Shown in pieces: positions 1-64,000 of a stretch of DNA of 64,000 bases. This DNA is from Cognatilysobacter segetis (lineage in GTDB: Bacteria; Pseudomonadota; Gammaproteobacteria; Xanthomonadales; Xanthomonadaceae), in the NCBI RefSeq assembly GCF_004359965.1, contig NZ_SMRQ01000002.1, positions 1-64,000 on the forward strand. The letters run 5' to 3'. The translations under genes were made by a program, and so were the position numbers. The notes beneath the pieces are model-generated. The model ran no database searches. It had not been told where the DNA came from and saw nothing but the letters and a program-made list of their open reading frames with translations. The first letter of the stretch is position 1. The number at the start of each line of letters is the position of its first letter.

Positions 1-45
1 GCCCGGCGCGGGACCGGGCGTCGAGAGACAACCTAACGGGCGGAC

Positions 46-225
46 TCAGTGGTGCGTGCGGCCCGAGCCCGACTTCTTGCCGCCGCCGTCCTGCTTGTTG
101 ACGGTGGCCCAGGCGATGCGCTCGGCGTCCTTGTCGGACTTGCCGGCCTTCTTCTCGCTGGACTCGATGTGCGAGGCCTCGCGCTTCTGCTTGTCGGTGT
201 AGCTGGACTTGTCGCCGCGGCTCAT
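46..225 (-). CDS. Small Lys/Gly-rich hydrophilic protein
   Basis: A 59-residue protein starting MSRGDKSSYTDKQKREASHI and ending in a GGGKKSGSGR tail. It is strongly charged, has no membrane segment and no cysteine. It resembles short proteins of xanthomonads and pseudomonads that databases often label plasmid stabilization protein, with the central AERxAWATVNK block. That label is not a proven function. The ATG at 225 is preferred over a longer upstream frame because a GGAG stretch lies just before it and homologues as I remember them begin here. Nothing in the sequence indicates a partner gene; the next gene is divergent. Confidence 0.75.
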   Translation of the reverse strand: MSRGDKSSYTDKQKREASHIESSEKKAGKSDKDAERIAWATVNKQDGGGKKSGSGRTHH

Positions 226-335
226 GGCGCGCTCCGGTGGTGGGTTCGTCCCGGTGATACCGCCGCCGGTGTCGTGGCGGGGACAAAGCGGCCGTGACGT
301 TGGTTCAGTGACCAATGGCAGGTTCGGTATATCGG

Positions 336-355
336 ACTTCGCACTACAGTGAAGT
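336..355. promoter_or_regulatory. Candidate PadR operator (imperfect inverted repeat)
   Basis: ACTTCGCACT-AC-AGTGAAGT is an inverted repeat with a two-base bulge, placed 24 bases before the padR start codon and just after TATATCGG. PadR regulators usually repress their own operon from a site like this. Binding is inferred only from position and symmetry. Confidence 0.4.
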
Positions 356-378
356 CGTCATCAGGCAGAGGCTCCGCC

Positions 379-804
379 ATGTCAGCCCAACCCGCCGCCG
401 ATCCCGACCTGCACCTGCGCAAGTTCCAGAAGGAGCTCAGCGCCGGGACGGTCTCGCTCGCCCTGCTCGCCGTGCTCGGCGAGGCCGCCGAGCCCATGTA
501 CGGCTACCAGATCGCCAAGCGGCTGGAACAGCTGGAGGGCGTGCTGGCCGGCAAGCAGAGCGCGCTCTACCCCGTGCTGCGCGGGCTGGAGGGGGCGGGG
601 CTGCTGTCGAGCCACGTCGAGCCCTCCGTCTCCGGGCCGCCGCGCCGCTACTACCGCATCAACGACGCCGGCCGCGGCGTGCTCGCGCACTGGGCCGCCG
701 CCTGGCGCGGCACGCGCGACTCGGTCGACGCCGTGCTCGGCCCGCTCGCCCGTTCCGACTCCACATCCACCGACGCCACCGCCCTCCGGGGAGACTCCGC
801 ATGA
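379..804 (+). CDS. PadR-family transcriptional regulator
   Basis: This 141-residue DNA-binding protein has the PadR winged helix: the PMYGYQIAKRLEQ helix near residues 38-50, then SALYPVLRGLEGAGLL and the wing PRRYYRINDAGR. The start at 379 has AGAGG upstream and gives the usual PadR length; an ATG 30 bases earlier is less likely. Its stop overlaps the start of the next gene by four bases (ATGA), so the two are probably co-translated. PadR plus a HAAS-domain membrane protein is a recurrent operon in bacteria, in which PadR usually represses the pair and responds to small molecules or envelope stress. The effector here is unknown. Confidence 0.92.
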   Translation: MSAQPAADPDLHLRKFQKELSAGTVSLALLAVLGEAAEPMYGYQIAKRLEQLEGVLAGKQSALYPVLRGLEGAGLLSSHVEPSVSGPPRRYYRINDAGRGVLAHWAAAWRGTRDSVDAVLGPLARSDSTSTDATALRGDSA

Positions 805-1736
805 ACGCCGCCCACACCTTCGCCCCCGGCCTGGCCGCCCCGACCACGATCGCCGAATACCTCGACCGCCTGCGCGCCGCGCTCGCCGGTGCCGATCCGG
901 CGCTCGTGCAGGACGCGCTCTACGACGCCGAGGACTACCTGCGCTCCGAGATGGCCGCCAATCCCGGCCGCAGCGAGGCGCAGGTCATCGCCGACGTCGC
1001 CGGCAGCTACGGCGCGCCCGACGAGGTCGCCGACATCTACCGCGACACCGAGGTGCGCGTGCAGACCGCGCTGCAGGCACCGAAGCCGGCGGCACGCCGT
1101 TCCGCGCTGGGCCGCTTCTTCGGCGTCGCCGCCGAGCCGCGCACCTACGCCGCGCTGTTCTACATGCTGCTTTCGCTCGCGACCGGCATCTTCTACTTCA
1201 CGTGGACGGTCACCGGCCTGTCGCTCAGCGCCGGCCTGTCGGTGCTGATCATCGGCATCCCGTTCGTGATCCTGTTCTTCGGATCGGTGCGCGTGCTGTC
1301 GCTCGTCGAAGGCCGGCTGGTCGAGGTGATGCTCGGCGAGCGCATGCCGCGCCGCCCGCTGTACGTCACCCGCGACGCGCCGTTGCTCGAGCGCATCAAG
1401 GCGATGTTCGTCGACCCGCGCACCTGGGGCACGATGCTCTACATGCTGCTGATGCTGCCGCTCGGCATCGTGTACTTCACCGTCGCGGTGACGCTGCTGT
1501 CGGTCGCCGCGGGCTTCATCGCCGCGCCCGTGCTCGCGCTGTTCGCCTGGGCGGGCGGGGTGCCGTTCGACAACTTCGAAGTCAGCGGCGTCGACTACTG
1601 GGGACTGCCGTTCGTGTTCGTCGGCGGCGTGGTGCTGCTGTTCGCGACGCTGCACCTGGCACGTGCGATCGGCCACCTGCACGGCCAGCTCGCCAAGCAC
1701 ATGCTGGTGCGTTCGGGGCCGGCCTACGCGGGCTGA
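801..1736 (+). CDS. HAAS domain and putative-sensor membrane protein
   Basis: A 311-residue protein. Residues 15-85 form a helical HAAS-like domain (AEYLDRLRAALAG, ALYDAEDYLRSEM, then YGAPDEVADIY). Two similar membrane modules follow, at about 115-165 and 208-290, each starting with a Y-MLL-L-GI-YFT pattern and carrying a helical hairpin. This is the layout of the putative-sensor domain found beside PadR regulators and in some histidine kinases. It overlaps padR by four bases, so its level is presumably set by PadR. It may sense the membrane or an amphiphile; the ligand is unknown. The internal duplication is visible in the sequence, while the function is inferred. Confidence 0.8.
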   Translation: MNAAHTFAPGLAAPTTIAEYLDRLRAALAGADPALVQDALYDAEDYLRSEMAANPGRSEAQVIADVAGSYGAPDEVADIYRDTEVRVQTALQAPKPAARRSALGRFFGVAAEPRTYAALFYMLLSLATGIFYFTWTVTGLSLSAGLSVLIIGIPFVILFFGSVRVLSLVEGRLVEVMLGERMPRRPLYVTRDAPLLERIKAMFVDPRTWGTMLYMLLMLPLGIVYFTVAVTLLSVAAGFIAAPVLALFAWAGGVPFDNFEVSGVDYWGLPFVFVGGVVLLFATLHLARAIGHLHGQLAKHMLVRSGPAYAG

Positions 1737-1757
1737 GCCCGCGGCATCGCAAACGAA

Positions 1758-1785
1758 AACGGGCGCCGAGGCGCCCGTTTTTTTT
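1758..1785. terminator. Bidirectional rho-independent terminator
   Basis: AACGGGCGCC and GGCGCCCGTT pair around a tiny loop and are followed by eight T on the plus strand; the minus strand has TTTTCGTTT. It separates two convergent genes. Confidence 0.9.
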
Positions 1786-1798
1786 CGTCCATCGCGGC

Positions 1799-3046
1799 TC
1801 AGCGCTTTGAATGCGCCGCGAAGAAATCGCGCAGCTTCGGATAGACCTGCGTGCGCCAGCGGCGCCCGCTGAAGATGCCGTAATGGCCGGCGCCCTCGAC
1901 CACCAGATGCTCGACGTTGGAGGACGGAATGCCCGAGCACAGCTTCATCGCCGCGCGGGTCTGGCCGCGCCCGGAAATGTCGTCCAGCTCGCCCTCGACC
2001 GTCATCAGCGCGGTGTCGCGGATCTTCGACGGATCCACGCGCTGCCCGCGCACGTCCCACTCGCCCCGGGGCAGCAGGTGCTCCTTGAACACGATGCGCA
2101 CCGTGTCGAGGTAGTACTCGGCCGGCATGTCGAGCACGGCGTTGTATTCGTCGTAGAAGCGGCGATGCGATTCGGCGTCCTCGAGGTCGCCCTGCACGAG
2201 GTTCTCGTAGAAATCCCAGTGCGACTGGAAATGCCGCTCCGGGTTCATGGCGACGAAGCCCATGTGCTGCAGGAAGCCCGGATACACCAGCCGCCCCGCG
2301 CCCGGATAGGGCGGCGGCACCGGATGGATCAGCTGCGACTCGAACCACCACATCGGCTTGTGCACGGCGAGGTCGTTCACCTGCGTCGGGTTCTCGCGCG
2401 TGTCGATCGGGCCGCCCATCATCACCAGTGAGCGCGGCGTGGCCTCGCCGCGCGCGGCCATCAGCGACACCGCGGCCAGCACCGGCACCGTCGGCTGGCA
2501 GACGCTGATCACGTGCAGGTCCGCCGCGCCAAGGTGGCGGATGAACTCCTCGACGTAGGCGATGTAATCGTCGAGATGGAACGGGCCTTCGGCGGCCGGC
2601 ACCATGCGCGCGTCGACCCAGTCGGTGATGTAGACGTCGTGGTCGCGCAGCAGCGTGCGCACGGTGTCGCGCAGCAACGTGGCGTGGTGGCCGGACAACG
2701 GCGCGACGACCAGCACCTTCGGATCGTCCGCCAGCGCCGCGACGCCCTGGGCGTCGTCGGTGTAGCGCTTGAAGTGCAGCAGGCGACAGAACGGCTTGCG
2801 CAGCGATTCGCGCTCGACGACCGGATACGCGCGGCCATCGACATCGATTTCCTTGATATCGAAGGCCGGCTTCTCGTAATCCTTGCCCAAGCGGTAGAAA
2901 AGCTCGTAGCCCGCCGAGAGCTGCGGCGCGCCCGGCATGCCGCGCAGCCAGCTGCCCTGCGCGCCGAAGGCCTTGCTCATCGCATCGGCCCAGTAGGTCA
3001 TCGGCGCGAGCCAGGCCCGGCCGATTTCATGCATCTGATAGAGCAT
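1799..3046 (-). CDS. phaZ: Intracellular polyhydroxyalkanoate (PHB) depolymerase
   Basis: This 415-residue alpha/beta hydrolase degrades stored polyhydroxybutyrate in the cytoplasm, releasing hydroxybutyrate for carbon and energy. The family (PhaZ of Ralstonia type) uses a cysteine nucleophile, seen here in VISVCQPTVPVLAA. The likely acid lies in EGELDDIS and the catalytic histidine in GAGHYGIFSGRRWR near the C terminus. There is no signal peptide, as expected for the intracellular type, and the length matches the family. No polymerase (phaC) or phasin is next to it, so synthesis genes must lie elsewhere if present. It ends at a terminator shared with the convergent sensor gene. Confidence 0.92.
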   Translation of the reverse strand: MLYQMHEIGRAWLAPMTYWADAMSKAFGAQGSWLRGMPGAPQLSAGYELFYRLGKDYEKPAFDIKEIDVDGRAYPVVERESLRKPFCRLLHFKRYTDDAQGVAALADDPKVLVVAPLSGHHATLLRDTVRTLLRDHDVYITDWVDARMVPAAEGPFHLDDYIAYVEEFIRHLGAADLHVISVCQPTVPVLAAVSLMAARGEATPRSLVMMGGPIDTRENPTQVNDLAVHKPMWWFESQLIHPVPPPYPGAGRLVYPGFLQHMGFVAMNPERHFQSHWDFYENLVQGDLEDAESHRRFYDEYNAVLDMPAEYYLDTVRIVFKEHLLPRGEWDVRGQRVDPSKIRDTALMTVEGELDDISGRGQTRAAMKLCSGIPSSNVEHLVVEGAGHYGIFSGRRWRTQVYPKLRDFFAAHSKR

Positions 3047-3114
3047 CGGATCCCCCTGTTGCAGAGCAGCATAACCGCCGCCGGTAGGCCGGAACGTGAT
3101 GCGGGTCGCCCCGT

Positions 3115-3723
3115 TCAGCGCGGTGTTTCGAGTGTCGCCGCAGCGTCAACGAGGCCCGGCGCGAGCCACAGGTGCGAGCCGAGCGGGGCGAAGCCCGCGC
3201 GTTCGAAGCGTTCGCGGTAGAAGCGCGCCGGGCGACGCCGGAACCCGTGGGTGTCGCCGGCGACCTCGTCGCCGGAGGTGAACGTCTCGAGGAACGCGAT
3301 GCCCCCGCACAGTTCCGCGAGGCCGGGCAGGCCGGCGTCCAGCTCGCGGGTATCGAGGTAATGCATGACGTCGCTGCAGACGAGCAGGTCGACGGGCGGG
3401 CAGGGGCGCAGCATCGCGAAATCGCCGAACGCGGCGTGGTGCAGGTGGCGGCGCCGACTGAACCGCTCGACCGCGTATGCGCTGCTGTCGAAGCCGAGGT
3501 ACGACGCCTTCGGGCGCAGCTTCTTCACTACCGGCTGCCACGCGCCTTCGCCACAGCCCACGTCGAGCACGCTGCGCAGCGGGCGCTCGAGCCAGTACTC
3601 GGCCGTGGCGACCGCCATGGCGACCTTACGCGACAGCCGCGCGGCGCCGCCGATCGCCTCGCGCTTCAGCGCGGGATCGCGGTACCAGCGTTCGAAATAG
3701 TCGCGGTCGTACTGCTTGGCCAT
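3115..3723 (-). CDS. Class I SAM-dependent methyltransferase
   Basis: A 202-residue protein with methyltransferase motif I (SVLDVGCGEGAW, residues 51-62), an acidic motif II (YLGFDSS) and a post-motif DLLVCSDVMHYL. The substrate cannot be read from the sequence; the short C-terminal part after ETFTSGDE has no recognisable substrate domain. The ATG at 3723 (MAKQYDRDYFERW) is preferred because homologues of this kind begin with a YDRDYFERWYR stretch; an upstream in-frame start would add a low-complexity tail. It points the same way as phaZ, 68 bases upstream of it, so the two could share a transcript. Confidence 0.85.
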   Translation of the reverse strand: MAKQYDRDYFERWYRDPALKREAIGGAARLSRKVAMAVATAEYWLERPLRSVLDVGCGEGAWQPVVKKLRPKASYLGFDSSAYAVERFSRRRHLHHAAFGDFAMLRPCPPVDLLVCSDVMHYLDTRELDAGLPGLAELCGGIAFLETFTSGDEVAGDTHGFRRRPARFYRERFERAGFAPLGSHLWLAPGLVDAAATLETPR

Positions 3724-3815
3724 GGGCGTGTCCGCTGCGGGTCGTCGTGGATGCGCGCGGGTGGGGCTCCGCGCGCGTGGCATCCTACCGGCCCCTCACC
3801 GCCGACGCCGCGCCC

Positions 3816-4235
3816 ATGGCCTACTTCTGGACCAAGACCTTCCACGTGGTGTTCGTGATCGCCTGGATGGCCGCGGTGTTCTACCTGCCGCGCATCCTCG
3901 TCAACCTTGCGGAGGCGGGCGACGTCGCGCCGGTGCGCGAACGGCTCGTGCTGAGGGGGCGCCGGCTCTACCGCTTCGGCCACGTGATGATGGGCCTGGC
4001 GATCGTGTTCGGGCTGGCGCTGTGGCTGCATTTCGGCATCGCCGGCGGCTGGCTGCACGCGAAGCTCGCGGCGGTGCTCGTCGTGCTCGCGTTCTGGATC
4101 CTGTCCGGGCGCTGGCTCAAGCGCGCGGCCGCGGGCGGCGCGTTGCCGTCGTCGCGCACGCTTCGGCTGGTCAACGAGATTCCGGTGCTGCTGCTGGTGG
4201 CGATCGTCTACCTGGTGATCGCCAAGCCGTTCTGA
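3816..4235 (+). CDS. hemJ: Protoporphyrinogen IX oxidase HemJ
   Basis: A 139-residue membrane protein with four hydrophobic helices. It matches HemJ closely: it starts MAYFWTKTFHVVFVIAW, carries FYLPRILVN, then GGWLHAKL, and near the end LVNEIPVLLLV. HemJ oxidises protoporphyrinogen IX to protoporphyrin IX in heme synthesis in bacteria lacking HemG and HemY. The conserved histidines in the first helix and in GWLHAKL are present. It starts divergently from the methyltransferase and converges on the alkaline phosphatase gene with only 40 bases between stops. No other heme gene is adjacent. Confidence 0.85.
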   Translation: MAYFWTKTFHVVFVIAWMAAVFYLPRILVNLAEAGDVAPVRERLVLRGRRLYRFGHVMMGLAIVFGLALWLHFGIAGGWLHAKLAAVLVVLAFWILSGRWLKRAAAGGALPSSRTLRLVNEIPVLLLVAIVYLVIAKPF

Positions 4236-4275
4236 CCGCGCGGCAGCGCGCAAGGCGCCGCCATCGCTCGCTCGC

Positions 4276-5961
4276 TCAGTGCGCGGGCGCCAGCGAGGCC
4301 GGCATCGACACCGGCACGCCGTTCGCATCGCAACCGCCGGCGCGGCATACGGTCGCGCGCAGCGTCGGCGCGGCCTGCAGCAGGATGTGGAAGATCGCGT
4401 TCTCCTCCAGCGAGCCGCGCACCGCCTCGCTGCCGGGGCCGCGCGCCCAGATGCCGACGTCGTCGCCGCCGTGCGTCTCGTTGGCCATCGGCACCAGCGC
4501 TTCCTGCAGGTAGGACGGATCGGTGGTGTCGACCTGCGTCAGGTCGGGGCGCCCGTTCCTCGCCGGCTGGAAGCCCCGCGCGGTGTGCAGGTGGCGCTTC
4601 GGGCCTTCGGGCTGCGTCCCGCTCGCGCCGGTGTAGCCGGGGCCGTTCGCGTAGTTCAGCGTCGTGTACGGGCGCTTGTTGGCGTCGAGCGCCAGCGCGC
4701 CGCCACCGCCGCCTTCGCCGCTGATGCCGCGGACCTTGCCGAGGATCGGGTTGCCGCGCTCGGGATAGCCGACGAACGTCATCGTGTGGGAGTGGTCGGC
4801 GGTCACCAGGATCAGCGTGTCGTCGGCCGACGTCGCCTCGACCGCCGCGCGCACCGCATCGCTCATCGCGACCGTTTCGCCCAGCGCGCGGAACGCGTTG
4901 CCCTCGTGGTGCGCGAGGTCGATGCGCCCGCCCTCGACGAGCAGCACGTAGCCGCCCGGATTTCGCGAGAGCCGCGCGATCGCCGCGCGCGTCATGGTGG
5001 CGATGTCCGGCTCGCCGGCGGCGTCGCGCGGACGGTCGTGCTCGTAGTTCATGTGGCTGGGCTCGAAGAGCGCCAGCAGAGGCGCATCGACCGGCGCCTG
5101 CTGCAGCTGCGCCGCGTTCCAGACGTAGGCGCCGCCGGGATGGCGCGTGCGCCACTCGGCGACGAGGTCGCGTCCGTCCTGCCGCAGCCCACGCTTGTCC
5201 GCGTACTCGGGGTCCTGCGCGGTGGCCGGCAGAAAATTGGTGCGGCCGCCGCCCATCAGCACCTTCATCCGTCCGGCGAGCGGCGACTCGACCAGCTGGC
5301 GCGCGATGTCGACGCAGCCCGCCGTGCGCGCCGCCTCCGGCAGGTCGGCATCCGATTCCCAGTTGCGATCGGCGATGTGGGTGAACGTCGCCGCGGGCGT
5401 GGCGTGGGTGACGCGCGTGGTGGTGACGATGCCGACGTCGAGGCCGGCGCGCGCCGCCAGTTCCCATAGCGTGGCCAGGGGGTGCGCGCGCCCCGCGCCG
5501 CAGTCGCCGCGCGGCGCTTCGGGGCCGACCGAGATCACGCCCATGCGGGTCTTCACCCCGGTCGCGATCGCGCTCATGGTCCCGGCGGAATCGGGCGTCT
5601 GCGAATCGGTGTTGTAGGTCTTGCTCAGCGCCGTGTACGGGAAGTCCTCCCAGCCGAGGCGGTTCTCCTCGCCGGGGCGGCCCTGGCGCTGGCCTTCGAG
5701 GATGCGCGCGGCCGCGACGGTCGTCAGGCTCATGCCGTCGCCGAGGAACACGATGACGTTCTTCGCGCGGCCGCCCATCGCGCCGCGTGCAGCGGCCTGC
5801 GCGGCACCGGCACGGAACCACCAGGCGCTCGACTCGCCACCCGGACGCTCGATCACGGGCACGTCGACGGCGAACGTCGTCGCCTTCGGGGGCGTCGTGG
5901 TGCAGGCCGCGCAGAGCAGGGCGGCGGCGAAGGCGAGTGCGGCGGGCGTGTATCGGGGCAT
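4276..5961 (-). CDS. Alkaline phosphatase, predicted lipoprotein
   Basis: This 561-residue metalloenzyme removes phosphate from monoesters outside the cytoplasm. The N terminus is a lipoprotein signal with lipobox LLCAAC, so the enzyme is probably anchored to a membrane facing the periplasm. PhoA-superfamily motifs appear in order: NVIVFLGDGMS (metal site), PDSAGTMSAIATGVKT with the nucleophilic serine of the Asp-Ser-Ala triad, EGGRIDLAHHEGNA, TADHSHTMTFVGY, and ETHGGDDVGIWARGP near the C terminus. The family is usually induced by phosphate starvation, but no clear Pho box was found in the 176 bases before the divergent symporter gene. Confidence 0.93.
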   Translation of the reverse strand: MPRYTPAALAFAAALLCAACTTTPPKATTFAVDVPVIERPGGESSAWWFRAGAAQAAARGAMGGRAKNVIVFLGDGMSLTTVAAARILEGQRQGRPGEENRLGWEDFPYTALSKTYNTDSQTPDSAGTMSAIATGVKTRMGVISVGPEAPRGDCGAGRAHPLATLWELAARAGLDVGIVTTTRVTHATPAATFTHIADRNWESDADLPEAARTAGCVDIARQLVESPLAGRMKVLMGGGRTNFLPATAQDPEYADKRGLRQDGRDLVAEWRTRHPGGAYVWNAAQLQQAPVDAPLLALFEPSHMNYEHDRPRDAAGEPDIATMTRAAIARLSRNPGGYVLLVEGGRIDLAHHEGNAFRALGETVAMSDAVRAAVEATSADDTLILVTADHSHTMTFVGYPERGNPILGKVRGISGEGGGGGALALDANKRPYTTLNYANGPGYTGASGTQPEGPKRHLHTARGFQPARNGRPDLTQVDTTDPSYLQEALVPMANETHGGDDVGIWARGPGSEAVRGSLEENAIFHILLQAAPTLRATVCRAGGCDANGVPVSMPASLAPAH

Positions 5962-6137
5962 GGTCGGGCGGAAACGGGGGGAACCGCCGATTATGCGGAG
6001 CGCCGCGTACGCGCCGAGCCCCGGCGCGGCGGGGTGTGCGGTGTGTCACGCCCGCGGGACGCTGCGACGCCACGCGCGTCGTCGTTCCGCCACGCGGCCT
6101 CCGCTATGGTGCGGTATCGACCCCGACCGGACCGCCC

Positions 6138-7466
6138 ATGTCCCTCGTCCAAGGCTGGCTGAAGATCCGTTTCTGGAAGCGCGTGCTCGCCGGCTTCGTG
6201 CTCGGCGCGCTCGCGGGCTGGGTGATGGGCCCGGCGGCGGCCACCTGGTTCGGGCCGCTCGGCGACCTCTACGTGCGGCTGATCAAGATGATCGCGGTGC
6301 CGCTGGTCTTCTTCGCGGTGGTCAACTCGGTCTCCGCGCTGCACGGCCAGAAGTCGATGGCCAGGCTCGGCGGGCGCACGTTCCTGTGGTTCGCGCTGAC
6401 CGCGGTCGTGGCCGTGTGCATCGGCCTCGGCGTCGGCACGCTGATGCAGCCCGGCGTCGGCGTCGCGCGGCTCGCCGTGGATCCGGACTACGCGCCTCGC
6501 TACGTGCCGAGCGTGGCCAACGTGCTGCTGTCGGTGGTGCCGGACAACGCGTTCGCCGCCATGACCGGCATCGGCGAAAAGAAGAACGCGGCGGGCGAGA
6601 TGGTGCTCGCCTTCGGCAAGGGCTCGATCCTGCCGGTGATCTTCTGGGCCGCGCTGCTGGGCTTCGCGATGGTCAAGCTCGGCGAGCGCGTGCCGCGCAT
6701 GCGCGAGCTGATGGGCGAGGGCCGCGACCTGATGGTGCAGGTCACGCGGTTCGTGCTCGAGATGACGCCGATCGGCACCTTCGGCCTGATCGCCGCGCTG
6801 GTGGGCGAGTTCGGCTTCTCCAAGCTGCTGCCGCTGGGCAACTTCGTGCTCGCGCTGTACATCGCCTGCGCGGCGCACATCGTGATCACCTACGGCGGGC
6901 TGCTGCTCGCGCACCGGCTCAATCCGCTGCGCTTCTTCAAGGGCGCGTTCCCGGCCATGCAGGTCGCATTCGTCAGCTCGTCGAGCTTCGCGGCGATGCC
7001 CGCGTCGCTGCGCTCGGCCACGCACAACCTCGGCGTCGACAAGGACTACGCGGCGTTCGCCGTGCCGCTCGGCGCGTCGATCAAGATGGATGGCTGCGGC
7101 GCAATCTATCCCGCGCTGTGCGCGGTCTTCATCGCGCAGTACACGGGCGTGCCGCTCACCGCCGACCAGTACTTCATCGTGCTGATCGCCTCGGTGCTCG
7201 GCAGCTTCGGCACCGCGGGCGTACCGGGCACGGCGGTGGTGATGGCGACCGTCGTGCTCAGCGCCGCGGGCCTGCCGCTGGAGGTGATCGGCTACCTGTA
7301 CGCGATCGATCGCGTGCTCGACATGATGCGCACGATGACCAACGTGACCGGCCAAGTGCTGGTGCCGGTGCTGGTCGCGCGCGAGACCGGACTGCTCGAC
7401 GTCGAGCGATACAACGCGGGCCTGACGGACGTCGGCCTGGCGCCCGACGAGGCCGAAGCGGCCTGA
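6138..7466 (+). CDS. Dicarboxylate/amino acid:cation symporter (DAACS family)
   Basis: A 442-residue inner-membrane transporter of the GltP/DctA type that imports dicarboxylates or glutamate/aspartate together with protons or sodium. Diagnostic pieces are the serine-rich reentrant loop SSSSFAAMPAS, the second hairpin GASIKMDGCGAIYPAL, and GTAGVPGTAVVM in place of the more common GIPGG stretch. The start at 6138 gives MSLVQGWLKIRFWKR and the expected length. The exact substrate cannot be decided from these motifs. It is divergent from the phosphatase and is followed 28 bases later by the thioesterase. Confidence 0.92.
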   Translation: MSLVQGWLKIRFWKRVLAGFVLGALAGWVMGPAAATWFGPLGDLYVRLIKMIAVPLVFFAVVNSVSALHGQKSMARLGGRTFLWFALTAVVAVCIGLGVGTLMQPGVGVARLAVDPDYAPRYVPSVANVLLSVVPDNAFAAMTGIGEKKNAAGEMVLAFGKGSILPVIFWAALLGFAMVKLGERVPRMRELMGEGRDLMVQVTRFVLEMTPIGTFGLIAALVGEFGFSKLLPLGNFVLALYIACAAHIVITYGGLLLAHRLNPLRFFKGAFPAMQVAFVSSSSFAAMPASLRSATHNLGVDKDYAAFAVPLGASIKMDGCGAIYPALCAVFIAQYTGVPLTADQYFIVLIASVLGSFGTAGVPGTAVVMATVVLSAAGLPLEVIGYLYAIDRVLDMMRTMTNVTGQVLVPVLVARETGLLDVERYNAGLTDVGLAPDEAEAA

Positions 7467-7494
7467 CCACCGGTCGCGTGGTACACCGACGCCC

Positions 7495-7983
7495 ATGAGC
7501 GATCGCGAACTGACCCTGCGTTTCCTCGCCCAGCCCACCGACGTCAACTACGGCGGCAAGGTGCACGGCGGCGCCGTGATGAAGTGGATCGACCAGGCCG
7601 GCTACGCGGCCGCGGTCGCCTGGAGCGGGCACTACTCGGTGACCGTGGCGGTCGGCGGCATCCGCTTCCTGGCCCCGATCCGGATTTCCGACCTCGTCAC
7701 CCTGCAGGCCAAGCTCGTGCATACCGGCACGACCAGCATGCATTTCGCGGTCGAGGTGCGCGCGCGGGATCCGAAGGACGCCGCGAGCGGCGATCGGTTG
7801 TGCACGCACTGCGTCATCGTGTTCGTCGCGCTCGACGCACCGGAGGGCAAGCCCGTGCCGGTGCCCGCGTGGACGCCGACCGACGAGGACGACCGCCGCC
7901 TGGCCGAATACGCGCAGCAGGTGATGGCGCTGAGCCGCGCGATCGAGCCGATGATCGAAGGGCTGCCGTCCAGCGCGGCCTGA
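7495..7983 (+). CDS. Acyl-CoA thioesterase (hotdog fold)
   Basis: A 162-residue single-hotdog protein of the YciA/BACH group, which hydrolyses acyl-CoA to free acid and CoA in the cytoplasm. The family signature TDVNYGGKVHGGAVMKWIDQ is near residues 15-34, with the helix that packs into the hotdog, followed by SVTVAVGGIRFLAPI. It lies 28 bases after the symporter gene on the same strand, so it may be its operon partner. Chain-length preference cannot be told from the sequence. Confidence 0.9.
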   Translation: MSDRELTLRFLAQPTDVNYGGKVHGGAVMKWIDQAGYAAAVAWSGHYSVTVAVGGIRFLAPIRISDLVTLQAKLVHTGTTSMHFAVEVRARDPKDAASGDRLCTHCVIVFVALDAPEGKPVPVPAWTPTDEDDRRLAEYAQQVMALSRAIEPMIEGLPSSAA

Positions 7984-7987
7984 AACG

Positions 7988-8012
7988 AAAAAGGCCGCCC
8001 GGGGGCGGCCTT
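7988..8012 (-). terminator. Terminator between convergent genes
   Basis: AAGGCCGCC and GGCGGCCTT form the stem. On the minus strand it is followed by TTTTTCG, serving the NlpC/P60 gene; on the plus strand the T tract is short, so plus-strand use is weaker. Confidence 0.8.
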
Positions 8013-8032
8013 CGACGGAAGCGCGCGGTGCG

Positions 8033-8668
8033 TCAGATGCCCGCGACGCGGCGCGCCTGGATGAACTTGCCGCTCCAGTAGCCGGTGTCCAGGTTCGAGA
8101 CGGTGACGTCGCGGCCCGTGCGCGGCGCGTGCAGGAACTTGCCGTCGCCCACGTAGATGCCGACGTGGTCGACGCCCTTGCTGTGCGTGCTGAAGAACAC
8201 GAGGTCGCCGGCGGTCAGCTGGCTGCGATCGACCGAGGCGCCGGTGTTGGCCATGTCGCGCGAGACGCGCGGCAGCTCGATGCCCAGCGCGTTGCGGAAC
8301 ACGTAGCCGACGAGGCCGGAGCAGTCGAAGCCGTCGGTCGAGGTGCCGCCCCAGCGGTAGGGCGTGCCCAGCAGCGCGAAGGCGCGCGACAGCACGCTCT
8401 GGACGCGGCCGCTGGCCGGTGCCTGCGAGGTCGCGGCCGAGCGCGCGCCCGGCACGATCAGGCGGTTGATGTCCGACGCCAGCATCAGCGCGCGGTCGGA
8501 CAGGCTCATGGAATCGGGCAGCGCCGCGCGCGTATCGGCCGGGGAATCGGCGCGATCCGCCACCATCCCGCCGGTCGCCGGATCGGCGAAAGCCGGAACC
8601 GCCGCCAGCGCCAGAAGGGCGGCCAGAGCGGCGCGGGTGAAGGAGCGGTTGAAATAGTTCCGGGTCAT
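8033..8668 (-). CDS. NlpC/P60 family cell-wall hydrolase, secreted
   Basis: A 211-residue protein with an N-terminal signal peptide (hydrophobic AALAALLALAAVPAFA) and a C-terminal NlpC/P60 papain-like domain. That family cuts peptidoglycan stem peptides, usually at the D-Glu-diamino acid bond. The catalytic cysteine is in FDCSGLVGYVF, the histidine in VDHVGIYVGDG, and a further conserved site in FLHAPRTG. An adjacent GTG at 8671 could also start translation; the ATG is chosen because it is the stronger codon. A second gene of the same family lies 168 bases upstream on the same strand, which looks like an old duplication. Confidence 0.88.
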   Translation of the reverse strand: MTRNYFNRSFTRAALAALLALAAVPAFADPATGGMVADRADSPADTRAALPDSMSLSDRALMLASDINRLIVPGARSAATSQAPASGRVQSVLSRAFALLGTPYRWGGTSTDGFDCSGLVGYVFRNALGIELPRVSRDMANTGASVDRSQLTAGDLVFFSTHSKGVDHVGIYVGDGKFLHAPRTGRDVTVSNLDTGYWSGKFIQARRVAGI

Positions 8669-8836
8669 CACCGGGGTCTCACTGAATCATCACGGGGCCA
8701 TCATGCCCGCCGAACGCCGCCGTTTGGTTAGCAAGTCGTTAGGAAGCGGCCGCGGGGTTGAGGCCGGTGTCCCAGAAATGGGCTTCAGCGTCGTGACGAC
8801 GGCCATAACGCGGCCGCTTGAACGGACGCTTCCGGG

Positions 8837-9376
8837 TCAGCGCAGGAGACGCCGGGCCCCGAGCAGGTGATCGCGCCAGTACGGGGCATCCAGACGGTCG
8901 AGACGGACGGTGCCGCCGCTGCTGGGCGCATGCACGAAACGGCCCTCGCCGACGTAGATGCCCACGTGGCTGACGTCCGAGCCTTCGCCGAACACCACCA
9001 GGTCGCCCGTCGCCATGCGTTCCAGGCCGATGCCGTCGCCGGCGGCGCCCAGCGCCGCCGAGGTGCGGGGCAGGGCGCGCGCGAGGCTGTCGTGGAACAC
9101 GTAGCCCACCAGCCCGCTGCAGTCGAAGCCGGCCTCGGGCGTGTTGCCACCATATCTATAAGGAGTGCCGACCAGCGAAAGCGCGCGCATCAGCACGGCG
9201 GTGGCGGCCTCGGGCTGCGCCGGGGCCACGTTCGGCCACACGGCCGGCAGCACGAGGCGATGGGGTGGCGCGCGCCGCACGGTCTGTGGCGTGCCACCGC
9301 AACCGATGAGCAGCGCCGCCAGCAGCAGGCTCGCTGGCGCGCGCAAACGCTTGCCGGGATAATGCGCGGTTTCCAT
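8837..9376 (-). CDS. NlpC/P60 family lipoprotein hydrolase
   Basis: A 179-residue paralogue of the neighbouring NlpC/P60 gene. The N terminus has a lipobox (ALLIGC, cysteine 26), so the protein is probably membrane-anchored, unlike its neighbour with a plain signal peptide. The catalytic cysteine is in FDCSGLVGYVF, the histidine in VSHVGIYVGEG, and a conserved HAPSSGG follows. The start is taken at the ATG 9376, because it places the lipobox at a normal distance; a GTG at 9403 would lengthen the signal by nine residues. The pair may split the work between outer-membrane-bound and soluble periplasmic forms; that is inference. Confidence 0.87.
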   Translation of the reverse strand: METAHYPGKRLRAPASLLLAALLIGCGGTPQTVRRAPPHRLVLPAVWPNVAPAQPEAATAVLMRALSLVGTPYRYGGNTPEAGFDCSGLVGYVFHDSLARALPRTSAALGAAGDGIGLERMATGDLVVFGEGSDVSHVGIYVGEGRFVHAPSSGGTVRLDRLDAPYWRDHLLGARRLLR

Positions 9377-9495
9377 CGTCGGCAAGCTTGACGGCTCGTT
9401 CACGGGCCGGCAAGGCCGCCCGTCCCGCCAGCCGCCGCGTCCACGACCGGCACCGCCGGCCCGCTCCCGCCATCGCCGGCGGCATCAGGATTCCC

Positions 9496-9975
9496 ATGAA
9501 GATCGAGAAGAACAGCGTCGTCCTCTTCCACTACAACGTCGCCGAGCAGGGTCAGGATTCGCTGGAATCCTCCGAGGGCCGCGAGCCGCTCGCGATCCTG
9601 GTCGGCCACGGCAACATTATCCCGGGCCTCGAGGAGGCGATGATGGGCCATGAGGCCGGCGACAAGTTCGAGGTCGACGTGCCGGCCGCGCAGGCGTACG
9701 GCGAGCGCCGCGACGGCCTGACCCAGCGCATCCCGAAGAAGCATTTCGAGGGCCAGCCGCTGCAGCCGGGCATGCAGGTCGTTCTCAACACCAACTTCGG
9801 CCCGCGTGCGGTGACGATCGAGAAGGTCGGCATGACCGTCGTCGACGTCGACCTCAACCATCCGATGGCCGGCAAGGACCTGCACTTCTCGATCGAGGTC
9901 GTGGAAGTGCGCGAGGCCAGCGCCGAGGACCTCGAGCACGGCCACGTGCACGGCGAGGGCGGCCACCAGCACTGA
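9496..9975 (+). CDS. FKBP-type peptidyl-prolyl isomerase, SlyD-like
   Basis: A 159-residue cytoplasmic prolyl isomerase and chaperone. It has the bacterial SlyD pattern: an N-terminal half-FKBP (VLFHYNV, GHGNIIPGLEEAMMGHEAGD), an inserted flap domain (QAYGERRDGLTQRIPKK to LNTNFGPRAVTI), then LNHPMAGKDLHFSIEVVEV closing the FKBP fold. The His-rich C terminus (EHGHVHGEGGHQH) resembles the nickel-binding tail of SlyD but is shorter. The ATG at 9496 begins MKIEKNS, the usual family start. It ends at a terminator and is divergent from the lipoprotein hydrolase. Confidence 0.9.
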   Translation: MKIEKNSVVLFHYNVAEQGQDSLESSEGREPLAILVGHGNIIPGLEEAMMGHEAGDKFEVDVPAAQAYGERRDGLTQRIPKKHFEGQPLQPGMQVVLNTNFGPRAVTIEKVGMTVVDVDLNHPMAGKDLHFSIEVVEVREASAEDLEHGHVHGEGGHQH

Positions 9976-10003
9976 GCCGCCACCGCGGTCGGCTGTCCCG
10001 GAC

Positions 10004-10034
10004 GGGCCCGCGCGAGCGGGCCTTTCCTTTTCCG
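10004..10034 (+). terminator. Rho-independent terminator after the FKBP gene
   Basis: GGCCCGC and GCGGGCC form the stem with a GCGA loop region, followed by the T-rich CTTTCCTTTT. It sits about 30 bases after the stop codon. Confidence 0.8.
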
Positions 10035-10061
10035 GGGCCCGGTGGGTCGACCGGGCCCCGG
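10032..10061. repeat. Perfect 12-bp inverted repeat
   Basis: CCGGGGCCCGGT, a six-base spacer GGGTCG, and ACCGGGCCCCGG form a perfect hairpin of almost pure G and C. It follows directly on the FKBP terminator and is not followed by T on either strand, so it is not a standard terminator. It could be a REP-like element or an RNA 3' stabiliser. Confidence 0.75.
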
Positions 10062-10110
10062 CCGCCGCACGTGGTGGCGCGGTACGGGGCGCGATCGCAC
10101 CCGTGGCGCC

Positions 10111-10141
10111 AAAAGAAACGGCCCGCCGTAGCGGGCCGTTC
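10111..10141 (-). terminator. Terminator of the M4 protease gene
   Basis: On the minus strand AACGGCCCGC, loop TACG, GCGGGCCGTT and then TCTTTT. It begins 22 bases after the protease stop codon. Confidence 0.88.
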
Positions 10142-10163
10142 CGGTTTGCGATGGATCCGCCGA

Positions 10164-11741
10164 TCAGTTGACGTTGACCGCGCTCCACGCCGCGGCGACG
10201 GCGTTGTACTGCGCCGAACCGGCACCGTACAGGTCGGTCGCCGCCTTGAGCGTCGCCACGCGGGCGCCCGCGTAGTTCGTGCTGGAGGTCATGTACACCG
10301 TCAGCGCGCGGTACTGGATCTTGGCCGCGGCGTCGCGGCCGATGCCGGTGACCGTCGAGCCGTTGCAGGTCGGCGACGTGTGGTCGACGCCGTTGAAGGT
10401 CTTCGCGCCGCTGCCTTCGGCCAGCAGGTAGAAGTAGTGGTTCGAGGGGCCCGAGGAGTAGTGGACGTCGAGCGACCCGACGGTCGAGGAGTAGCAGTCG
10501 ACCGAGCGGCCCGCACCTTCCAGGCTCGGGTGGTACATGTAGCGGAGCGCGTGGTTGCCCTGCGGATACTTGATGTAGATCTTCTCGCCGATCAGGTAGT
10601 CGCCCGGATCGCTGGCGTTGTTCGCGTAGAACTCGACCATCGTGCCGAAGATGTCGGACATCGATTCGTTGAGGCCGCCGGACTCGCCCGAGTAGGTGAG
10701 GTTGGCCGAGCGCGAGGTCACGCCGTGGGTCATCTCGTGGCCCGCGACGTCGAGGTCGACCAACGGCGCATACGTGACGCCGTCGCCGTCGCCGTAGCTC
10801 ATGCAGAAGCAGCCGTCGGACCAGAACGCATTGACGTAGTTGCGGCCGACGTGGACGCGGTTGTACGCGCCCTTGCCGTCATTGGCGATGCCGTTACGGC
10901 CATGCACGTTCTTGAAGTAGTCGAATGTCACGCCGACACCGTAGTGGGCATCCGCACCCGCGCTGGCGCGGTCGGACTTCGTGTTGTTGCCCCAGGTGTT
11001 GTCCGCGTCGGTGAAGATCGTGCCGGTGCCGGGCTTGCTGGTCGAACCGTTGTTGAAGTCGGTGGTGTACGTGCCGCCGCGCAGGGTGTCGCGCATCTCG
11101 AAGCCGGTGGCGGTCGAGTTGGTGGCGAGCGCGACGTTGCCCGAAAACAGCGTGCGGCCGGTGCCGGTGGCGCCGGCGGTGTGGATGGTGTCCCACTTGT
11201 CGAGCACGCGGCCCGAGTCGGCGTCGACGATGAAATGCATGTTCGTCGGCGTCTGGTCGGCGGTCTCGCCGTCGAAGGTGACTTCCCACGCCAGCACCGG
11301 ACGGGCGCCGCGCGCGTAGATGACCTTGCGCGCCGTCGGCGTGCCGGTGAAGTCGGTGCCGAACTGCGCACCCGCCTCGACGATCGCGGCGTTCGCGTCC
11401 AGGCGCGGCGCGATGTTCGGGCGGGCGCTGGAGTTCAGGGTGAGCGACGCCGCCTTCAGCTGGCCGTTGCGCGAATGCATGACCACGTCGCCGCCGATGA
11501 CCGGGAGGCCTAGGTAGGTGCGGTCGAAACGGACGTGCTCGGTGCCGTCGCGGTCGACGATCGTGCTGCGCACGACGAATTCGTCGCCATCGGTCCCGCG
11601 GACATCGGCACGGTGGGTGTTCATCAGGCCGCGGGCGCGCTGCACCGCGGAGCTTTCGCTGCTGCCGGCGACCGCGTAGGCCGAGACACCGAGGACCGCG
11701 AGCACGGCGGCGGCGAGGACGCGCGAGTTCGTGTTGGACAT
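10164..11741 (-). CDS. Secreted M4 (thermolysin-like) zinc metalloprotease
   Basis: A 525-residue preproprotease. Residues 1-24 look like a signal peptide and about 30-195 like an FTP/PepSY propeptide that chaperones and inhibits the enzyme. The catalytic domain follows, with the zinc site HEMTH at 335-339, the third ligand in GGLNESMSDIFG (Glu359) and the active-site histidine in SGPSNHYFYLL (His435). Such enzymes are exported by type II secretion, self-cleave and degrade outside proteins; Lysobacter and Xanthomonas species secrete several. The start at 11741 (MSNTNSR) is preferred because it places the signal peptide at the N terminus; an open frame runs 112 codons further upstream without a plausible protein. 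Cysteines in GCFCMSYG suggest a disulfide. Confidence 0.94.
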   Translation of the reverse strand: MSNTNSRVLAAAVLAVLGVSAYAVAGSSESSAVQRARGLMNTHRADVRGTDGDEFVVRSTIVDRDGTEHVRFDRTYLGLPVIGGDVVMHSRNGQLKAASLTLNSSARPNIAPRLDANAAIVEAGAQFGTDFTGTPTARKVIYARGARPVLAWEVTFDGETADQTPTNMHFIVDADSGRVLDKWDTIHTAGATGTGRTLFSGNVALATNSTATGFEMRDTLRGGTYTTDFNNGSTSKPGTGTIFTDADNTWGNNTKSDRASAGADAHYGVGVTFDYFKNVHGRNGIANDGKGAYNRVHVGRNYVNAFWSDGCFCMSYGDGDGVTYAPLVDLDVAGHEMTHGVTSRSANLTYSGESGGLNESMSDIFGTMVEFYANNASDPGDYLIGEKIYIKYPQGNHALRYMYHPSLEGAGRSVDCYSSTVGSLDVHYSSGPSNHYFYLLAEGSGAKTFNGVDHTSPTCNGSTVTGIGRDAAAKIQYRALTVYMTSSTNYAGARVATLKAATDLYGAGSAQYNAVAAAWSAVNVN

Positions 11742-12124
11742 GGAGACCCCTGTAAATGGATTCGGATGACGTGGGCTGTGGACTCGACCGCTCGGGCGGA
11801 AGACCTCAGCGTCCGGCGGCATCCTGTCGGCGCGGCGCGTGCGGTAACGCCGAACATAGGAAAAGCGGCCATGATTCGCTGATGCATTTCCTGTTATGAG
11901 TAGTGCGTCACATAAATTTCGCCAAGTCGGTCCGAAATGCTGCGGCGCCGCAGTCCGACTGCGCGGCCCGGAGTCGGCGTAGCGCGGCGACGATCGAGCG
12001 ACGGCGCGGGGGTACACCGGCGCGGACGTCCCGGCGCGACATGCGAAAATCCGCGACGCACCTTTCCCGGCGCGCATTCCGGCCGCGACCGCTCCGCGCC
12101 GACCTCCGCCACTTCCGGACTCCC
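11742..12124. other. Intergenic region between divergent protease and oxidase genes
   Basis: This 383-base stretch holds no supportable gene. Bases about 11850-11930 are clearly richer in A and T than the surroundings and include an inverted repeat TTATG (11894-11898) and CATAA (11911-11915). The block most likely carries the promoters for one or both genes; no confident -35/-10 pair was found. Confidence 0.5.
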
Positions 12125-13396
12125 ATGGCCTCCGCGCCCGAACCGATCTGCGACGTCCTGATCATCGGCGCCGGCGTGAGCGGCCTGGCCTGCGCGCTGG
12201 CGCTGGCCGAGGCGGGACGCGGAGTGCGCGTGATCGACGCCGGCCGTGTCGGTGGCGGCAGTTCGCATGGCAACTGCGGGACGATCACGCCCAGCCATGC
12301 GCCGCCACTGGCCGCGCCCGGGATGGCGCTGAGGGCGTTGTCGATGATGCTCACGCCCGATGCGCCGCTGTACATCCGGCCGCGCGTCGACCCGGCGCTG
12401 TGGCGCTGGCTCTGGGCGCTGCGCGGGCGCTGCAATCCGCGGCACTGGCAGGAAAGCGCCCGTGCCAAGGCGGCGCTGCTGCGCGACTCCCGCGATCGGC
12501 TCGAAGCGTGGATCGAACGCTACGCGCTCGACTGCGAGTTCGCGCCCAGCGGCGAGGATTACGTGTTCCGCGATCCGCGGGCCTTCGAGCGCGGGCAGCA
12601 CGAGCTGGCGCTGCTGCGCGAGCTCGGGATCGGTGTCGACGTACTGGACGGACGCGCCTACGAGGCGGCCGAGCCGGCGATGCGGCCCGGGGTCGCCGGT
12701 GCGATCCGGTTCGACGGCGACGCGGCGCTGCGGCCGGACCGTTACGTCGCCGAACTCGCACGGGCGGCGCGCGAACGGGGCGTGGCGATCGACGAGCACC
12801 GGCCGCTGGTGGCGTTGGCGCAGGACGCGAATGGCACCGTCGTGGACACGACGTCGGGGCCGCTGCGCGCGCGCGACGTCGTGGTCGCCGCCGGCGCGTG
12901 GTCGCCGCGACTCGCGCGCACGCAAGGCCTCGGCTGGCTCGCCCGCACGATCCAGCCGGGCAAGGGCTACTCGATCACCTACGACCCGCCGTCACGCGTG
13001 CCGCGGCGTCCGCTGGTCCTGCGCGAGCGCGCGGTCTGCGTGACCGCCTGGGCGAGCGGCTACCGACTGGGCAGCACGATGGAGTTCTCCGGCTACGACG
13101 AGGGCCTCGACGAGCGCCGCCTCGGCGCGCTCGAGCGCGGCGCCGCCGAGTACCTGCGCGAGCCGGTGGGCCCGCGCGTGCGCGAGCGCTGGTTCGGGTG
13201 GCGGCCGATGTCGCTCGACGATGTTCCGCTGATCGGCGCGGTGCCCGGCCGCGCGGGCCTGTGGCTCGCCACGGGCCACGGGATGATGGGCGTGGGAATG
13301 AGCGCGGGCACCGGCCAGTTGCTCGCCGACCTGATGACCGGCGCGACGCCCGCGATCGATCCGACGCCCTACCGGCCGGATCGTTTCGCCCGCTGA
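12125..13396 (+). CDS. FAD-dependent D-amino acid dehydrogenase-like oxidoreductase
   Basis: A 423-residue DAO/DadA-family flavoprotein. The N terminus has the dinucleotide fold LIIGAGVSGLACALALAEAG and GGGSSHGNCGTI, where DadA proteins place the sequence after the FAD loop. The C-terminal part has the family block RPMSLDDVPLIGAVPGR, then LATGHGMMGVGMSAGTGQL. Members oxidise D-amino acids to keto acids, feeding electrons to the respiratory chain. No alanine racemase (dadX) is adjacent, so the exact substrate is open; it could act on D-alanine, glycine or proline derivatives. The ATG at 12125 starts right before the FAD fold, as in relatives. Confidence 0.88.
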   Translation: MASAPEPICDVLIIGAGVSGLACALALAEAGRGVRVIDAGRVGGGSSHGNCGTITPSHAPPLAAPGMALRALSMMLTPDAPLYIRPRVDPALWRWLWALRGRCNPRHWQESARAKAALLRDSRDRLEAWIERYALDCEFAPSGEDYVFRDPRAFERGQHELALLRELGIGVDVLDGRAYEAAEPAMRPGVAGAIRFDGDAALRPDRYVAELARAARERGVAIDEHRPLVALAQDANGTVVDTTSGPLRARDVVVAAGAWSPRLARTQGLGWLARTIQPGKGYSITYDPPSRVPRRPLVLRERAVCVTAWASGYRLGSTMEFSGYDEGLDERRLGALERGAAEYLREPVGPRVRERWFGWRPMSLDDVPLIGAVPGRAGLWLATGHGMMGVGMSAGTGQLLADLMTGATPAIDPTPYRPDRFAR

Positions 13397-13487
13397 CCGC
13401 GTCGTCCGGCCGCGGCGACGCCGCGCAGGCGGGCGCCGCATTAACGTGTCGCAATCGATGCCTCGCATCGCCGACAACGGATTACCG

Positions 13488-14852
13488 ATGACCGACGCGT
13501 CCGCGCACACCGACTTCGACCTCATCGTGATCGGTGGCGGCTCAGGCGGCCTCGCGGGCGCCTTCCGCGCCGCGGGCCACGGCGCCCGCGTCGCGCTGCT
13601 CGAGCCCGGCGCGCTGGGCGGCACGTGCGTCAACGTGGGCTGCGTGCCGAAGAAGGCGATGTGGCTGGCGGCGGAAGTCGCCGGCAAGCTGCGCCAGGCT
13701 GCGGTGCTGGGCTTCGAGGCCTCGCCCGCGACGCTCGACTGGACCACGTTCGTCGCGCACCGGGAGCGCTACATCGAAGGCATCCATGCCGGTTACCGGC
13801 GGCGTCTCGAGGCGGCCGGCATCGCGCTCATGCCCACGCGCGGCCGGCTGCTGGACGCGCACCGCGTGCGCACCGACGACGGCCTGGTGCTGAGTGCCTC
13901 GCACGTGCTGATCGCCACCGGCGGGCATGCCGTGCGGCCCGACCTAGCCGGCGCCGAACTCGCGGGCCTCTCCGATGACTTCTTCGCCTGGCGCGCGGCG
14001 CCCGAACGGGTGGCGATCGTGGGTGCGGGCTACGTCGCGGTCGAGCTGGCCGGCGTGCTGCAGGCGCTGGGCAGCCACGTTTCGCTACGCGTGCGCGGAC
14101 GCCGGCTGCTGGAAAGCTTCGACGCCGAGATCAGCGACCAGCTGGCCGAGGACTACCGGCAGAGCGGCATCGATTGCCGGTTCGCGACCGCCACCACCGC
14201 GATCGAGCGCGTCGACGACGGCCTCCGGCTGCGCGACGGCAACGGGGAATGGAGCGAGCCCGTGGACGCGGTGCTGCTGGCGACGGGACGCCGGCCCAAC
14301 GTGCAGGGCCTCGGGCTGGAGGCTGCGGGCATCGCGCTCGACGCCGATGGCTTCATTCCGGTCGACGCCTTCAACGGCACGGCGGTCGAGGGCGTGTACG
14401 CCGTCGGCGACGTCACCCCGTCGCCGGCGCTGACGCCGGTCGCCATCGCGGCCGCACGCCGGCTGATGGACCGTCTGTTCGGCGGTGGACCGCGCAAGGC
14501 GCTGGTGCTGGACGACGTGCCGACCGTGGTCTTCTCCCACCCACCGATCGGCCGCATCGGCCTGACCGAGGCGCAGGCGCGCGAGGCATTCGGCGACGAC
14601 GTGCACGTGCTGCGCGCGGGTTTCCGCCCGATGCTGCACGCGCTCGCGGCGTCGCCCCAGCGCAGCCTGTTCAAGATCGTCTGCACCGGCGCGGACCGCC
14701 GCGTCGTCGGGCTGCATCTGCTTGGCGACGCCGCCGACGAAATGCTGCAGGGCTTTGCGGTCGCCATGCGGCGGGGCATCACCCTGGACGACCTGCACGA
14801 TACGATCGCGATCCATCCGACCAGTGCCGAGGAAGTCGTGCTGATGCGCTGA
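13488..14852 (+). CDS. gor: Glutathione-disulfide reductase
   Basis: A 454-residue FAD- and NADPH-dependent enzyme that reduces oxidised glutathione in the cytoplasm. It has the FAD fold IVIGGGSGGLAGAFRAAGHG, the redox-active disulfide GGTCVNVGCVPKKAMW, the NADPH fold VAIVGAGYVAVELAGVLQALG, and the C-terminal HPTSAEEVVLMR that closes the partner subunit's active site; this end distinguishes it from lipoamide dehydrogenase. Three in-frame starts exist (GTG 13446, ATG 13458, ATG 13488). The last gives the normal length of about 450 residues. It follows the DadA-like gene on the same strand by 91 bases and precedes hutG by 13. Confidence 0.94.
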   Translation: MTDASAHTDFDLIVIGGGSGGLAGAFRAAGHGARVALLEPGALGGTCVNVGCVPKKAMWLAAEVAGKLRQAAVLGFEASPATLDWTTFVAHRERYIEGIHAGYRRRLEAAGIALMPTRGRLLDAHRVRTDDGLVLSASHVLIATGGHAVRPDLAGAELAGLSDDFFAWRAAPERVAIVGAGYVAVELAGVLQALGSHVSLRVRGRRLLESFDAEISDQLAEDYRQSGIDCRFATATTAIERVDDGLRLRDGNGEWSEPVDAVLLATGRRPNVQGLGLEAAGIALDADGFIPVDAFNGTAVEGVYAVGDVTPSPALTPVAIAAARRLMDRLFGGGPRKALVLDDVPTVVFSHPPIGRIGLTEAQAREAFGDDVHVLRAGFRPMLHALAASPQRSLFKIVCTGADRRVVGLHLLGDAADEMLQGFAVAMRRGITLDDLHDTIAIHPTSAEEVVLMR

Positions 14853-14865
14853 GCACGCCGCCGCG

Positions 14866-15675
14866 ATGAACGACGACCTCCTCACCACCGATACGTTCAC
14901 CCTGTACCGCGGCCGCACGCCGCTGCTCGTCAGCCTGCCGCACGACGGGAGCGAGATTCCCGATGCATTGGCCGCGCGCATGACCGACGAGGCGCGCGCC
15001 GCGCCCGACACCGACTGGCACGTATCGCGCCTGTACGCGTTCGCTCGCGACGCGCTCGGTGCGTCGCTGCTGGTGCCGCGGTATTCGCGTTACGTGGTCG
15101 ACCTCAACCGACCGCCGGACGACACCTCGCTGTATCCCGGGCAGAACACGACGGGGCTGTGCCCCGCGCGCTGCTTCAGCGGTCGCGACGTCTATCGCGA
15201 GGGCGGCGCACCCGACGAGGACGAGGTGCGCCAGCGTGTCGACCGGTACTGGCGGCCCTACCACGACGCCCTCGCGACGGAGCTCGCGCGCCTGCGCGCC
15301 GCGCACGGCCGCGTGGGGCTGTGGGAAGGACATTCGATTCGGGGCAGCGACCTGCCATTCCTGTTCGAGGGACGACTTCCCGACCTCAATCTGGGAACCG
15401 CCGGAGGCGACAGCTGCCGCCCTGCGTTGCAGGCGCAGCTCGAGGCCGTGCTCGACTCGCAGTCGACCTACGACTGGGTGTGCAATGGCCGGTTCCGCGG
15501 CGGCTACATCACCCGCCATTACGGCCGTCCCGACGACGGCGTCGACGCGGTGCAGCTGGAAATCAGCCAGCGCGTCTACATGGACGAGGCGAGCGGCCAG
15601 TACGACGACGCGCGGTCGATCGCGCTGCAGGCGCTGCTCGACCGGCTGCTGCGGGTGATGCGCGACGTGCGCTAG
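14866..15675 (+). CDS. hutG: N-formylglutamate deformylase
   Basis: A 269-residue amidohydrolase that splits N-formylglutamate into glutamate and formate, the last step of one histidine-degradation route. It starts MNDDLLTTDTFTLYRGRTPL, typical for HutG, and has the family blocks LVSLPHDGSEIP, VVDLNRPPDD, LWEGHSIRG, LNLGTAGGDSC and QLEISQRVYMDE. It follows gor by 13 bases and may be co-transcribed. No hutH, hutU or hutI lies in the window, so the pathway is scattered or HutG works on another formyl-amide here. Its TAG stop overlaps the stop of the convergent antitoxin-like gene within the palindrome CTAG. Confidence 0.92.
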   Translation: MNDDLLTTDTFTLYRGRTPLLVSLPHDGSEIPDALAARMTDEARAAPDTDWHVSRLYAFARDALGASLLVPRYSRYVVDLNRPPDDTSLYPGQNTTGLCPARCFSGRDVYREGGAPDEDEVRQRVDRYWRPYHDALATELARLRAAHGRVGLWEGHSIRGSDLPFLFEGRLPDLNLGTAGGDSCRPALQAQLEAVLDSQSTYDWVCNGRFRGGYITRHYGRPDDGVDAVQLEISQRVYMDEASGQYDDARSIALQALLDRLLRVMRDVR

Positions 15676-16079
15676 TACAGCAGGCAGTCCTTGCAGTGCG
15701 CCTCGATGTGGCGCACCACGCGCTGCAGGCCCGCGGTCGTGCGGATCAGCTCGCGCGGCGAGGCCGACAGCGCCGGCTCGTCGGTCTCGAGCCATGCATG
15801 CATCCGTTCCACCGAGCCGTGCACGTCGCCCAGCGCCCGGTGCAGGCGCACCAGCAGCAGCGCGCGTTCGGCGAGTTCGCTCCCCGGCGTGATGCGTGCA
15901 TGGCCGGCGACGATCGCGTCCGCGGTCCGGTCGTCCACGTCGAGCACGTCCGCGAGCTGGTCCACGCCCATGCCCAGCGCGCGCACCGCCCGGCGCGTGT
16001 CGAGGGCAAGCGCCTCGGTCGAGTGCCGTGCGTTGCCTCGAACCACGTCGAGGGCTTCCGAAGATTGGACGGTCATCAT
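15672..16079 (-). CDS. MbcA/ParS/Xre-type antitoxin-like protein, no toxin adjacent
   Basis: A 135-residue cytoplasmic protein. The first half, about residues 20-65, looks like an Xre-like helix-turn-helix (VRALGMGVDQLADVLDVDD). The second half fits the toxin-binding domain of MbcA/ParS/Xre antitoxins: ERALLLVRLHRALGDVHG, then an MHAWLETDEPAL-type block, SPRELIRTTAGLQRVVRHIEA. Such antitoxins normally pair with a downstream RES-domain toxin. Here the downstream gene is convergent hutG and the upstream side has no gene for over 200 bases, so it is an orphan. The C-terminal CKDCLLY with two cysteines is unusual. ATG at 16079 or 16076 may start it; no clear ribosome-binding site was seen. Confidence 0.75.
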   Translation of the reverse strand: MMTVQSSEALDVVRGNARHSTEALALDTRRAVRALGMGVDQLADVLDVDDRTADAIVAGHARITPGSELAERALLLVRLHRALGDVHGSVERMHAWLETDEPALSASPRELIRTTAGLQRVVRHIEAHCKDCLLY

Positions 16080-16257
16080 GCTCACGGCCCAAGCGTCCGC
16101 CAGCGGCGATGACGGGGAGGTACAGGACGGCCGCCGGCGCTGCGGTCGTTCAGGTGCGCGCCGACCGGCGGTCGGTCCGGCGGTCGAACCGGCGATGGAC
16201 GCGGTGGCCTGCATTCGCGCGTGAAGCCGTGGGGTTCCAACCATAGCGCCCGTAACG

Positions 16258-16287
16258 AAAAGGCCCGCATCCGCGGGCCTTTTTTTA
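16258..16287. terminator. Terminator downstream of the S9 peptidase gene
   Basis: AGGCCCGC, loop ATCC, GCGGGCCT, with four A before and seven T after on the plus strand. On the minus strand it ends in TTTTCGTT and serves the S9 gene, whose stop lies 14 bases away. It could act in both directions. Confidence 0.88.
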
Positions 16288-16300
16288 GTCGGCGTACCGG

Positions 16301-18232
16301 TCAGTGGCCGGCGGGCAGGTGCTTGGCCAGGAATGCTTCCATGCGGCGGTACAGCTCGGCCTGCGACTCTGGACTGTAGAAGCCGTGGCCCTCGCCGGGC
16401 ACCACGTACGTCTCGGGGACGTTGCCCGCGGCTAGCATCGCCTTGCGCATCGCGTCGTACTGGTCGATGTGCGCGGTCTGGTCGTCCTTGCCGTGTACCA
16501 GGAAGACCGGCAGCTTCACTTCGTCGGCATGCAGGGCCGGCGACATCGCCGACAGCACCGCCGCATCCGCGCCCATCGTGCGCGCGACGTAGCGCTGGGA
16601 GCCGTCGTTGGAGATCCGCTTCTGCGCGAGCGCCAGGTCGTACACGCCGGCATAGCCGATCGCGCACTTGAACAGGTCGGGCTGCACGCGCGACGCCTGC
16701 AGCGCGGCGTAACCGCCGTAGCTGACGCCGTAGACGCAGACGCGGTCGCCGTCCACGAGCTTCTGCGCCTTCGCCCATTTCACGCCGTCGACCATGTCGT
16801 TGATCAGCAGGTCGCCCCAGTGCGTCCAGCCGTCGCGCTGGAACTGCGCGCCCCGGCCGCCCGAGCCGCGGTAGTTCACCTGCAGCACGGCATAGCCACG
16901 GCTCGCGAGGAACTGCGCGTCGACGTCGTAGCCCCAGGTGTCGGCGATGCCGAAGGGCCCGCCGTGCGGCATCAGGATCAGCGGGCGCGGGTCGTCGCTG
17001 CTGGTCGTGTAGAAGCCGTAGATCCGGCGGCCATCGCGCGCGGTGAATTCGACGGGCACGCTCGTCGCCATCGCATCGGGCTTGATCCACGGCGCGCGTT
17101 CGCCGATCAGCGACACCTTGTTGGCGCGCCGGTCGAGCAGGTAGTACGCGCCGGGATGGCGATCGGAGGTCACGGTGAACAGCACGCGCTGGCCGTCGCG
17201 GCTGACCCCCGCGATGCCCACGAGCTCGCCCGGGAACGCCTTCATCAGGCCGGCATGGAGCTTCGCCCATTCGGAGGCGGGGTCGAAGTACTTCACCGAC
17301 GGCTTGCCCGACGTGTACATCGCGCCGAACGGCTCGCCGCTGTAGCCGGCGCGGAGCAGCGTGGTGTACTCGAGGTCCGCATGCGACGCGAGCGGCGTGC
17401 GGGTGCCGGCGGACATGTCGACGCGGTACATCTTCGCGTTCTCGCCGCCGTCGGCGATCTCCAGCAGCGCGACGTTCGGGTCGGCGGTGAACAGCCCGCC
17501 CGTCACGTCGTAGCCGACGAGGTTCCTGGGCATCGGGCGCCAGTCGGACGTCGGCGTGCGGCGATACGCGAGCACCGGCTCGTCCTGCGCGTCGTACGTC
17601 GTGCGGATGCGCGCACGGCCGCTGCGGTCGAACAGGAAGCGCCCCGGCCCCTTCGAACGCTCGATCTCGCTGCGCTCACCGGTAACGCTGTCGACCTTGT
17701 AGATCGCGGTGTCGGGTTCGTCCCCGCAGTTCCAGCAGGTGAACTCGACGAGCATCTTGCCGGGCTCGTCCGGGAGCAGCTTCGCGACGCTCGCGAAGCC
17801 CTGGTCCTTGCGGCGGCCGGGGTAGGTCAGGCCGTCCGGCTGGTAGCCGAACAGCAGGTCCTGGTGCTTGCCGTTGATGTCGGTGGTCAGCAGCTCGCCA
17901 TAGCTCACGGGCAGCGGCTTGAAGGGGCGGTTCCGCGCGCGCGCGATCACGATCTGCTCGTCGGACGTCCAGACGATGTCGATCACGTGCTGCTTCAGCG
18001 GGAAGCGCAGCACCTGGGTCGACCCCGATCCGTCGAGCTTCAGGATCTCGAGCTGCGTTTCCTTGCCGTCCTTCGACGGAACGGCCAGCGCGACGTAGTC
18101 GCCCGATGGCGACAGGCTGGCTTCGTTCAGCTCCGCGTGCCGTGCCAGATCATCGATCCGGACCGGATCGGCGGACGCCTGGAAGCACAGCACAAGACCC
18201 ACGGCGGCGGCGCGCCGGCCCCATGTCGACAT
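16301..18232 (-). CDS. S9-family serine peptidase (prolyl oligopeptidase/acylaminoacyl type), secreted
   Basis: A 643-residue enzyme with a signal peptide (AAAVGLVLCFQASA) and the two-domain S9 layout: a beta-propeller in about residues 30-390 and a C-terminal alpha/beta hydrolase. The catalytic serine is in VYGVSYGGYAAL, the aspartate in VHGKDDQTAHIDQ and the histidine in GEGHGFYSPE. It has the family oxyanion region LILMPHGGPFG. Such enzymes cleave short peptides, often after proline or from a blocked N terminus; here it would work in the periplasm. It stands alone between the parE terminator and its own. Confidence 0.93.
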   Translation of the reverse strand: MSTWGRRAAAVGLVLCFQASADPVRIDDLARHAELNEASLSPSGDYVALAVPSKDGKETQLEILKLDGSGSTQVLRFPLKQHVIDIVWTSDEQIVIARARNRPFKPLPVSYGELLTTDINGKHQDLLFGYQPDGLTYPGRRKDQGFASVAKLLPDEPGKMLVEFTCWNCGDEPDTAIYKVDSVTGERSEIERSKGPGRFLFDRSGRARIRTTYDAQDEPVLAYRRTPTSDWRPMPRNLVGYDVTGGLFTADPNVALLEIADGGENAKMYRVDMSAGTRTPLASHADLEYTTLLRAGYSGEPFGAMYTSGKPSVKYFDPASEWAKLHAGLMKAFPGELVGIAGVSRDGQRVLFTVTSDRHPGAYYLLDRRANKVSLIGERAPWIKPDAMATSVPVEFTARDGRRIYGFYTTSSDDPRPLILMPHGGPFGIADTWGYDVDAQFLASRGYAVLQVNYRGSGGRGAQFQRDGWTHWGDLLINDMVDGVKWAKAQKLVDGDRVCVYGVSYGGYAALQASRVQPDLFKCAIGYAGVYDLALAQKRISNDGSQRYVARTMGADAAVLSAMSPALHADEVKLPVFLVHGKDDQTAHIDQYDAMRKAMLAAGNVPETYVVPGEGHGFYSPESQAELYRRMEAFLAKHLPAGH

Positions 18233-18326
18233 GTTCGTTCCCCTGGTTGGTTCAATCCCCGGGGCCAGTTTAGGGGAGCCGGATCCGGGACGCCTGAACC
18301 GGCCGGCGCTGCGGCGGCCATAAGGA

Positions 18327-18350
18327 AACGGCCCGCGCGTGCGGGCCGTC
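18327..18350 (-). terminator. Likely terminator after parE
   Basis: On the minus strand ACGGCCCGC, loop ACGC, GCGGGCCGT and TTCCTTATG. The T tract is broken, so strength is uncertain. Confidence 0.65.
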
Positions 18351-18380
18351 GGGGCGGTGGGGTCCGCGGGCGCCGGGGGC

Positions 18381-20291
18381 TCAGACCTCCAGCGTCGCGA
18401 GGTCGCCCTTGCTCTCCAGCCAGGCCTTGCGGTCGGAGGCGCGCTTCTTCGCCAGCAGCATGTCCATGAGCGCGAGCGTCGCGTCCTGGTCGTCGACGGT
18501 GAGCTGCACCAAGCGGCGCGTGTCGGGGTGCATGGTCGACTCGCGCAGCTGGTCGGGGTTCATCTCGCCGAGGCCCTTGAAGCGCGTGACGCTGATCGAA
18601 CCCTGCGGCGCGCCTTTCTTCTTGGCGGCGCGGTCGCGCTCGATGCGGTCGATGAGGATGCGCTTTTCTTCCTCGTCGAGCGCATAGAACACCTGCTTGC
18701 CCACGTCGACGCGGAACAGCGGCGGCATCGCGACGAACACGTGGCCCGCTTCGACGAGGGTCGGGAAATGCTTCAGGAACAGCGCCGAGAGCAGCGTGGC
18801 GATGTGCAGTCCGTCGGAGTCCGCGTCGGCGAGGATGATCACCTTGCCGTAGCGCAGGCCGCTGAGGTCGTCCTTGCCCGGGTCGCAGCCGATCGCGACC
18901 GCGAGATCGTGCACTTCCTGCGAGGCGAGCACGCTGCCGGACGCGACTTCCCACGTGTTGAGGATCTTGCCGCGCAGCGGAAGGATCGCCTGGAAGTCCT
19001 TCTCGCGCGCCTGCCGCGCGCTGCCGCCGGCCGAGTCGCCCTCGACCAGGAACAGCTCGGTGCGCGAGAGGTCCTGCGAGGCGCAGTCGGCCAGCTTGCC
19101 GGGCAGGGCAGGGCCCTGGGTGATCTTCTTGCGGACGACCAGCTTCTCGGTCTTCAGGCGCGCGGCGGCACGCTCGATCGCGAGCTGCGCGATGCGCATG
19201 CCGAGGTCGACGTGCTGGTTGAGCCACAGCGAGAACGCGTCGTGCGCGGCCGATTCCACGAAGCCCGCGGCCTGCCGTGAACTCAGGCGCTCTTTCGTCT
19301 GCCCGGAGAACTGCGGGTCGGTCATCTTGATCGACAGCACGAACGCGACGCGGTCCCACACGTCCTCCGGCGCGAGCTTCACGCCGCGCGGCAGCAGGTT
19401 GCGGAAGTCGCAGAATTCGCGCAGCGCGTCGGTGAAGCCGGTACGCAGGCCGTTGACGTGCGTGCCGTGCTGCGCAGTGGGGATCAGGTTGACGTAGCTC
19501 TCCTGGACCAGCTCGCCCTCGGGCACCCACGCGGCGGCCCAGTCGACCACCTCGGTCTCCTTCGCGAGCGAGCCGACGAACAGCGACGGCGGCAGCACCT
19601 CGCGATCGCCCAGCTCGCCCTTCAGGTAGTCGCGCAGGCCGTTCTCGAAGTACCACTCGTCGCGCTCGCCGGTGGCCTCGTCGAACAGACGGACGGTGAG
19701 GCCCGGGCAGAGCACGGCCTTCGCGCGCAGCAGGTGGCGCAGCGCGCGCGCGTTGAACTTCGGCGTGTCGAAGTACTTCGGGTCCGGCCAGAAGTGCACG
19801 CGCGTGCCGGTGTTCTTCTTGCCGACGGTGCCGATGACCTCGAGCTTGGAGTCGCGGAAGCCGTCCTTGAACGTCATCCGGTATTCGTTGCCGTCGCGGC
19901 GGATGCGCACGTCGACCCTGGTGCTCAGCGCGTTGACCACGCTCACGCCGACGCCGTGCAGGCCGCCCGAGAACGTGTAGTTGTTGCCGCTGAACTTACC
20001 GCCGGCGTGCAGGCGGGTGAGGATCAACTCGACGCCGGGGATCTTCTCCTCCGGATGGATGTCGACCGGCATGCCGCGGCCGTCGTCCTGCACGGAGCAG
20101 CTGCCGTCGGCATGCAGCGTGACCTCGATGGTCCGCGCGTGGCCGCCCAGGGCCTCGTCGACGGAGTTGTCGATGACCTCCTGCGCCAAGTGGTTGGGGC
20201 GGGCGGTGTCGGTGTACATGCCCGGGCGGCGCTTGACCGGGTCCAGCCCGGACAGCACCTCGATATCGGCGGCGTTATAGCGCTTGTTCAT
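18381..20291 (-). CDS. parE: DNA topoisomerase IV subunit B
   Basis: A 636-residue GHKL ATPase subunit that, with ParC, separates replicated chromosomes using ATP. It starts MNKRYNAADIEVLSGLDPVK and has the ATPase site (QEVIDNSVDEALGGHA, VQDDGRGMPVDIHPEE, FSGGLHGVGVSVVNALS), then the TOPRIM domain with LFLVEGDSAGGSARQ and the metal-binding ILADADSDGLHIATLL. Length and the absence of the long C-terminal insertion point to ParE rather than GyrB. The ATG at 20291 is the natural start; the frame stays open far upstream without matching the family. ParC is not in the window. Confidence 0.96.
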   Translation of the reverse strand: MNKRYNAADIEVLSGLDPVKRRPGMYTDTARPNHLAQEVIDNSVDEALGGHARTIEVTLHADGSCSVQDDGRGMPVDIHPEEKIPGVELILTRLHAGGKFSGNNYTFSGGLHGVGVSVVNALSTRVDVRIRRDGNEYRMTFKDGFRDSKLEVIGTVGKKNTGTRVHFWPDPKYFDTPKFNARALRHLLRAKAVLCPGLTVRLFDEATGERDEWYFENGLRDYLKGELGDREVLPPSLFVGSLAKETEVVDWAAAWVPEGELVQESYVNLIPTAQHGTHVNGLRTGFTDALREFCDFRNLLPRGVKLAPEDVWDRVAFVLSIKMTDPQFSGQTKERLSSRQAAGFVESAAHDAFSLWLNQHVDLGMRIAQLAIERAAARLKTEKLVVRKKITQGPALPGKLADCASQDLSRTELFLVEGDSAGGSARQAREKDFQAILPLRGKILNTWEVASGSVLASQEVHDLAVAIGCDPGKDDLSGLRYGKVIILADADSDGLHIATLLSALFLKHFPTLVEAGHVFVAMPPLFRVDVGKQVFYALDEEEKRILIDRIERDRAAKKKGAPQGSISVTRFKGLGEMNPDQLRESTMHPDTRRLVQLTVDDQDATLALMDMLLAKKRASDRKAWLESKGDLATLEV

Positions 20292-20478
20292 TAGTCGGAA
20301 TGCTAACAGAGCGCGTCGCAGCGGCTGGGACGGCGTCGAGCTGAATGGGCGGTTCAGCGGCGGGCGCGATGTGAACGACGCTTTCACGGATCGGGAACAC
20401 CGGCCGCCGGTAGGGTCCGCGGCGAGATCGCGTCGGCCCCCGCCGCGGTCCTCTCCCTCCCCCACGAGCCATTAGCCC

Positions 20479-21276
20479 ATGACGAATCGCCTTCTTGCTG
20501 TCGCGGTTGCCGCCGCCCTCGCCAGTCCCGCCGCTGCCGTCGCGCAGGTCAGTCTCGGTCTGCCCGCCACCCCGCCGGCCGGCGCCGCGGTGACGCTGCC
20601 GAGCCCGCCGCTGCCGCCGGTGGCGGCCACCGCGCCGCGGGCCGCCGATCGTGCCGTCCAGGCCGTCTCCAAGACGCCGACGGCTGCGGCCAACTCGGCG
20701 GTGACGGCCGGTGCGACCGTCTCGGCCGACGGTGCCGCCGTCACCACGGGCACCACCACGGGCATCGACGCGGGTGACGCCGGCGCGACCGTCGGCACCG
20801 CCACCGAGATCAAGGCCGACACCGGCAAGGCGCGCCGCACGACGGCCCGCGCAGGCACCAAGGCCGCGACGAAGGCCGGCCGCACGGCCAGCAGCGCGGT
20901 GTCGCGCACGACGGACGCCGCGACGAACTCGGCCCTCACCGCCGGCGGTGCCGTGACCGGCACTGCGGCCACCGCCGTCGATGCGGCGACCCCCGTCGCC
21001 GCCACGACCGCGGACACGAGCGCGTCCGCCACGGCCGCCGTTCCCGCCCGCGTGAACGCGCAGGGCGCCGTCAATGCGGCGACCGGCGCCGTCGACGCGG
21101 TGTCGGGCAATGTCCGCGCCGCCGAGCGCTCCGCCGTGACCGCCGCGGCCGGTACCACCGTCGGCGACGACGCGCTCATCGGCACCGGCCAGGCCTCCGC
21201 CAAGGCCGACGTGGCCGCCGGCAAGAGCGATGCCAAGACGTCCAAGCCCAAGCGCGCCGCGCATAAACACAAGTAA
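20479..21276 (+). CDS. Ala/Thr-rich low-complexity secreted protein, unknown function
   Basis: A 265-residue protein that I do not recognise. Residues 1-22 form a clear signal peptide ending AAAVA. The rest is mostly Ala, Thr, Gly, Val and Ser, with two similar blocks, ANSAVTAGATV at 71-81 and TNSALTAGGAV at 149-159, and a run of Lys/Arg between them. The C terminus is strongly basic (SKPKRAAHKHK). There is no cysteine and no membrane segment after the signal. Such a composition suggests an unfolded or repetitive periplasmic or outer-surface protein. It is divergent from parE, precedes pyrG and is followed by a hairpin. Third-position GC is as high as in its neighbours, so transfer is not indicated. 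Confidence 0.75.
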   Translation: MTNRLLAVAVAAALASPAAAVAQVSLGLPATPPAGAAVTLPSPPLPPVAATAPRAADRAVQAVSKTPTAAANSAVTAGATVSADGAAVTTGTTTGIDAGDAGATVGTATEIKADTGKARRTTARAGTKAATKAGRTASSAVSRTTDAATNSALTAGGAVTGTAATAVDAATPVAATTADTSASATAAVPARVNAQGAVNAATGAVDAVSGNVRAAERSAVTAAAGTTVGDDALIGTGQASAKADVAAGKSDAKTSKPKRAAHKHK

Positions 21277-23079
<1,803 letters not shown>

Positions 23080-23146
23080 TGCGCGTCCCGCGTTTCCCTT
23101 TCCCTGCCGCGCGCGCCCCGGGCGCCGCGTCGCGTTGGAGCAATCG

Positions 23147-25283
<2,137 letters not shown>

Positions 25284-25286
25284 CCG

Positions 25287-25631
25287 ATGGAGCGAACGCG
25301 CTACGGCCTGCTGGTCCTGATCGGCCTGCTGGCAGCGATGCTGCTGGGCCTGCAGGCGCGGCTGTGGCGCGGGGAGGGCGGGCGCGACGCGGTGGATGAA
25401 TTGCAGCGCCAGGTCGATGCGCAGGCGCACGAGAACGGCGGGCTGCGGCAGCGCAACGACGCGCTCGCCGCGGAAGTGCAGGACCTGAAATCCGGCGAGG
25501 CGGCGGTCGAGGACCGCGCACGCAGCGAGCTCGGCATGATCCGGCCGGGCGAAGTGTTCTATCGCGTGATCGACAACCCCGGCCCCGCGCCGAAGCCCGG
25601 CGCGCCGGCGGCCGGCCCGGCGTCGCCGTGA
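25287..25631 (+). CDS. ftsB: Cell division protein FtsB
   Basis: A 114-residue bitopic membrane protein: one transmembrane helix at about 7-22 (GLLVLIGLLAAMLLGL), then a periplasmic coiled coil (VDELQRQVDAQAHENGGLRQ) and RARSELGMIRPGEVFYRVI, the FtsB family ending block. With FtsQ and FtsL it forms the division complex that activates septal peptidoglycan synthesis. It lies between eno and ispD, the usual order in gammaproteobacteria. The last 18 residues are Pro/Ala-rich and variable. Its stop overlaps the ispD start (GTGA). Confidence 0.93.
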   Translation: MERTRYGLLVLIGLLAAMLLGLQARLWRGEGGRDAVDELQRQVDAQAHENGGLRQRNDALAAEVQDLKSGEAAVEDRARSELGMIRPGEVFYRVIDNPGPAPKPGAPAAGPASP

Positions 25632-26338
25632 CGTCGATCTGGGCCGTCGTTCCCGCCGCGGGCGCGGGCAGCCGCTTCGGCGGCGAGCGTCCGAAGCAAT
25701 ATGTCGACGTCGCCGGCCAACCGCTGATCGCGCATGCGCTTGATGCCCTGCTCGCGCATCCCGCGGTGGAGGGGGCGATGGTCGCCCTCGCGGCCGACGA
25801 CCTGCAGTGGCCGGGCTGGACCGCGCGCCACGGCAAGCCGGTGCGCACCTGCATCGGTGGCGGCGATCGCGCGAGCTCGGTGCTGGCGGCGCTGGAGGCG
25901 CTCGCGGCGGATCGCGGCGACGACGTGCTCGTTCTCGTGCACGACGCCGCGCGCGCCTGCCTCGATATGCACGACGTCGACCGGCTGATCGCCGCGGCGC
26001 GCGCGTGCACCGACGGCGCGCTGCTCGCCGCACCGGTGCGCGACACGCTTAAGCGCGTCGATGCGGACGGTCGCAGCGCCGGCACCGAGCCGCGCGAGCA
26101 CCTGTGGCGCGCGTTCACGCCGCAGGCCGCGCGCCTGGGCACGCTCCGCGACGCCTTGCGCGCCGCGCTGCATGACGGCATCGCGGTCACCGACGAGGCG
26201 ATGGCGCTCGAACGGGCCGGCCTGCGGCCCCGACTCGTCGAAGGGCGCGAAGACAACATCAAGCTGACCACGCCCTCCGACCTCGGTCTGGTCGCATCCA
26301 TCCTCGCGCGCCGCGCGCGCACTGCGGAATCGCCATGA
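25628..26338 (+). CDS. ispD: 2-C-methyl-D-erythritol 4-phosphate cytidylyltransferase
   Basis: A 236-residue enzyme of the MEP isoprenoid pathway that joins CTP and methylerythritol phosphate. The nucleotide-binding start is [21 protein letters not shown], followed by [22 protein letters not shown] and [17 protein letters not shown]. It starts at GTG 25628, four bases overlapping ftsB, and its own stop overlaps the ispF start by four. Its CTP substrate is made by PyrG of the same cluster. The end residues [11 protein letters not shown] are variable. Confidence 0.96.
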
Positions 26339-26817
26339 ACCTGCGCATCGGACAGGGCTTCGACGTCCACGCCTTCGGCGAGGGCGACCACGTGATGCTC
26401 GGCGGCGTGCGCGTGCCGCATTCGCGCGGCCTGCAGGCGCACTCCGACGGAGACGTCGTCCTGCATGCGATCTGCGACGCGATCCTCGGCGCGCTCGCGC
26501 TGGGCGACATCGGCCGGCATTTCCCGCCGTCCGACGCGCGCTGGCGCGATGCCGACAGCCGCATGTTCGTGCGTCATTGCCGGGACCTCGCCCGCGACGC
26601 CGGCTGGCAGGTCGTCAACGTCGACGCCACCGTGATCGCCGAGCGACCGAAGGTGGGCCCGCATGCACAGGCGATGCGCGAGGCGATCGCGGCGGATCTC
26701 GGCGTCGACCTCGAGGCCGTGAGCGTCAAGGCGACCACCACCGAGACGCTGGGCTTCACCGGTCGCGGCGAGGGGATCGCGGCGATGGCGGTCTGCCTGC
26801 TCGGACGCCCCGCATGA
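26335..26817 (+). CDS. ispF: 2-C-methyl-D-erythritol 2,4-cyclodiphosphate synthase
   Basis: A 160-residue zinc enzyme, active as a trimer, that closes the ring of methylerythritol cyclodiphosphate. Motifs: GQGFDVHAF with Asp and His zinc ligands, [25 protein letters not shown] in the pocket, FPPSDARW, and [17 protein letters not shown]. It is the next MEP step but one after IspD; IspE is absent from the window. It overlaps both ispD and truD by ATGA, so all three are translationally coupled. Confidence 0.97.
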
Positions 26818-27851
26818 CGGCGCTTGCGCGCGCACACGGGCCCGCCGTGCTCACGGCGGTGTACCGCGCGAGACCGGAGGACTTCGTCGTCGAGGAGCTT
26901 CCGGGATTCGAGCCCAGCGGGAGCGGCGAACACCTGCTGCTCGACATCGAGAAGCGCGGCATGAACACCGCCTTCGCCGCGAAGCGAATCGCGGAATGGG
27001 CGGGCGTCAAGGAGATGGCCGTCGGCTACGCGGGCCTCAAGGACCGCCACGCGGTCACGCGACAGCGTTTCAGCGTCCATCTGCCGGGGCGCGACGCCCC
27101 CGACCTCGACGCGCTGCAGGACGGTTCGCTGCGCGTGCTCGCCGCCACGCGCCATTCGCGCAAGCTGCCGCGCGGCGCACTCGCCGGCAACCGGTTCGAA
27201 CTGACACTGCGCGACGTGCGCGGCGACCGTGCATCGATCGACGCCCGCATCGCGGCGGTCGCGGCGCGCGGCGTCCCGAACTATTTCGGCGAGCAGCGCT
27301 TCGGCCGCGGCGGCGGCAACGTGGAGCAGGCGCGCGCGATGTTCGGCGGGCGGCGCGTGCGCCGCGAGGAGCGCAGCCTGCTGCTCTCGGCGGCGCGCTC
27401 GGAACTGTTCAATCGCGTGCTCGGCGAGCGGGTGTCGCGCGACTGCTGGGACGCGCCGCTCGATGGCGAGGTCTGGATGCTCGACGGCCGCCGCAGCATT
27501 TTCGGGCCCGAGCCCTGGTCGGCCGACCTCGCCGATCGCCTGGCGCGGTTCGACATCCATCCCACCGGGCCGCTCTGGGGACGCGGCGCGCTGCGCAGCG
27601 AAGGCGAGTGCAGGGCGCTGGAGGAAGCGGTGCTCGCCGATGCGGACGCGCTGTCGCTGCGACGGGGGCTCGAAGCCGCCGGGCTCGAGCAGGAACGGCG
27701 GGCGCTGCGGCTCCGACCGGCCGACATGGCCGCCGACTGGGCCGCCGACGACGTGCTCGTGCTGCGGTTCTCGCTGCCGCCCGGCACCTATGCCACCTGC
27801 GTCCTGGAAGCCCTTGGCGACGTGGACGAACCGGGTCGCGCCGGCGCCTGA
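26814..27851 (+). CDS. truD: tRNA pseudouridine(13) synthase
   Basis: A 345-residue enzyme that makes pseudouridine at tRNA-Glu position 13. The catalytic aspartate is in the family motif [14 protein letters not shown]; other signatures are [21 protein letters not shown], the helix [12 protein letters not shown], and [18 protein letters not shown]. The ATG at 26814 overlaps the ispF stop by four bases. A long frame is open upstream but overlaps ispF, so the coupled start is preferred. It is the last gene of the core cluster; the lipoprotein gene after it is 110 bases away. Confidence 0.95.
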
Positions 27852-27961
27852 CCGTTCGTCGTACGGGCGCTCCGCCTCCCGATTCCGGCCATGCGCCGGG
27901 CGTATAACCGCATCGACGCCCGCATCGGGCGGGCGCCCCCCGATTCCATCAGGAGACGGTC

Positions 27962-28198
27962 ATGGCCACACCCCGTATCGCGGTCGCGCTCGCGGCCACG
28001 CTGGTCCTCGGCGGTTGCGCGAGCATGCGCGACGACAACGCCACCACCTACGTCGCGCCGCCGTCCAGCCAGCAGGCCACCGTGCAGGAGGACACGGCGT
28101 ACATGCAGAAGGTGGAGCAGCAGGCCCGGATGCGCGGCATCGACGTGCGCTGGATCAATCCGCCCACCAAGCGCATGAAGACCGTCGCGACGCGCTGA
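27962..28198 (+). CDS. Small lipoprotein, unknown function
   Basis: A 78-residue protein with a lipobox (LVLGGC, Cys19) after a short basic signal, so it is exported and lipid-modified. The mature part begins ASMRDDNATTY, is hydrophilic, and ends with a conserved-looking WINPPTKRMK. A good AGGAG ribosome site precedes the ATG. I do not know its role. It sits between truD and the convergent smr gene, directly abutting the smr stop codon with no bases between. Confidence 0.85.
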   Translation: MATPRIAVALAATLVLGGCASMRDDNATTYVAPPSSQQATVQEDTAYMQKVEQQARMRGIDVRWINPPTKRMKTVATR

Positions 28199-28747
28199 TC
28201 AGCGCTTCGCGAGCAACACCACCACGGCCCCGGTGCCGCCCTGGGCGGGCGGCGCCGAGTGGAAGCCGAGCACGTCGGCGCGATGCCGCAGCACGCGGTC
28301 GACCAGGTTCTTGAGGATCGGCGCGCCGCTGCTGTCGAGCTCGGCCGCGCCACGGCCCTTGCCGTGGATGATCCGCACACAGCCGACGCCGTGCTTGCGC
28401 GCATCGGCCAGGAACTCGCGCAGCAGCGACTGCGCCTGCGCGGCGTCGAGCCCGTGCAGGTCGAGTTCCTCCTGCGCCGAGAGCTCCCCACGCTTCAGGC
28501 GCCGGAAGGTCCCGGGCGGGAGCCGGTCGGTGCAATGGCTGAGCACATCGCCCGCGCCGAGCAGGTGCTCGTCCAGCGCGAGCCTGAATTCGCTGGCGGC
28601 CGACGCCTCGTCGCGCTCGCGCATCCGCGCGCGTGGCCGCGGCTTGGGGCCTTCCGGCGGCGCGGGCGCCGCGGCGACCGGCCGCACCGGCCCGACCGCC
28701 TGCCGGAACAGTTCGAGATCGTCGTCACGCGGATCGTGTTCGCCCAT
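28199..28747 (-). CDS. Smr/MutS2 C-terminal domain protein
   Basis: A 182-residue protein with an Smr domain in the C-terminal half: [16 protein letters not shown] (the DLHG helix) and [11 protein letters not shown], the HGKG turn of the family. Smr domains nick or cut nucleic acids; in E. coli, SmrB (YfcN) cuts mRNA at stalled, collided ribosomes. The N-terminal half (residues 20-80, Pro-rich then charged) resembles SmrB, with YfcN-like [14 protein letters not shown]. That assignment is inference. It converges on the lipoprotein gene and is divergent from surE. Confidence 0.85.
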
Positions 28748-28879
28748 GCGGGCAGCGTAGCGGCAAGCAATCGCGACGCGCAGCACGCCGTCTTCATTCC
28801 GCGAAAGGTCGCCCGCGGGCATCGGCTATCATGACCCCCCGCCGACGCCGGCGGTGCCCCTCACCCGGCGCGACCATTC

Positions 28880-29665
28880 ATGCGAGTCCTTGTCAGCAAC
28901 GACGACGGCGTCGACGCGCCGGGCATCCGCGTCCTCGCGGAGCACCTGCGCGCCGCCGGCCATTCGGTCATCACCGTCGCGCCCGACCGCGACCGGTCCG
29001 GTGCGAGCAATTCGCTCACCCTCGACGCGCCCGTGCGGGTGATCCGCCAGGACGAGCGGACCTACCGCGTGTTCGGCACGCCGACCGACTGCGTGCACGT
29101 GGCGGTGACCGGCATGCTCGACGCGCTGCCGGACATCGTGGTGTCCGGCATCAACAACACCGCGAACCTGGGCGACGACGTCATCTATTCGGGCACCGTC
29201 GCCGCGGCGATGGAAGGCCGAGGCCTCGGTCTGCCGGCCATCGCCGTGTCGCTGGCGACGGTGGATCACGTCGGCCGCCATTACGAGACCGCCGCTCGCG
29301 CGGCCGTCGAGCTGGTCGCGCGGCTGGCGGTGGATCCGCTGCCGGCCGACACGATCCTCAACGTCAACGTGCCCGACGTGCCGTGGGAAGCGCTGCAGGG
29401 CTTCGAGGTCGGCCGCCTCGGCAATCGCCATCGCGCCGAAGCCTGCATCCCGCAGACCGATCCGCGCGGCCGGCAGTGGTACTGGATCGGCGCGGCGGGC
29501 CCGGAGCAGGACGCCGGTCCCGGCACCGATTTCAACGCGGTGCGCCGCGGGTTCATCTCGATCACGCCGATCCACGTCGACCTGACGCGCTACCGCGCGC
29601 TGGAGCAGGTGGCGGGCTGGGTCGGCGGCCTCGCGGACACGCTCCAGCTGCGGGCGGGCGCATGA
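28880..29665 (+). CDS. surE: 5'/3'-nucleotidase SurE
   Basis: A 261-residue survival protein and nucleotidase that removes phosphate from nucleoside monophosphates and short polyphosphates. Metal ligands are in [16 protein letters not shown] (Asp8, Asp9), the serine/threonine loop in [14 protein letters not shown] and the asparagine in [20 protein letters not shown]. The start gives MRVLVSN, the family's invariant beginning. It heads surE-pcm-yqaA-nlpD, where each gene starts over or just after the previous stop. It is divergent from smr over 132 bases. Confidence 0.97.
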
Positions 29666-30339
29666 GCATGCGCATGCACCTCAAGCCCGAAGCGGCGGGC
29701 AGCGGTCTCACCTCGCAGCGCGTGCGCGACCGGCTGGTCGAGCGCCTGCGCGCGAACGGCATCCAGGACGAACGCGTGCTCAATGCCATCCGCGTGGTGC
29801 CGCGCCACCTGTTCGTCGACGAGGTCCTCGCGACGCGCGCCTACGAGGACACCGCGCTGCCGATCGGCCACGGCCAGACGATCTCGCAGCCGTGGGTTGT
29901 CGCGCGCATGACCGAGGCGCTGATGGCGTCGAATCCGGGGAAGGTGCTCGAGATCGGCACCGGCTCGGGCTACCAGGCCGCGGTGCTCGCGGCGCTCGGG
30001 CTCGAGGTGCATACCGTCGAACGCATCGGCGAGTTGCTGCGCATCGCGCGCAAGCGCTTCCGCACGCTCGGCCTCACCGTGCGCAGCAAGCACGACGACG
30101 GCCGCGCCGGCTGGGCCGAGAACGGTCCGTTCGATGCCATCCTCGTCACCGCCGGTGCGCCCGCGCTGGTGGACGCGCTGCTCGACCAGCTCGTTCCGGG
30201 CGGGACGCTGATCGCGCCGGTGGGCGCCGCGAACGCGCAGTCGCTGGTGAAACTGGTGAAGCGCGAGGACGGCGGCATCGACGAGGAGGTGCTGGCGCCC
30301 GTGGTGTTCGTCCCGCTGCTGTCGGGTACCGTCGATTGA
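29662..30339 (+). CDS. pcm: Protein-L-isoaspartate O-methyltransferase
   Basis: A 225-residue repair enzyme that methylates isoaspartyl residues in aged proteins so that they can revert. SAM-binding motif I is [23 protein letters not shown] family blocks are [24 protein letters not shown] and [11 protein letters not shown]. It overlaps surE by four bases. The pairing with surE is ancient and linked to survival in stationary phase. Its end LLSGTVD is followed 13 bases later by yqaA. Confidence 0.96.
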
Positions 30340-30352
30340 ACCGGAGTCGCGC

Positions 30353-30967
30353 TTGAAGCTTTTCGCCCCGCTCTACGACCGCGCGATCGGATGGGCCCGC
30401 CATCCGCATGCCGAACGCTACCTCGCCGGCCTGAGCTTCCTCGAGGCGATCATCTTCCCCGTGATGCCCGAAGTGATGCTGGCGCCGATGTGCGTGGCGC
30501 AGCCGCGCCGGGCCTTCCGCTACGCCACGGTGAGCCTGGTGTTCTCGCTGCTCGGCGCGATCGTGGGCTACTACCTCGGCCACTACGCGTTCGAGGCGAT
30601 CAAGCCGCTGTTCGCATCGATGGGGCTGCTGCCGAAGATCGAGGCGACGATCGCGTCGATGCAGGCGCGCATGGCGCAGTCGCCGTGGGGCGTGTTCTGG
30701 CTGCTCGTCGGCGGCGGCTTCGCCCCGATCCCCATGAAGATTTTCACCTGGGCGTCGGGCATCGTCGGTGTGCCGATGCTGCAGTACCTGCTCGCGATGG
30801 CCGTCGGGCGCGGCAAGCGCGTCTACCTGCTCGCCGCCGTGATCCGCGTCGGCGGCGAGCGCGCCGAGGCGGCCTTGCGCCGCTACATCGAACCGATCGG
30901 CTGGGTCGCGCTGCTGGCACTGGCTGCGGCGATCGGCTGGCTGGTGTGGAGGTCGCAGGTCGCATGA
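30353..30967 (+). CDS. YqaA-family membrane protein (DedA/SNARE-associated-like)
   Basis: A 204-residue inner-membrane protein with four or five hydrophobic segments. It has the DedA-type core: FLEAIIFPVMPEVMLAPM near the N terminus and a glycine-rich GGGFAPIPMKIFTWASG hairpin in the middle. The family shares the membrane-embedded re-entrant loop of VTT/DedA lipid scramblases; members of the YqaA branch are not characterised. The start is an unusual TTG at 30353, supported by CCGGAG a few bases ahead and by MKLFAPLYDRAIGW beginning. It sits between pcm and nlpD, with a four-base overlap to nlpD, as in other xanthomonads. Confidence 0.85.
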   Translation: MKLFAPLYDRAIGWARHPHAERYLAGLSFLEAIIFPVMPEVMLAPMCVAQPRRAFRYATVSLVFSLLGAIVGYYLGHYAFEAIKPLFASMGLLPKIEATIASMQARMAQSPWGVFWLLVGGGFAPIPMKIFTWASGIVGVPMLQYLLAMAVGRGKRVYLLAAVIRVGGERAEAALRRYIEPIGWVALLALAAAIGWLVWRSQVA

Positions 30968-31716
30968 GCATGACGCGCTGGAACCTGGTCTGCATCGGAG
31001 TGGTGGTCCTGCTCGCCGGCTGTTCGAGCACGGTGGTGCGCGAGCCCTCCGCTCGCGCGCCCGCGCATCGCGTATCGACGCCGAAGCCGGGTGCGACGAC
31101 GCTCGTGGAGCGCGGCGACACGCTGTACTCGATCGCCACGCGCAACGGCATCAGCGTGCTCGACCTCGCGTCGTGGAATGCGCTTGCGCCGCCGTACACC
31201 ATCTATCCCGGGCAGCGTCTCCGGCTCTATCCCGGCGGTTCGCGCGTTGCGTCCACGCCACCGCCGGGCCCGGCCCCGCGGCGACCGGCCAGCACGCCTG
31301 CCCGGCCCGCGCCGCCGCCGGTGGTCGTGGCGCCGCCGACGAGTCCGTTCGCCTGGCGCTGGCCCGCGGAGGGCGCGCTCGTCGGTCGCTTCGTGACCGG
31401 CGAGCCGACCAAGCAGGGCGTGGACATCGCCGGCAGCGAGGGCGCGCCGGTGCGCGCTGCGGCCGACGGCACGGTCGTGTACTCCGGCGCCGGCCTCGTC
31501 GGATACGGCGAGCTGGTCATCGTCAAGCATGGCGACCAGTGGCTGTCGGCCTACGGGCACAATCGGAAGCGGCTGGTGAACGAAGGCCAGCTGGTGAAGG
31601 CCGGCCAGCCGATCGCCGAGATGGGCCACAGCGGCGCCCCGCGCGACATGCTGCATTTCGAGATCCGCTACACCGGCAAACCGGTCGACCCGTTGCTCTA
31701 CCTGCCGCCGCGCTGA
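30964..31716 (+). CDS. nlpD: Amidase activator lipoprotein NlpD
   Basis: A 250-residue outer-membrane lipoprotein. It has a lipobox (VVLLAGC), a LysM peptidoglycan-binding domain (VERGDTLYSIATRNGISV to YTIYPGQRLRLYP), a Pro-rich linker, and a C-terminal LytM/M23 domain. The LytM domain has GVDIAGSEGAPV in place of the zinc-binding His-x3-Asp, so it should be catalytically dead like E. coli NlpD, which activates the septal amidase AmiC. The C-terminal LHFEIRYTGKPVDPLLYLPPR matches NlpD closely. In many gammaproteobacteria rpoS comes next; here it does not. Confidence 0.93.
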   Translation: MSMTRWNLVCIGVVVLLAGCSSTVVREPSARAPAHRVSTPKPGATTLVERGDTLYSIATRNGISVLDLASWNALAPPYTIYPGQRLRLYPGGSRVASTPPPGPAPRRPASTPARPAPPPVVVAPPTSPFAWRWPAEGALVGRFVTGEPTKQGVDIAGSEGAPVRAAADGTVVYSGAGLVGYGELVIVKHGDQWLSAYGHNRKRLVNEGQLVKAGQPIAEMGHSGAPRDMLHFEIRYTGKPVDPLLYLPPR

Positions 31717-31735
31717 GGCGCGGGGCGCGGCCCGT

Positions 31736-32107
31736 TCAGCCGAGGATGAAGCCTGCGGCGACCCGCCGGCCCTCGCCGGCCAGCACGGCGAACGTGCGCG
31801 CGGCGGCCTCGTTGCTCATCACCTCGAAGCCGACGCCGGCCTGCAGACAGGCTGCCTGGGTCACCGCCGGCGCGAAGGCCTGCCGCTCGCCGCTGCCGAT
31901 GAGCACGACATCCGGCGACAGGGCGAGCAGCGCCTGCAGCCGTTCGGGCGTGAGCTCATCCACCGCGGCCACCGGCCAATCCTCGATCAGCGTGTCCGTC
32001 GAGAGCACGAAGCTGCGCGTGAGCCGCAGGTCGTTGACGATCGCGACACTGCCGTTCGCGCCGCGCAGCACGTAGCGGTGTTCGGCGTTTTCGAGCGTCA
32101 GTTGCAT
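31736..32107 (-). CDS. Xcc1710/Mth938-like domain protein
   Basis: A 123-residue protein of the Mth938-like fold, whose Xanthomonas member Xcc1710 has a solved structure and no known function. It begins MQLTLENAEHRYVLRGANG and has the family blocks VNDLRLTRSFVLSTDTLI, PDVVLIGSGERQAF and VMSNEAAARTFAVLAGEGR, which suggests a pocket near the Gly-rich loop. The human relative NDUFAF3 helps assemble complex I, but no such role is shown in bacteria. It converges on nlpD with 19 bases between the stops, and lies behind yhbY on the same strand. Confidence 0.88.
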   Translation of the reverse strand: MQLTLENAEHRYVLRGANGSVAIVNDLRLTRSFVLSTDTLIEDWPVAAVDELTPERLQALLALSPDVVLIGSGERQAFAPAVTQAACLQAGVGFEVMSNEAAARTFAVLAGEGRRVAAGFILG

Positions 32108-32139
32108 CTCGACTCCGCGTGGCGACGATGCGGCGGCTT

Positions 32140-32448
32140 TCAGGCGCGGGGCAGGACGATCTGCCGCTTGTCCCGGCTCGGCCGGTACAGCACCGCCGTA
32201 TGGCCGATGCGCTGCACCAGCGCGGCGCCCGCACCGTCGGCGATCGCGCCGATCAGCGCATCGCGCTCGTCGCGGTCGGTGGCGGCGACCTTCACCTTGA
32301 TCAGCTCGTGGTCTTCGAGCGCCTGACCGACTTCGGCGACGAGCGCCGGGGTGACGCCCTTGCCGCCGACCTGCAGCATCGCCTTCAGGCCGTGGGCCTG
32401 CCCGCGGAGGAACCGGATCTGGGCATTGGTGAGGCTGGGCGCGGTCAA
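32140..32448 (-). CDS. yhbY: Ribosome assembly RNA-binding protein YhbY (CRM domain)
   Basis: A 102-residue protein with a single CRM domain, which binds pre-50S ribosomal RNA. The family's GxxG loop is in [13 protein letters not shown], and the rest of the fold is seen in [17 protein letters not shown] and [18 protein letters not shown]. The TTG at 32448 gives the normal N terminus (TAPSLTNAQ); an ATG at 32487 would add 13 residues not seen in relatives. It is divergent from rlmE, which methylates 23S rRNA, so both genes of the pair act on ribosome assembly. Confidence 0.88.
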
Positions 32449-32527
32449 GCAGGCGTTCCGGGAGCGTGGGGAGGCGCAGGTTACCATGCGGTCCTTCGCC
32501 GGCTTTTACCGGCCTCTGCACATATCG

Positions 32528-33160
32528 ATGGCCACGCGCAGCAAATCGAGCCACCGCTGGCTCCGCGAACATTTCTCCGATCCCTATGTGAAGAAGGCGA
32601 AGGCCGAGGGCCTGCGCTCGCGCGCCGCCTACAAGCTCGAGGAACTGGTCGAGCGCGATCGCCTCCTCAAGCCCGGCATGGTCGTCGTCGACCTCGGCGC
32701 CGCGCCCGGCGGCTGGTCGCAATGGGTCCGCCAGTCGATGGGCGATTCGGGCCGGGTCATCGCACTCGACATCCTCGAGATGCCGACGCTGGCCGGCGTG
32801 GAATTCCTTCATGGCGATTTCAGGGAGGATGCCGTCCTATCCCGGCTGGAGGCCACGCTCGGCGACCAGGCTGTGGACCTTGTGCTGTCGGACATGGCCC
32901 CCAACATGAGTGGCATGGACTCGGTGGACCTGCCGCGTGCGATGCACCTGGCGGAGCTGGCGATGGACTTCGCCGACCATCACCTGAAGGTCGGCGGCAA
33001 CTTCCTGATCAAGCTGTTCCAGGGCGTGGGGTTCGACGAGTACGTGAAGGAGTTGCGCCGGCGGTACGACAAGGTCGTGATCCGCAAGCCGGCCGCCTCC
33101 CGCAAGCGATCGCCCGAGGTCTATGCGCTCGCGCAGGGCCGGCGGGCGCAGATGAAGTAA
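32528..33160 (+). CDS. rlmE: 23S rRNA (uridine-2'-O)-methyltransferase RlmE
   Basis: A 210-residue heat-shock methyltransferase (RrmJ/FtsJ) that methylates U2552 in the ribosomal A loop. It has the [19 protein letters not shown] start, the SAM motif [14 protein letters not shown] and the catalytic K-D-K-E set, with [13 protein letters not shown] and [16 protein letters not shown]. The ATG at 32528 gives [12 protein letters not shown], the family start. It lies 123 bases before ftsH, the same order as in many gammaproteobacteria (ftsJ-ftsH). Confidence 0.95.
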
Positions 33161-33283
33161 CGTGGCTCACGGCCGCTTGCGATCGACGCGAGCGGCCGCC
33201 GCCAGCCGCCGGATCCGTCCGGCAACGCATCTTGAAGGGGCGTACAGCTCGTACGTGCTTCAATGGCACGACAAGGTATGAAG

Positions 33284-35176
<1,893 letters not shown>

Positions 35177-35197
35177 CCGCGTTGCTAGCGAAACACG

Positions 35198-35226
35198 AAA
35201 AGGCCAGAGTCCGCTCTGGCCTTTTT
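35198..35226 (+). terminator. Terminator after ftsH
   Basis: GGCCAGAG, loop TCCG, CTCTGGCC, flanked by AAAA and TTTTT. It ends only 15 bases before the start codon of the next small gene. Confidence 0.93.
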
Positions 35227-35241
35227 CTTTGGGTGGTCGCC

Positions 35242-35400
35242 ATGCAGCGCAGTCGCAACCGGGGTGCATACCTCGCCATCGGCATGGGTGTCGGGGTCGG
35301 GATCGGCGCCGCGATGCATCGCATCGCACTCGGCGTCGCGCTAGGGGTCGTGTACGGACTCGTGCTCGCGGCACTCGCGGCACGCCGGGAGCCGCGCTGA
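35242..35400 (+). CDS. Small glycine-zipper membrane protein
   Basis: A 52-residue protein, mostly hydrophobic, with the glycine-rich run AIGMGVGVGIGAAM and a second helix ALGVALGVVYGLVLAALAA, so it probably spans the membrane twice. Comparable tiny proteins occur in other genomes as unnamed glycine-zipper proteins; I do not know a function. Its stop overlaps the folP start (TGATG), so it is likely co-translated with folP. The ftsH terminator sits directly before it, so its own promoter must overlap that hairpin or read-through is used. Confidence 0.7.
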   Translation: MQRSRNRGAYLAIGMGVGVGIGAAMHRIALGVALGVVYGLVLAALAARREPR

Positions 35401-36299
35401 TGTTCGACGTCGCGCCCGTGCTGGACTGCGGCGGCCGCCGGCTGGTGCTCGATGCGCCGCGCGTCATGGGCATCGTCAACGTCACGCCGGATTCGTTTTC
35501 CGATGGCGGCGTCCATTTCGACGTCGATGACGCGGTCGCGCACGGCCTGAAGCTGGTGGCCGAGGGCGCGGACCTGCTCGACGTCGGCGGCGAATCCACG
35601 CGCCCCGGCGCAGACGAGGTATCCGTCGACGACGAACTCGCGCGCGTCGTCCCGGTGATCGAGCGCCTCGCGCGCGAAACCGCGGTGCCCATCAGCATCG
35701 ACACCTGCAAGCCCGAGGTGATGCGAGCGGCGGTGGCCGCCGGTGCCGGCATGATCAACGACGTCTACGCCCTTCGACGCGACGGCGCGCTCGACGCGGC
35801 GGCATCGCTGGGAGTGCCGGTCGTGCTGATGCACATGTTGGGCGAGCCGCGATCGATGCAGGACGACCCGCGCTACGACGACGTGGTCGGCGAGGTGCAC
35901 CGTTTCCTCGCGGAGCGCATTTTCTCCGCCGAGATGGCCGGCATCGACAAGAAGCGCATCGTGGTCGACCCGGGTTTCGGCTTCGGCAAGACCCGCGAGC
36001 ACAACCTGCAGCTGCTCGCGCGGTTCGAGCGGTTCACCGACCTGGGCGTGCCGGCGCTCGCGGGCCTGTCGCGCAAGCGCACGATCGGCGACCTCACCGG
36101 TCGCAGCGTGCCGGCCGAGCGCGTCGCGGGTTCGGTCGCCGCGCACCTGATCGCCGTGCAGCGGGGCGCGTCGATCGTGCGCGTGCACGACGTGGCCGCC
36201 ACCGTCGACGCGCTGAAGGTATGGGCTGCGGTCGCCGCGCAGCCGGTGCCGCGCGCGGGTGCCTCCGCGCCCGCGATCCGCTGGCCCGACGACGACTGA
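35400..36299 (+). CDS. folP: Dihydropteroate synthase
   Basis: A 299-residue enzyme that joins p-aminobenzoate to dihydropterin pyrophosphate in folate synthesis, the target of sulfonamides. Motifs: MGIVNVTPDSFSDGG, LDVGGESTRPGADEV, the pterin-binding DTCKPEVMR and VVDPGFGFGKTREHN, and the C-terminal AGLSRKRTIG. It overlaps the small membrane protein by one base. Order ftsH-folP is common; glmM, often next, is missing here and an unrelated permease follows. The last about 18 residues (GASAPAIRWPDDD) are variable. Confidence 0.95.
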   Translation: MFDVAPVLDCGGRRLVLDAPRVMGIVNVTPDSFSDGGVHFDVDDAVAHGLKLVAEGADLLDVGGESTRPGADEVSVDDELARVVPVIERLARETAVPISIDTCKPEVMRAAVAAGAGMINDVYALRRDGALDAAASLGVPVVLMHMLGEPRSMQDDPRYDDVVGEVHRFLAERIFSAEMAGIDKKRIVVDPGFGFGKTREHNLQLLARFERFTDLGVPALAGLSRKRTIGDLTGRSVPAERVAGSVAAHLIAVQRGASIVRVHDVAATVDALKVWAAVAAQPVPRAGASAPAIRWPDDD

Positions 36300-36314
36300 G
36301 CGACGCGTCGGCGT

Positions 36315-36361
36315 TTACCCACATGCGTTGTGGATAACCGGTGGGGCACGACTGTGGATAA
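36315..36361. promoter_or_regulatory. Cluster of three DnaA boxes
   Basis: The 9-mer TGTGGATAA, the perfect complement of the DnaA box TTATCCACA, occurs at 36329-36337 and 36353-36361. A third box on the plus strand, TTACCCACA at 36315-36323, has one mismatch. All three fall within 47 bases of an intergenic region, so DnaA binding is plausible. It could be a DnaA titration or control site. No replication-origin genes are in the window. Confidence 0.6.
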
Positions 36362-36484
36362 CGATCGCGCGCCCGCGCGGCGGCAGCGCTTCGGGCCGGG
36401 TTGGCGAAGTTTTGGCCAGCCGTGCGTCGCATCCGGCCGCCGCTTCGGCCAAACTCCGCCGATCGCCCACGCCCGAGGCTGCGC

Positions 36485-37906
36485 ATGAGTTCCTGGCTCC
36501 GTCGCAAGGACATCGACCGGATCACCGTCCACGAGGAGGGCCGGCGGCTGGCGCGCACGCTCGGTTGGCCGCATCTGGTAGCGCTCGGCATCGGCGCGAT
36601 CGTCGGCACCGGCATCTACACGCTGGTGGGCGTCGCCGCGAACCTCGCGGGCCCGGCGGTGCTGCTCTCGTTCCTGGTCGCCGGCGTGGTCTGCGCCTGC
36701 GCGGCGCTGGCCTATGCCGAGATGTCGACGATGATGCCGGCGGCCGGCAGCGCCTACACCTACAGCTACGCGGTGCTGGGCGAGGGCATCGCCTGGATCG
36801 TGGGCTGGAGCCTGATCCTCGAATACTCGCTGGTGGTGAGCGCGGTCGCGGTGGGCTGGTCGGGGTCGGCCGTCGAGTTCCTGCACGGCCTCGGCGTGGC
36901 GCTGCCGCCGTCGCTGGTCGCCGGTCCGCACGCGGGCGGCCTCGTCAACCTGCCGGCGGTGCTGATCGTGTTCGCCGTCGCGGGCCTGCTGATGCTGGGT
37001 ACGCGCGAGAGCGCCACGCTCAATGCCGCGCTGGTGGTGATCAAGGTGCTGGCGCTCGGCGTGTTCGTCGCGATCGCGCTGCCGCGGTTCGACACCGCGA
37101 ACCTGCAGCCGTTCATGCCCTACGGCTTCACCGAGTCGACGGGACCGGATGGGGTCAAGCGCGGCGTGATGGCGGCGGCGGCGATCATCTTCTTCGCGTT
37201 CTACGGTTTCGATGCCATCTCCACGGCGGCGGAAGAGGCCAAGAACCCGGGCCGCGACCTGTCGATCGGCATCGTCGGCTCGATGGTGGGTTGCACGCTG
37301 ATCTACGTGCTCGTGGCGCTGGCGGCGGTCGGCGCGATGCATTACACGGCGTTCGCGCAGAGCCCGGCGCCGCTCGCGCTGATCATGCGCGAGCTGGGGC
37401 AGGGCGCGGCGGCCAAGATCGTGGCCGGCGCCGCCGTCGTCGCGCTGCCGACCGTGCTGCTCGCGTTCTTCTATGGCCAGAGCCGCGTGTTCTTCGTGAT
37501 GTCGCGCGACGGCCTGCTGCCGCGCTCGCTGTCCAAGGTGAATACGCGCACGGGCACGCCGGTCGCGATCACGCTGTTCACCGCGGTGATCGTCGCCGCG
37601 CTCGCCGGCGTGGCACGGCTCGACGAGATCGCCGCACTCGCCAATGCCGGCACGCTCGCGGCCTTCGTCGCGGTGGCCGCCTGCCTGCTCGTGCTGCGTC
37701 GCCGCGATCCGGCGCGCCCGCGCGTGTTCCGTACGCCGGCCGCGTGGGTGGTCGGGCCGGTCGCGATCGTCGGCTGCGTCTACCTGTTCGTGAGCCTGCC
37801 GCACCGCACGCAGCTCTGGTTCCTGGTGTGGAACGCGGTCGGCGTGGTCGTGTACCTCGCCTATGCGCGACGCAACAGCCAGCTCGCCAAGACCGGTCAT
37901 GCCTGA
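36485..37906 (+). CDS. APC-family amino-acid permease
   Basis: A 473-residue inner-membrane transporter with about 12 helices. The first helix carries the substrate and sodium-site pattern GIGAIVGTGIYTLVG. Another family stretch is FFAFYGFDAISTAAEEAKNP, the conserved helix-6 region of cationic amino-acid transporters, and a helix-3 block AGSAYTYSYAVLGEG. This resembles the bacterial cationic amino-acid (CAT-like) branch; the exact substrate is unknown. It stands in a 186-base gap after folP that holds the DnaA boxes, and 21 bases before miaA. Confidence 0.9.
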   Translation: MSSWLRRKDIDRITVHEEGRRLARTLGWPHLVALGIGAIVGTGIYTLVGVAANLAGPAVLLSFLVAGVVCACAALAYAEMSTMMPAAGSAYTYSYAVLGEGIAWIVGWSLILEYSLVVSAVAVGWSGSAVEFLHGLGVALPPSLVAGPHAGGLVNLPAVLIVFAVAGLLMLGTRESATLNAALVVIKVLALGVFVAIALPRFDTANLQPFMPYGFTESTGPDGVKRGVMAAAAIIFFAFYGFDAISTAAEEAKNPGRDLSIGIVGSMVGCTLIYVLVALAAVGAMHYTAFAQSPAPLALIMRELGQGAAAKIVAGAAVVALPTVLLAFFYGQSRVFFVMSRDGLLPRSLSKVNTRTGTPVAITLFTAVIVAALAGVARLDEIAALANAGTLAAFVAVAACLLVLRRRDPARPRVFRTPAAWVVGPVAIVGCVYLFVSLPHRTQLWFLVWNAVGVVVYLAYARRNSQLAKTGHA

Positions 37907-37927
37907 CAATCGGCGGCCGCACCGCGC

Positions 37928-38881
37928 ATGAGCGCGGATCCGCGCCCGCTCGCGATCGCGCTGATGGGCCCGACCGCGTCGGGCAAGACGGCGCTGGCGG
38001 TGGACTGGGCGACGCGCTTCGGTGGCGAGGTGGTGAGCGTCGACTCGGCGCTGGTCTACCGCGGGCTGGACATCGGCGCCGCGAAGCCGACGCCCGCGGA
38101 GCGCGTCGGCATCGCGCACCACCTCATCGACGTCCGTGAGCCCTGGCAGCCGTATTCGGCGGCCGAGTTCGCCGCCGACGCGCTCGACGCCGTGCACGAC
38201 ATCCTGGCGCGCGGGCGGCTGCCCATCCTCGCCGGCGGCACGGGCCTGTATTTCCACGCGCTGCTGCACGGCCTCGCGCCGATGCCGGAGGCGGATGCCG
38301 CCGTGCGCGACGCGATCGCCGCCGAGGCCGGCGCGCGCGGCTGGGCGGCGCTGCATGCCGACCTCGCGGGCATCGATCCGGAGGCGGCCGCGCGCATCCA
38401 CGCGACCGACGCGCAACGCATCCAGCGGGCGCTGGAGGTCTGGCGCCTCAGCGGCCGCACGATCACCGCCTGGCGCCGCGAGCCGGTCGCGCGACGCTTC
38501 CCCTGTCGCGTGCTGAAGCTCGTCGTCGCGCCACGGGCCCGCGAGGTGCTGCACGAGCGCATCGCGCTGCGCTTCGACGCGATGCTCGATGGCGGGTTCC
38601 TCGACGAGGTACGGCGCCTGCGTGCGCAGCCCCAGCTGGCGTCACATCCGCGCCCGCTCGACCTGCCGGCACTGCGCGCGGTGGGCTACCGGCAGGCATG
38701 GGAGCACCTGGACGGCGCGTACGACCTCGCGGACCTGCGCGAGCGCGGCATCCAGGCGACACGCCAGCTCGCGAAGCGGCAACTGACGTGGCTGCGCGGG
38801 GAGCTGGACGCGATCTGGGCGGACCCGGCCACCGAGCGGGCGCGCCTGGAAGCACGGCTCGCCGCGTTTCTCGCGCACTGA
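37928..38881 (+). CDS. miaA: tRNA dimethylallyltransferase
   Basis: A 317-residue enzyme that adds a dimethylallyl group to A37 of tRNAs reading U-starting codons. The P-loop is [16 protein letters not shown], followed by [18 protein letters not shown], the [10 protein letters not shown] and [14 protein letters not shown] blocks, and [16 protein letters not shown]. The tRNA-binding end contains [16 protein letters not shown]. It starts the standard miaA-hfq-hflX-hflK-hflC order. The prenyl donor comes from the MEP pathway partly encoded at 25.6-26.8 kb. Confidence 0.96.
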
Positions 38882-39027
38882 GTCGCGCTCTGCACGCGGC
38901 TACCACGGGAAATCAGCCACTTTGCGCTACCATCGGCCGGTCGCCGGAGTGGGGACAACCCCGGCGCACGGCCAGTACCAACGCGGCCGCCCATAACGAA
39001 AACAGAATAAGAAGGTGGGGAACAGCA

Positions 39028-39303
39028 ATGTCGAAGGGGCAATCTCTGCAGGATCCGTTTCTGAACGCGCTTCGCCGCGAGCGCGTGCCGGTCTCGGTCT
39101 ACCTCGTCAACGGCATCAAGCTGCAGGGCACGATCGAATCGTTCGACCAGTTCGTGGTGCTGTTGCGCAACACGGTCAGCCAGATGGTCTACAAGCACGC
39201 GATCTCGACCGTCGTGCCGGCGCGCAACGTGAAGGTCGGCCCGGGTGGCGGCTACGTGCAGCCCACCGACGGCGAAGCCGGTGCGGAGATCCCCGCGGAA
39301 TGA
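39028..39303 (+). CDS. hfq: RNA chaperone Hfq
   Basis: A 91-residue Sm-like ring protein that helps small RNAs pair with mRNAs. It has the invariant [20 protein letters not shown] start, the Sm1 block [20 protein letters not shown] and the Sm2 block [12 protein letters not shown]. The C-terminal tail ([17 protein letters not shown]) is short compared with E. coli, as in other xanthomonads. It is 146 bases after miaA, long enough for its own promoter, and 24 before hflX. Confidence 0.98.
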
Positions 39304-39327
39304 CGATCGCGTGGCCGGAGGTGCGGC

Positions 39328-40632
39328 GTGTTTGAGCGTTCGAAACGAGGCGAGAACGCGCTGCTGATCCAGCCGCATGCCGGCCCGCTCGACGAGTCGG
39401 TGCTGGAGGAGTTCCAGGAACTCGCGAAGTCGGCCGGTGCCACCGTCGCCACGGTGGTCACCGCGCGCATCGACCGGCCCAACGCCGCCACGCTGATCGG
39501 CAGCGGCAAGCTCGAGGAAGTGCAGGCGGCCGCGGAAGCCACCGGCGCCGACCTGATCCTCGTCAACCATCCGCTGAGCCCCGGCCAGGAGCGCAACCTC
39601 GAGCGCGCACTCAAGCGCCGCGTCGTCGACCGCACCGGGCTGATCCTCGACATCTTCGCGCAGCGCGCGCGGTCGCACGAAGGCAAGCTGCAGGTCGAAC
39701 TCGCGCAGCTGCGCCACATGGCCACGCGCCTGGTACGCGGCTGGACCCACCTCGAGCGCCAGCGCGGCGGCTCGATCGGCCTGCGCGGTCCCGGCGAAAC
39801 GCAGCTCGAGACCGACCGCCGCCTGCTGCAGAAGCGCCTCGAACAGCTTTCCAAGCGCCTCGACAAGGTTGAGGTGCAGCGCACCCAGATGCGCCGAGCG
39901 CGCATGCGCAGCGAAATGCCGCGCGTCGCGCTGGTCGGCTATACCAACGCGGGCAAGTCGACGCTGTTCAATGCGTTGACGGGCGCCGAGGCCTACGCGG
40001 CCGACCAGCTCTTCGCGACGCTCGACCCGACCGTGCGCCGGATCGACCTGCCCGGTGGCGGCGTCGTCCTGGCCGACACCGTCGGCTTCGTGCGCGACCT
40101 GCCGCACGACCTCGTCGCCGCGTTCCGGTCCACGCTGTCGGAAGCGCGCGAGGCGGACCTGCTTCTGCACGTCGTCGACGCCGCCGATCCGCTGCGCAGC
40201 GAGCGCATCGCGCAGGTCGACGCGGTGCTGAAGGAGATCGGCGCCAGCGACATCCCGCAGTTGCTCGTGTTCAACAAGATCGATCGCCTCGAGGACACCC
40301 CGCCGCGCTACGACCGCTTCGTCGAGGAGCGCCCGCGCGTGTGGATCTCGGCCCGGGACGGTCTGGGGCTGGAGCTGCTGGGCGAGGCGCTCGGGCAGAT
40401 GCTCGGGCTCGAGCGCGTGACAGGGCGCATCCATCTGCCGACCACGGCGGCGCGCCTGCGTGGCCGCCTGTATGAACTCGGTGCGATCCGCGCCGAGCGC
40501 GCGGAGGACGACGGCTGGTGGCTGGATCTGGACCTGCCGCAGGCGGAGGCGCGCCGGATGGCCGCCGGCGCGGGCGGCCATGTCCTGGCTCCGCTGTTGC
40601 CGCCAACGGATCTCGAGCCGCCCCTTGGTTGA
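39328..40632 (+). CDS. hflX: Ribosome-rescue GTPase HflX
   Basis: A 434-residue GTPase that binds the 50S subunit and splits stalled ribosomes under heat stress. The N-terminal HflX domain runs about 1-190 (ANSTLIGSGK-like AATLIGSGKLEE, GLILDIFAQRA, RGPGETQLETDRR). The GTPase motifs are GYTNAGKST (G1), DTVGFVRDLP (G3) and VFNKIDRL (G4). It starts at GTG 39328, giving MFERSKRGENALLIQP. It follows hfq by 24 bases and the spacing to hflK is 121. Confidence 0.95.
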   Translation: MFERSKRGENALLIQPHAGPLDESVLEEFQELAKSAGATVATVVTARIDRPNAATLIGSGKLEEVQAAAEATGADLILVNHPLSPGQERNLERALKRRVVDRTGLILDIFAQRARSHEGKLQVELAQLRHMATRLVRGWTHLERQRGGSIGLRGPGETQLETDRRLLQKRLEQLSKRLDKVEVQRTQMRRARMRSEMPRVALVGYTNAGKSTLFNALTGAEAYAADQLFATLDPTVRRIDLPGGGVVLADTVGFVRDLPHDLVAAFRSTLSEAREADLLLHVVDAADPLRSERIAQVDAVLKEIGASDIPQLLVFNKIDRLEDTPPRYDRFVEERPRVWISARDGLGLELLGEALGQMLGLERVTGRIHLPTTAARLRGRLYELGAIRAERAEDDGWWLDLDLPQAEARRMAAGAGGHVLAPLLPPTDLEPPLG

Positions 40633-40753
40633 GGCGGCCGGACCCCCCACCTAGAATCCGACCCATCCCAGCGCCGGCGAGTCCGCCGTCCCGCGAAGGC
40701 CCGCCCGGTGCGCGCCCCGTCGGCGGCCCGCAGCGCACCCCTCAGGAGCCCGC

Positions 40754-41872
40754 ATGGCCTGGAATACGCCCGGCAGTGACAACGGCGACCCCGGACGACG
40801 CCCGCGTCGCGACCGCGGACTCGCGCCCACCGACCTGTTCGCACGACTCAAGTCGTGGTTCGACGGCTCGGGCGGTCCGGCCCGCTGGATTCCCCTGCTG
40901 ATCGGCATCTGGCTGGTCTTCAGCAGCTTCGTGCTGGTTTCCGAGCAGCAGCGCGGCGTGGTGCTCCGTTTCGGACAGTTCGTGCGCGTGCTGGGCCCGG
41001 GTCCGCACCTGAAGATGCCGTGGCCGATCGAGCACGTCGCGAAGGTCAATGCCACCCAGATCAAGACGTTCTCGCAGACCGTGCCGGTGCTCACGTCGGA
41101 CGAGAACATCGTGCACGTCGACATCAACGTGCAGTACCGCATCACCGACCCCGAGCTCTACCTGTTCGGCACCCGTGATGCGGACGAGGTGCTGAAGCAG
41201 GCCGCGCTGTCGACGGTGCGCGAGATGGTCGGCCGGTCCAGCCTGGACACGGTGCTCGGCGCGCGCAACGCGCTCGCGGTCGCGGCGCGCACGCGGCTGC
41301 AGGGCTCGTTGCAGGCCTACCGCACCGGCCTCGCGGTCACCGAACTCAACCTGCCGAATGCGCGTCCGCCCGAGGAAGTGAAGCCGGCGTTCGACGACGT
41401 CAACAGCGCGCAGCAGGACAAGGACCGCGTGATCAGCGAAGCGCGTGCCTACGCCGCGAAGGTCGTGCCCGAGGCGCGCGGCGACGCGGCGCGCATCCGC
41501 GCGACGGCCGAAGGCGAGCGCCTCTCGGCGATTGCGCGCGCGACCGGCGATGCGCAGCGGTTCTCGCTGCTGGTCGAGCAGTACAAGGCCGCGCCCGAGG
41601 TCACCCGCAAGCGCCTGTGGCTGGAGACGGTGCAGGACGTGATGGCCGAGAACCGCACGATCGTCGGCGGTGACTCGCGTCAGCTGATCTACGTGCCGAT
41701 GGCGCCGCCGCAGGCGTCGTCGAACCCCGTGGTGCCGCCGCTGCTGTCGCCGTCGCAGGCGCAGTCGGCGCCGGTGCTGGTGCCCGACATGCTGCCGACC
41801 GTGACCGCCGAGGCGGGCGGACGCGGCCCGCGCGCGCCCCGCGCACCGCGCGGCGCAGGAGCCGAACGATGA
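40754..41872 (+). CDS. hflK: FtsH modulator HflK
   Basis: A 372-residue SPFH/band-7 membrane protein that, with HflC, forms the large cage around FtsH and controls what it degrades. It has a Gly/Asp/Arg-rich N terminus (MAWNTPGSDNGDPGRRPR), one membrane helix (WIPLLIGIWLVFSSFVLV), the SPFH domain, and a coiled-coil with repeating Ala-Arg. The C-terminal region is Pro/Ala-rich. Its stop overlaps the hflC start by four bases. Confidence 0.94.
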   Translation: MAWNTPGSDNGDPGRRPRRDRGLAPTDLFARLKSWFDGSGGPARWIPLLIGIWLVFSSFVLVSEQQRGVVLRFGQFVRVLGPGPHLKMPWPIEHVAKVNATQIKTFSQTVPVLTSDENIVHVDINVQYRITDPELYLFGTRDADEVLKQAALSTVREMVGRSSLDTVLGARNALAVAARTRLQGSLQAYRTGLAVTELNLPNARPPEEVKPAFDDVNSAQQDKDRVISEARAYAAKVVPEARGDAARIRATAEGERLSAIARATGDAQRFSLLVEQYKAAPEVTRKRLWLETVQDVMAENRTIVGGDSRQLIYVPMAPPQASSNPVVPPLLSPSQAQSAPVLVPDMLPTVTAEAGGRGPRAPRAPRGAGAER

Positions 41873-42732
41873 GATATCCCGTCTGGATCGCCCTGGTCGT
41901 CGCGACCCTGTTCGCGCTCATGGGCTCGGTGTTCGTGGTGCCCGAAGGCCACGGCGCGATCGTGCTCAACCTCGGCCGGCTGTCGCGCACCGACATCGGC
42001 CCCGGCCTGCACTTCAAGTTCCCGCTGGTGGAGACCGCGCGCGTCTTCGACCGCCGCCTCAACGTGCTGCCCGCCGAGCCGGAGCGCTACCTCACGTCCG
42101 AGCGCAAGGACATCAGCGTCGACTTCTTCGCGGTCGGCCGCATCGAGAACCTGCGTTCGTTCTACCGCGCCACCGGCGGCGACGAGACGATCGCGATCGA
42201 GCGCCTCGCGCCGATCATCAAGGACGCGCTGCGCAACGAGATCAACACGCGCACGCTGTCGGAGGTGGTGTCGGGCGATCGCAGCCGGATCGTCGCGGGC
42301 CAGCTCGCCGCGATCAATCGCGGCGCGTCCACGCTCGGCGTGCGGATCCTCGACCTGCGCATCAAGCAGATCGACCTGCCGACCGACAGCAAGGTGATCG
42401 GCGACGTGTACAGCCGCATGAGCGCGCAGCGCAAGCAGGTGGCGAGCCAGCTGCGGGCCGAAGGTGCGGAGCAGGCCCAACGCATCAAGGCCGATGCGGA
42501 TCGCGACAGCTCGGTGATCGTTGCCGAGGCGGAGCGGGACGCGCAGCAGCTGCGCGGCCAGGGCGACGCGCAGGCGGCCCGCCTGTACGCCGATGCGGCG
42601 CAGCGCGATCCGGGCTTCTACGCCTTCCAACGCAGCCTCGAGGCGTATCGCCACGCGTTCTCGGGCGGGCAGACGGTGATCGTCGTCGACAAGAACGACC
42701 CGTTCCTGCAGTACCTCAAATCCGATCGTTGA
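41869..42732 (+). CDS. hflC: FtsH modulator HflC
   Basis: A 287-residue partner of HflK with one N-terminal helix (WIALVVATLFALMGSVFVV), then an SPFH domain (VVPEGHGAIVLNLG, LTSERKDISVDFFAVG), a long helix DSKVIGDVYSRMSAQRKQ, and the AEGAEQAQRIKADADRD coiled coil. The C-terminal sequence GQTVIVVDKNDPFLQYLKS is a family hallmark. It lies inside a chain of overlaps, four bases into hflK and one base (TGATG) into the next gene. Confidence 0.95.
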   Translation: MRYPVWIALVVATLFALMGSVFVVPEGHGAIVLNLGRLSRTDIGPGLHFKFPLVETARVFDRRLNVLPAEPERYLTSERKDISVDFFAVGRIENLRSFYRATGGDETIAIERLAPIIKDALRNEINTRTLSEVVSGDRSRIVAGQLAAINRGASTLGVRILDLRIKQIDLPTDSKVIGDVYSRMSAQRKQVASQLRAEGAEQAQRIKADADRDSSVIVAEAERDAQQLRGQGDAQAARLYADAAQRDPGFYAFQRSLEAYRHAFSGGQTVIVVDKNDPFLQYLKSDR

Positions 42733-42920
42733 TGGCGCGCGAGCTCCTGTCCGCGCTCTGCCTGGTCGCGGTGCTGGAAGGCCTGTTCCTGTTCCTCACC
42801 CCCGACGGGTGGAAACGCACGGCCGAGCGGCTGTACGTACTCAGCACCGGGCAGCTGCGGGTCTTCGGCGCGGTCGTGGTGGCGCTGGGCCTGCTGTCGC
42901 TCTGGGCCGTGCGCGGCTGA
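42732..42920 (+). CDS. DUF2065 membrane protein (YjeT type)
   Basis: A 62-residue protein with two membrane helices: LCLVAVLEGLFLFLTP and RVFGAVVVALGLLSLWAV around a basic GWKRTAERL linker. This matches DUF2065, found after hflC in many proteobacteria and of unknown function. It overlaps the hflC stop by one base, so it is probably translated with it. A TTG one codon earlier is another start. A terminator-like hairpin follows before purA. Confidence 0.85.
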   Translation: MARELLSALCLVAVLEGLFLFLTPDGWKRTAERLYVLSTGQLRVFGAVVVALGLLSLWAVRG

Positions 42921-44438
<1,518 letters not shown>

Positions 44439-44460
44439 GCCGCGTCCGAACGCGCCACGC

Positions 44461-44486
44461 ACGGAGCCGCCCACGGGCGGCTCCGT
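44461..44486 (+). terminator. Terminator after purA
   Basis: ACGGAGCCGCC, loop CACG, GGCGGCTCCGT, followed by CGTTCATGG. Strong stem, weak T tract. Confidence 0.7.
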
Positions 44487-44557
44487 CGTTCATGGCACGG
44501 CGCGCCATCGCGTCCGGGCACCGTATCGGCATCGACCGCTCACCCTCCCGAGGCGAC

Positions 44558-45274
44558 ATGGACCTTTCCGACGACACGCTACAGGCCTACGTCGACGGTG
44601 CACTGCCTGCCGACCAGGTCGGCCGCATCGAAGCGGCGATCGCGTCGGACGTGCTCGTGGCCGCGCGGGTGGAGCGCGCGCGGCACCTTCGGGCGCAGCC
44701 GCGTGGCGCGTTCGATACGCCATCGCGCGCGGCGGCGTCGCAGAGCGCGCCGCGGTCGACCCGCGCGCTGTGCGCCGCGAAGGTCGATGACGTCGTCGAC
44801 ACCCGCCGCGGGCCGGCATCGCCCCGCCGCCGCTGGCGCACCGCGGTGATCGCGCTGGCGGCGACGATCGGCGCCCTCGTGATCGCGCAGCGGCTGCGCA
44901 CCCCCGGCGCGGACATCGTCGTCGTCGACGGCGCGCTCGTCGCGCGCGGCGAGCTGCAGCGGCGTCTGGACGTCGGGTTGGCCGCCGAGTCCGATCCGTC
45001 CTCGACGGTATCGCTCGGGCTGACCTTCCGCGCGGTCGACGGCCGCGTCTGCCGGAGCTTCGTCGCGCGCGTCCCGCGCGTGGCCGGACTCGCCTGTCGC
45101 ACCGGCGGGGACTGGACCTTGCCGGTCGTCAGCGCGGTCGACGGCCGCGCCGACGCGCTCCCTTCGGCCGGCGACGTGCCTACCGAAGTGCTGGCGGCGA
45201 TCGAGCGGCGACTGCAGGGCGACACGTTCGATGCCGCGCGCGAACGGCGCGCGCGGGACGCCGGCTGGCGTTGA
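44558..45274 (+). CDS. Anti-sigma-factor-like membrane protein, no sigma factor adjacent
   Basis: A 238-residue protein. The N terminus (LSDDTLQAYVDGALPADQVG and IEAAIASDVLVAARVERAR) is typical of anti-sigma factors such as RsiW/ChrR types. One membrane helix is at about 91-107 (WRTAVIALAATIGALVIAQ). Unlike most, it lacks the Cys/His zinc site. The C-terminal half, about 130-225, would be periplasmic and has two cysteines (VDGRVCRSFV and LACRTGG). No sigma-factor gene is next to it: purA is upstream and a tiny gene downstream. The role is inferred only from the N-terminal pattern. Confidence 0.7.
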   Translation: MDLSDDTLQAYVDGALPADQVGRIEAAIASDVLVAARVERARHLRAQPRGAFDTPSRAAASQSAPRSTRALCAAKVDDVVDTRRGPASPRRRWRTAVIALAATIGALVIAQRLRTPGADIVVVDGALVARGELQRRLDVGLAAESDPSSTVSLGLTFRAVDGRVCRSFVARVPRVAGLACRTGGDWTLPVVSAVDGRADALPSAGDVPTEVLAAIERRLQGDTFDAARERRARDAGWR

Positions 45275-45335
45275 CCTGCACCTGCGCCTAACGCGACGCG
45301 CCTAGTCTGGAGCTTCCCACCGCGGGGCAGCGCCG

Positions 45336-45518
45336 ATGCGTCCACACCACACGATCCGCAGGATGCCGCGCGTGGCCGTGATGCTGATGCCGCTGGGTGC
45401 CAGCGGCTGCGACATGCTCGGCGAACTGTTCCGCGCGCCCGGTCTCGGGCTGGTCGTGCTGGTGGTGGTCGTGCTCGCGGCGATCGGCTTCATCGTGTCG
45501 CGGTCCGCGCGCCGCTAG
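45336..45518 (+). CDS. Small membrane protein, lipoprotein-like start
   Basis: A 60-residue protein. It reads MPRVAVMLMPLGASGCDMLGELFRAPGLG and then a strong helix LVVLVVVVLAAIGFIV with a basic SRSARR end. The cysteine after GASG may be a weak lipobox, so it could be a lipid-anchored or single-pass protein. Starts at 45336 or 45363 are both possible. I do not know its role. Its TAG stop overlaps the stop of the convergent modC gene in the palindrome CTAG. Confidence 0.6.
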   Translation: MRPHHTIRRMPRVAVMLMPLGASGCDMLGELFRAPGLGLVVLVVVVLAAIGFIVSRSARR

Positions 45519-46141
45519 CCGAGGCGGTGCACGTCCTGCGCGATGCGCGCGACCTCGTCGGCCACGTGACTGACGTAGATCATCGGCAGCGCGCTCTCGT
45601 CGCGCACGCGCTGCAGGTAGGGCAGCAGTTCCTCGCGGCGGTCGAGGTCGAGCATCGACAGCGGCTCGTCCAGCAGCAGCAGCCGCGGCTGCGTCAGCAA
45701 CGCGCGGGCCAGCGCGATGCGCTGGACTTCGCCGCCGGACAGCCCGGTGATGCGGCGCGCCATCAAAGGCGCGAGCGCCAGCAGTGCGGTCACGTCGTCG
45801 AGGGTGAAGCCGCCGGCCGTCGCCGTGCGGGCGCCGTAGAGCAGGTTCGCGCGCACGTCGAGGTGCGGAAACAGGCGGCCGTCCTGGAACACGTACCCGA
45901 TGCGACGGCGGTGCGCGGGCACGTCGATGCCGCGCTGCGCGTCGAAGAGTGTGGTGCCGTCGATCTCGATGCGCCCGCGCAACGGGCGCACCAGGCCCGC
46001 GATCGCATGCAGCAGCGAGGTCTTGCCGCTGCCCGACGCGCCGACCAGCGCGAGCACGCGGGCGTCGCTCGCGATGGAAACGCTGCGCTCGAACGTGCCG
46101 CGTCGCAGCGTGACGGCGATCCGGTGCACGGGCGCGCTCAC
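45515..46141 (-). CDS. modC: Molybdate ABC transporter ATP-binding protein, short form
   Basis: A 208-residue ATPase of the molybdate importer. It has Walker A GASGSGKTS, the signature LSGGEVQRIALARALL, Walker B LLLLDEPLSMLD and the H-loop VSHV. The usual ModC is about 350 residues because of a C-terminal MOP/TOBE domain that senses molybdate; this one stops right after the ATPase core, so it lacks the regulatory domain. It starts at GTG 46141, overlapping the modB stop by four bases. Such short forms exist in other genomes. Confidence 0.88.
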   Translation of the reverse strand: MSAPVHRIAVTLRRGTFERSVSIASDARVLALVGASGSGKTSLLHAIAGLVRPLRGRIEIDGTTLFDAQRGIDVPAHRRRIGYVFQDGRLFPHLDVRANLLYGARTATAGGFTLDDVTALLALAPLMARRITGLSGGEVQRIALARALLTQPRLLLLDEPLSMLDLDRREELLPYLQRVRDESALPMIYVSHVADEVARIAQDVHRLG

Positions 46142-46827
46142 GTGACGGCTTCCCGGCGCTGCCGTTGTGCGAGCCCTTCCGCCGCGAGCATCGCGACCAG
46201 CGATATCGCTACCGATACGCTGCACAGCGCCCAGACGCGCGCCTCCGCGCCCGGCACCTGGAGCAGGCCGTAGATCGCCGACGACAGCGTCTGCGTTTCG
46301 CCGGGAATGCTGGAGACGAACGTGATCGTGGCGCCGAACTCGCCGACCGCCTTCGCGAAGCCGAGCACCGCGCCGGCGACGATCCCGGGCCACGCGAGCG
46401 GCAGCGTGACGTCGCGGAACACGCGCCACGGCGACGCGCCGAGCGTGGCCGCCGCGTTCTCGAGGCGTCGATCGACCGATTCGATCGACAGCCGGATCGC
46501 ACGCACCATCAGCGGGAAGCCCATGACGGCACAGGCCAGCGCGGCGCCGGTCCAGCGGAAGGCGAAGGTGATGCCGAGCGTGTCGTGCAGCCACCCGCCG
46601 ATCGCGCCGCGCAGACCGAACACGCGCAGAAGGACGAAACCGGTGACCACGGGTGGCAGCACCAGCGGCAGGTGCACCAGCGCGTCGAGCACCAGCCGGC
46701 CGGGAAAGCGGCGTCGCGCGAGCAGCCAGCCGATCGCGACCGCAGGCGGCAGGCTGGCGATCGTCGCGGCGGTCGCGACCTTCAGGCTCAGCAGCACCGC
46801 CGCCGCTTCGTCGGTGCTGAGCATCAT
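46138..46827 (-). CDS. modB: Molybdate ABC transporter permease
   Basis: A 229-residue inner-membrane permease with five or six helices. The binding-protein-dependent transport signature is in ENAAATLGASPWRVFRDVTLPLAWPGI, with EFGATITFVSSIPGETQTLS after it, the ModB family tail. It overlaps modA by four bases (ATGA) and modC by four (GTGA), so the three genes are tightly coupled. Start is the first of two adjacent ATG codons. Confidence 0.93.
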   Translation of the reverse strand: MMLSTDEAAAVLLSLKVATAATIASLPPAVAIGWLLARRRFPGRLVLDALVHLPLVLPPVVTGFVLLRVFGLRGAIGGWLHDTLGITFAFRWTGAALACAVMGFPLMVRAIRLSIESVDRRLENAAATLGASPWRVFRDVTLPLAWPGIVAGAVLGFAKAVGEFGATITFVSSIPGETQTLSSAIYGLLQVPGAEARVWALCSVSVAISLVAMLAAEGLAQRQRREAVT

Positions 46828-47594
46828 GGTGGCGGCAGGAAGCCGTGGCGGCGGAACACCGCCTGCGCCGGCGGCGAACCGAGCCAGGCGACGAACTCCG
46901 CCGCGCGCGGATGCCGGCTCGACGCGATCCGCGCGGCCGGATACACGATCGGCGGATGCAGCGCCGCGGGCACGCGCGCGATGACGCGCACGCGCGGCTC
47001 GGCGCGCGCGTCGGTGGCGTACACCATGCCGAGCGCGGCCTCGCCGCGCGCCACGAGTTGCAGGGCGGCGCGGACGTTCTCCGCTTCGACCACGCGCGGG
47101 CGCAGCGCGGGCCATTCACCCAGCGATTCCAGCGTGGCGCGCGCATAGCGGCCGGCCGGCACGGCCGTCGTCAATGCCAGCGCGATGCGGCCGTCGCGAC
47201 CGAGCCGCGCGCGCAGGTCGACGCCGCGGCGCAGCGCGATCGCCGGCATGCGTCGAGCCGCGGGCGCAATGAGGACCAGCGCGTTGCCGGCGACGTCGCG
47301 CCGCGTCCGCGCGTCGATCAGACGCTGGTCTTGCAGCACGTCCATCCAGTCGCGATCGGCCGACACGAATGCATCGGCCGGCGCGCCGTCCCGCACCTGC
47401 CGGGCGAGCGCCGAACTCGCCGCGTAGCTGATGCGCACGGGCACGCCGTGGGTCCGCGTGTAGAGTGCGGCGGCCTCGTCGAGCGTCTCTTTCAGGCTCG
47501 ACGCGGCGAACACCGTCAGCGGCGCGGCCGACGCCGCCGTGGCGATGAACATCCACGACACGAACAGGAGCAGGGAGCGGACGAGGCGGGGCAT
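46824..47594 (-). CDS. modA: Periplasmic molybdate-binding protein
   Basis: A 256-residue substrate-binding protein. It starts with a signal peptide (MPRLVRSLLLFVSWMFIATA, then ASA) and the ModA family core: LTVFAASSLKETLDEAA, ISYAASSALARQVRDGAPADAF, VSADRDWMDVL, ALVLIAP and LGMVYATDA. The oxyanion is held by the serines in AASS and SSAL. The start at 47594 places the signal peptide normally. It precedes modB and modC, so the three form an importer for molybdate. Molybdenum-enzyme genes are not in this window. Confidence 0.93.
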   Translation of the reverse strand: MPRLVRSLLLFVSWMFIATAASAAPLTVFAASSLKETLDEAAALYTRTHGVPVRISYAASSALARQVRDGAPADAFVSADRDWMDVLQDQRLIDARTRRDVAGNALVLIAPAARRMPAIALRRGVDLRARLGRDGRIALALTTAVPAGRYARATLESLGEWPALRPRVVEAENVRAALQLVARGEAALGMVYATDARAEPRVRVIARVPAALHPPIVYPAARIASSRHPRAAEFVAWLGSPPAQAVFRRHGFLPPP

Positions 47595-47695
47595 GGCGGC
47601 GTTCGGCGACGATGCCGCATTAGAGCAGATGCCCGGCTTCACCCTGTCGCCCATGCCGCCGGGGTGCAATGGCCCGGCTCCACCGCGAGGACGCT

Positions 47696-50353
47696 ATGGC
47701 CCGCCCGACACCGACCACCACCGGCAACGCGCCGCGCCACGATGCCTTCGTGCATGTGCGCGGTGCGCGTGAACACAACCTGCGCGACGTCGACGTCGAC
47801 ATCCCGCGCGACGCGTGGGTGGTGTTCGCCGGCGTGTCGGGCTCCGGCAAGTCCTCGCTGGCCTTCGGCACGCTGTACGCGGAGGCGCAGCGCCGCTATT
47901 TCGAGTCGGTCGCGCCCTACGCGAGGCGCCTGATCGACCAGGTCGGCGTGCCCGACGTCGATTCGATCGAAGGCCTGCCGCCGGCGGTCGCATTGCAGCA
48001 GCAGCGGGGCACGGCGAGCGCGCGCTCGACGGTGGGCAGCGTGACCACGCTCTCGAGCCTGGTGCGCATGATGTATTCGCGCGCCGGCACCTACCCGCCG
48101 GGGCAGGCGATGCTCTACGCGGAGGACTTCTCGCCGAACACGCCGCAGGGCGCGTGCCCGCGGTGCCACGGGCTCGGTTACGTGTACGAGGTGACCGAGG
48201 CCTCGATGGTGCCCGACCCGACGCTGTCGATCCGCGAGAAGGCGATCGCCTCGTGGCCGCCTGCGTGGCACGGCCAGAACCTGCGCGACATCCTGGTCAC
48301 GCTCGGTTACGACGTCGACCGCCCGTGGAAGGACCTGCCGAAGAAGGATCGCGACTGGATCCTCTTCACCGAGGAGTCGCCGACGGTTCCGGTGTATCCC
48401 GGCTTCACGCCCGCGGAGACGCGCGCGGCGCTGAAGAAGAAGCTCGAGCCCGCCTACATGGGCACGTTCACCGGCGCGCGCCGCTACGTGATGCACACGT
48501 TCACCACCACGCAGAGCGCGCTCATGAAGCGGCGCGTCGCACGGTTCATGACCGGCAGCGCGTGCCCTCTGTGCGAAGGCAAGCGGCTCAAGCGCGAAGC
48601 GTTGTCGGTGACGTTCGCCGGCGTCGACATCGGTACGCTGTCGCAGCTTTCGTTCGACCGGCTCGCGAGGCTGCTGCAGCCGGTCGCGGAGGGCCGCTTC
48701 GACGATGTCGCGGCCGCCGAGCCGGGCGATGCCCGGGGCGCGCAGGCGACCCGGCGTGACCGCGCGCGCCGGGCCGCGGCCGGGCAGGCCACGCATGCGG
48801 CCGCGCCGGACATCCATCGCACCGGCACGCTCTCAGAAGAAAAACGCATCGCCGCGCAGCGGATCGCATCCGACCTGGTCGCGCGCATCGGCACCCTGCA
48901 GTCGCTCGGCCTCGGTTACCTGTCGATGGACCGTGCGACGCCCACGCTGTCGCCCGGCGAACTGCAGCGGCTGCGGCTGGCGACTCAGATCCGCTCGAAC
49001 CTGTTCGGCGTGGTCTACGTGCTGGACGAGCCGTCCGCGGGCCTGCATCCGGCCGACAGCGAAGCGCTGTTCGATGCGCTGCTGCAGCTGCGCGACGGCG
49101 GCAATTCGATCTTCGTGGTCGAGCACGACCTGGCGATGATGCGGCGGGCCGACTGGCTGGTCGATGTCGGGCCGGGCGCGGGGGAGCGCGGCGGGCAGGT
49201 GCTGTACAGCGGTGCGCCGGGCGGACTCGAGCGCATCGAAGCGTCGGAAACGGCGCGCTACCTCTTCGATCGCGCACCGCAGCCGGTGCGCGAACGCCGT
49301 GCGCCGTCGGGCTGGCTCGAACTCCGCGACGTCCATCGCAACAACCTGCACGAGCTCGATGCGCGCATCCCGCTGGGCGTGCTCACGGCGGTGACGGGCG
49401 TATCGGGCTCGGGCAAGTCCAGCCTGATCAGCCAGGCGCTCGTCGAGCTGGTCTGCGGCCATCTCGGCCACGAACCGGAGGACGACGAACCCGACGCGGA
49501 CGAAGGCCCCAGCATCGTGCAACGCACGCGCGGCCACCTGGCGGGTGACGTCGATGCGATCCGCCGGCTGGTGCGCGTCGACCAGAAGCCAATTGGACGC
49601 ACGCCGCGCTCGAACCTCGCCACCTACACGGGCCTGTTCGACCATGTGCGCAAGCTGTTCGCGGCGACGCCCGATGCGCGCCGTCGACGCTTCGATGCGG
49701 GGCGCTTTTCCTTCAACGTCGCCAAGGGGCGTTGCGAGACCTGCGAGGGCGAGGGCTTCGTAAGCGTCGAGCTGCTGTTCATGCCGAGCGTCTATGCCCC
49801 ATGCCCCACGTGCCACGGCGCGCGCTACAACGAGGCGACGCTCGCGGTGCGCTGGAACGGGCGGAATATCGCCGAGGTGCTGGGTCTGAACGTCGAAGAG
49901 GCCTGCGACTTCTTCGCCGATGAGCCCGCGGTGCGGCGGACGCTCGATGTGCTGCGCGACATCGGGCTCGGCTACCTCCGGCTCGGCCAACCCGCCACCG
50001 AGCTGTCGGGTGGCGAGGCACAGCGCATCAAGCTCGCCAGCGAACTGCAGCGCAGCCAGCGCGGCATGGGCCTGTACATCCTCGATGAACCGACGACGGG
50101 ACTGCACGCCGCGGACGTCGATCGCCTCATGGCCCAGCTGCACGGCCTGGTCGATGCCGGCAACACGGTCGTGCTCGTCGAGCACGAGATGCGCGTGGTC
50201 GCGCAGAGCGACTGGGTGATCGACGTCGGTCCGGGTGCGGGCGAGCAGGGCGGCAGGCTGGTGGCCTGCGGCACGCCGGCCGAGCTGGCGCGCAACGCCG
50301 ACAGCCGCACCGCGCCTTACCTGGCCGAGGTCATGGGCCGCCCACGCCGGTAG
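47696..50353 (+). CDS. UvrA-like ATPase (UvrA2-type paralogue)
   Basis: An 885-residue protein with two ABC ATPase cassettes, each with a Walker A (GVSGSGKSS, twice), a signature (LSPGELQRLRLATQI and LSGGEAQRIKLASEL) and a Walker B (YVLDEPSAG and YILDEPTTG). Cysteine pairs CPRCHG and CPLCEG lie in the first half and CETCEGEG with CPTCHG in the second, the zinc modules of UvrA. It differs from the 940-residue repair UvrA by its start and missing segments near the UvrB-binding domain, so it looks like the UvrA2 class, often linked to drug or DNA-damage resistance. The true uvrA is presumably elsewhere. The ATG at 47696 follows GAGG. Confidence 0.9.
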   Translation: MARPTPTTTGNAPRHDAFVHVRGAREHNLRDVDVDIPRDAWVVFAGVSGSGKSSLAFGTLYAEAQRRYFESVAPYARRLIDQVGVPDVDSIEGLPPAVALQQQRGTASARSTVGSVTTLSSLVRMMYSRAGTYPPGQAMLYAEDFSPNTPQGACPRCHGLGYVYEVTEASMVPDPTLSIREKAIASWPPAWHGQNLRDILVTLGYDVDRPWKDLPKKDRDWILFTEESPTVPVYPGFTPAETRAALKKKLEPAYMGTFTGARRYVMHTFTTTQSALMKRRVARFMTGSACPLCEGKRLKREALSVTFAGVDIGTLSQLSFDRLARLLQPVAEGRFDDVAAAEPGDARGAQATRRDRARRAAAGQATHAAAPDIHRTGTLSEEKRIAAQRIASDLVARIGTLQSLGLGYLSMDRATPTLSPGELQRLRLATQIRSNLFGVVYVLDEPSAGLHPADSEALFDALLQLRDGGNSIFVVEHDLAMMRRADWLVDVGPGAGERGGQVLYSGAPGGLERIEASETARYLFDRAPQPVRERRAPSGWLELRDVHRNNLHELDARIPLGVLTAVTGVSGSGKSSLISQALVELVCGHLGHEPEDDEPDADEGPSIVQRTRGHLAGDVDAIRRLVRVDQKPIGRTPRSNLATYTGLFDHVRKLFAATPDARRRRFDAGRFSFNVAKGRCETCEGEGFVSVELLFMPSVYAPCPTCHGARYNEATLAVRWNGRNIAEVLGLNVEEACDFFADEPAVRRTLDVLRDIGLGYLRLGQPATELSGGEAQRIKLASELQRSQRGMGLYILDEPTTGLHAADVDRLMAQLHGLVDAGNTVVLVEHEMRVVAQSDWVIDVGPGAGEQGGRLVACGTPAELARNADSRTAPYLAEVMGRPRR

Positions 50354-51806
50354 CGCGCTCGTCGCAGCTCGCCACGTCCGCGACGGGCGACGGCGCCTGG
50401 GCCGGCACTTCGGCCGGCACTGCGACTTCGGTATGCGCGGCAGGCAGCATGCGCGCTTTCCGCCAGCCGCCCAGCATGTAGTACGCGGCCGAACCGAGCA
50501 TCGCCACGACGGCGCTCACCGGGAAGCTCCACCAGATCGCATCGGCGCCGATGCGTGCCTGCAGCAGCGAAGCGAACGGCACGCGCACGCCCCACAGCGC
50601 GATGCCGAGGATGATCAGCGGCGGGATCACCGCGCCCGTCGCGCGCACGACGCCCGAGAGTACGAACGTGACGCCGAAGAACAGGAACGAGGTGACGACG
50701 ATCGGGGTGAGGTGGACCGCGATGGCCAGCGCCGGGCTCGCGTCCGGCAGGAACAGCGACAGCGTGGTGCGGTCGAACAGGATCAGCGGCACGATGAGCG
50801 CGCCGGTCATGAGGAAGTTGAACAGCACGCCGGCCTTGGCGGTCGAATGCACGCGGTCCCATCGCTGCGCGCCGACGTTCTGCGCGGCCATCGACGAGCA
50901 GGCCGCGCCGATCGCCATCGCCGGCATCTGCACGTAGGTCCACAGCTGCAGCGACGCGCCGTACGCGGCCGTGGTGTCGACCCCGTGCTTGTTGACCATC
51001 GTGATCATGGCGAGCATCGCGAACGAGATCAGCATCATCTGCAGTCCGATCGGAATGCCCTTGACGATCAGCGACTTCAGCACCGCGAGGTTCGGGCGGT
51101 AGAGGTGACGCTCGTGGCGGGTGATCCACAGCCGGTGCTTGCGATGGCGCAGCCACAGCAGCAGCGCCGCGAGACTGACCGCGTTGGCGATCAACGTGGC
51201 GGTGGCGGCGCCGGCGATGCCCATGCGCGGGAACGGGCCGAGGCCGAACAGCAGCACCGGGTTGAAGCCGATGTCGAGCACCACCGTGAGCAGCAGGAAC
51301 AGGAACGGCGTGCGTGTGTCGCCCGAGCCGCGCAGGATCGCGGTGATGAAGGTGAAGGCATACAGGAACGGCAGCGCCAGGAAGATGATCCGCAGGTAGG
51401 CCTCGGCGAAGGGCAGGGCCGCCGCGGGCGTGTCCATCCAGGCCAGCAGGTGGCGCGAGAACGGAAGGCCGAACGCCGCGATCACGATCGACAGGCCGAT
51501 GAAGAACGTCGCGCTGGTGCCGATCACGCAGCGCGCGCGGTCGAGGTCGTCGCGACCGATCGCCTGAGCGACGAGGATGCTCGCGGCCATGCCGATGCCG
51601 AACACCGCGCCCAGCAGCAGGAACATCACGTTGTTGGCATTGGCGGTCGCCGTAAGCGCCTGTTCGCCGAGGAAGCGGCCGACCCAGACCGCGTTGACCG
51701 AGCCGTTGAGCGACTGCAGCACGTTGCCGCCGAGGATCGGCAGCGCGAAGCGGAACAGCGTGGGCGCGATGGCGCCCTGCGTGAGGTCGTGTCGGGTTCC
51801 GGCCAT
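50331..51806 (-). CDS. MATE-family multidrug efflux transporter
   Basis: A 491-residue inner-membrane transporter with 12 helices in two homologous halves (QGAIAPTLFRFALPILGGNV and PNLAVLKSLIVKGIPIGLQM). This family exports cationic drugs with sodium or protons. The start at 51806 follows GGAGG at the right spacing; an ATG seven codons earlier is weaker. It overlaps the 3' end of the convergent UvrA2 gene by 23 bases. The pairing of a UvrA-like protein and a drug exporter is compatible with a shared resistance role, though they are convergent. Confidence 0.9.
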   Translation of the reverse strand: MAGTRHDLTQGAIAPTLFRFALPILGGNVLQSLNGSVNAVWVGRFLGEQALTATANANNVMFLLLGAVFGIGMAASILVAQAIGRDDLDRARCVIGTSATFFIGLSIVIAAFGLPFSRHLLAWMDTPAAALPFAEAYLRIIFLALPFLYAFTFITAILRGSGDTRTPFLFLLLTVVLDIGFNPVLLFGLGPFPRMGIAGAATATLIANAVSLAALLLWLRHRKHRLWITRHERHLYRPNLAVLKSLIVKGIPIGLQMMLISFAMLAMITMVNKHGVDTTAAYGASLQLWTYVQMPAMAIGAACSSMAAQNVGAQRWDRVHSTAKAGVLFNFLMTGALIVPLILFDRTTLSLFLPDASPALAIAVHLTPIVVTSFLFFGVTFVLSGVVRATGAVIPPLIILGIALWGVRVPFASLLQARIGADAIWWSFPVSAVVAMLGSAAYYMLGGWRKARMLPAAHTEVAVPAEVPAQAPSPVADVASCDERATGVGGP

Positions 51807-51878
51807 GCCTGCCTCCGATGCGGGCATGCAGGCTACGCGCCGTCGCGTGGACGTCGCGGCAGCGGTTCGGCCGTCAGG

Positions 51879-52175
51879 TCAGATCGCCGCCGGCGGCGTA
51901 CACAGGGTGGCGACGTCCGGCCCGAGCAATAGCGCGACTTCGCCGAGCCCCACGGTCGCGAAGCGATGGCGATCGATCTGGGCGAGCAGTTCGCGCCATG
52001 TCGCCGAGCGTCGCGGGTCCACGTCGATGTGGCCCCTGAAGGTGAGCGGGCCATGCGCGCGGATGGCGTCGGGCACGGGCGCCTCGCCCGATGGAACGAA
52101 CAGCATCGTGCCGTCGCGGCAGGCGTAAACGGCGAGCGGGGTCGAGGTCGTTCCGTCGCGGGGATCAGTGCCCAT
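51879..52175 (-). CDS. Unknown 98-residue protein coupled to the Crp/Fnr gene
   Basis: I do not recognise this protein. It is 98 residues, soluble, and starts MGTDPRDGTTSTPLAVYACR, with VPSGEAPVPDAIRAHGPL and HRFATVGLGEVALLLGPD later. No signal or membrane helix is seen. It starts inside the last 11 bases of the upstream Crp/Fnr gene in another frame, so translation would be coupled. The overlap and clean reading frame support a gene; a lack of a known relative keeps confidence moderate. Confidence 0.6.
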   Translation of the reverse strand: MGTDPRDGTTSTPLAVYACRDGTMLFVPSGEAPVPDAIRAHGPLTFRGHIDVDPRRSATWRELLAQIDRHRFATVGLGEVALLLGPDVATLCTPPAAI

Positions 52176-52890
52176 GCGGTTTGAGCAGCCGATCGTATTC
52201 GGCGCGCACCACCGCGTAACACTCGCAGCTCTGCCGTTCCAGCCCCTTGCGATCGACGATCCAGATCCGACCGCGCGAATAGCGGATCAGACCCATCTCC
52301 TGCAGCCGCCCGGCCGCCTCGGTGACGCCTTCGCGCCGCACGCCCAGCCGCGTCGCGATCATTTCCTGCGTGACCGGCAGCTCGTCGGAGCCGATGCGGT
52401 CGTGGCAGAGCAGCAGCCAGCGGCAGACCTGCCGCTCGACCGAATGGTGCCGGTTGCACACCGCGGTCTGCGCCATCTGCGCGAGCAGGACGTGGAAATA
52501 GCGCATTGCCATGAACTGGAAATGCTCGCCGCGCCGGAACTCGCGATCGGCGACTTCGGCGCGCAACGCGAGCGCTTCGCCCGGCACCTGCACGACCGCG
52601 CTCGACGGGGTGCTCACGGCATCGGTGAGTACCGCGGTACCGACCAGCCCTTCGCGGCCGATCATCGCGATCTCGGTGCTGTCGCCGTTCTGCGACGTGT
52701 ACATCATCGACACCACGCCGGTGCGCAGGAAGTACATCCAGGTCTGCGGAGCACCGGCTTCGTACAGCACGCGGCCCGGGCGCAGTTCAACGACCTGCAG
52801 TTCCGGGCGCAAACGGTCGCACTCTTCTTCCGAGAGTGTTTCGAGCAGCCCGTTGCGGGCCTTCCATTCTGTCTTCGTTGCTGTCGACAC
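52165..52890 (-). CDS. Crp/Fnr-family transcriptional regulator
   Basis: A 241-residue regulator with an N-terminal cyclic-nucleotide-binding-type beta-roll (LRPGRVLYEAGAPQTWMYFL, GDSTEIAMIGREGLVGTAVL) and a C-terminal helix-turn-helix (VTQEMIATRLGVRREGVTEAAGRLQEMGLI). The roll lacks the usual cAMP-contact pattern, so the ligand is unknown, and it is not the Xanthomonas Clp regulator, whose sequence differs. It heads a transcript that includes the small gene at 51879. Confidence 0.9.
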   Translation of the reverse strand: MSTATKTEWKARNGLLETLSEEECDRLRPELQVVELRPGRVLYEAGAPQTWMYFLRTGVVSMMYTSQNGDSTEIAMIGREGLVGTAVLTDAVSTPSSAVVQVPGEALALRAEVADREFRRGEHFQFMAMRYFHVLLAQMAQTAVCNRHHSVERQVCRWLLLCHDRIGSDELPVTQEMIATRLGVRREGVTEAAGRLQEMGLIRYSRGRIWIVDRKGLERQSCECYAVVRAEYDRLLKPHGH

Positions 52891-53524
52891 GTGGTCTCCC
52901 CTGTTCAGGGAGATTTTCGGGGTAGCGCCGAAGGCGAGTATGTACGCCAGCGCACATAAGCGCGCCGCCGTCCGGCGGCACGTTCCAACCGCTGGCCGCG
53001 GACGCCGCGAGCAGCCGGTTGCGCGACGGGTTCGACGGAATCGGACGCGCGCTTCGTGCTTGACGTTAGCTGTTCCGGCGGCGCGCGACGCCGGGGCCGG
53101 TTCGCGACAAGCGCGACCGTGCCGCTCGCCGGCGCGAAAGTGGATTGACTGTCGAGCTGAACGCGCTTGCCTGCGACGCCGGCGCGATCCGTGTCGACGC
53201 GATTACCGTGGCGCGCCGCCGGCGCTCGCCCAGGCTGCAGTGCGGCGAGTGAGCGAGCTGGACGCGAGCTGCATACGCGGCCGCTGGTACACGCAGCATG
53301 CACCTCTTCGAACCGCTCACGTTGCGGCGTGTGGTCCCGCATGCGCGAACACGCAGGATTGCCGCGTGCGTAACGCAACGCCCCCTAGCCTGCACACGTT
53401 CCCGACGAGCGAAGGCGCGACAAGCGCCGGGGAACATCCGCGATCACCGAGAGACGGACGTCCTCGCGAGGATCACCAAGCGGGACGACGTTCCCGCCAC
53501 GAGCTGAAGAGCAGGAGACACGGC
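52891..53524. other. 634-base region without a clear gene, structured leader
   Basis: No supportable coding gene lies between the divergent Crp/Fnr gene and the KGG gene. Visible structure: a hairpin GCCGCCG-TC-CGGCGGC at 52964-52979 and a nested hairpin at 53398-53435 (outer GTTCCC with GGGAAC, inner GGCGC with GCGCC). The region must hold at least two promoters and may code for a small RNA. Confidence 0.4.
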
Positions 53525-53920
53525 ATGGCCAACAATAATAACCAGGGCGGCAACAACGGCGGCGGATTCGGCAGCATGGATCCGCAGAAGCAGCGCGAGA
53601 TCGCATCGATGGGCGGCCGCGCCGCGCACGAAAGCGGCAACGCCCACGAGTTCGACTCGCGCGAGGCACGCGAGGCAGGCCGCAAGGGAGGCGAGGAAGT
53701 CAGCCGCGATCGCGAGCACATGGCCGAGATCGGGCGCATGGGCGGCGAAGCGTCGAACGGTGGCGGCAACCAGGGCGGCCGCGGCGGCAACCAGGGTGGC
53801 GGCAACCAGGGCGGCGGGTTCCAGTCGATGGATCGCGAGGAACAGCGCGAGATATCGCGCAAGGGCGGCGAAGCGTCGCACGGCGGGGGTAACCAGGGCG
53901 GCCGCGGCGACGACCGCTAA
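53525..53920 (+). CDS. KGG-repeat stress-response protein
   Basis: A 131-residue hydrophilic protein rich in Gly, Asn, Gln and Glu. Four repeats of the KGG type are seen, with the Gly-Gly pairs at residues 29-31 (MGG), 54-56 (KGG), 72-74 (MGG) and 114-116 (KGG), each preceded by a charged helix such as DSREAREAGRKGG or DREEQREISRKGG. The rest is Gly/Asn/Gln spacer. This matches the general-stress GsiB/con-10 family, thought to protect against drying or salt. AGGAG before the ATG is a strong ribosome site. A clear terminator follows. Confidence 0.88.
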   Translation: MANNNNQGGNNGGGFGSMDPQKQREIASMGGRAAHESGNAHEFDSREAREAGRKGGEEVSRDREHMAEIGRMGGEASNGGGNQGGRGGNQGGGNQGGGFQSMDREEQREISRKGGEASHGGGNQGGRGDDR

Positions 53921-53934
53921 GCGGCACCCGAATG

Positions 53935-53962
53935 AAAAAGCCCCGCCGGAGCGGGGCTTTTT
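53935..53962. terminator. Bidirectional terminator
   Basis: AAAAAGCCCCGC, loop CGGA, GCGGGGCTTTTT. Perfect stem with T tracts on both strands, shared by the KGG gene and convergent gcvP. Confidence 0.95.
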
Positions 53963-53978
53963 CGTCAAGGGCTCGCCC

Positions 53979-56870
<2,892 letters not shown>

Positions 56871-56910
56871 GGCGGGCGTCTTGGCACGGCGGGATGCCGC
56901 GGGAAGGTGC

Positions 56911-57086
56911 CCCTCTGTCCTTTTGCCTGAGAGTTTGGAAGCGCGGGGGAGGATGCGCTTCTTGCCCCTTCGGCGCCGGCTCGCGGCCGGTCTCTCCAGA
57001 GTGTGTGCAGCCGGCGGTGTGGGGGCCTGAGCGATTCCGGGCGATTGCGCCTTCGGCAGCGGGTCGGGCCCGCTTCTCCCACCGGG
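56911..57086 (-). promoter_or_regulatory. Tandem glycine riboswitch of gcvP
   Basis: Two aptamers lie in the leader. The first (about 57018-57086, minus strand) contains GGTGGGAGAAGCGGG, TGCCGAAGGCGCAATCG and CGCTCAGGCCCCCACACC. The second (about 56911-57002) contains CTCTGGAGAGACC, GCGCCGAAGGGGCAAG and AACTCTCAGGCAAAAGGACA. These are the standard glycine-aptamer core blocks. A further hairpin with GGCAC and GTGCC arms (56883-56911) lies between the second aptamer and the start codon and may be the expression platform. Glycine binding should turn gcvP on. Confidence 0.95.
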
Positions 57087-57171
57087 TGCTTCGGTGCCGA
57101 TTGTAGCCCGAGGGCTGGCCCCGGAGGCGGGCGGGCGCCTACGCTGGCGGCCGCTCATTGGGGGAGGGGCC

Positions 57172-57891
57172 ATGAAAAGAACCGGGACGCGGACGTTCGC
57201 CGCGCTGCTAGTGGCCGGAGGGGCGTGGGGGCAGGAATTCGAGGTGCCGGACGTCGTGGCGCCGCGGCTACCATCGCGGGCGGCGAGCGTCGAGGCATTC
57301 GTCCCGCGGGGCTGGGCGATCGAGACCCGGCTCGACGGTCCGGTCGATAACGACGCGCGCCCGGACGTGGTCCTGCTGCTGCGCGACCGAGATCCGAAGA
57401 ACATCGTGCGCAACGCCGGCCTCGGCGTGGACAGGCTGGACACCAACCCGCGCCTGCTCGTCGTGCTGGCGGCCGAGGCGGGCGGCTACCGACGGCTCGC
57501 GCAGTCGGACCAGGTGATCCGCCGAAACACGAATCCCGTGCTGAGCGATCCGCTGGAAGAAGGCGGCCTGTCACTCGAACGTCGCGTGTTGTCGGTGACC
57601 AGCGGCTTCTTCAGCAGCGCGGGCTCGTGGTCGATGGGCTCCACCACGCACAAATTCCGCTGGCAGGACGGCTGCATGCGCCTGATCGGCATCGACGAGC
57701 GCGACATCCAGCGCAATACCGGCGCGACGACCGACGTCAGCGTGAACCTGCTGACGGGCAAGGTGATCCGCAAGTCGGGCAGCATCGAGAACGACCGTAC
57801 CAACGTCCATCGTGGGACGTTCAAGCGTCGGGCACGCCTCTGCTTCGAAGACGCCCGTGACGGCGATTTTCCGGACGTGCCGTCCACCTGA
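57172..57891 (+). CDS. Secreted protein of unknown function
   Basis: A 239-residue protein with a short signal peptide ([11 protein letters not shown]) and then a mature chain. A stretch [20 protein letters not shown] then [15 protein letters not shown] has the acidic loop pattern of calcium-binding repeats of FG-GAP type, seen once. Later blocks [18 protein letters not shown] and [18 protein letters not shown] suggest a beta-rich end. I know similar unnamed proteins but no function. GGGGAGGGG precedes the ATG. It is divergent from gcvP and its 3' end lies three bases from the ABC-transporter stop. Confidence 0.75.
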
Positions 57892-57894
57892 CCC

Positions 57895-59697
57895 TCAGGC
57901 GGACGCCGCCTCGTCCGCCACCTGCAACTGCAGCTGCCACAGCTGCGCGTAATGCCCGAGGCTGGCGATGAGCTCCTCGTGCGTGCCCTGTTCGACGATG
58001 CGACCGGCGTCCATCACGAGGATGCGGTCGGCATTCATCACCGTCGACAGGCGGTGCGCGATGACCAGGGTGGTGCGGCCCTCGGCGATGCGTTCCAGCT
58101 CGGCCTGGATCGCTTTTTCCGAGCGCGAGTCGAGCGCCGATGTCGCCTCGTCGAAGATCATGATCGCGGGGTTCTTGAGCAGTGCGCGCGCGATGGCCAC
58201 GCGTTGCTTTTCGCCGCCCGAGAGCTTCAGGCCGCGTTCGCCGACTTCGGTCTCGTACCCGTCGGGCATCGCCGCGATGTACTCGTGGATGTGCGCGGCC
58301 TTCGCGGCGGCCTCGACCTCGTCACGGCTCGCTTCGGGGCGGCCGTACAGGATGTTGTAGTAGATCGTGTCGTTGAACAGCACGGTGTCCTGCGGCACGG
58401 TCGCGATCGCCGCGCGAACCGAGCCTTGGGTCAGGTCGCGCAGGTCATGGCCGTCGATGGTGATGCGGCCGCCGTCGGGATCGTAGAAGCGGTAGAGCAG
58501 GCGCGCCAGCGTCGACTTGCCCGAGCCGGAATGCCCGACCACGGCCACCGTCTGTCCGGGCCGGATCTCGAAGCTCACGCCTTTCAGGATGTCGCGGCGC
58601 GGGTCGTAGGCGAACCGCACGTCCTCGAAACGCACGTGCGCCCGGCGGGTCTTCAGCGGGGTCGCACCCGGCCGGTCCTGCACGTCGAGCTTCTGGTCGA
58701 GCAGGCCGACCAGGCGTTCCATGTTGGTGAAGGCCTGCTTGATCTCGCGATACATCATGCCGAGGTAGTTCAGCGGCGCCGCCAGCTGCAGCAGGTAGGC
58801 GTTCACGAGCACGAGATCGCCGATCGTGAACCGGCCCGCGACCACCCCTGCCGATGCGCGCCACATCAGCGCGGTCACGCCGAGCGACACGATCATCGTC
58901 TGGCCGACATTGAGCACGGCGAGCGATTTCAGGCTCATCACCGTGGCTTCCTCGACCGTCCGGAGGTTCGCGTCGTAGCGGCTGGCCTCGTGCTCCTCGT
59001 TGTTGAAGTACTTCACCGTCTCGTAGTTGAGCAGCGAATCGACCGCGCGCGCGTTCGCCTTCGTGTCGGCTTCCACCTTCGCGCGGTAGTAGCGGGTGCG
59101 CCACTCCGTGACCGCGAACGTCCAGCCGATGTAGCCGGCCAGCGTGAGCAGGGTGATCACGCCGAACGACCATCCGTAGTGGATGACCAGGAACCCGGTG
59201 ACCAGCGTAACCTCGAGGATCGTCGGGATGATCGTGTAGATCGTCCAGTCGAGCAGGTCGGTGATCGCCGTGCCGCCGCGCTCGACGTCGCGCGATACGC
59301 CGCCGGTGCGGCGCGAAAGGTGGAACTTCAGGCTGAGCGCGTGCAGGTGCCGGAACACCTTGAGCGTGACCTCCCGCGCGGTTCGCGCCATGACGCGGGC
59401 GAACACGACCTGCCGCAGCTCGGTGAAGAAGTTCACGCCCACGCGCGCGGCGCCGTAGGCCAGCAGCAGCGCCACCGGGAGCACGCGCAGGCTGGCCTGG
59501 ATGTCCAGCGAATCGACGATCCGCTTGAGCATCATCGGGACCGTGAGGCCGAGCAGCTTCGCCACGAACAGGCAGGCCACGGCGATGACGATGCGCGCGA
59601 CGTGCGGCTTCAGGTACGGCAACAGCGCGCGGAGGATGCCGAAGTCGCTGCGCTGCGTGCCGCGCGCAGCGACGCTCAGGGGATCGGGGGAGGCCAT
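57895..59697 (-). CDS. Atm1/HMT1-like ABC half-exporter
   Basis: A 600-residue half-transporter: six membrane helices followed by an ATPase. The family stretch NYETVKYFNNEEHEASRYD is typical of Atm1-type exporters, which move glutathione-linked or metal-thiol compounds out of the cytoplasm. ATPase motifs: GHSGSGKST, QDTVLFNDTIYYNILYGRP, LSGGEKQRVAIARALL, IMIFDEATSALD. Glutathione reductase is encoded at 13.5 kb. The ATG at 59697 (MASPDPLSV) fits best; an upstream start would add an arginine-rich stretch unlike a membrane protein. Confidence 0.92.
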   Translation of the reverse strand: MASPDPLSVAARGTQRSDFGILRALLPYLKPHVARIVIAVACLFVAKLLGLTVPMMLKRIVDSLDIQASLRVLPVALLLAYGAARVGVNFFTELRQVVFARVMARTAREVTLKVFRHLHALSLKFHLSRRTGGVSRDVERGGTAITDLLDWTIYTIIPTILEVTLVTGFLVIHYGWSFGVITLLTLAGYIGWTFAVTEWRTRYYRAKVEADTKANARAVDSLLNYETVKYFNNEEHEASRYDANLRTVEEATVMSLKSLAVLNVGQTMIVSLGVTALMWRASAGVVAGRFTIGDLVLVNAYLLQLAAPLNYLGMMYREIKQAFTNMERLVGLLDQKLDVQDRPGATPLKTRRAHVRFEDVRFAYDPRRDILKGVSFEIRPGQTVAVVGHSGSGKSTLARLLYRFYDPDGGRITIDGHDLRDLTQGSVRAAIATVPQDTVLFNDTIYYNILYGRPEASRDEVEAAAKAAHIHEYIAAMPDGYETEVGERGLKLSGGEKQRVAIARALLKNPAIMIFDEATSALDSRSEKAIQAELERIAEGRTTLVIAHRLSTVMNADRILVMDAGRIVEQGTHEELIASLGHYAQLWQLQLQVADEAASA

Positions 59698-59858
59698 GGG
59701 GGCAACGTAAGGCCGCCGCCGGCCACGAACAACCCGCCCGCGGCCGATGGCGCGTTCCAGTGGTGGGCACGCGACGCCCACGGCCGCTGCAACGCGCTGC
59801 CGCGCCCGTGATGCCCTGCCGCGCGTTTACCCTAGTGCGCCCCGCCGCGGCCCGATCC

Positions 59859-61112
59859 ATGACGCCGACTCTCCGCCCGACGACGCGCCGCCTGGCCCTG
59901 CTGCTGGGCGGGCTGGCCATGTTCGGGCCGTTCTCGATCGACACCATCTTCCCGGCATTCCCGTCGATCGGCGCGCAACTCGGTGCCGACCCGGTGGCGA
60001 TGCAGCAGACCATCAGCGTCTACCTGGTCGCCTACGCGCTGATGAGCGTGGTGCACGGGCCGCTCTCCGATGCGATCGGCCGGCGACGCGTGATTCTCGG
60101 CGGCCTGCTGGTGTTCGCGGCCGCCTCGGCGGGCTGCGCGCTCGCCCGAGACCTGCCGACGCTGCTCGCGTTCCGCGCGCTGCAGGGCCTGTCCTCGGGC
60201 GTCGGCCTCATTGTCGGGCGCGCGGTGATCCGCGATGTGCTGCAGGGCCACGACGCGCAACGGCTGATGAGCCAGGTCTCGATGATCTTCGGCATCGCAC
60301 CGGCGATCGCGCCCATCATCGGCGGCTGGCTGCTGGGCTGGAGCCGCTGGCCGATGATCTTCTGGTTCCTGGTCGCGTTCGCGCTCGTGCTGGTCGTCGC
60401 GACGTGGCTGGTGCTGCCGGAAACCCATCCGCCGGCCTCGCGCCTGCCGCTCGCCGCGCGGTCGCTCGTGCGGGATTACGCGGCCATCTTCGTGAACCCG
60501 CGCTTCCAGCGCCTCGCCGCCGCGGCCTCGTTCAATTTCGGCGCGCTGTTCCTCTACATCGCGTCGGCGCCGGTGTTCGTGCTGGAGATGCTGCGCCTGC
60601 ACGGCCGTCATCTCGACGAGACACAGTTCGCCTGGTTCTTCGTCCCCACGATCGGCGGCATGATCGTCGGTGCGTTCGTGTCCGGCCGCGCGGCGGGCCG
60701 CATGAGCGGCGACCGGCTGGTGCGCATCGGTTTCGCCGCGAGTGCGATCGCGATGGCCTACGACGTCGTCTACAACCTGCTCGTACCTGTGCCTGCGGTG
60801 CCGTGGGCGGTCCTGCCGATGAGCCTGCACGCCTTCGGCATCGCGCTGGTGTTCCCGGTTCTCACGCTCGCGATCCTCGACATGTACCCGCGCCAGCGCG
60901 GTTCCGCCTCGTCGCTGCAGGCGTTCACCAGCCTGGTGATGAATGCGCTGATCGCCGGCGCGCTGTCGCCGCTCATTTCGCACGACGCGCGCTGGCTCGC
61001 GTTCGCGGCCGCCGCGATGACGCTCGTGGCGTTCGCGTTCTGGCGATGGGAGGCGGGCTCGGCACAGTGCGAGTCGCTGCGCTCCGACGGCGCCGACCTC
61101 CCGCCGACCTGA
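59859..61112 (+). CDS. Bcr/CflA-type drug efflux MFS transporter
   Basis: A 417-residue major-facilitator exporter with 12 helices. Family stretches are DTIFPAFPSIGAQLG, GPLSDAIGRRRVILGG (the loop between helices 2 and 3), ALQGLSSGVGLIVGRAVIRD and GGMIVGAFVSGR. Members export bicyclomycin, chloramphenicol or sulfonamides. The ATG at 59859 gives MTPTLRPTTRR; an ATG at 59811 is possible. It is divergent from the ABC exporter and followed by a GC-rich hairpin. Confidence 0.92.
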   Translation: MTPTLRPTTRRLALLLGGLAMFGPFSIDTIFPAFPSIGAQLGADPVAMQQTISVYLVAYALMSVVHGPLSDAIGRRRVILGGLLVFAAASAGCALARDLPTLLAFRALQGLSSGVGLIVGRAVIRDVLQGHDAQRLMSQVSMIFGIAPAIAPIIGGWLLGWSRWPMIFWFLVAFALVLVVATWLVLPETHPPASRLPLAARSLVRDYAAIFVNPRFQRLAAAASFNFGALFLYIASAPVFVLEMLRLHGRHLDETQFAWFFVPTIGGMIVGAFVSGRAAGRMSGDRLVRIGFAASAIAMAYDVVYNLLVPVPAVPWAVLPMSLHAFGIALVFPVLTLAILDMYPRQRGSASSLQAFTSLVMNALIAGALSPLISHDARWLAFAAAAMTLVAFAFWRWEAGSAQCESLRSDGADLPPT

Positions 61113-61118
61113 TGCGAA

Positions 61119-61143
61119 GAGGGCCGGCATTGCGCCGGCCCTC
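61119..61143. terminator. Hairpin between convergent genes
   Basis: GAGGGCCGGC, loop ATTGC, GCCGGCCCTC. No T tract on either strand, so termination is only inferred from position. Confidence 0.5.
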
Positions 61144-61149
61144 GGGGTG

Positions 61150-63162
61150 TCACGCCTTGCCGGGCGCCGGCTTCGCGGCGGGCGCCGTTGCGGGCGGCGC
61201 CGAGGTCGACGCGGTGGCCTGCCAGCCGCAGGTCTTGCCCTCGTTCTGCTGCTTCAGCCACTGCTGCAGCGGCGCGAAGTACTCCAGCACGGCCGAGGCG
61301 TCCATCTTCTCGTTGCCGGTCAGCTCCTTCATCGTCTTCTGCCAAGGCTGGCTGGCGCCCTTCGACAGCATCGCCCAGTAGCGGCGACCGGCCTCCGGGT
61401 TGCCGTAGAAGCTGCACTCGTACAGCGGGCCCTTGAAGCCGGACGCGTCGCAGAGCGCCTTGTAGAACTGGAACTGCAGCACGTGCGACAGGAAGTAGCG
61501 CGTGTAGGGGGTATTCGCCGGGACGTGGTACTTGGCCGCCGGATCGAAGAAGTCCTCGCTGCGCGGGGTCGGCGGCGCGACGCCCTGGTACTTCGCCTTC
61601 AGGTCCCACCAGGCCTTGTTGTACTGGTCGGGCTTGATCGAACCGTCGAACACGCCCCAGCGCCAGCGATCGATCATCAGGCCGAACGGGAGGAACGAGA
61701 TCTTGGCCAGCGCCATGCGCATCTGCGCGTTGATCAGCGCCTCGTTGCTCTGCTGCGGCTGGGCCACCAGGCCGATGGTGTTGAGGTAGGCCGGCGTCAT
61801 CGACAGCACGATCGTGTCGCCGATCGCCTCGTGGAAGCCGTCGTGCGCGCCAGCCTGGAAGATCGGCGGCAGCTTGTTGTAGGCCAGGTAGTAATACACG
61901 TGGCCCATCTCGTGGTAGATCGTGGTGAAGTCTTCCTCGTTCGGCTTCGTGCACATCTTGATGCGCACGTCGCCGGCCATGTTCATGTCCCAGGCGGAGG
62001 CGTGGCAGACCACGTCGCGGTCGCGCGGCTTCACGAACTGGGCCTTCTCCCAGTACGACGCCGGCAGCTTCGGCATGCCGAGCGAGGTGTAGAAGTCCTG
62101 CGCGCGCTCGTTCATCTGCTTGGCGGTCGCGAGCGCGGCCTCGTGCTCGGCGTCGGCCGTGGCTGCCGGAGTGGCGGTGCCGGCGATCTTCGCGGTCGCG
62201 GCGGCGAGGTTCTGCTGGTACTGCGCCTGCAGCGCCGAGTTGACATCCAGGCTGCCGGCGCCCGGATACGGCGCCATGAGGTCCCAGAGGTTGCTCCAGT
62301 CCTGCTGCCACATGTTGCCCATCAGGTGCGCGGGCAGCATGTGACCGGCGACGTGGCCGCGCTGCGCGCCGTACTTGGCGTCGAGCTTGGTGCCGGCGTA
62401 GCAGTGCAGCTGCTCGTAGAGCGGCTTGACCTGGCCCCACAGGCGATCGGTCTCGGCCGACAGTTCCGCCGGCGACATGTCGTAGCCCGAGCGCCACAGC
62501 TCGCCGGCGTCGGCATAGCCCAGGTCGCGCGCGCCCTCGTTGATCAGCGCGACGAAGCGCGAATAGTCCTTTCGCTGCGGGGCGGCGGTGGAATGCCAGC
62601 CCTGCCACGCCTCGAGCTGCTCGTCGTAGTCGCGGCTCTTGGCGAGCACGTCCTCGAGGTCGCCGAGCTGGCGGCAGCTCTTCGCCGGGCCTTCGCCCTT
62701 GCAATACGTGCCCTTGCCGTAGGCGCCTTCCATGCGGGTGGCGATCGCGGTCAGTTCGGCGAGCTTCGCGGGATCCTTCGGCGGCGGCATCGCGGCCTGC
62801 AGCTTGAGCAACTGGATCGCGCGCGCCGTCTCCGGCGACATCGTCTGGCCCTCGAACCTGCGCGACTGCTCGATCCAGCGGTTCAGCTGGGCGAGGTAGC
62901 GCTCGTTCGCCTTGGCCGACACGAGCTCGCTGTCGTCGTTGATGTAGGTCGACGACAGCCATTGCGAGGCCGTGAGCTCCGGGTACGACTTGCGGTATTC
63001 CTCGTTCACGCGGGCGATGAACTGGTCCGCGGTCTCGTTGGCGGGCGCGTCGGCGGCGGGCGACGTGCCGGCGGCGCCGGGCGATCCGGGCGGCGCCTTG
63101 CAGCCGGGCAGGGCGAGGGCGGCAGCGACGCCCAAGGCGAGCAGTGCGCGAACGGGTTTCAT
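61150..63162 (-). CDS. Peptidase M2 (ACE-like) dipeptidyl carboxypeptidase, lipoprotein
   Basis: A 670-residue zinc peptidase of the angiotensin-converting-enzyme family, which removes dipeptides from peptide C termini. The zinc site is [12 protein letters not shown] (residues 417-421) with the third ligand in GFHEAIGD (Glu445). Other family blocks are [32 protein letters not shown] and the chloride-region [18 protein letters not shown] lipobox LPGC (Cys21) predicts a periplasmic lipoprotein. Bacterial members are known in Xanthomonas. A short Ala/Thr-rich insertion ([20 protein letters not shown]) is specific to this protein or group. Confidence 0.95.
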
Positions 63163-63246
63163 GCGGGACTCCGGAACGACGGCGCGGGGTGCGGTCGACG
63201 CAGGCTAGAGGCCGGCCCGCGGAGGCGCAAGGCGACCGTTCGCCGT

Positions 63247-63726
63247 TCAGTCCGGAACGTGCAGGGTCCGCGTCGCGGCGTCGGCCAGGCCGGCGCGATC
63301 GAGCCAGGCCCAGGCGTCGCCGGCATCGTGCTCGACGTAGGCGCGGGCGGACCCGAGGCGGAACGTGTAGCCCCACGCGTCCATGTCGGCGAGCACGCGC
63401 TGGGCGCCGACACCGGGCAGCGCATCGCCCAGCAACGCCTGCAGCACGCACACGGCGTTCTCTTCCTCGATCGAGTCGGTCGCGTCGGTATGCACCTGCG
63501 CACGCCGCGCGGGCGGCAGCACGATCAGGTGGCAGGCCTCGTGCAGCAGCGAATGCACCGGCGTGTCGCCGCGCGCGTACACCGTGGCCCCGATCAGCCC
63601 GGCCTCGCATTCGCCCCAGTACGAGCCGGGGATCGGCGCGCCGTCGGGCACGCGTTCGAGCGCCAGGCCGTAACGGCCCAGCAGCGTGGCGACGGCGTCG
63701 AAGTCGATGTCGGCGAGGGTCAGCAT
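63247..63726 (-). CDS. Small protein with an HExxH motif, ImmA/IrrE-like zinc site
   Basis: A 159-residue cytoplasmic protein with no signal or membrane helix. Residues 62-66 read HEACH, a full HExxH zinc-peptidase motif, within VHSLLHEACHLIVLPP. About 20 residues later comes DSIEEENAVCVLQALLG, resembling the glutamate helix that supplies the third zinc ligand in ImmA/IrrE proteases. I cannot name the family. The upstream 60 residues are acidic and without known motifs. It lies between the M2 peptidase and minE, all on the minus strand. Confidence 0.75.
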   Translation of the reverse strand: MLTLADIDFDAVATLLGRYGLALERVPDGAPIPGSYWGECEAGLIGATVYARGDTPVHSLLHEACHLIVLPPARRAQVHTDATDSIEEENAVCVLQALLGDALPGVGAQRVLADMDAWGYTFRLGSARAYVEHDAGDAWAWLDRAGLADAATRTLHVPD

Positions 63727-63784
63727 GGCGCGGATACGACGATGCCCCGCGCGGGCGGGGCATCGGCACGGCGGTGGAACGGGA

Positions 63785-64000
63785 TCAGGGCGACGGCGTC
63801 TGCGCGGCGTTTTCCGGCAGCGCGACGGAAATGTCGAGCACCTTGTTGTCGCCTTCGCCGATCAGGTCGACCTTGACCGACTCCACGTCGACGTTGACGT
63901 ACTTGCGGATCACCTCGAGCAGCTCGCGCTGCAGCATCGGCAGGTAGTCCGGGCCGCCACGGCCGGCGCGCTCGTGCGCGACGATGATGCGCAGGCGGTC
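63785..64000 (-). CDS. minE: Cell division topological specificity factor MinE, partial
   Basis: The last 71 codons of minE; the 5' end lies beyond the window. MinE drives the MinCD oscillation so that division occurs at mid-cell. The start of the visible part, [15 protein letters not shown], is the MinD-binding helix, followed by [20 protein letters not shown] and [20 protein letters not shown], the dimerisation domain. The C terminus is extended by [12 protein letters not shown]. In relatives minD and minC lie upstream of minE, here to the right of the window. Confidence 0.95.

Follow-up and report, generated by a model that had tools for sequence, protein, structure and literature searches.

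A conserved DnaA-box element between folP and an amino-acid permease gene of Cognatilysobacter segetis is probably a DARS-type (DnaA-reactivating) site, with its biochemical function assigned by analogy with Escherichia coli. The element was found in the window, a stretch of 64,000 nucleotides of contig NZ_SMRQ01000002.1 from the source assembly (G000; 2.94 Mb, 133 contigs, 99.65% complete). It is rigid and conserved, its boxes I and II are arranged as in a DARS core, and it occurs in two separable types, one at folP and one at priA. Both types were present in the source assembly and in most genomes of the genus.

The whole DARS-like element spans 109 bp (36315–36423, plus strand). Box I (36315–36323, plus strand) reads TTACCCACA and carries one mismatch; the same box was TTATCGACA in four sister genomes and TTACCCACA in one. 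Box II (36329–36337, minus strand) is a perfect TTATCCACA that faces box I head to head, with 5 bp between the two. Box III (36353–36361, minus strand), likewise a perfect TTATCCACA, begins at +38 after a 15-bp gap, 12 bp further out than in the DARS of E. coli. Canonically box III lies at +26 (here 36341–36349, minus strand), as E. coli DARS1 and DARS2 and the priA copies show; in the window copy this position is degenerate and reads GTGGGGCAC on the plus strand. An AT-centred palindrome without strand, TTGGCGAAGTTTTGGCCA (36401–36418), follows at +86 from box I in a nearly fixed phase and matches the Fis consensus with one mismatch at 36403–36417. With the sequence profile R1 the element scored 62 bits, the window copy being itself among the 28 sequences from which R1 was built.

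The two perfect boxes and the single-mismatch box lay exactly where the original prediction had placed them, and its view that their spacing is tight for chance was borne out. Of 1000 order-1 Markov windows of 64 kb and the same composition, none contained three or more boxes with at most one mismatch inside 47 bp; at least two such boxes occurred in 3 of them and two perfect ones in 0. The count of four sites with at most one mismatch in 64 kb is unremarkable by itself, having been reached by 7 of 100 shuffles, and the clustering is the striking part. The nearest further site of this kind, at 51122, is 15 kb off and is the sole other one in the window. A genome-wide count of the 9-mer, which the prediction had proposed as a check, gave six perfect TTATCCACA in the assembly, two of them in the window cluster, and two for the reversed-pattern control; clusters are infrequent in this genome. 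Based on the Markov windows and on only six perfect boxes per 2.94 Mb, chance clustering was ruled out. The other four perfect boxes comprised a head-to-head pair upstream of priA, one box upstream of mraZ and one inside aceE, the latter two genes being named by reading their ORFs. Across eight genomes of the genus, 47 perfect boxes were counted, and the reversed pattern occurred 27 times. Going by the places listed, 12 of the perfect boxes belonged to folP pairs and 14 to priA head-to-head pairs, and the remaining 21 therefore do not exceed the reversed control. The single box upstream of mraZ (G000:C21:28239–28247; L008:3740) lies at the start of the division and cell-wall cluster and was kept, within a longer conserved stretch, in five of the seven other genus genomes (loci L221, L223, L224, L230 and L231).

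The gene order in the window is rlmE-ftsH-folP-[element]-APC permease-miaA, with the element intergenic between folP and the permease. The recurrent neighbour is folP (35400–36299, plus strand), coding for dihydropteroate synthase. The APC-family amino-acid permease downstream (36485–37906, plus strand) is inconsistently linked to the element, and is followed by miaA (37928–38881, plus strand) and by ORFs that we take to be hfq, hflX and hflK. The best named relatives at folP were Luteimonas, Lysobacter and other Lysobacteraceae. Among 80 folP loci with flanks of up to 4 kb, miaA was found in 62 and the permease in 5. The element adjoins folP even in loci that continue straight to miaA or to other genes, and in many loci its strand relative to folP is opposite. 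It thus tracks folP and not the permease. The interval 36200–36600 yielded neither a sigma-70-like promoter nor a terminator. Coupling to the permease/miaA transcript, as the original prediction had suggested, was rejected on the rarity of the permease, the occurrence of the element on both strands and the lack of a promoter-like site in that interval. A terminator or RNA element was also rejected, with no terminator-like site and an RNA fold z of −0.65. The sole Rfam match in the window at gathering thresholds was a glycine riboswitch (RF00504, 68.7 bits) at 56905–57009 on the minus strand, 20 kb away.

An origin of replication would combine adjacent dnaA or other replication genes with an AT-rich unwinding element; the site does not show this combination, being flanked by rlmE-ftsH-folP and permease-miaA. 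The GC content over 34–38 kb of the window is 68.5–72%. In sister genomes, dnaA lies on other contigs or far from the folP site. It was present in seven of the eight genus genomes and not found in the source assembly (0 of 1); given the completeness of that assembly, the contig with the origin was probably lost. The original prediction was upheld in that the cluster of DnaA boxes is genuine, chromosomal and away from oriC; a part in the control of replication initiation is plausible.

Conservation among relatives, also proposed as a check, was found for the boxes adjoining folP. The exact pair TGTGGATAA-N15-TGTGGATAA was present in six of eight genus genomes (control 0), and all six copies adjoin folP. 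In the seventh genome, G001, two R1-type elements closely follow folP on its downstream side; the eighth, G005, is 81% complete and showed no folP element. Both boxes were kept in L. xinjiangensis (L011), although the permease was not found within the 4-kb flank. The folP-adjoining element recurs in several genera. Profile R1, which holds sequence without structure, was built from 28 folP-type elements of the host family only. At E up to 1e-3 it had between 1 and 13 matches in each of 122 genomes out of the 149 of the family; R1 also scores the priA copies, so these counts mix both types. Box pairs alone score 12–15 bits with R1. Of the best R1 loci fetched, 29 of 30 adjoin folP, and the R1 sites of the closed genomes G121 and G092 (L245 and L246) are not beside folP, priA or miaA. 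R1 over the whole folP loci gave matches in the flanks of only 19 of 80, against 12 of 79 by a strict three-box search over 600 bp downstream of folP at up to 3 of 27 mismatches (best reversed control 9; one locus was dropped for its short flank). None of the named Xanthomonas, Stenotrophomonas and Pseudoxanthomonas folP loci was among the 19. Tandem copies at 114–119 bp were found in L050, with four in a row, and in L128 and L129. An unusually long DnaA-box array was seen in Lysobacter sp. Root690 (L020), where ten R1-type matches follow folP at 4982–7651, mostly about 300 bp apart. In Lysobacter psychrotolerans (L050), two short ORFs at 4900–5600, toxin-antitoxin-like by eye, lie between folP and the four tandem elements.

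The second copy in the source assembly has perfect boxes at 35873 and 35887 of contig C12, head to head with a 5-bp spacer, upstream of priA. Its box III, TGTGAATGG, follows at N3, which gives the exact DARS core spacing of 5 and 3. With up to two mismatches allowed, the pair TTATCCACA-N5-TGTGGATAA was present in 243 of the 247 family genomes, against one for the reversed control. With exact boxes and a free spacer of 0–30, it was found in 104 of 119 family genomes (control 0), and among the matches listed the spacer was always exactly 5. Of the family pairs fetched, 28 of 30 adjoin priA, the other two lying at contig edges and sharing the other neighbour; a further 11 of 11 (L232–L242) also adjoin priA. 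Among 31 aligned priA-type elements, box III begins at N3 with TGTG in 27 and with GGTG in four. In the class, taken as Gammaproteobacteria from the placement of the family, 253 of 369 genomes held the pair at up to one mismatch (reversed control 1 of 369). The 30 class loci fetched were the best matches and no random draw, and at least two of them (L168 and L169) look like chance pairs; 10 of the 30 adjoin priA and one is next to the ribosomal protein L31 gene. Flanking ORFs were annotated with Pfam at 10 of the 20 class loci that do not adjoin priA, and no neighbour was shared by all of these; an alpha/beta hydrolase was seen at both L158 and L160, and DctM at both L173 and L174. In a draw across the phylum, the pair was present in 73 of 160 genomes, 30 of 40 in its own class and 43 of 120 outside, the latter concentrated in few families. 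The proteobacterial families f193, f197 and f201 held up to seven 5-bp head-to-head pairs per genome, and none was found in many other families outside the class.

Both types extend to an AT-centred palindrome with a consensus near TGGCGAAWWTTNRCCA, about +84 to +87 from box I, which some copies match poorly. Fis and IHF consensus matches, with one mismatch allowed, were scanned by position against block shuffles. Orientation in the priA-type and class-wide sets was chosen by box III only, and the folP-type set was restricted to 28 elements with at most two mismatches to the three-box pattern and no box at +26, looser ones being dropped. Among 36 priA-type elements, Fis matches peaked at +87 (13) and +86 (7; 20 distinct, largest shuffled count 5), and IHF matches at +121, +122 and +120 (19, 11 and 4; 34 distinct, largest shuffled count 2). 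The 30 class-wide elements showed 16 Fis matches at +86, 10 of them exact (shuffled 4 and 1), and 7, 5 and 4 IHF matches at +120, +119 and +121 (shuffled 3). The 28 folP-type elements showed 19 Fis matches at +87, 8 of them exact (largest shuffled counts 4 and 2), and no IHF peak, with an IHF consensus at +120 to +122 in 0 of 28. No IHF consensus within two mismatches was found in 156 bp of the window copy; one-mismatch Fis matches are common and occurred at four places in the same 156 bp. The priA copy of the source assembly has an IHF match, and a Fis match within one mismatch is absent at +86/87. The palindrome pattern TGGNNANNNNTNNCCA, one base shorter than this palindrome requires, gave no positional peak, unlike the Fis consensus. 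Fis is encoded in the source assembly (NF001659; 104.8 bits against a cut-off of 99); its gene follows prmA and precedes purH, both named by reading. From these sequence matches, Fis is the putative binder of the palindrome at +86.

For the chromosomal position, 19 family genomes with long contigs were picked, 12 of them single-contig; distances in G105 are approximate. In all 12 single-contig genomes the pair beside priA lies 3.6–12.1% of the genome length from dnaA. Among the matches listed, R1 elements besides the priA copy lie 26–44% from dnaA in eight of the 12, and the other four had no R1 match. In five of these eight genomes the two sites fall on opposite arms, and in three they share an arm. 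Measured in the closed sister genome G003, the distance from dnaA amounts to 28% of the genome for the folP site and 8.4% for the priA site; by arithmetic from coordinates, E. coli DARS1 and DARS2 are about 33% and 21% from oriC. As expected of a DARS, the window site is thus non-coding, being intergenic, and away from oriC, with the distance taken from G003.

Other explanations for the element were weighed against the DARS reading. E. coli sequences for DARS1 and DARS2 were taken from MG1655, at what we take to be the places of these sites and of the datA region. A scan for boxes within one mismatch of TTWTNCACA, with gaps up to 30, gave convergent pairs separated by 3 bp in the datA region, 26 bp in oriC and exactly 5 bp in DARS1 and DARS2, as in the window. 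A site that sequesters DnaA, or one that acts like datA and reduces the amount of free or ATP-bound DnaA, is unlikely. Binding of DnaA is to be expected at any cluster of strong boxes, and arrays of R1-type elements at folP, such as the ten matches of L020, would bind more, but titration needs no strict geometry, no palindrome in fixed phase and no profile match to DARS1, and the datA region lacks a 5-bp head-to-head pair. The datA-like layout implied by the original prediction was rejected on this spacing; DnaA may nevertheless bind here, and some titration could follow.

A DnaA operator controlling a flanking gene, the permease or miaA in the window and priA at the other site, would agree with the intergenic position and with the location of the priA copy just upstream of priA in 28 of 30 and 11 of 11 further family loci. 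The gene downstream of the folP element varies, however, and is the permease in 5 loci out of 80; the element is found on both strands with no promoter-like site seen, and class-wide only 10 of 30 loci fetched adjoin priA. This explanation is quite improbable for the element as a whole, though priA itself may be regulated in this way. The sequence TTAYCCACA-N5-TGTGGATAA is also an inverted repeat, and tandem copies occur in some genomes, as they might for the operator of another palindrome-binding regulator or for a terminator or REP-like repeat that merely resembles DnaA boxes. Such an origin would account neither for the third box and the DARS geometry nor for the IHF and Fis-like sites, and the missing terminator-like site and the RNA fold argue against a terminator or repeat; it is very improbable.

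Under the DARS reading, ADP-bound DnaA would assemble on the site, which would serve as a chromosomal DNA cofactor. DnaA would lose its ADP there, depart as apo-DnaA and rebind ATP, and ATP-DnaA competent for initiation would be restored for the next round. By analogy with E. coli work (PMC5742627, PMC8682772, PMC4245941), ADP release may result from contact between the AAA+ domains of DnaA-ADP on boxes I and II, box III may support the DnaA oligomer, and a protein bound at +86, possibly Fis, may stimulate the reaction. The folP copy would then be an accessory, IHF-independent, DARS1-like site and the priA copy an IHF-controlled, DARS2-like site. A broader proposal appears somewhat favoured: a DARS module of DnaA core, Fis-like site at +86 and IHF site at about +120 would be distributed across the Gammaproteobacteria and, in Lysobacteraceae, anchored to a place upstream of priA. 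The same family would also have evolved a second class, which sits mostly at folP, lacks an IHF site, has its box III shifted by roughly one helical turn and is amplified in tandem, with ten profile matches at a single locus and as many as 13 in one genome. This class would act as an array whose copy number tunes the recharging of DnaA.

Experimental knowledge of DARS sites comes from E. coli, and the founding paper is reportedly that of Fujimitsu in 2009. Our results suggest that the DnaA-recharging system is more widely spread and more variable than the E. coli examples show. Some spread of DARS was already known: the features of DARS2 are described as conserved in species related or proximal to E. 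coli (PMC4245941, PMC5742627), and a figure legend includes Vibrio cholerae and Shewanella (PMC8682772); PMC4585315 and PMC12371093 were consulted as well. Among titles in the open-access literature, no description was found of DARS in Lysobacter, Luteimonas and relatives, in Xanthomonas, in Pseudomonas or beside priA. A compact, fixed-phase version in hundreds of genomes would let natural variation separate the roles of core, Fis and IHF, and the tandem arrays would amount to a natural dosage experiment for initiator recharging. The site coordinates are supplied for cell-cycle work in Lysobacter, Luteimonas and their relatives.

The DARS1 core is TTATCCACT-N5-TGTGGATAA-N3-TGTGTATTA and the DARS2 core TTATTCACC-N5-TGTGGATAG-N3-TGTGAAGAA. 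The three boxes are described as spaced alike at the two sites, with box I opposite to II and III, and the head-to-head contact of boxes I and II as a prominent DARS feature (PMC5742627). In the window copy, boxes I and II likewise stand head to head 5 bp apart, and box III is oriented like box II. The spacing to box III is 15 instead of 3, and the window copy was therefore called DARS-like, whereas the priA copies qualify as DARS by core spacing. The more distant box III, the mismatch in box I and the lack of an IHF site argue against DARS for the window copy. Like the window site, datA is a non-coding DnaA-box cluster away from oriC; its convergent pair is 3 bp apart in another layout, and it is described with an IHF site between boxes and an opposite effect on ATP-DnaA (PMC5742627), whereas the window has no IHF consensus. 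DARS2, located at rppH-mutH, requires Fis and IHF (PMC4245941), and the window copy differs from the DARS2 type in having no IHF site. The priA copies have the same box I/II/III core as DARS2 and are followed by the palindrome (+86) and an IHF match (+120), whereas in DARS2 the IHF consensus matches precede GGGTTGGCGAAAGATCAACCA (TTGGCG), a motif similar to the palindrome that stands at +184 and not at +86. In 21 kb of E. coli covering the DARS1, DARS2, datA, oriC and fis regions, R1 did not find DARS2 and gave one match, to DARS1, which is weak (17.7 bits, E 7e-5, rough calibration) and spans the core as far as TTGGCG at +84. DARS1, at bioD-uvrB, differs from the window copy in its box III gap (3 against 15), in its neighbouring genes and in the weak right half of its palindrome. 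Both sites are far from oriC, with boxes I and II head to head across N5, box III on the strand of box II and the TTGGCG motif at +84 in DARS1 corresponding to +86 in the window.
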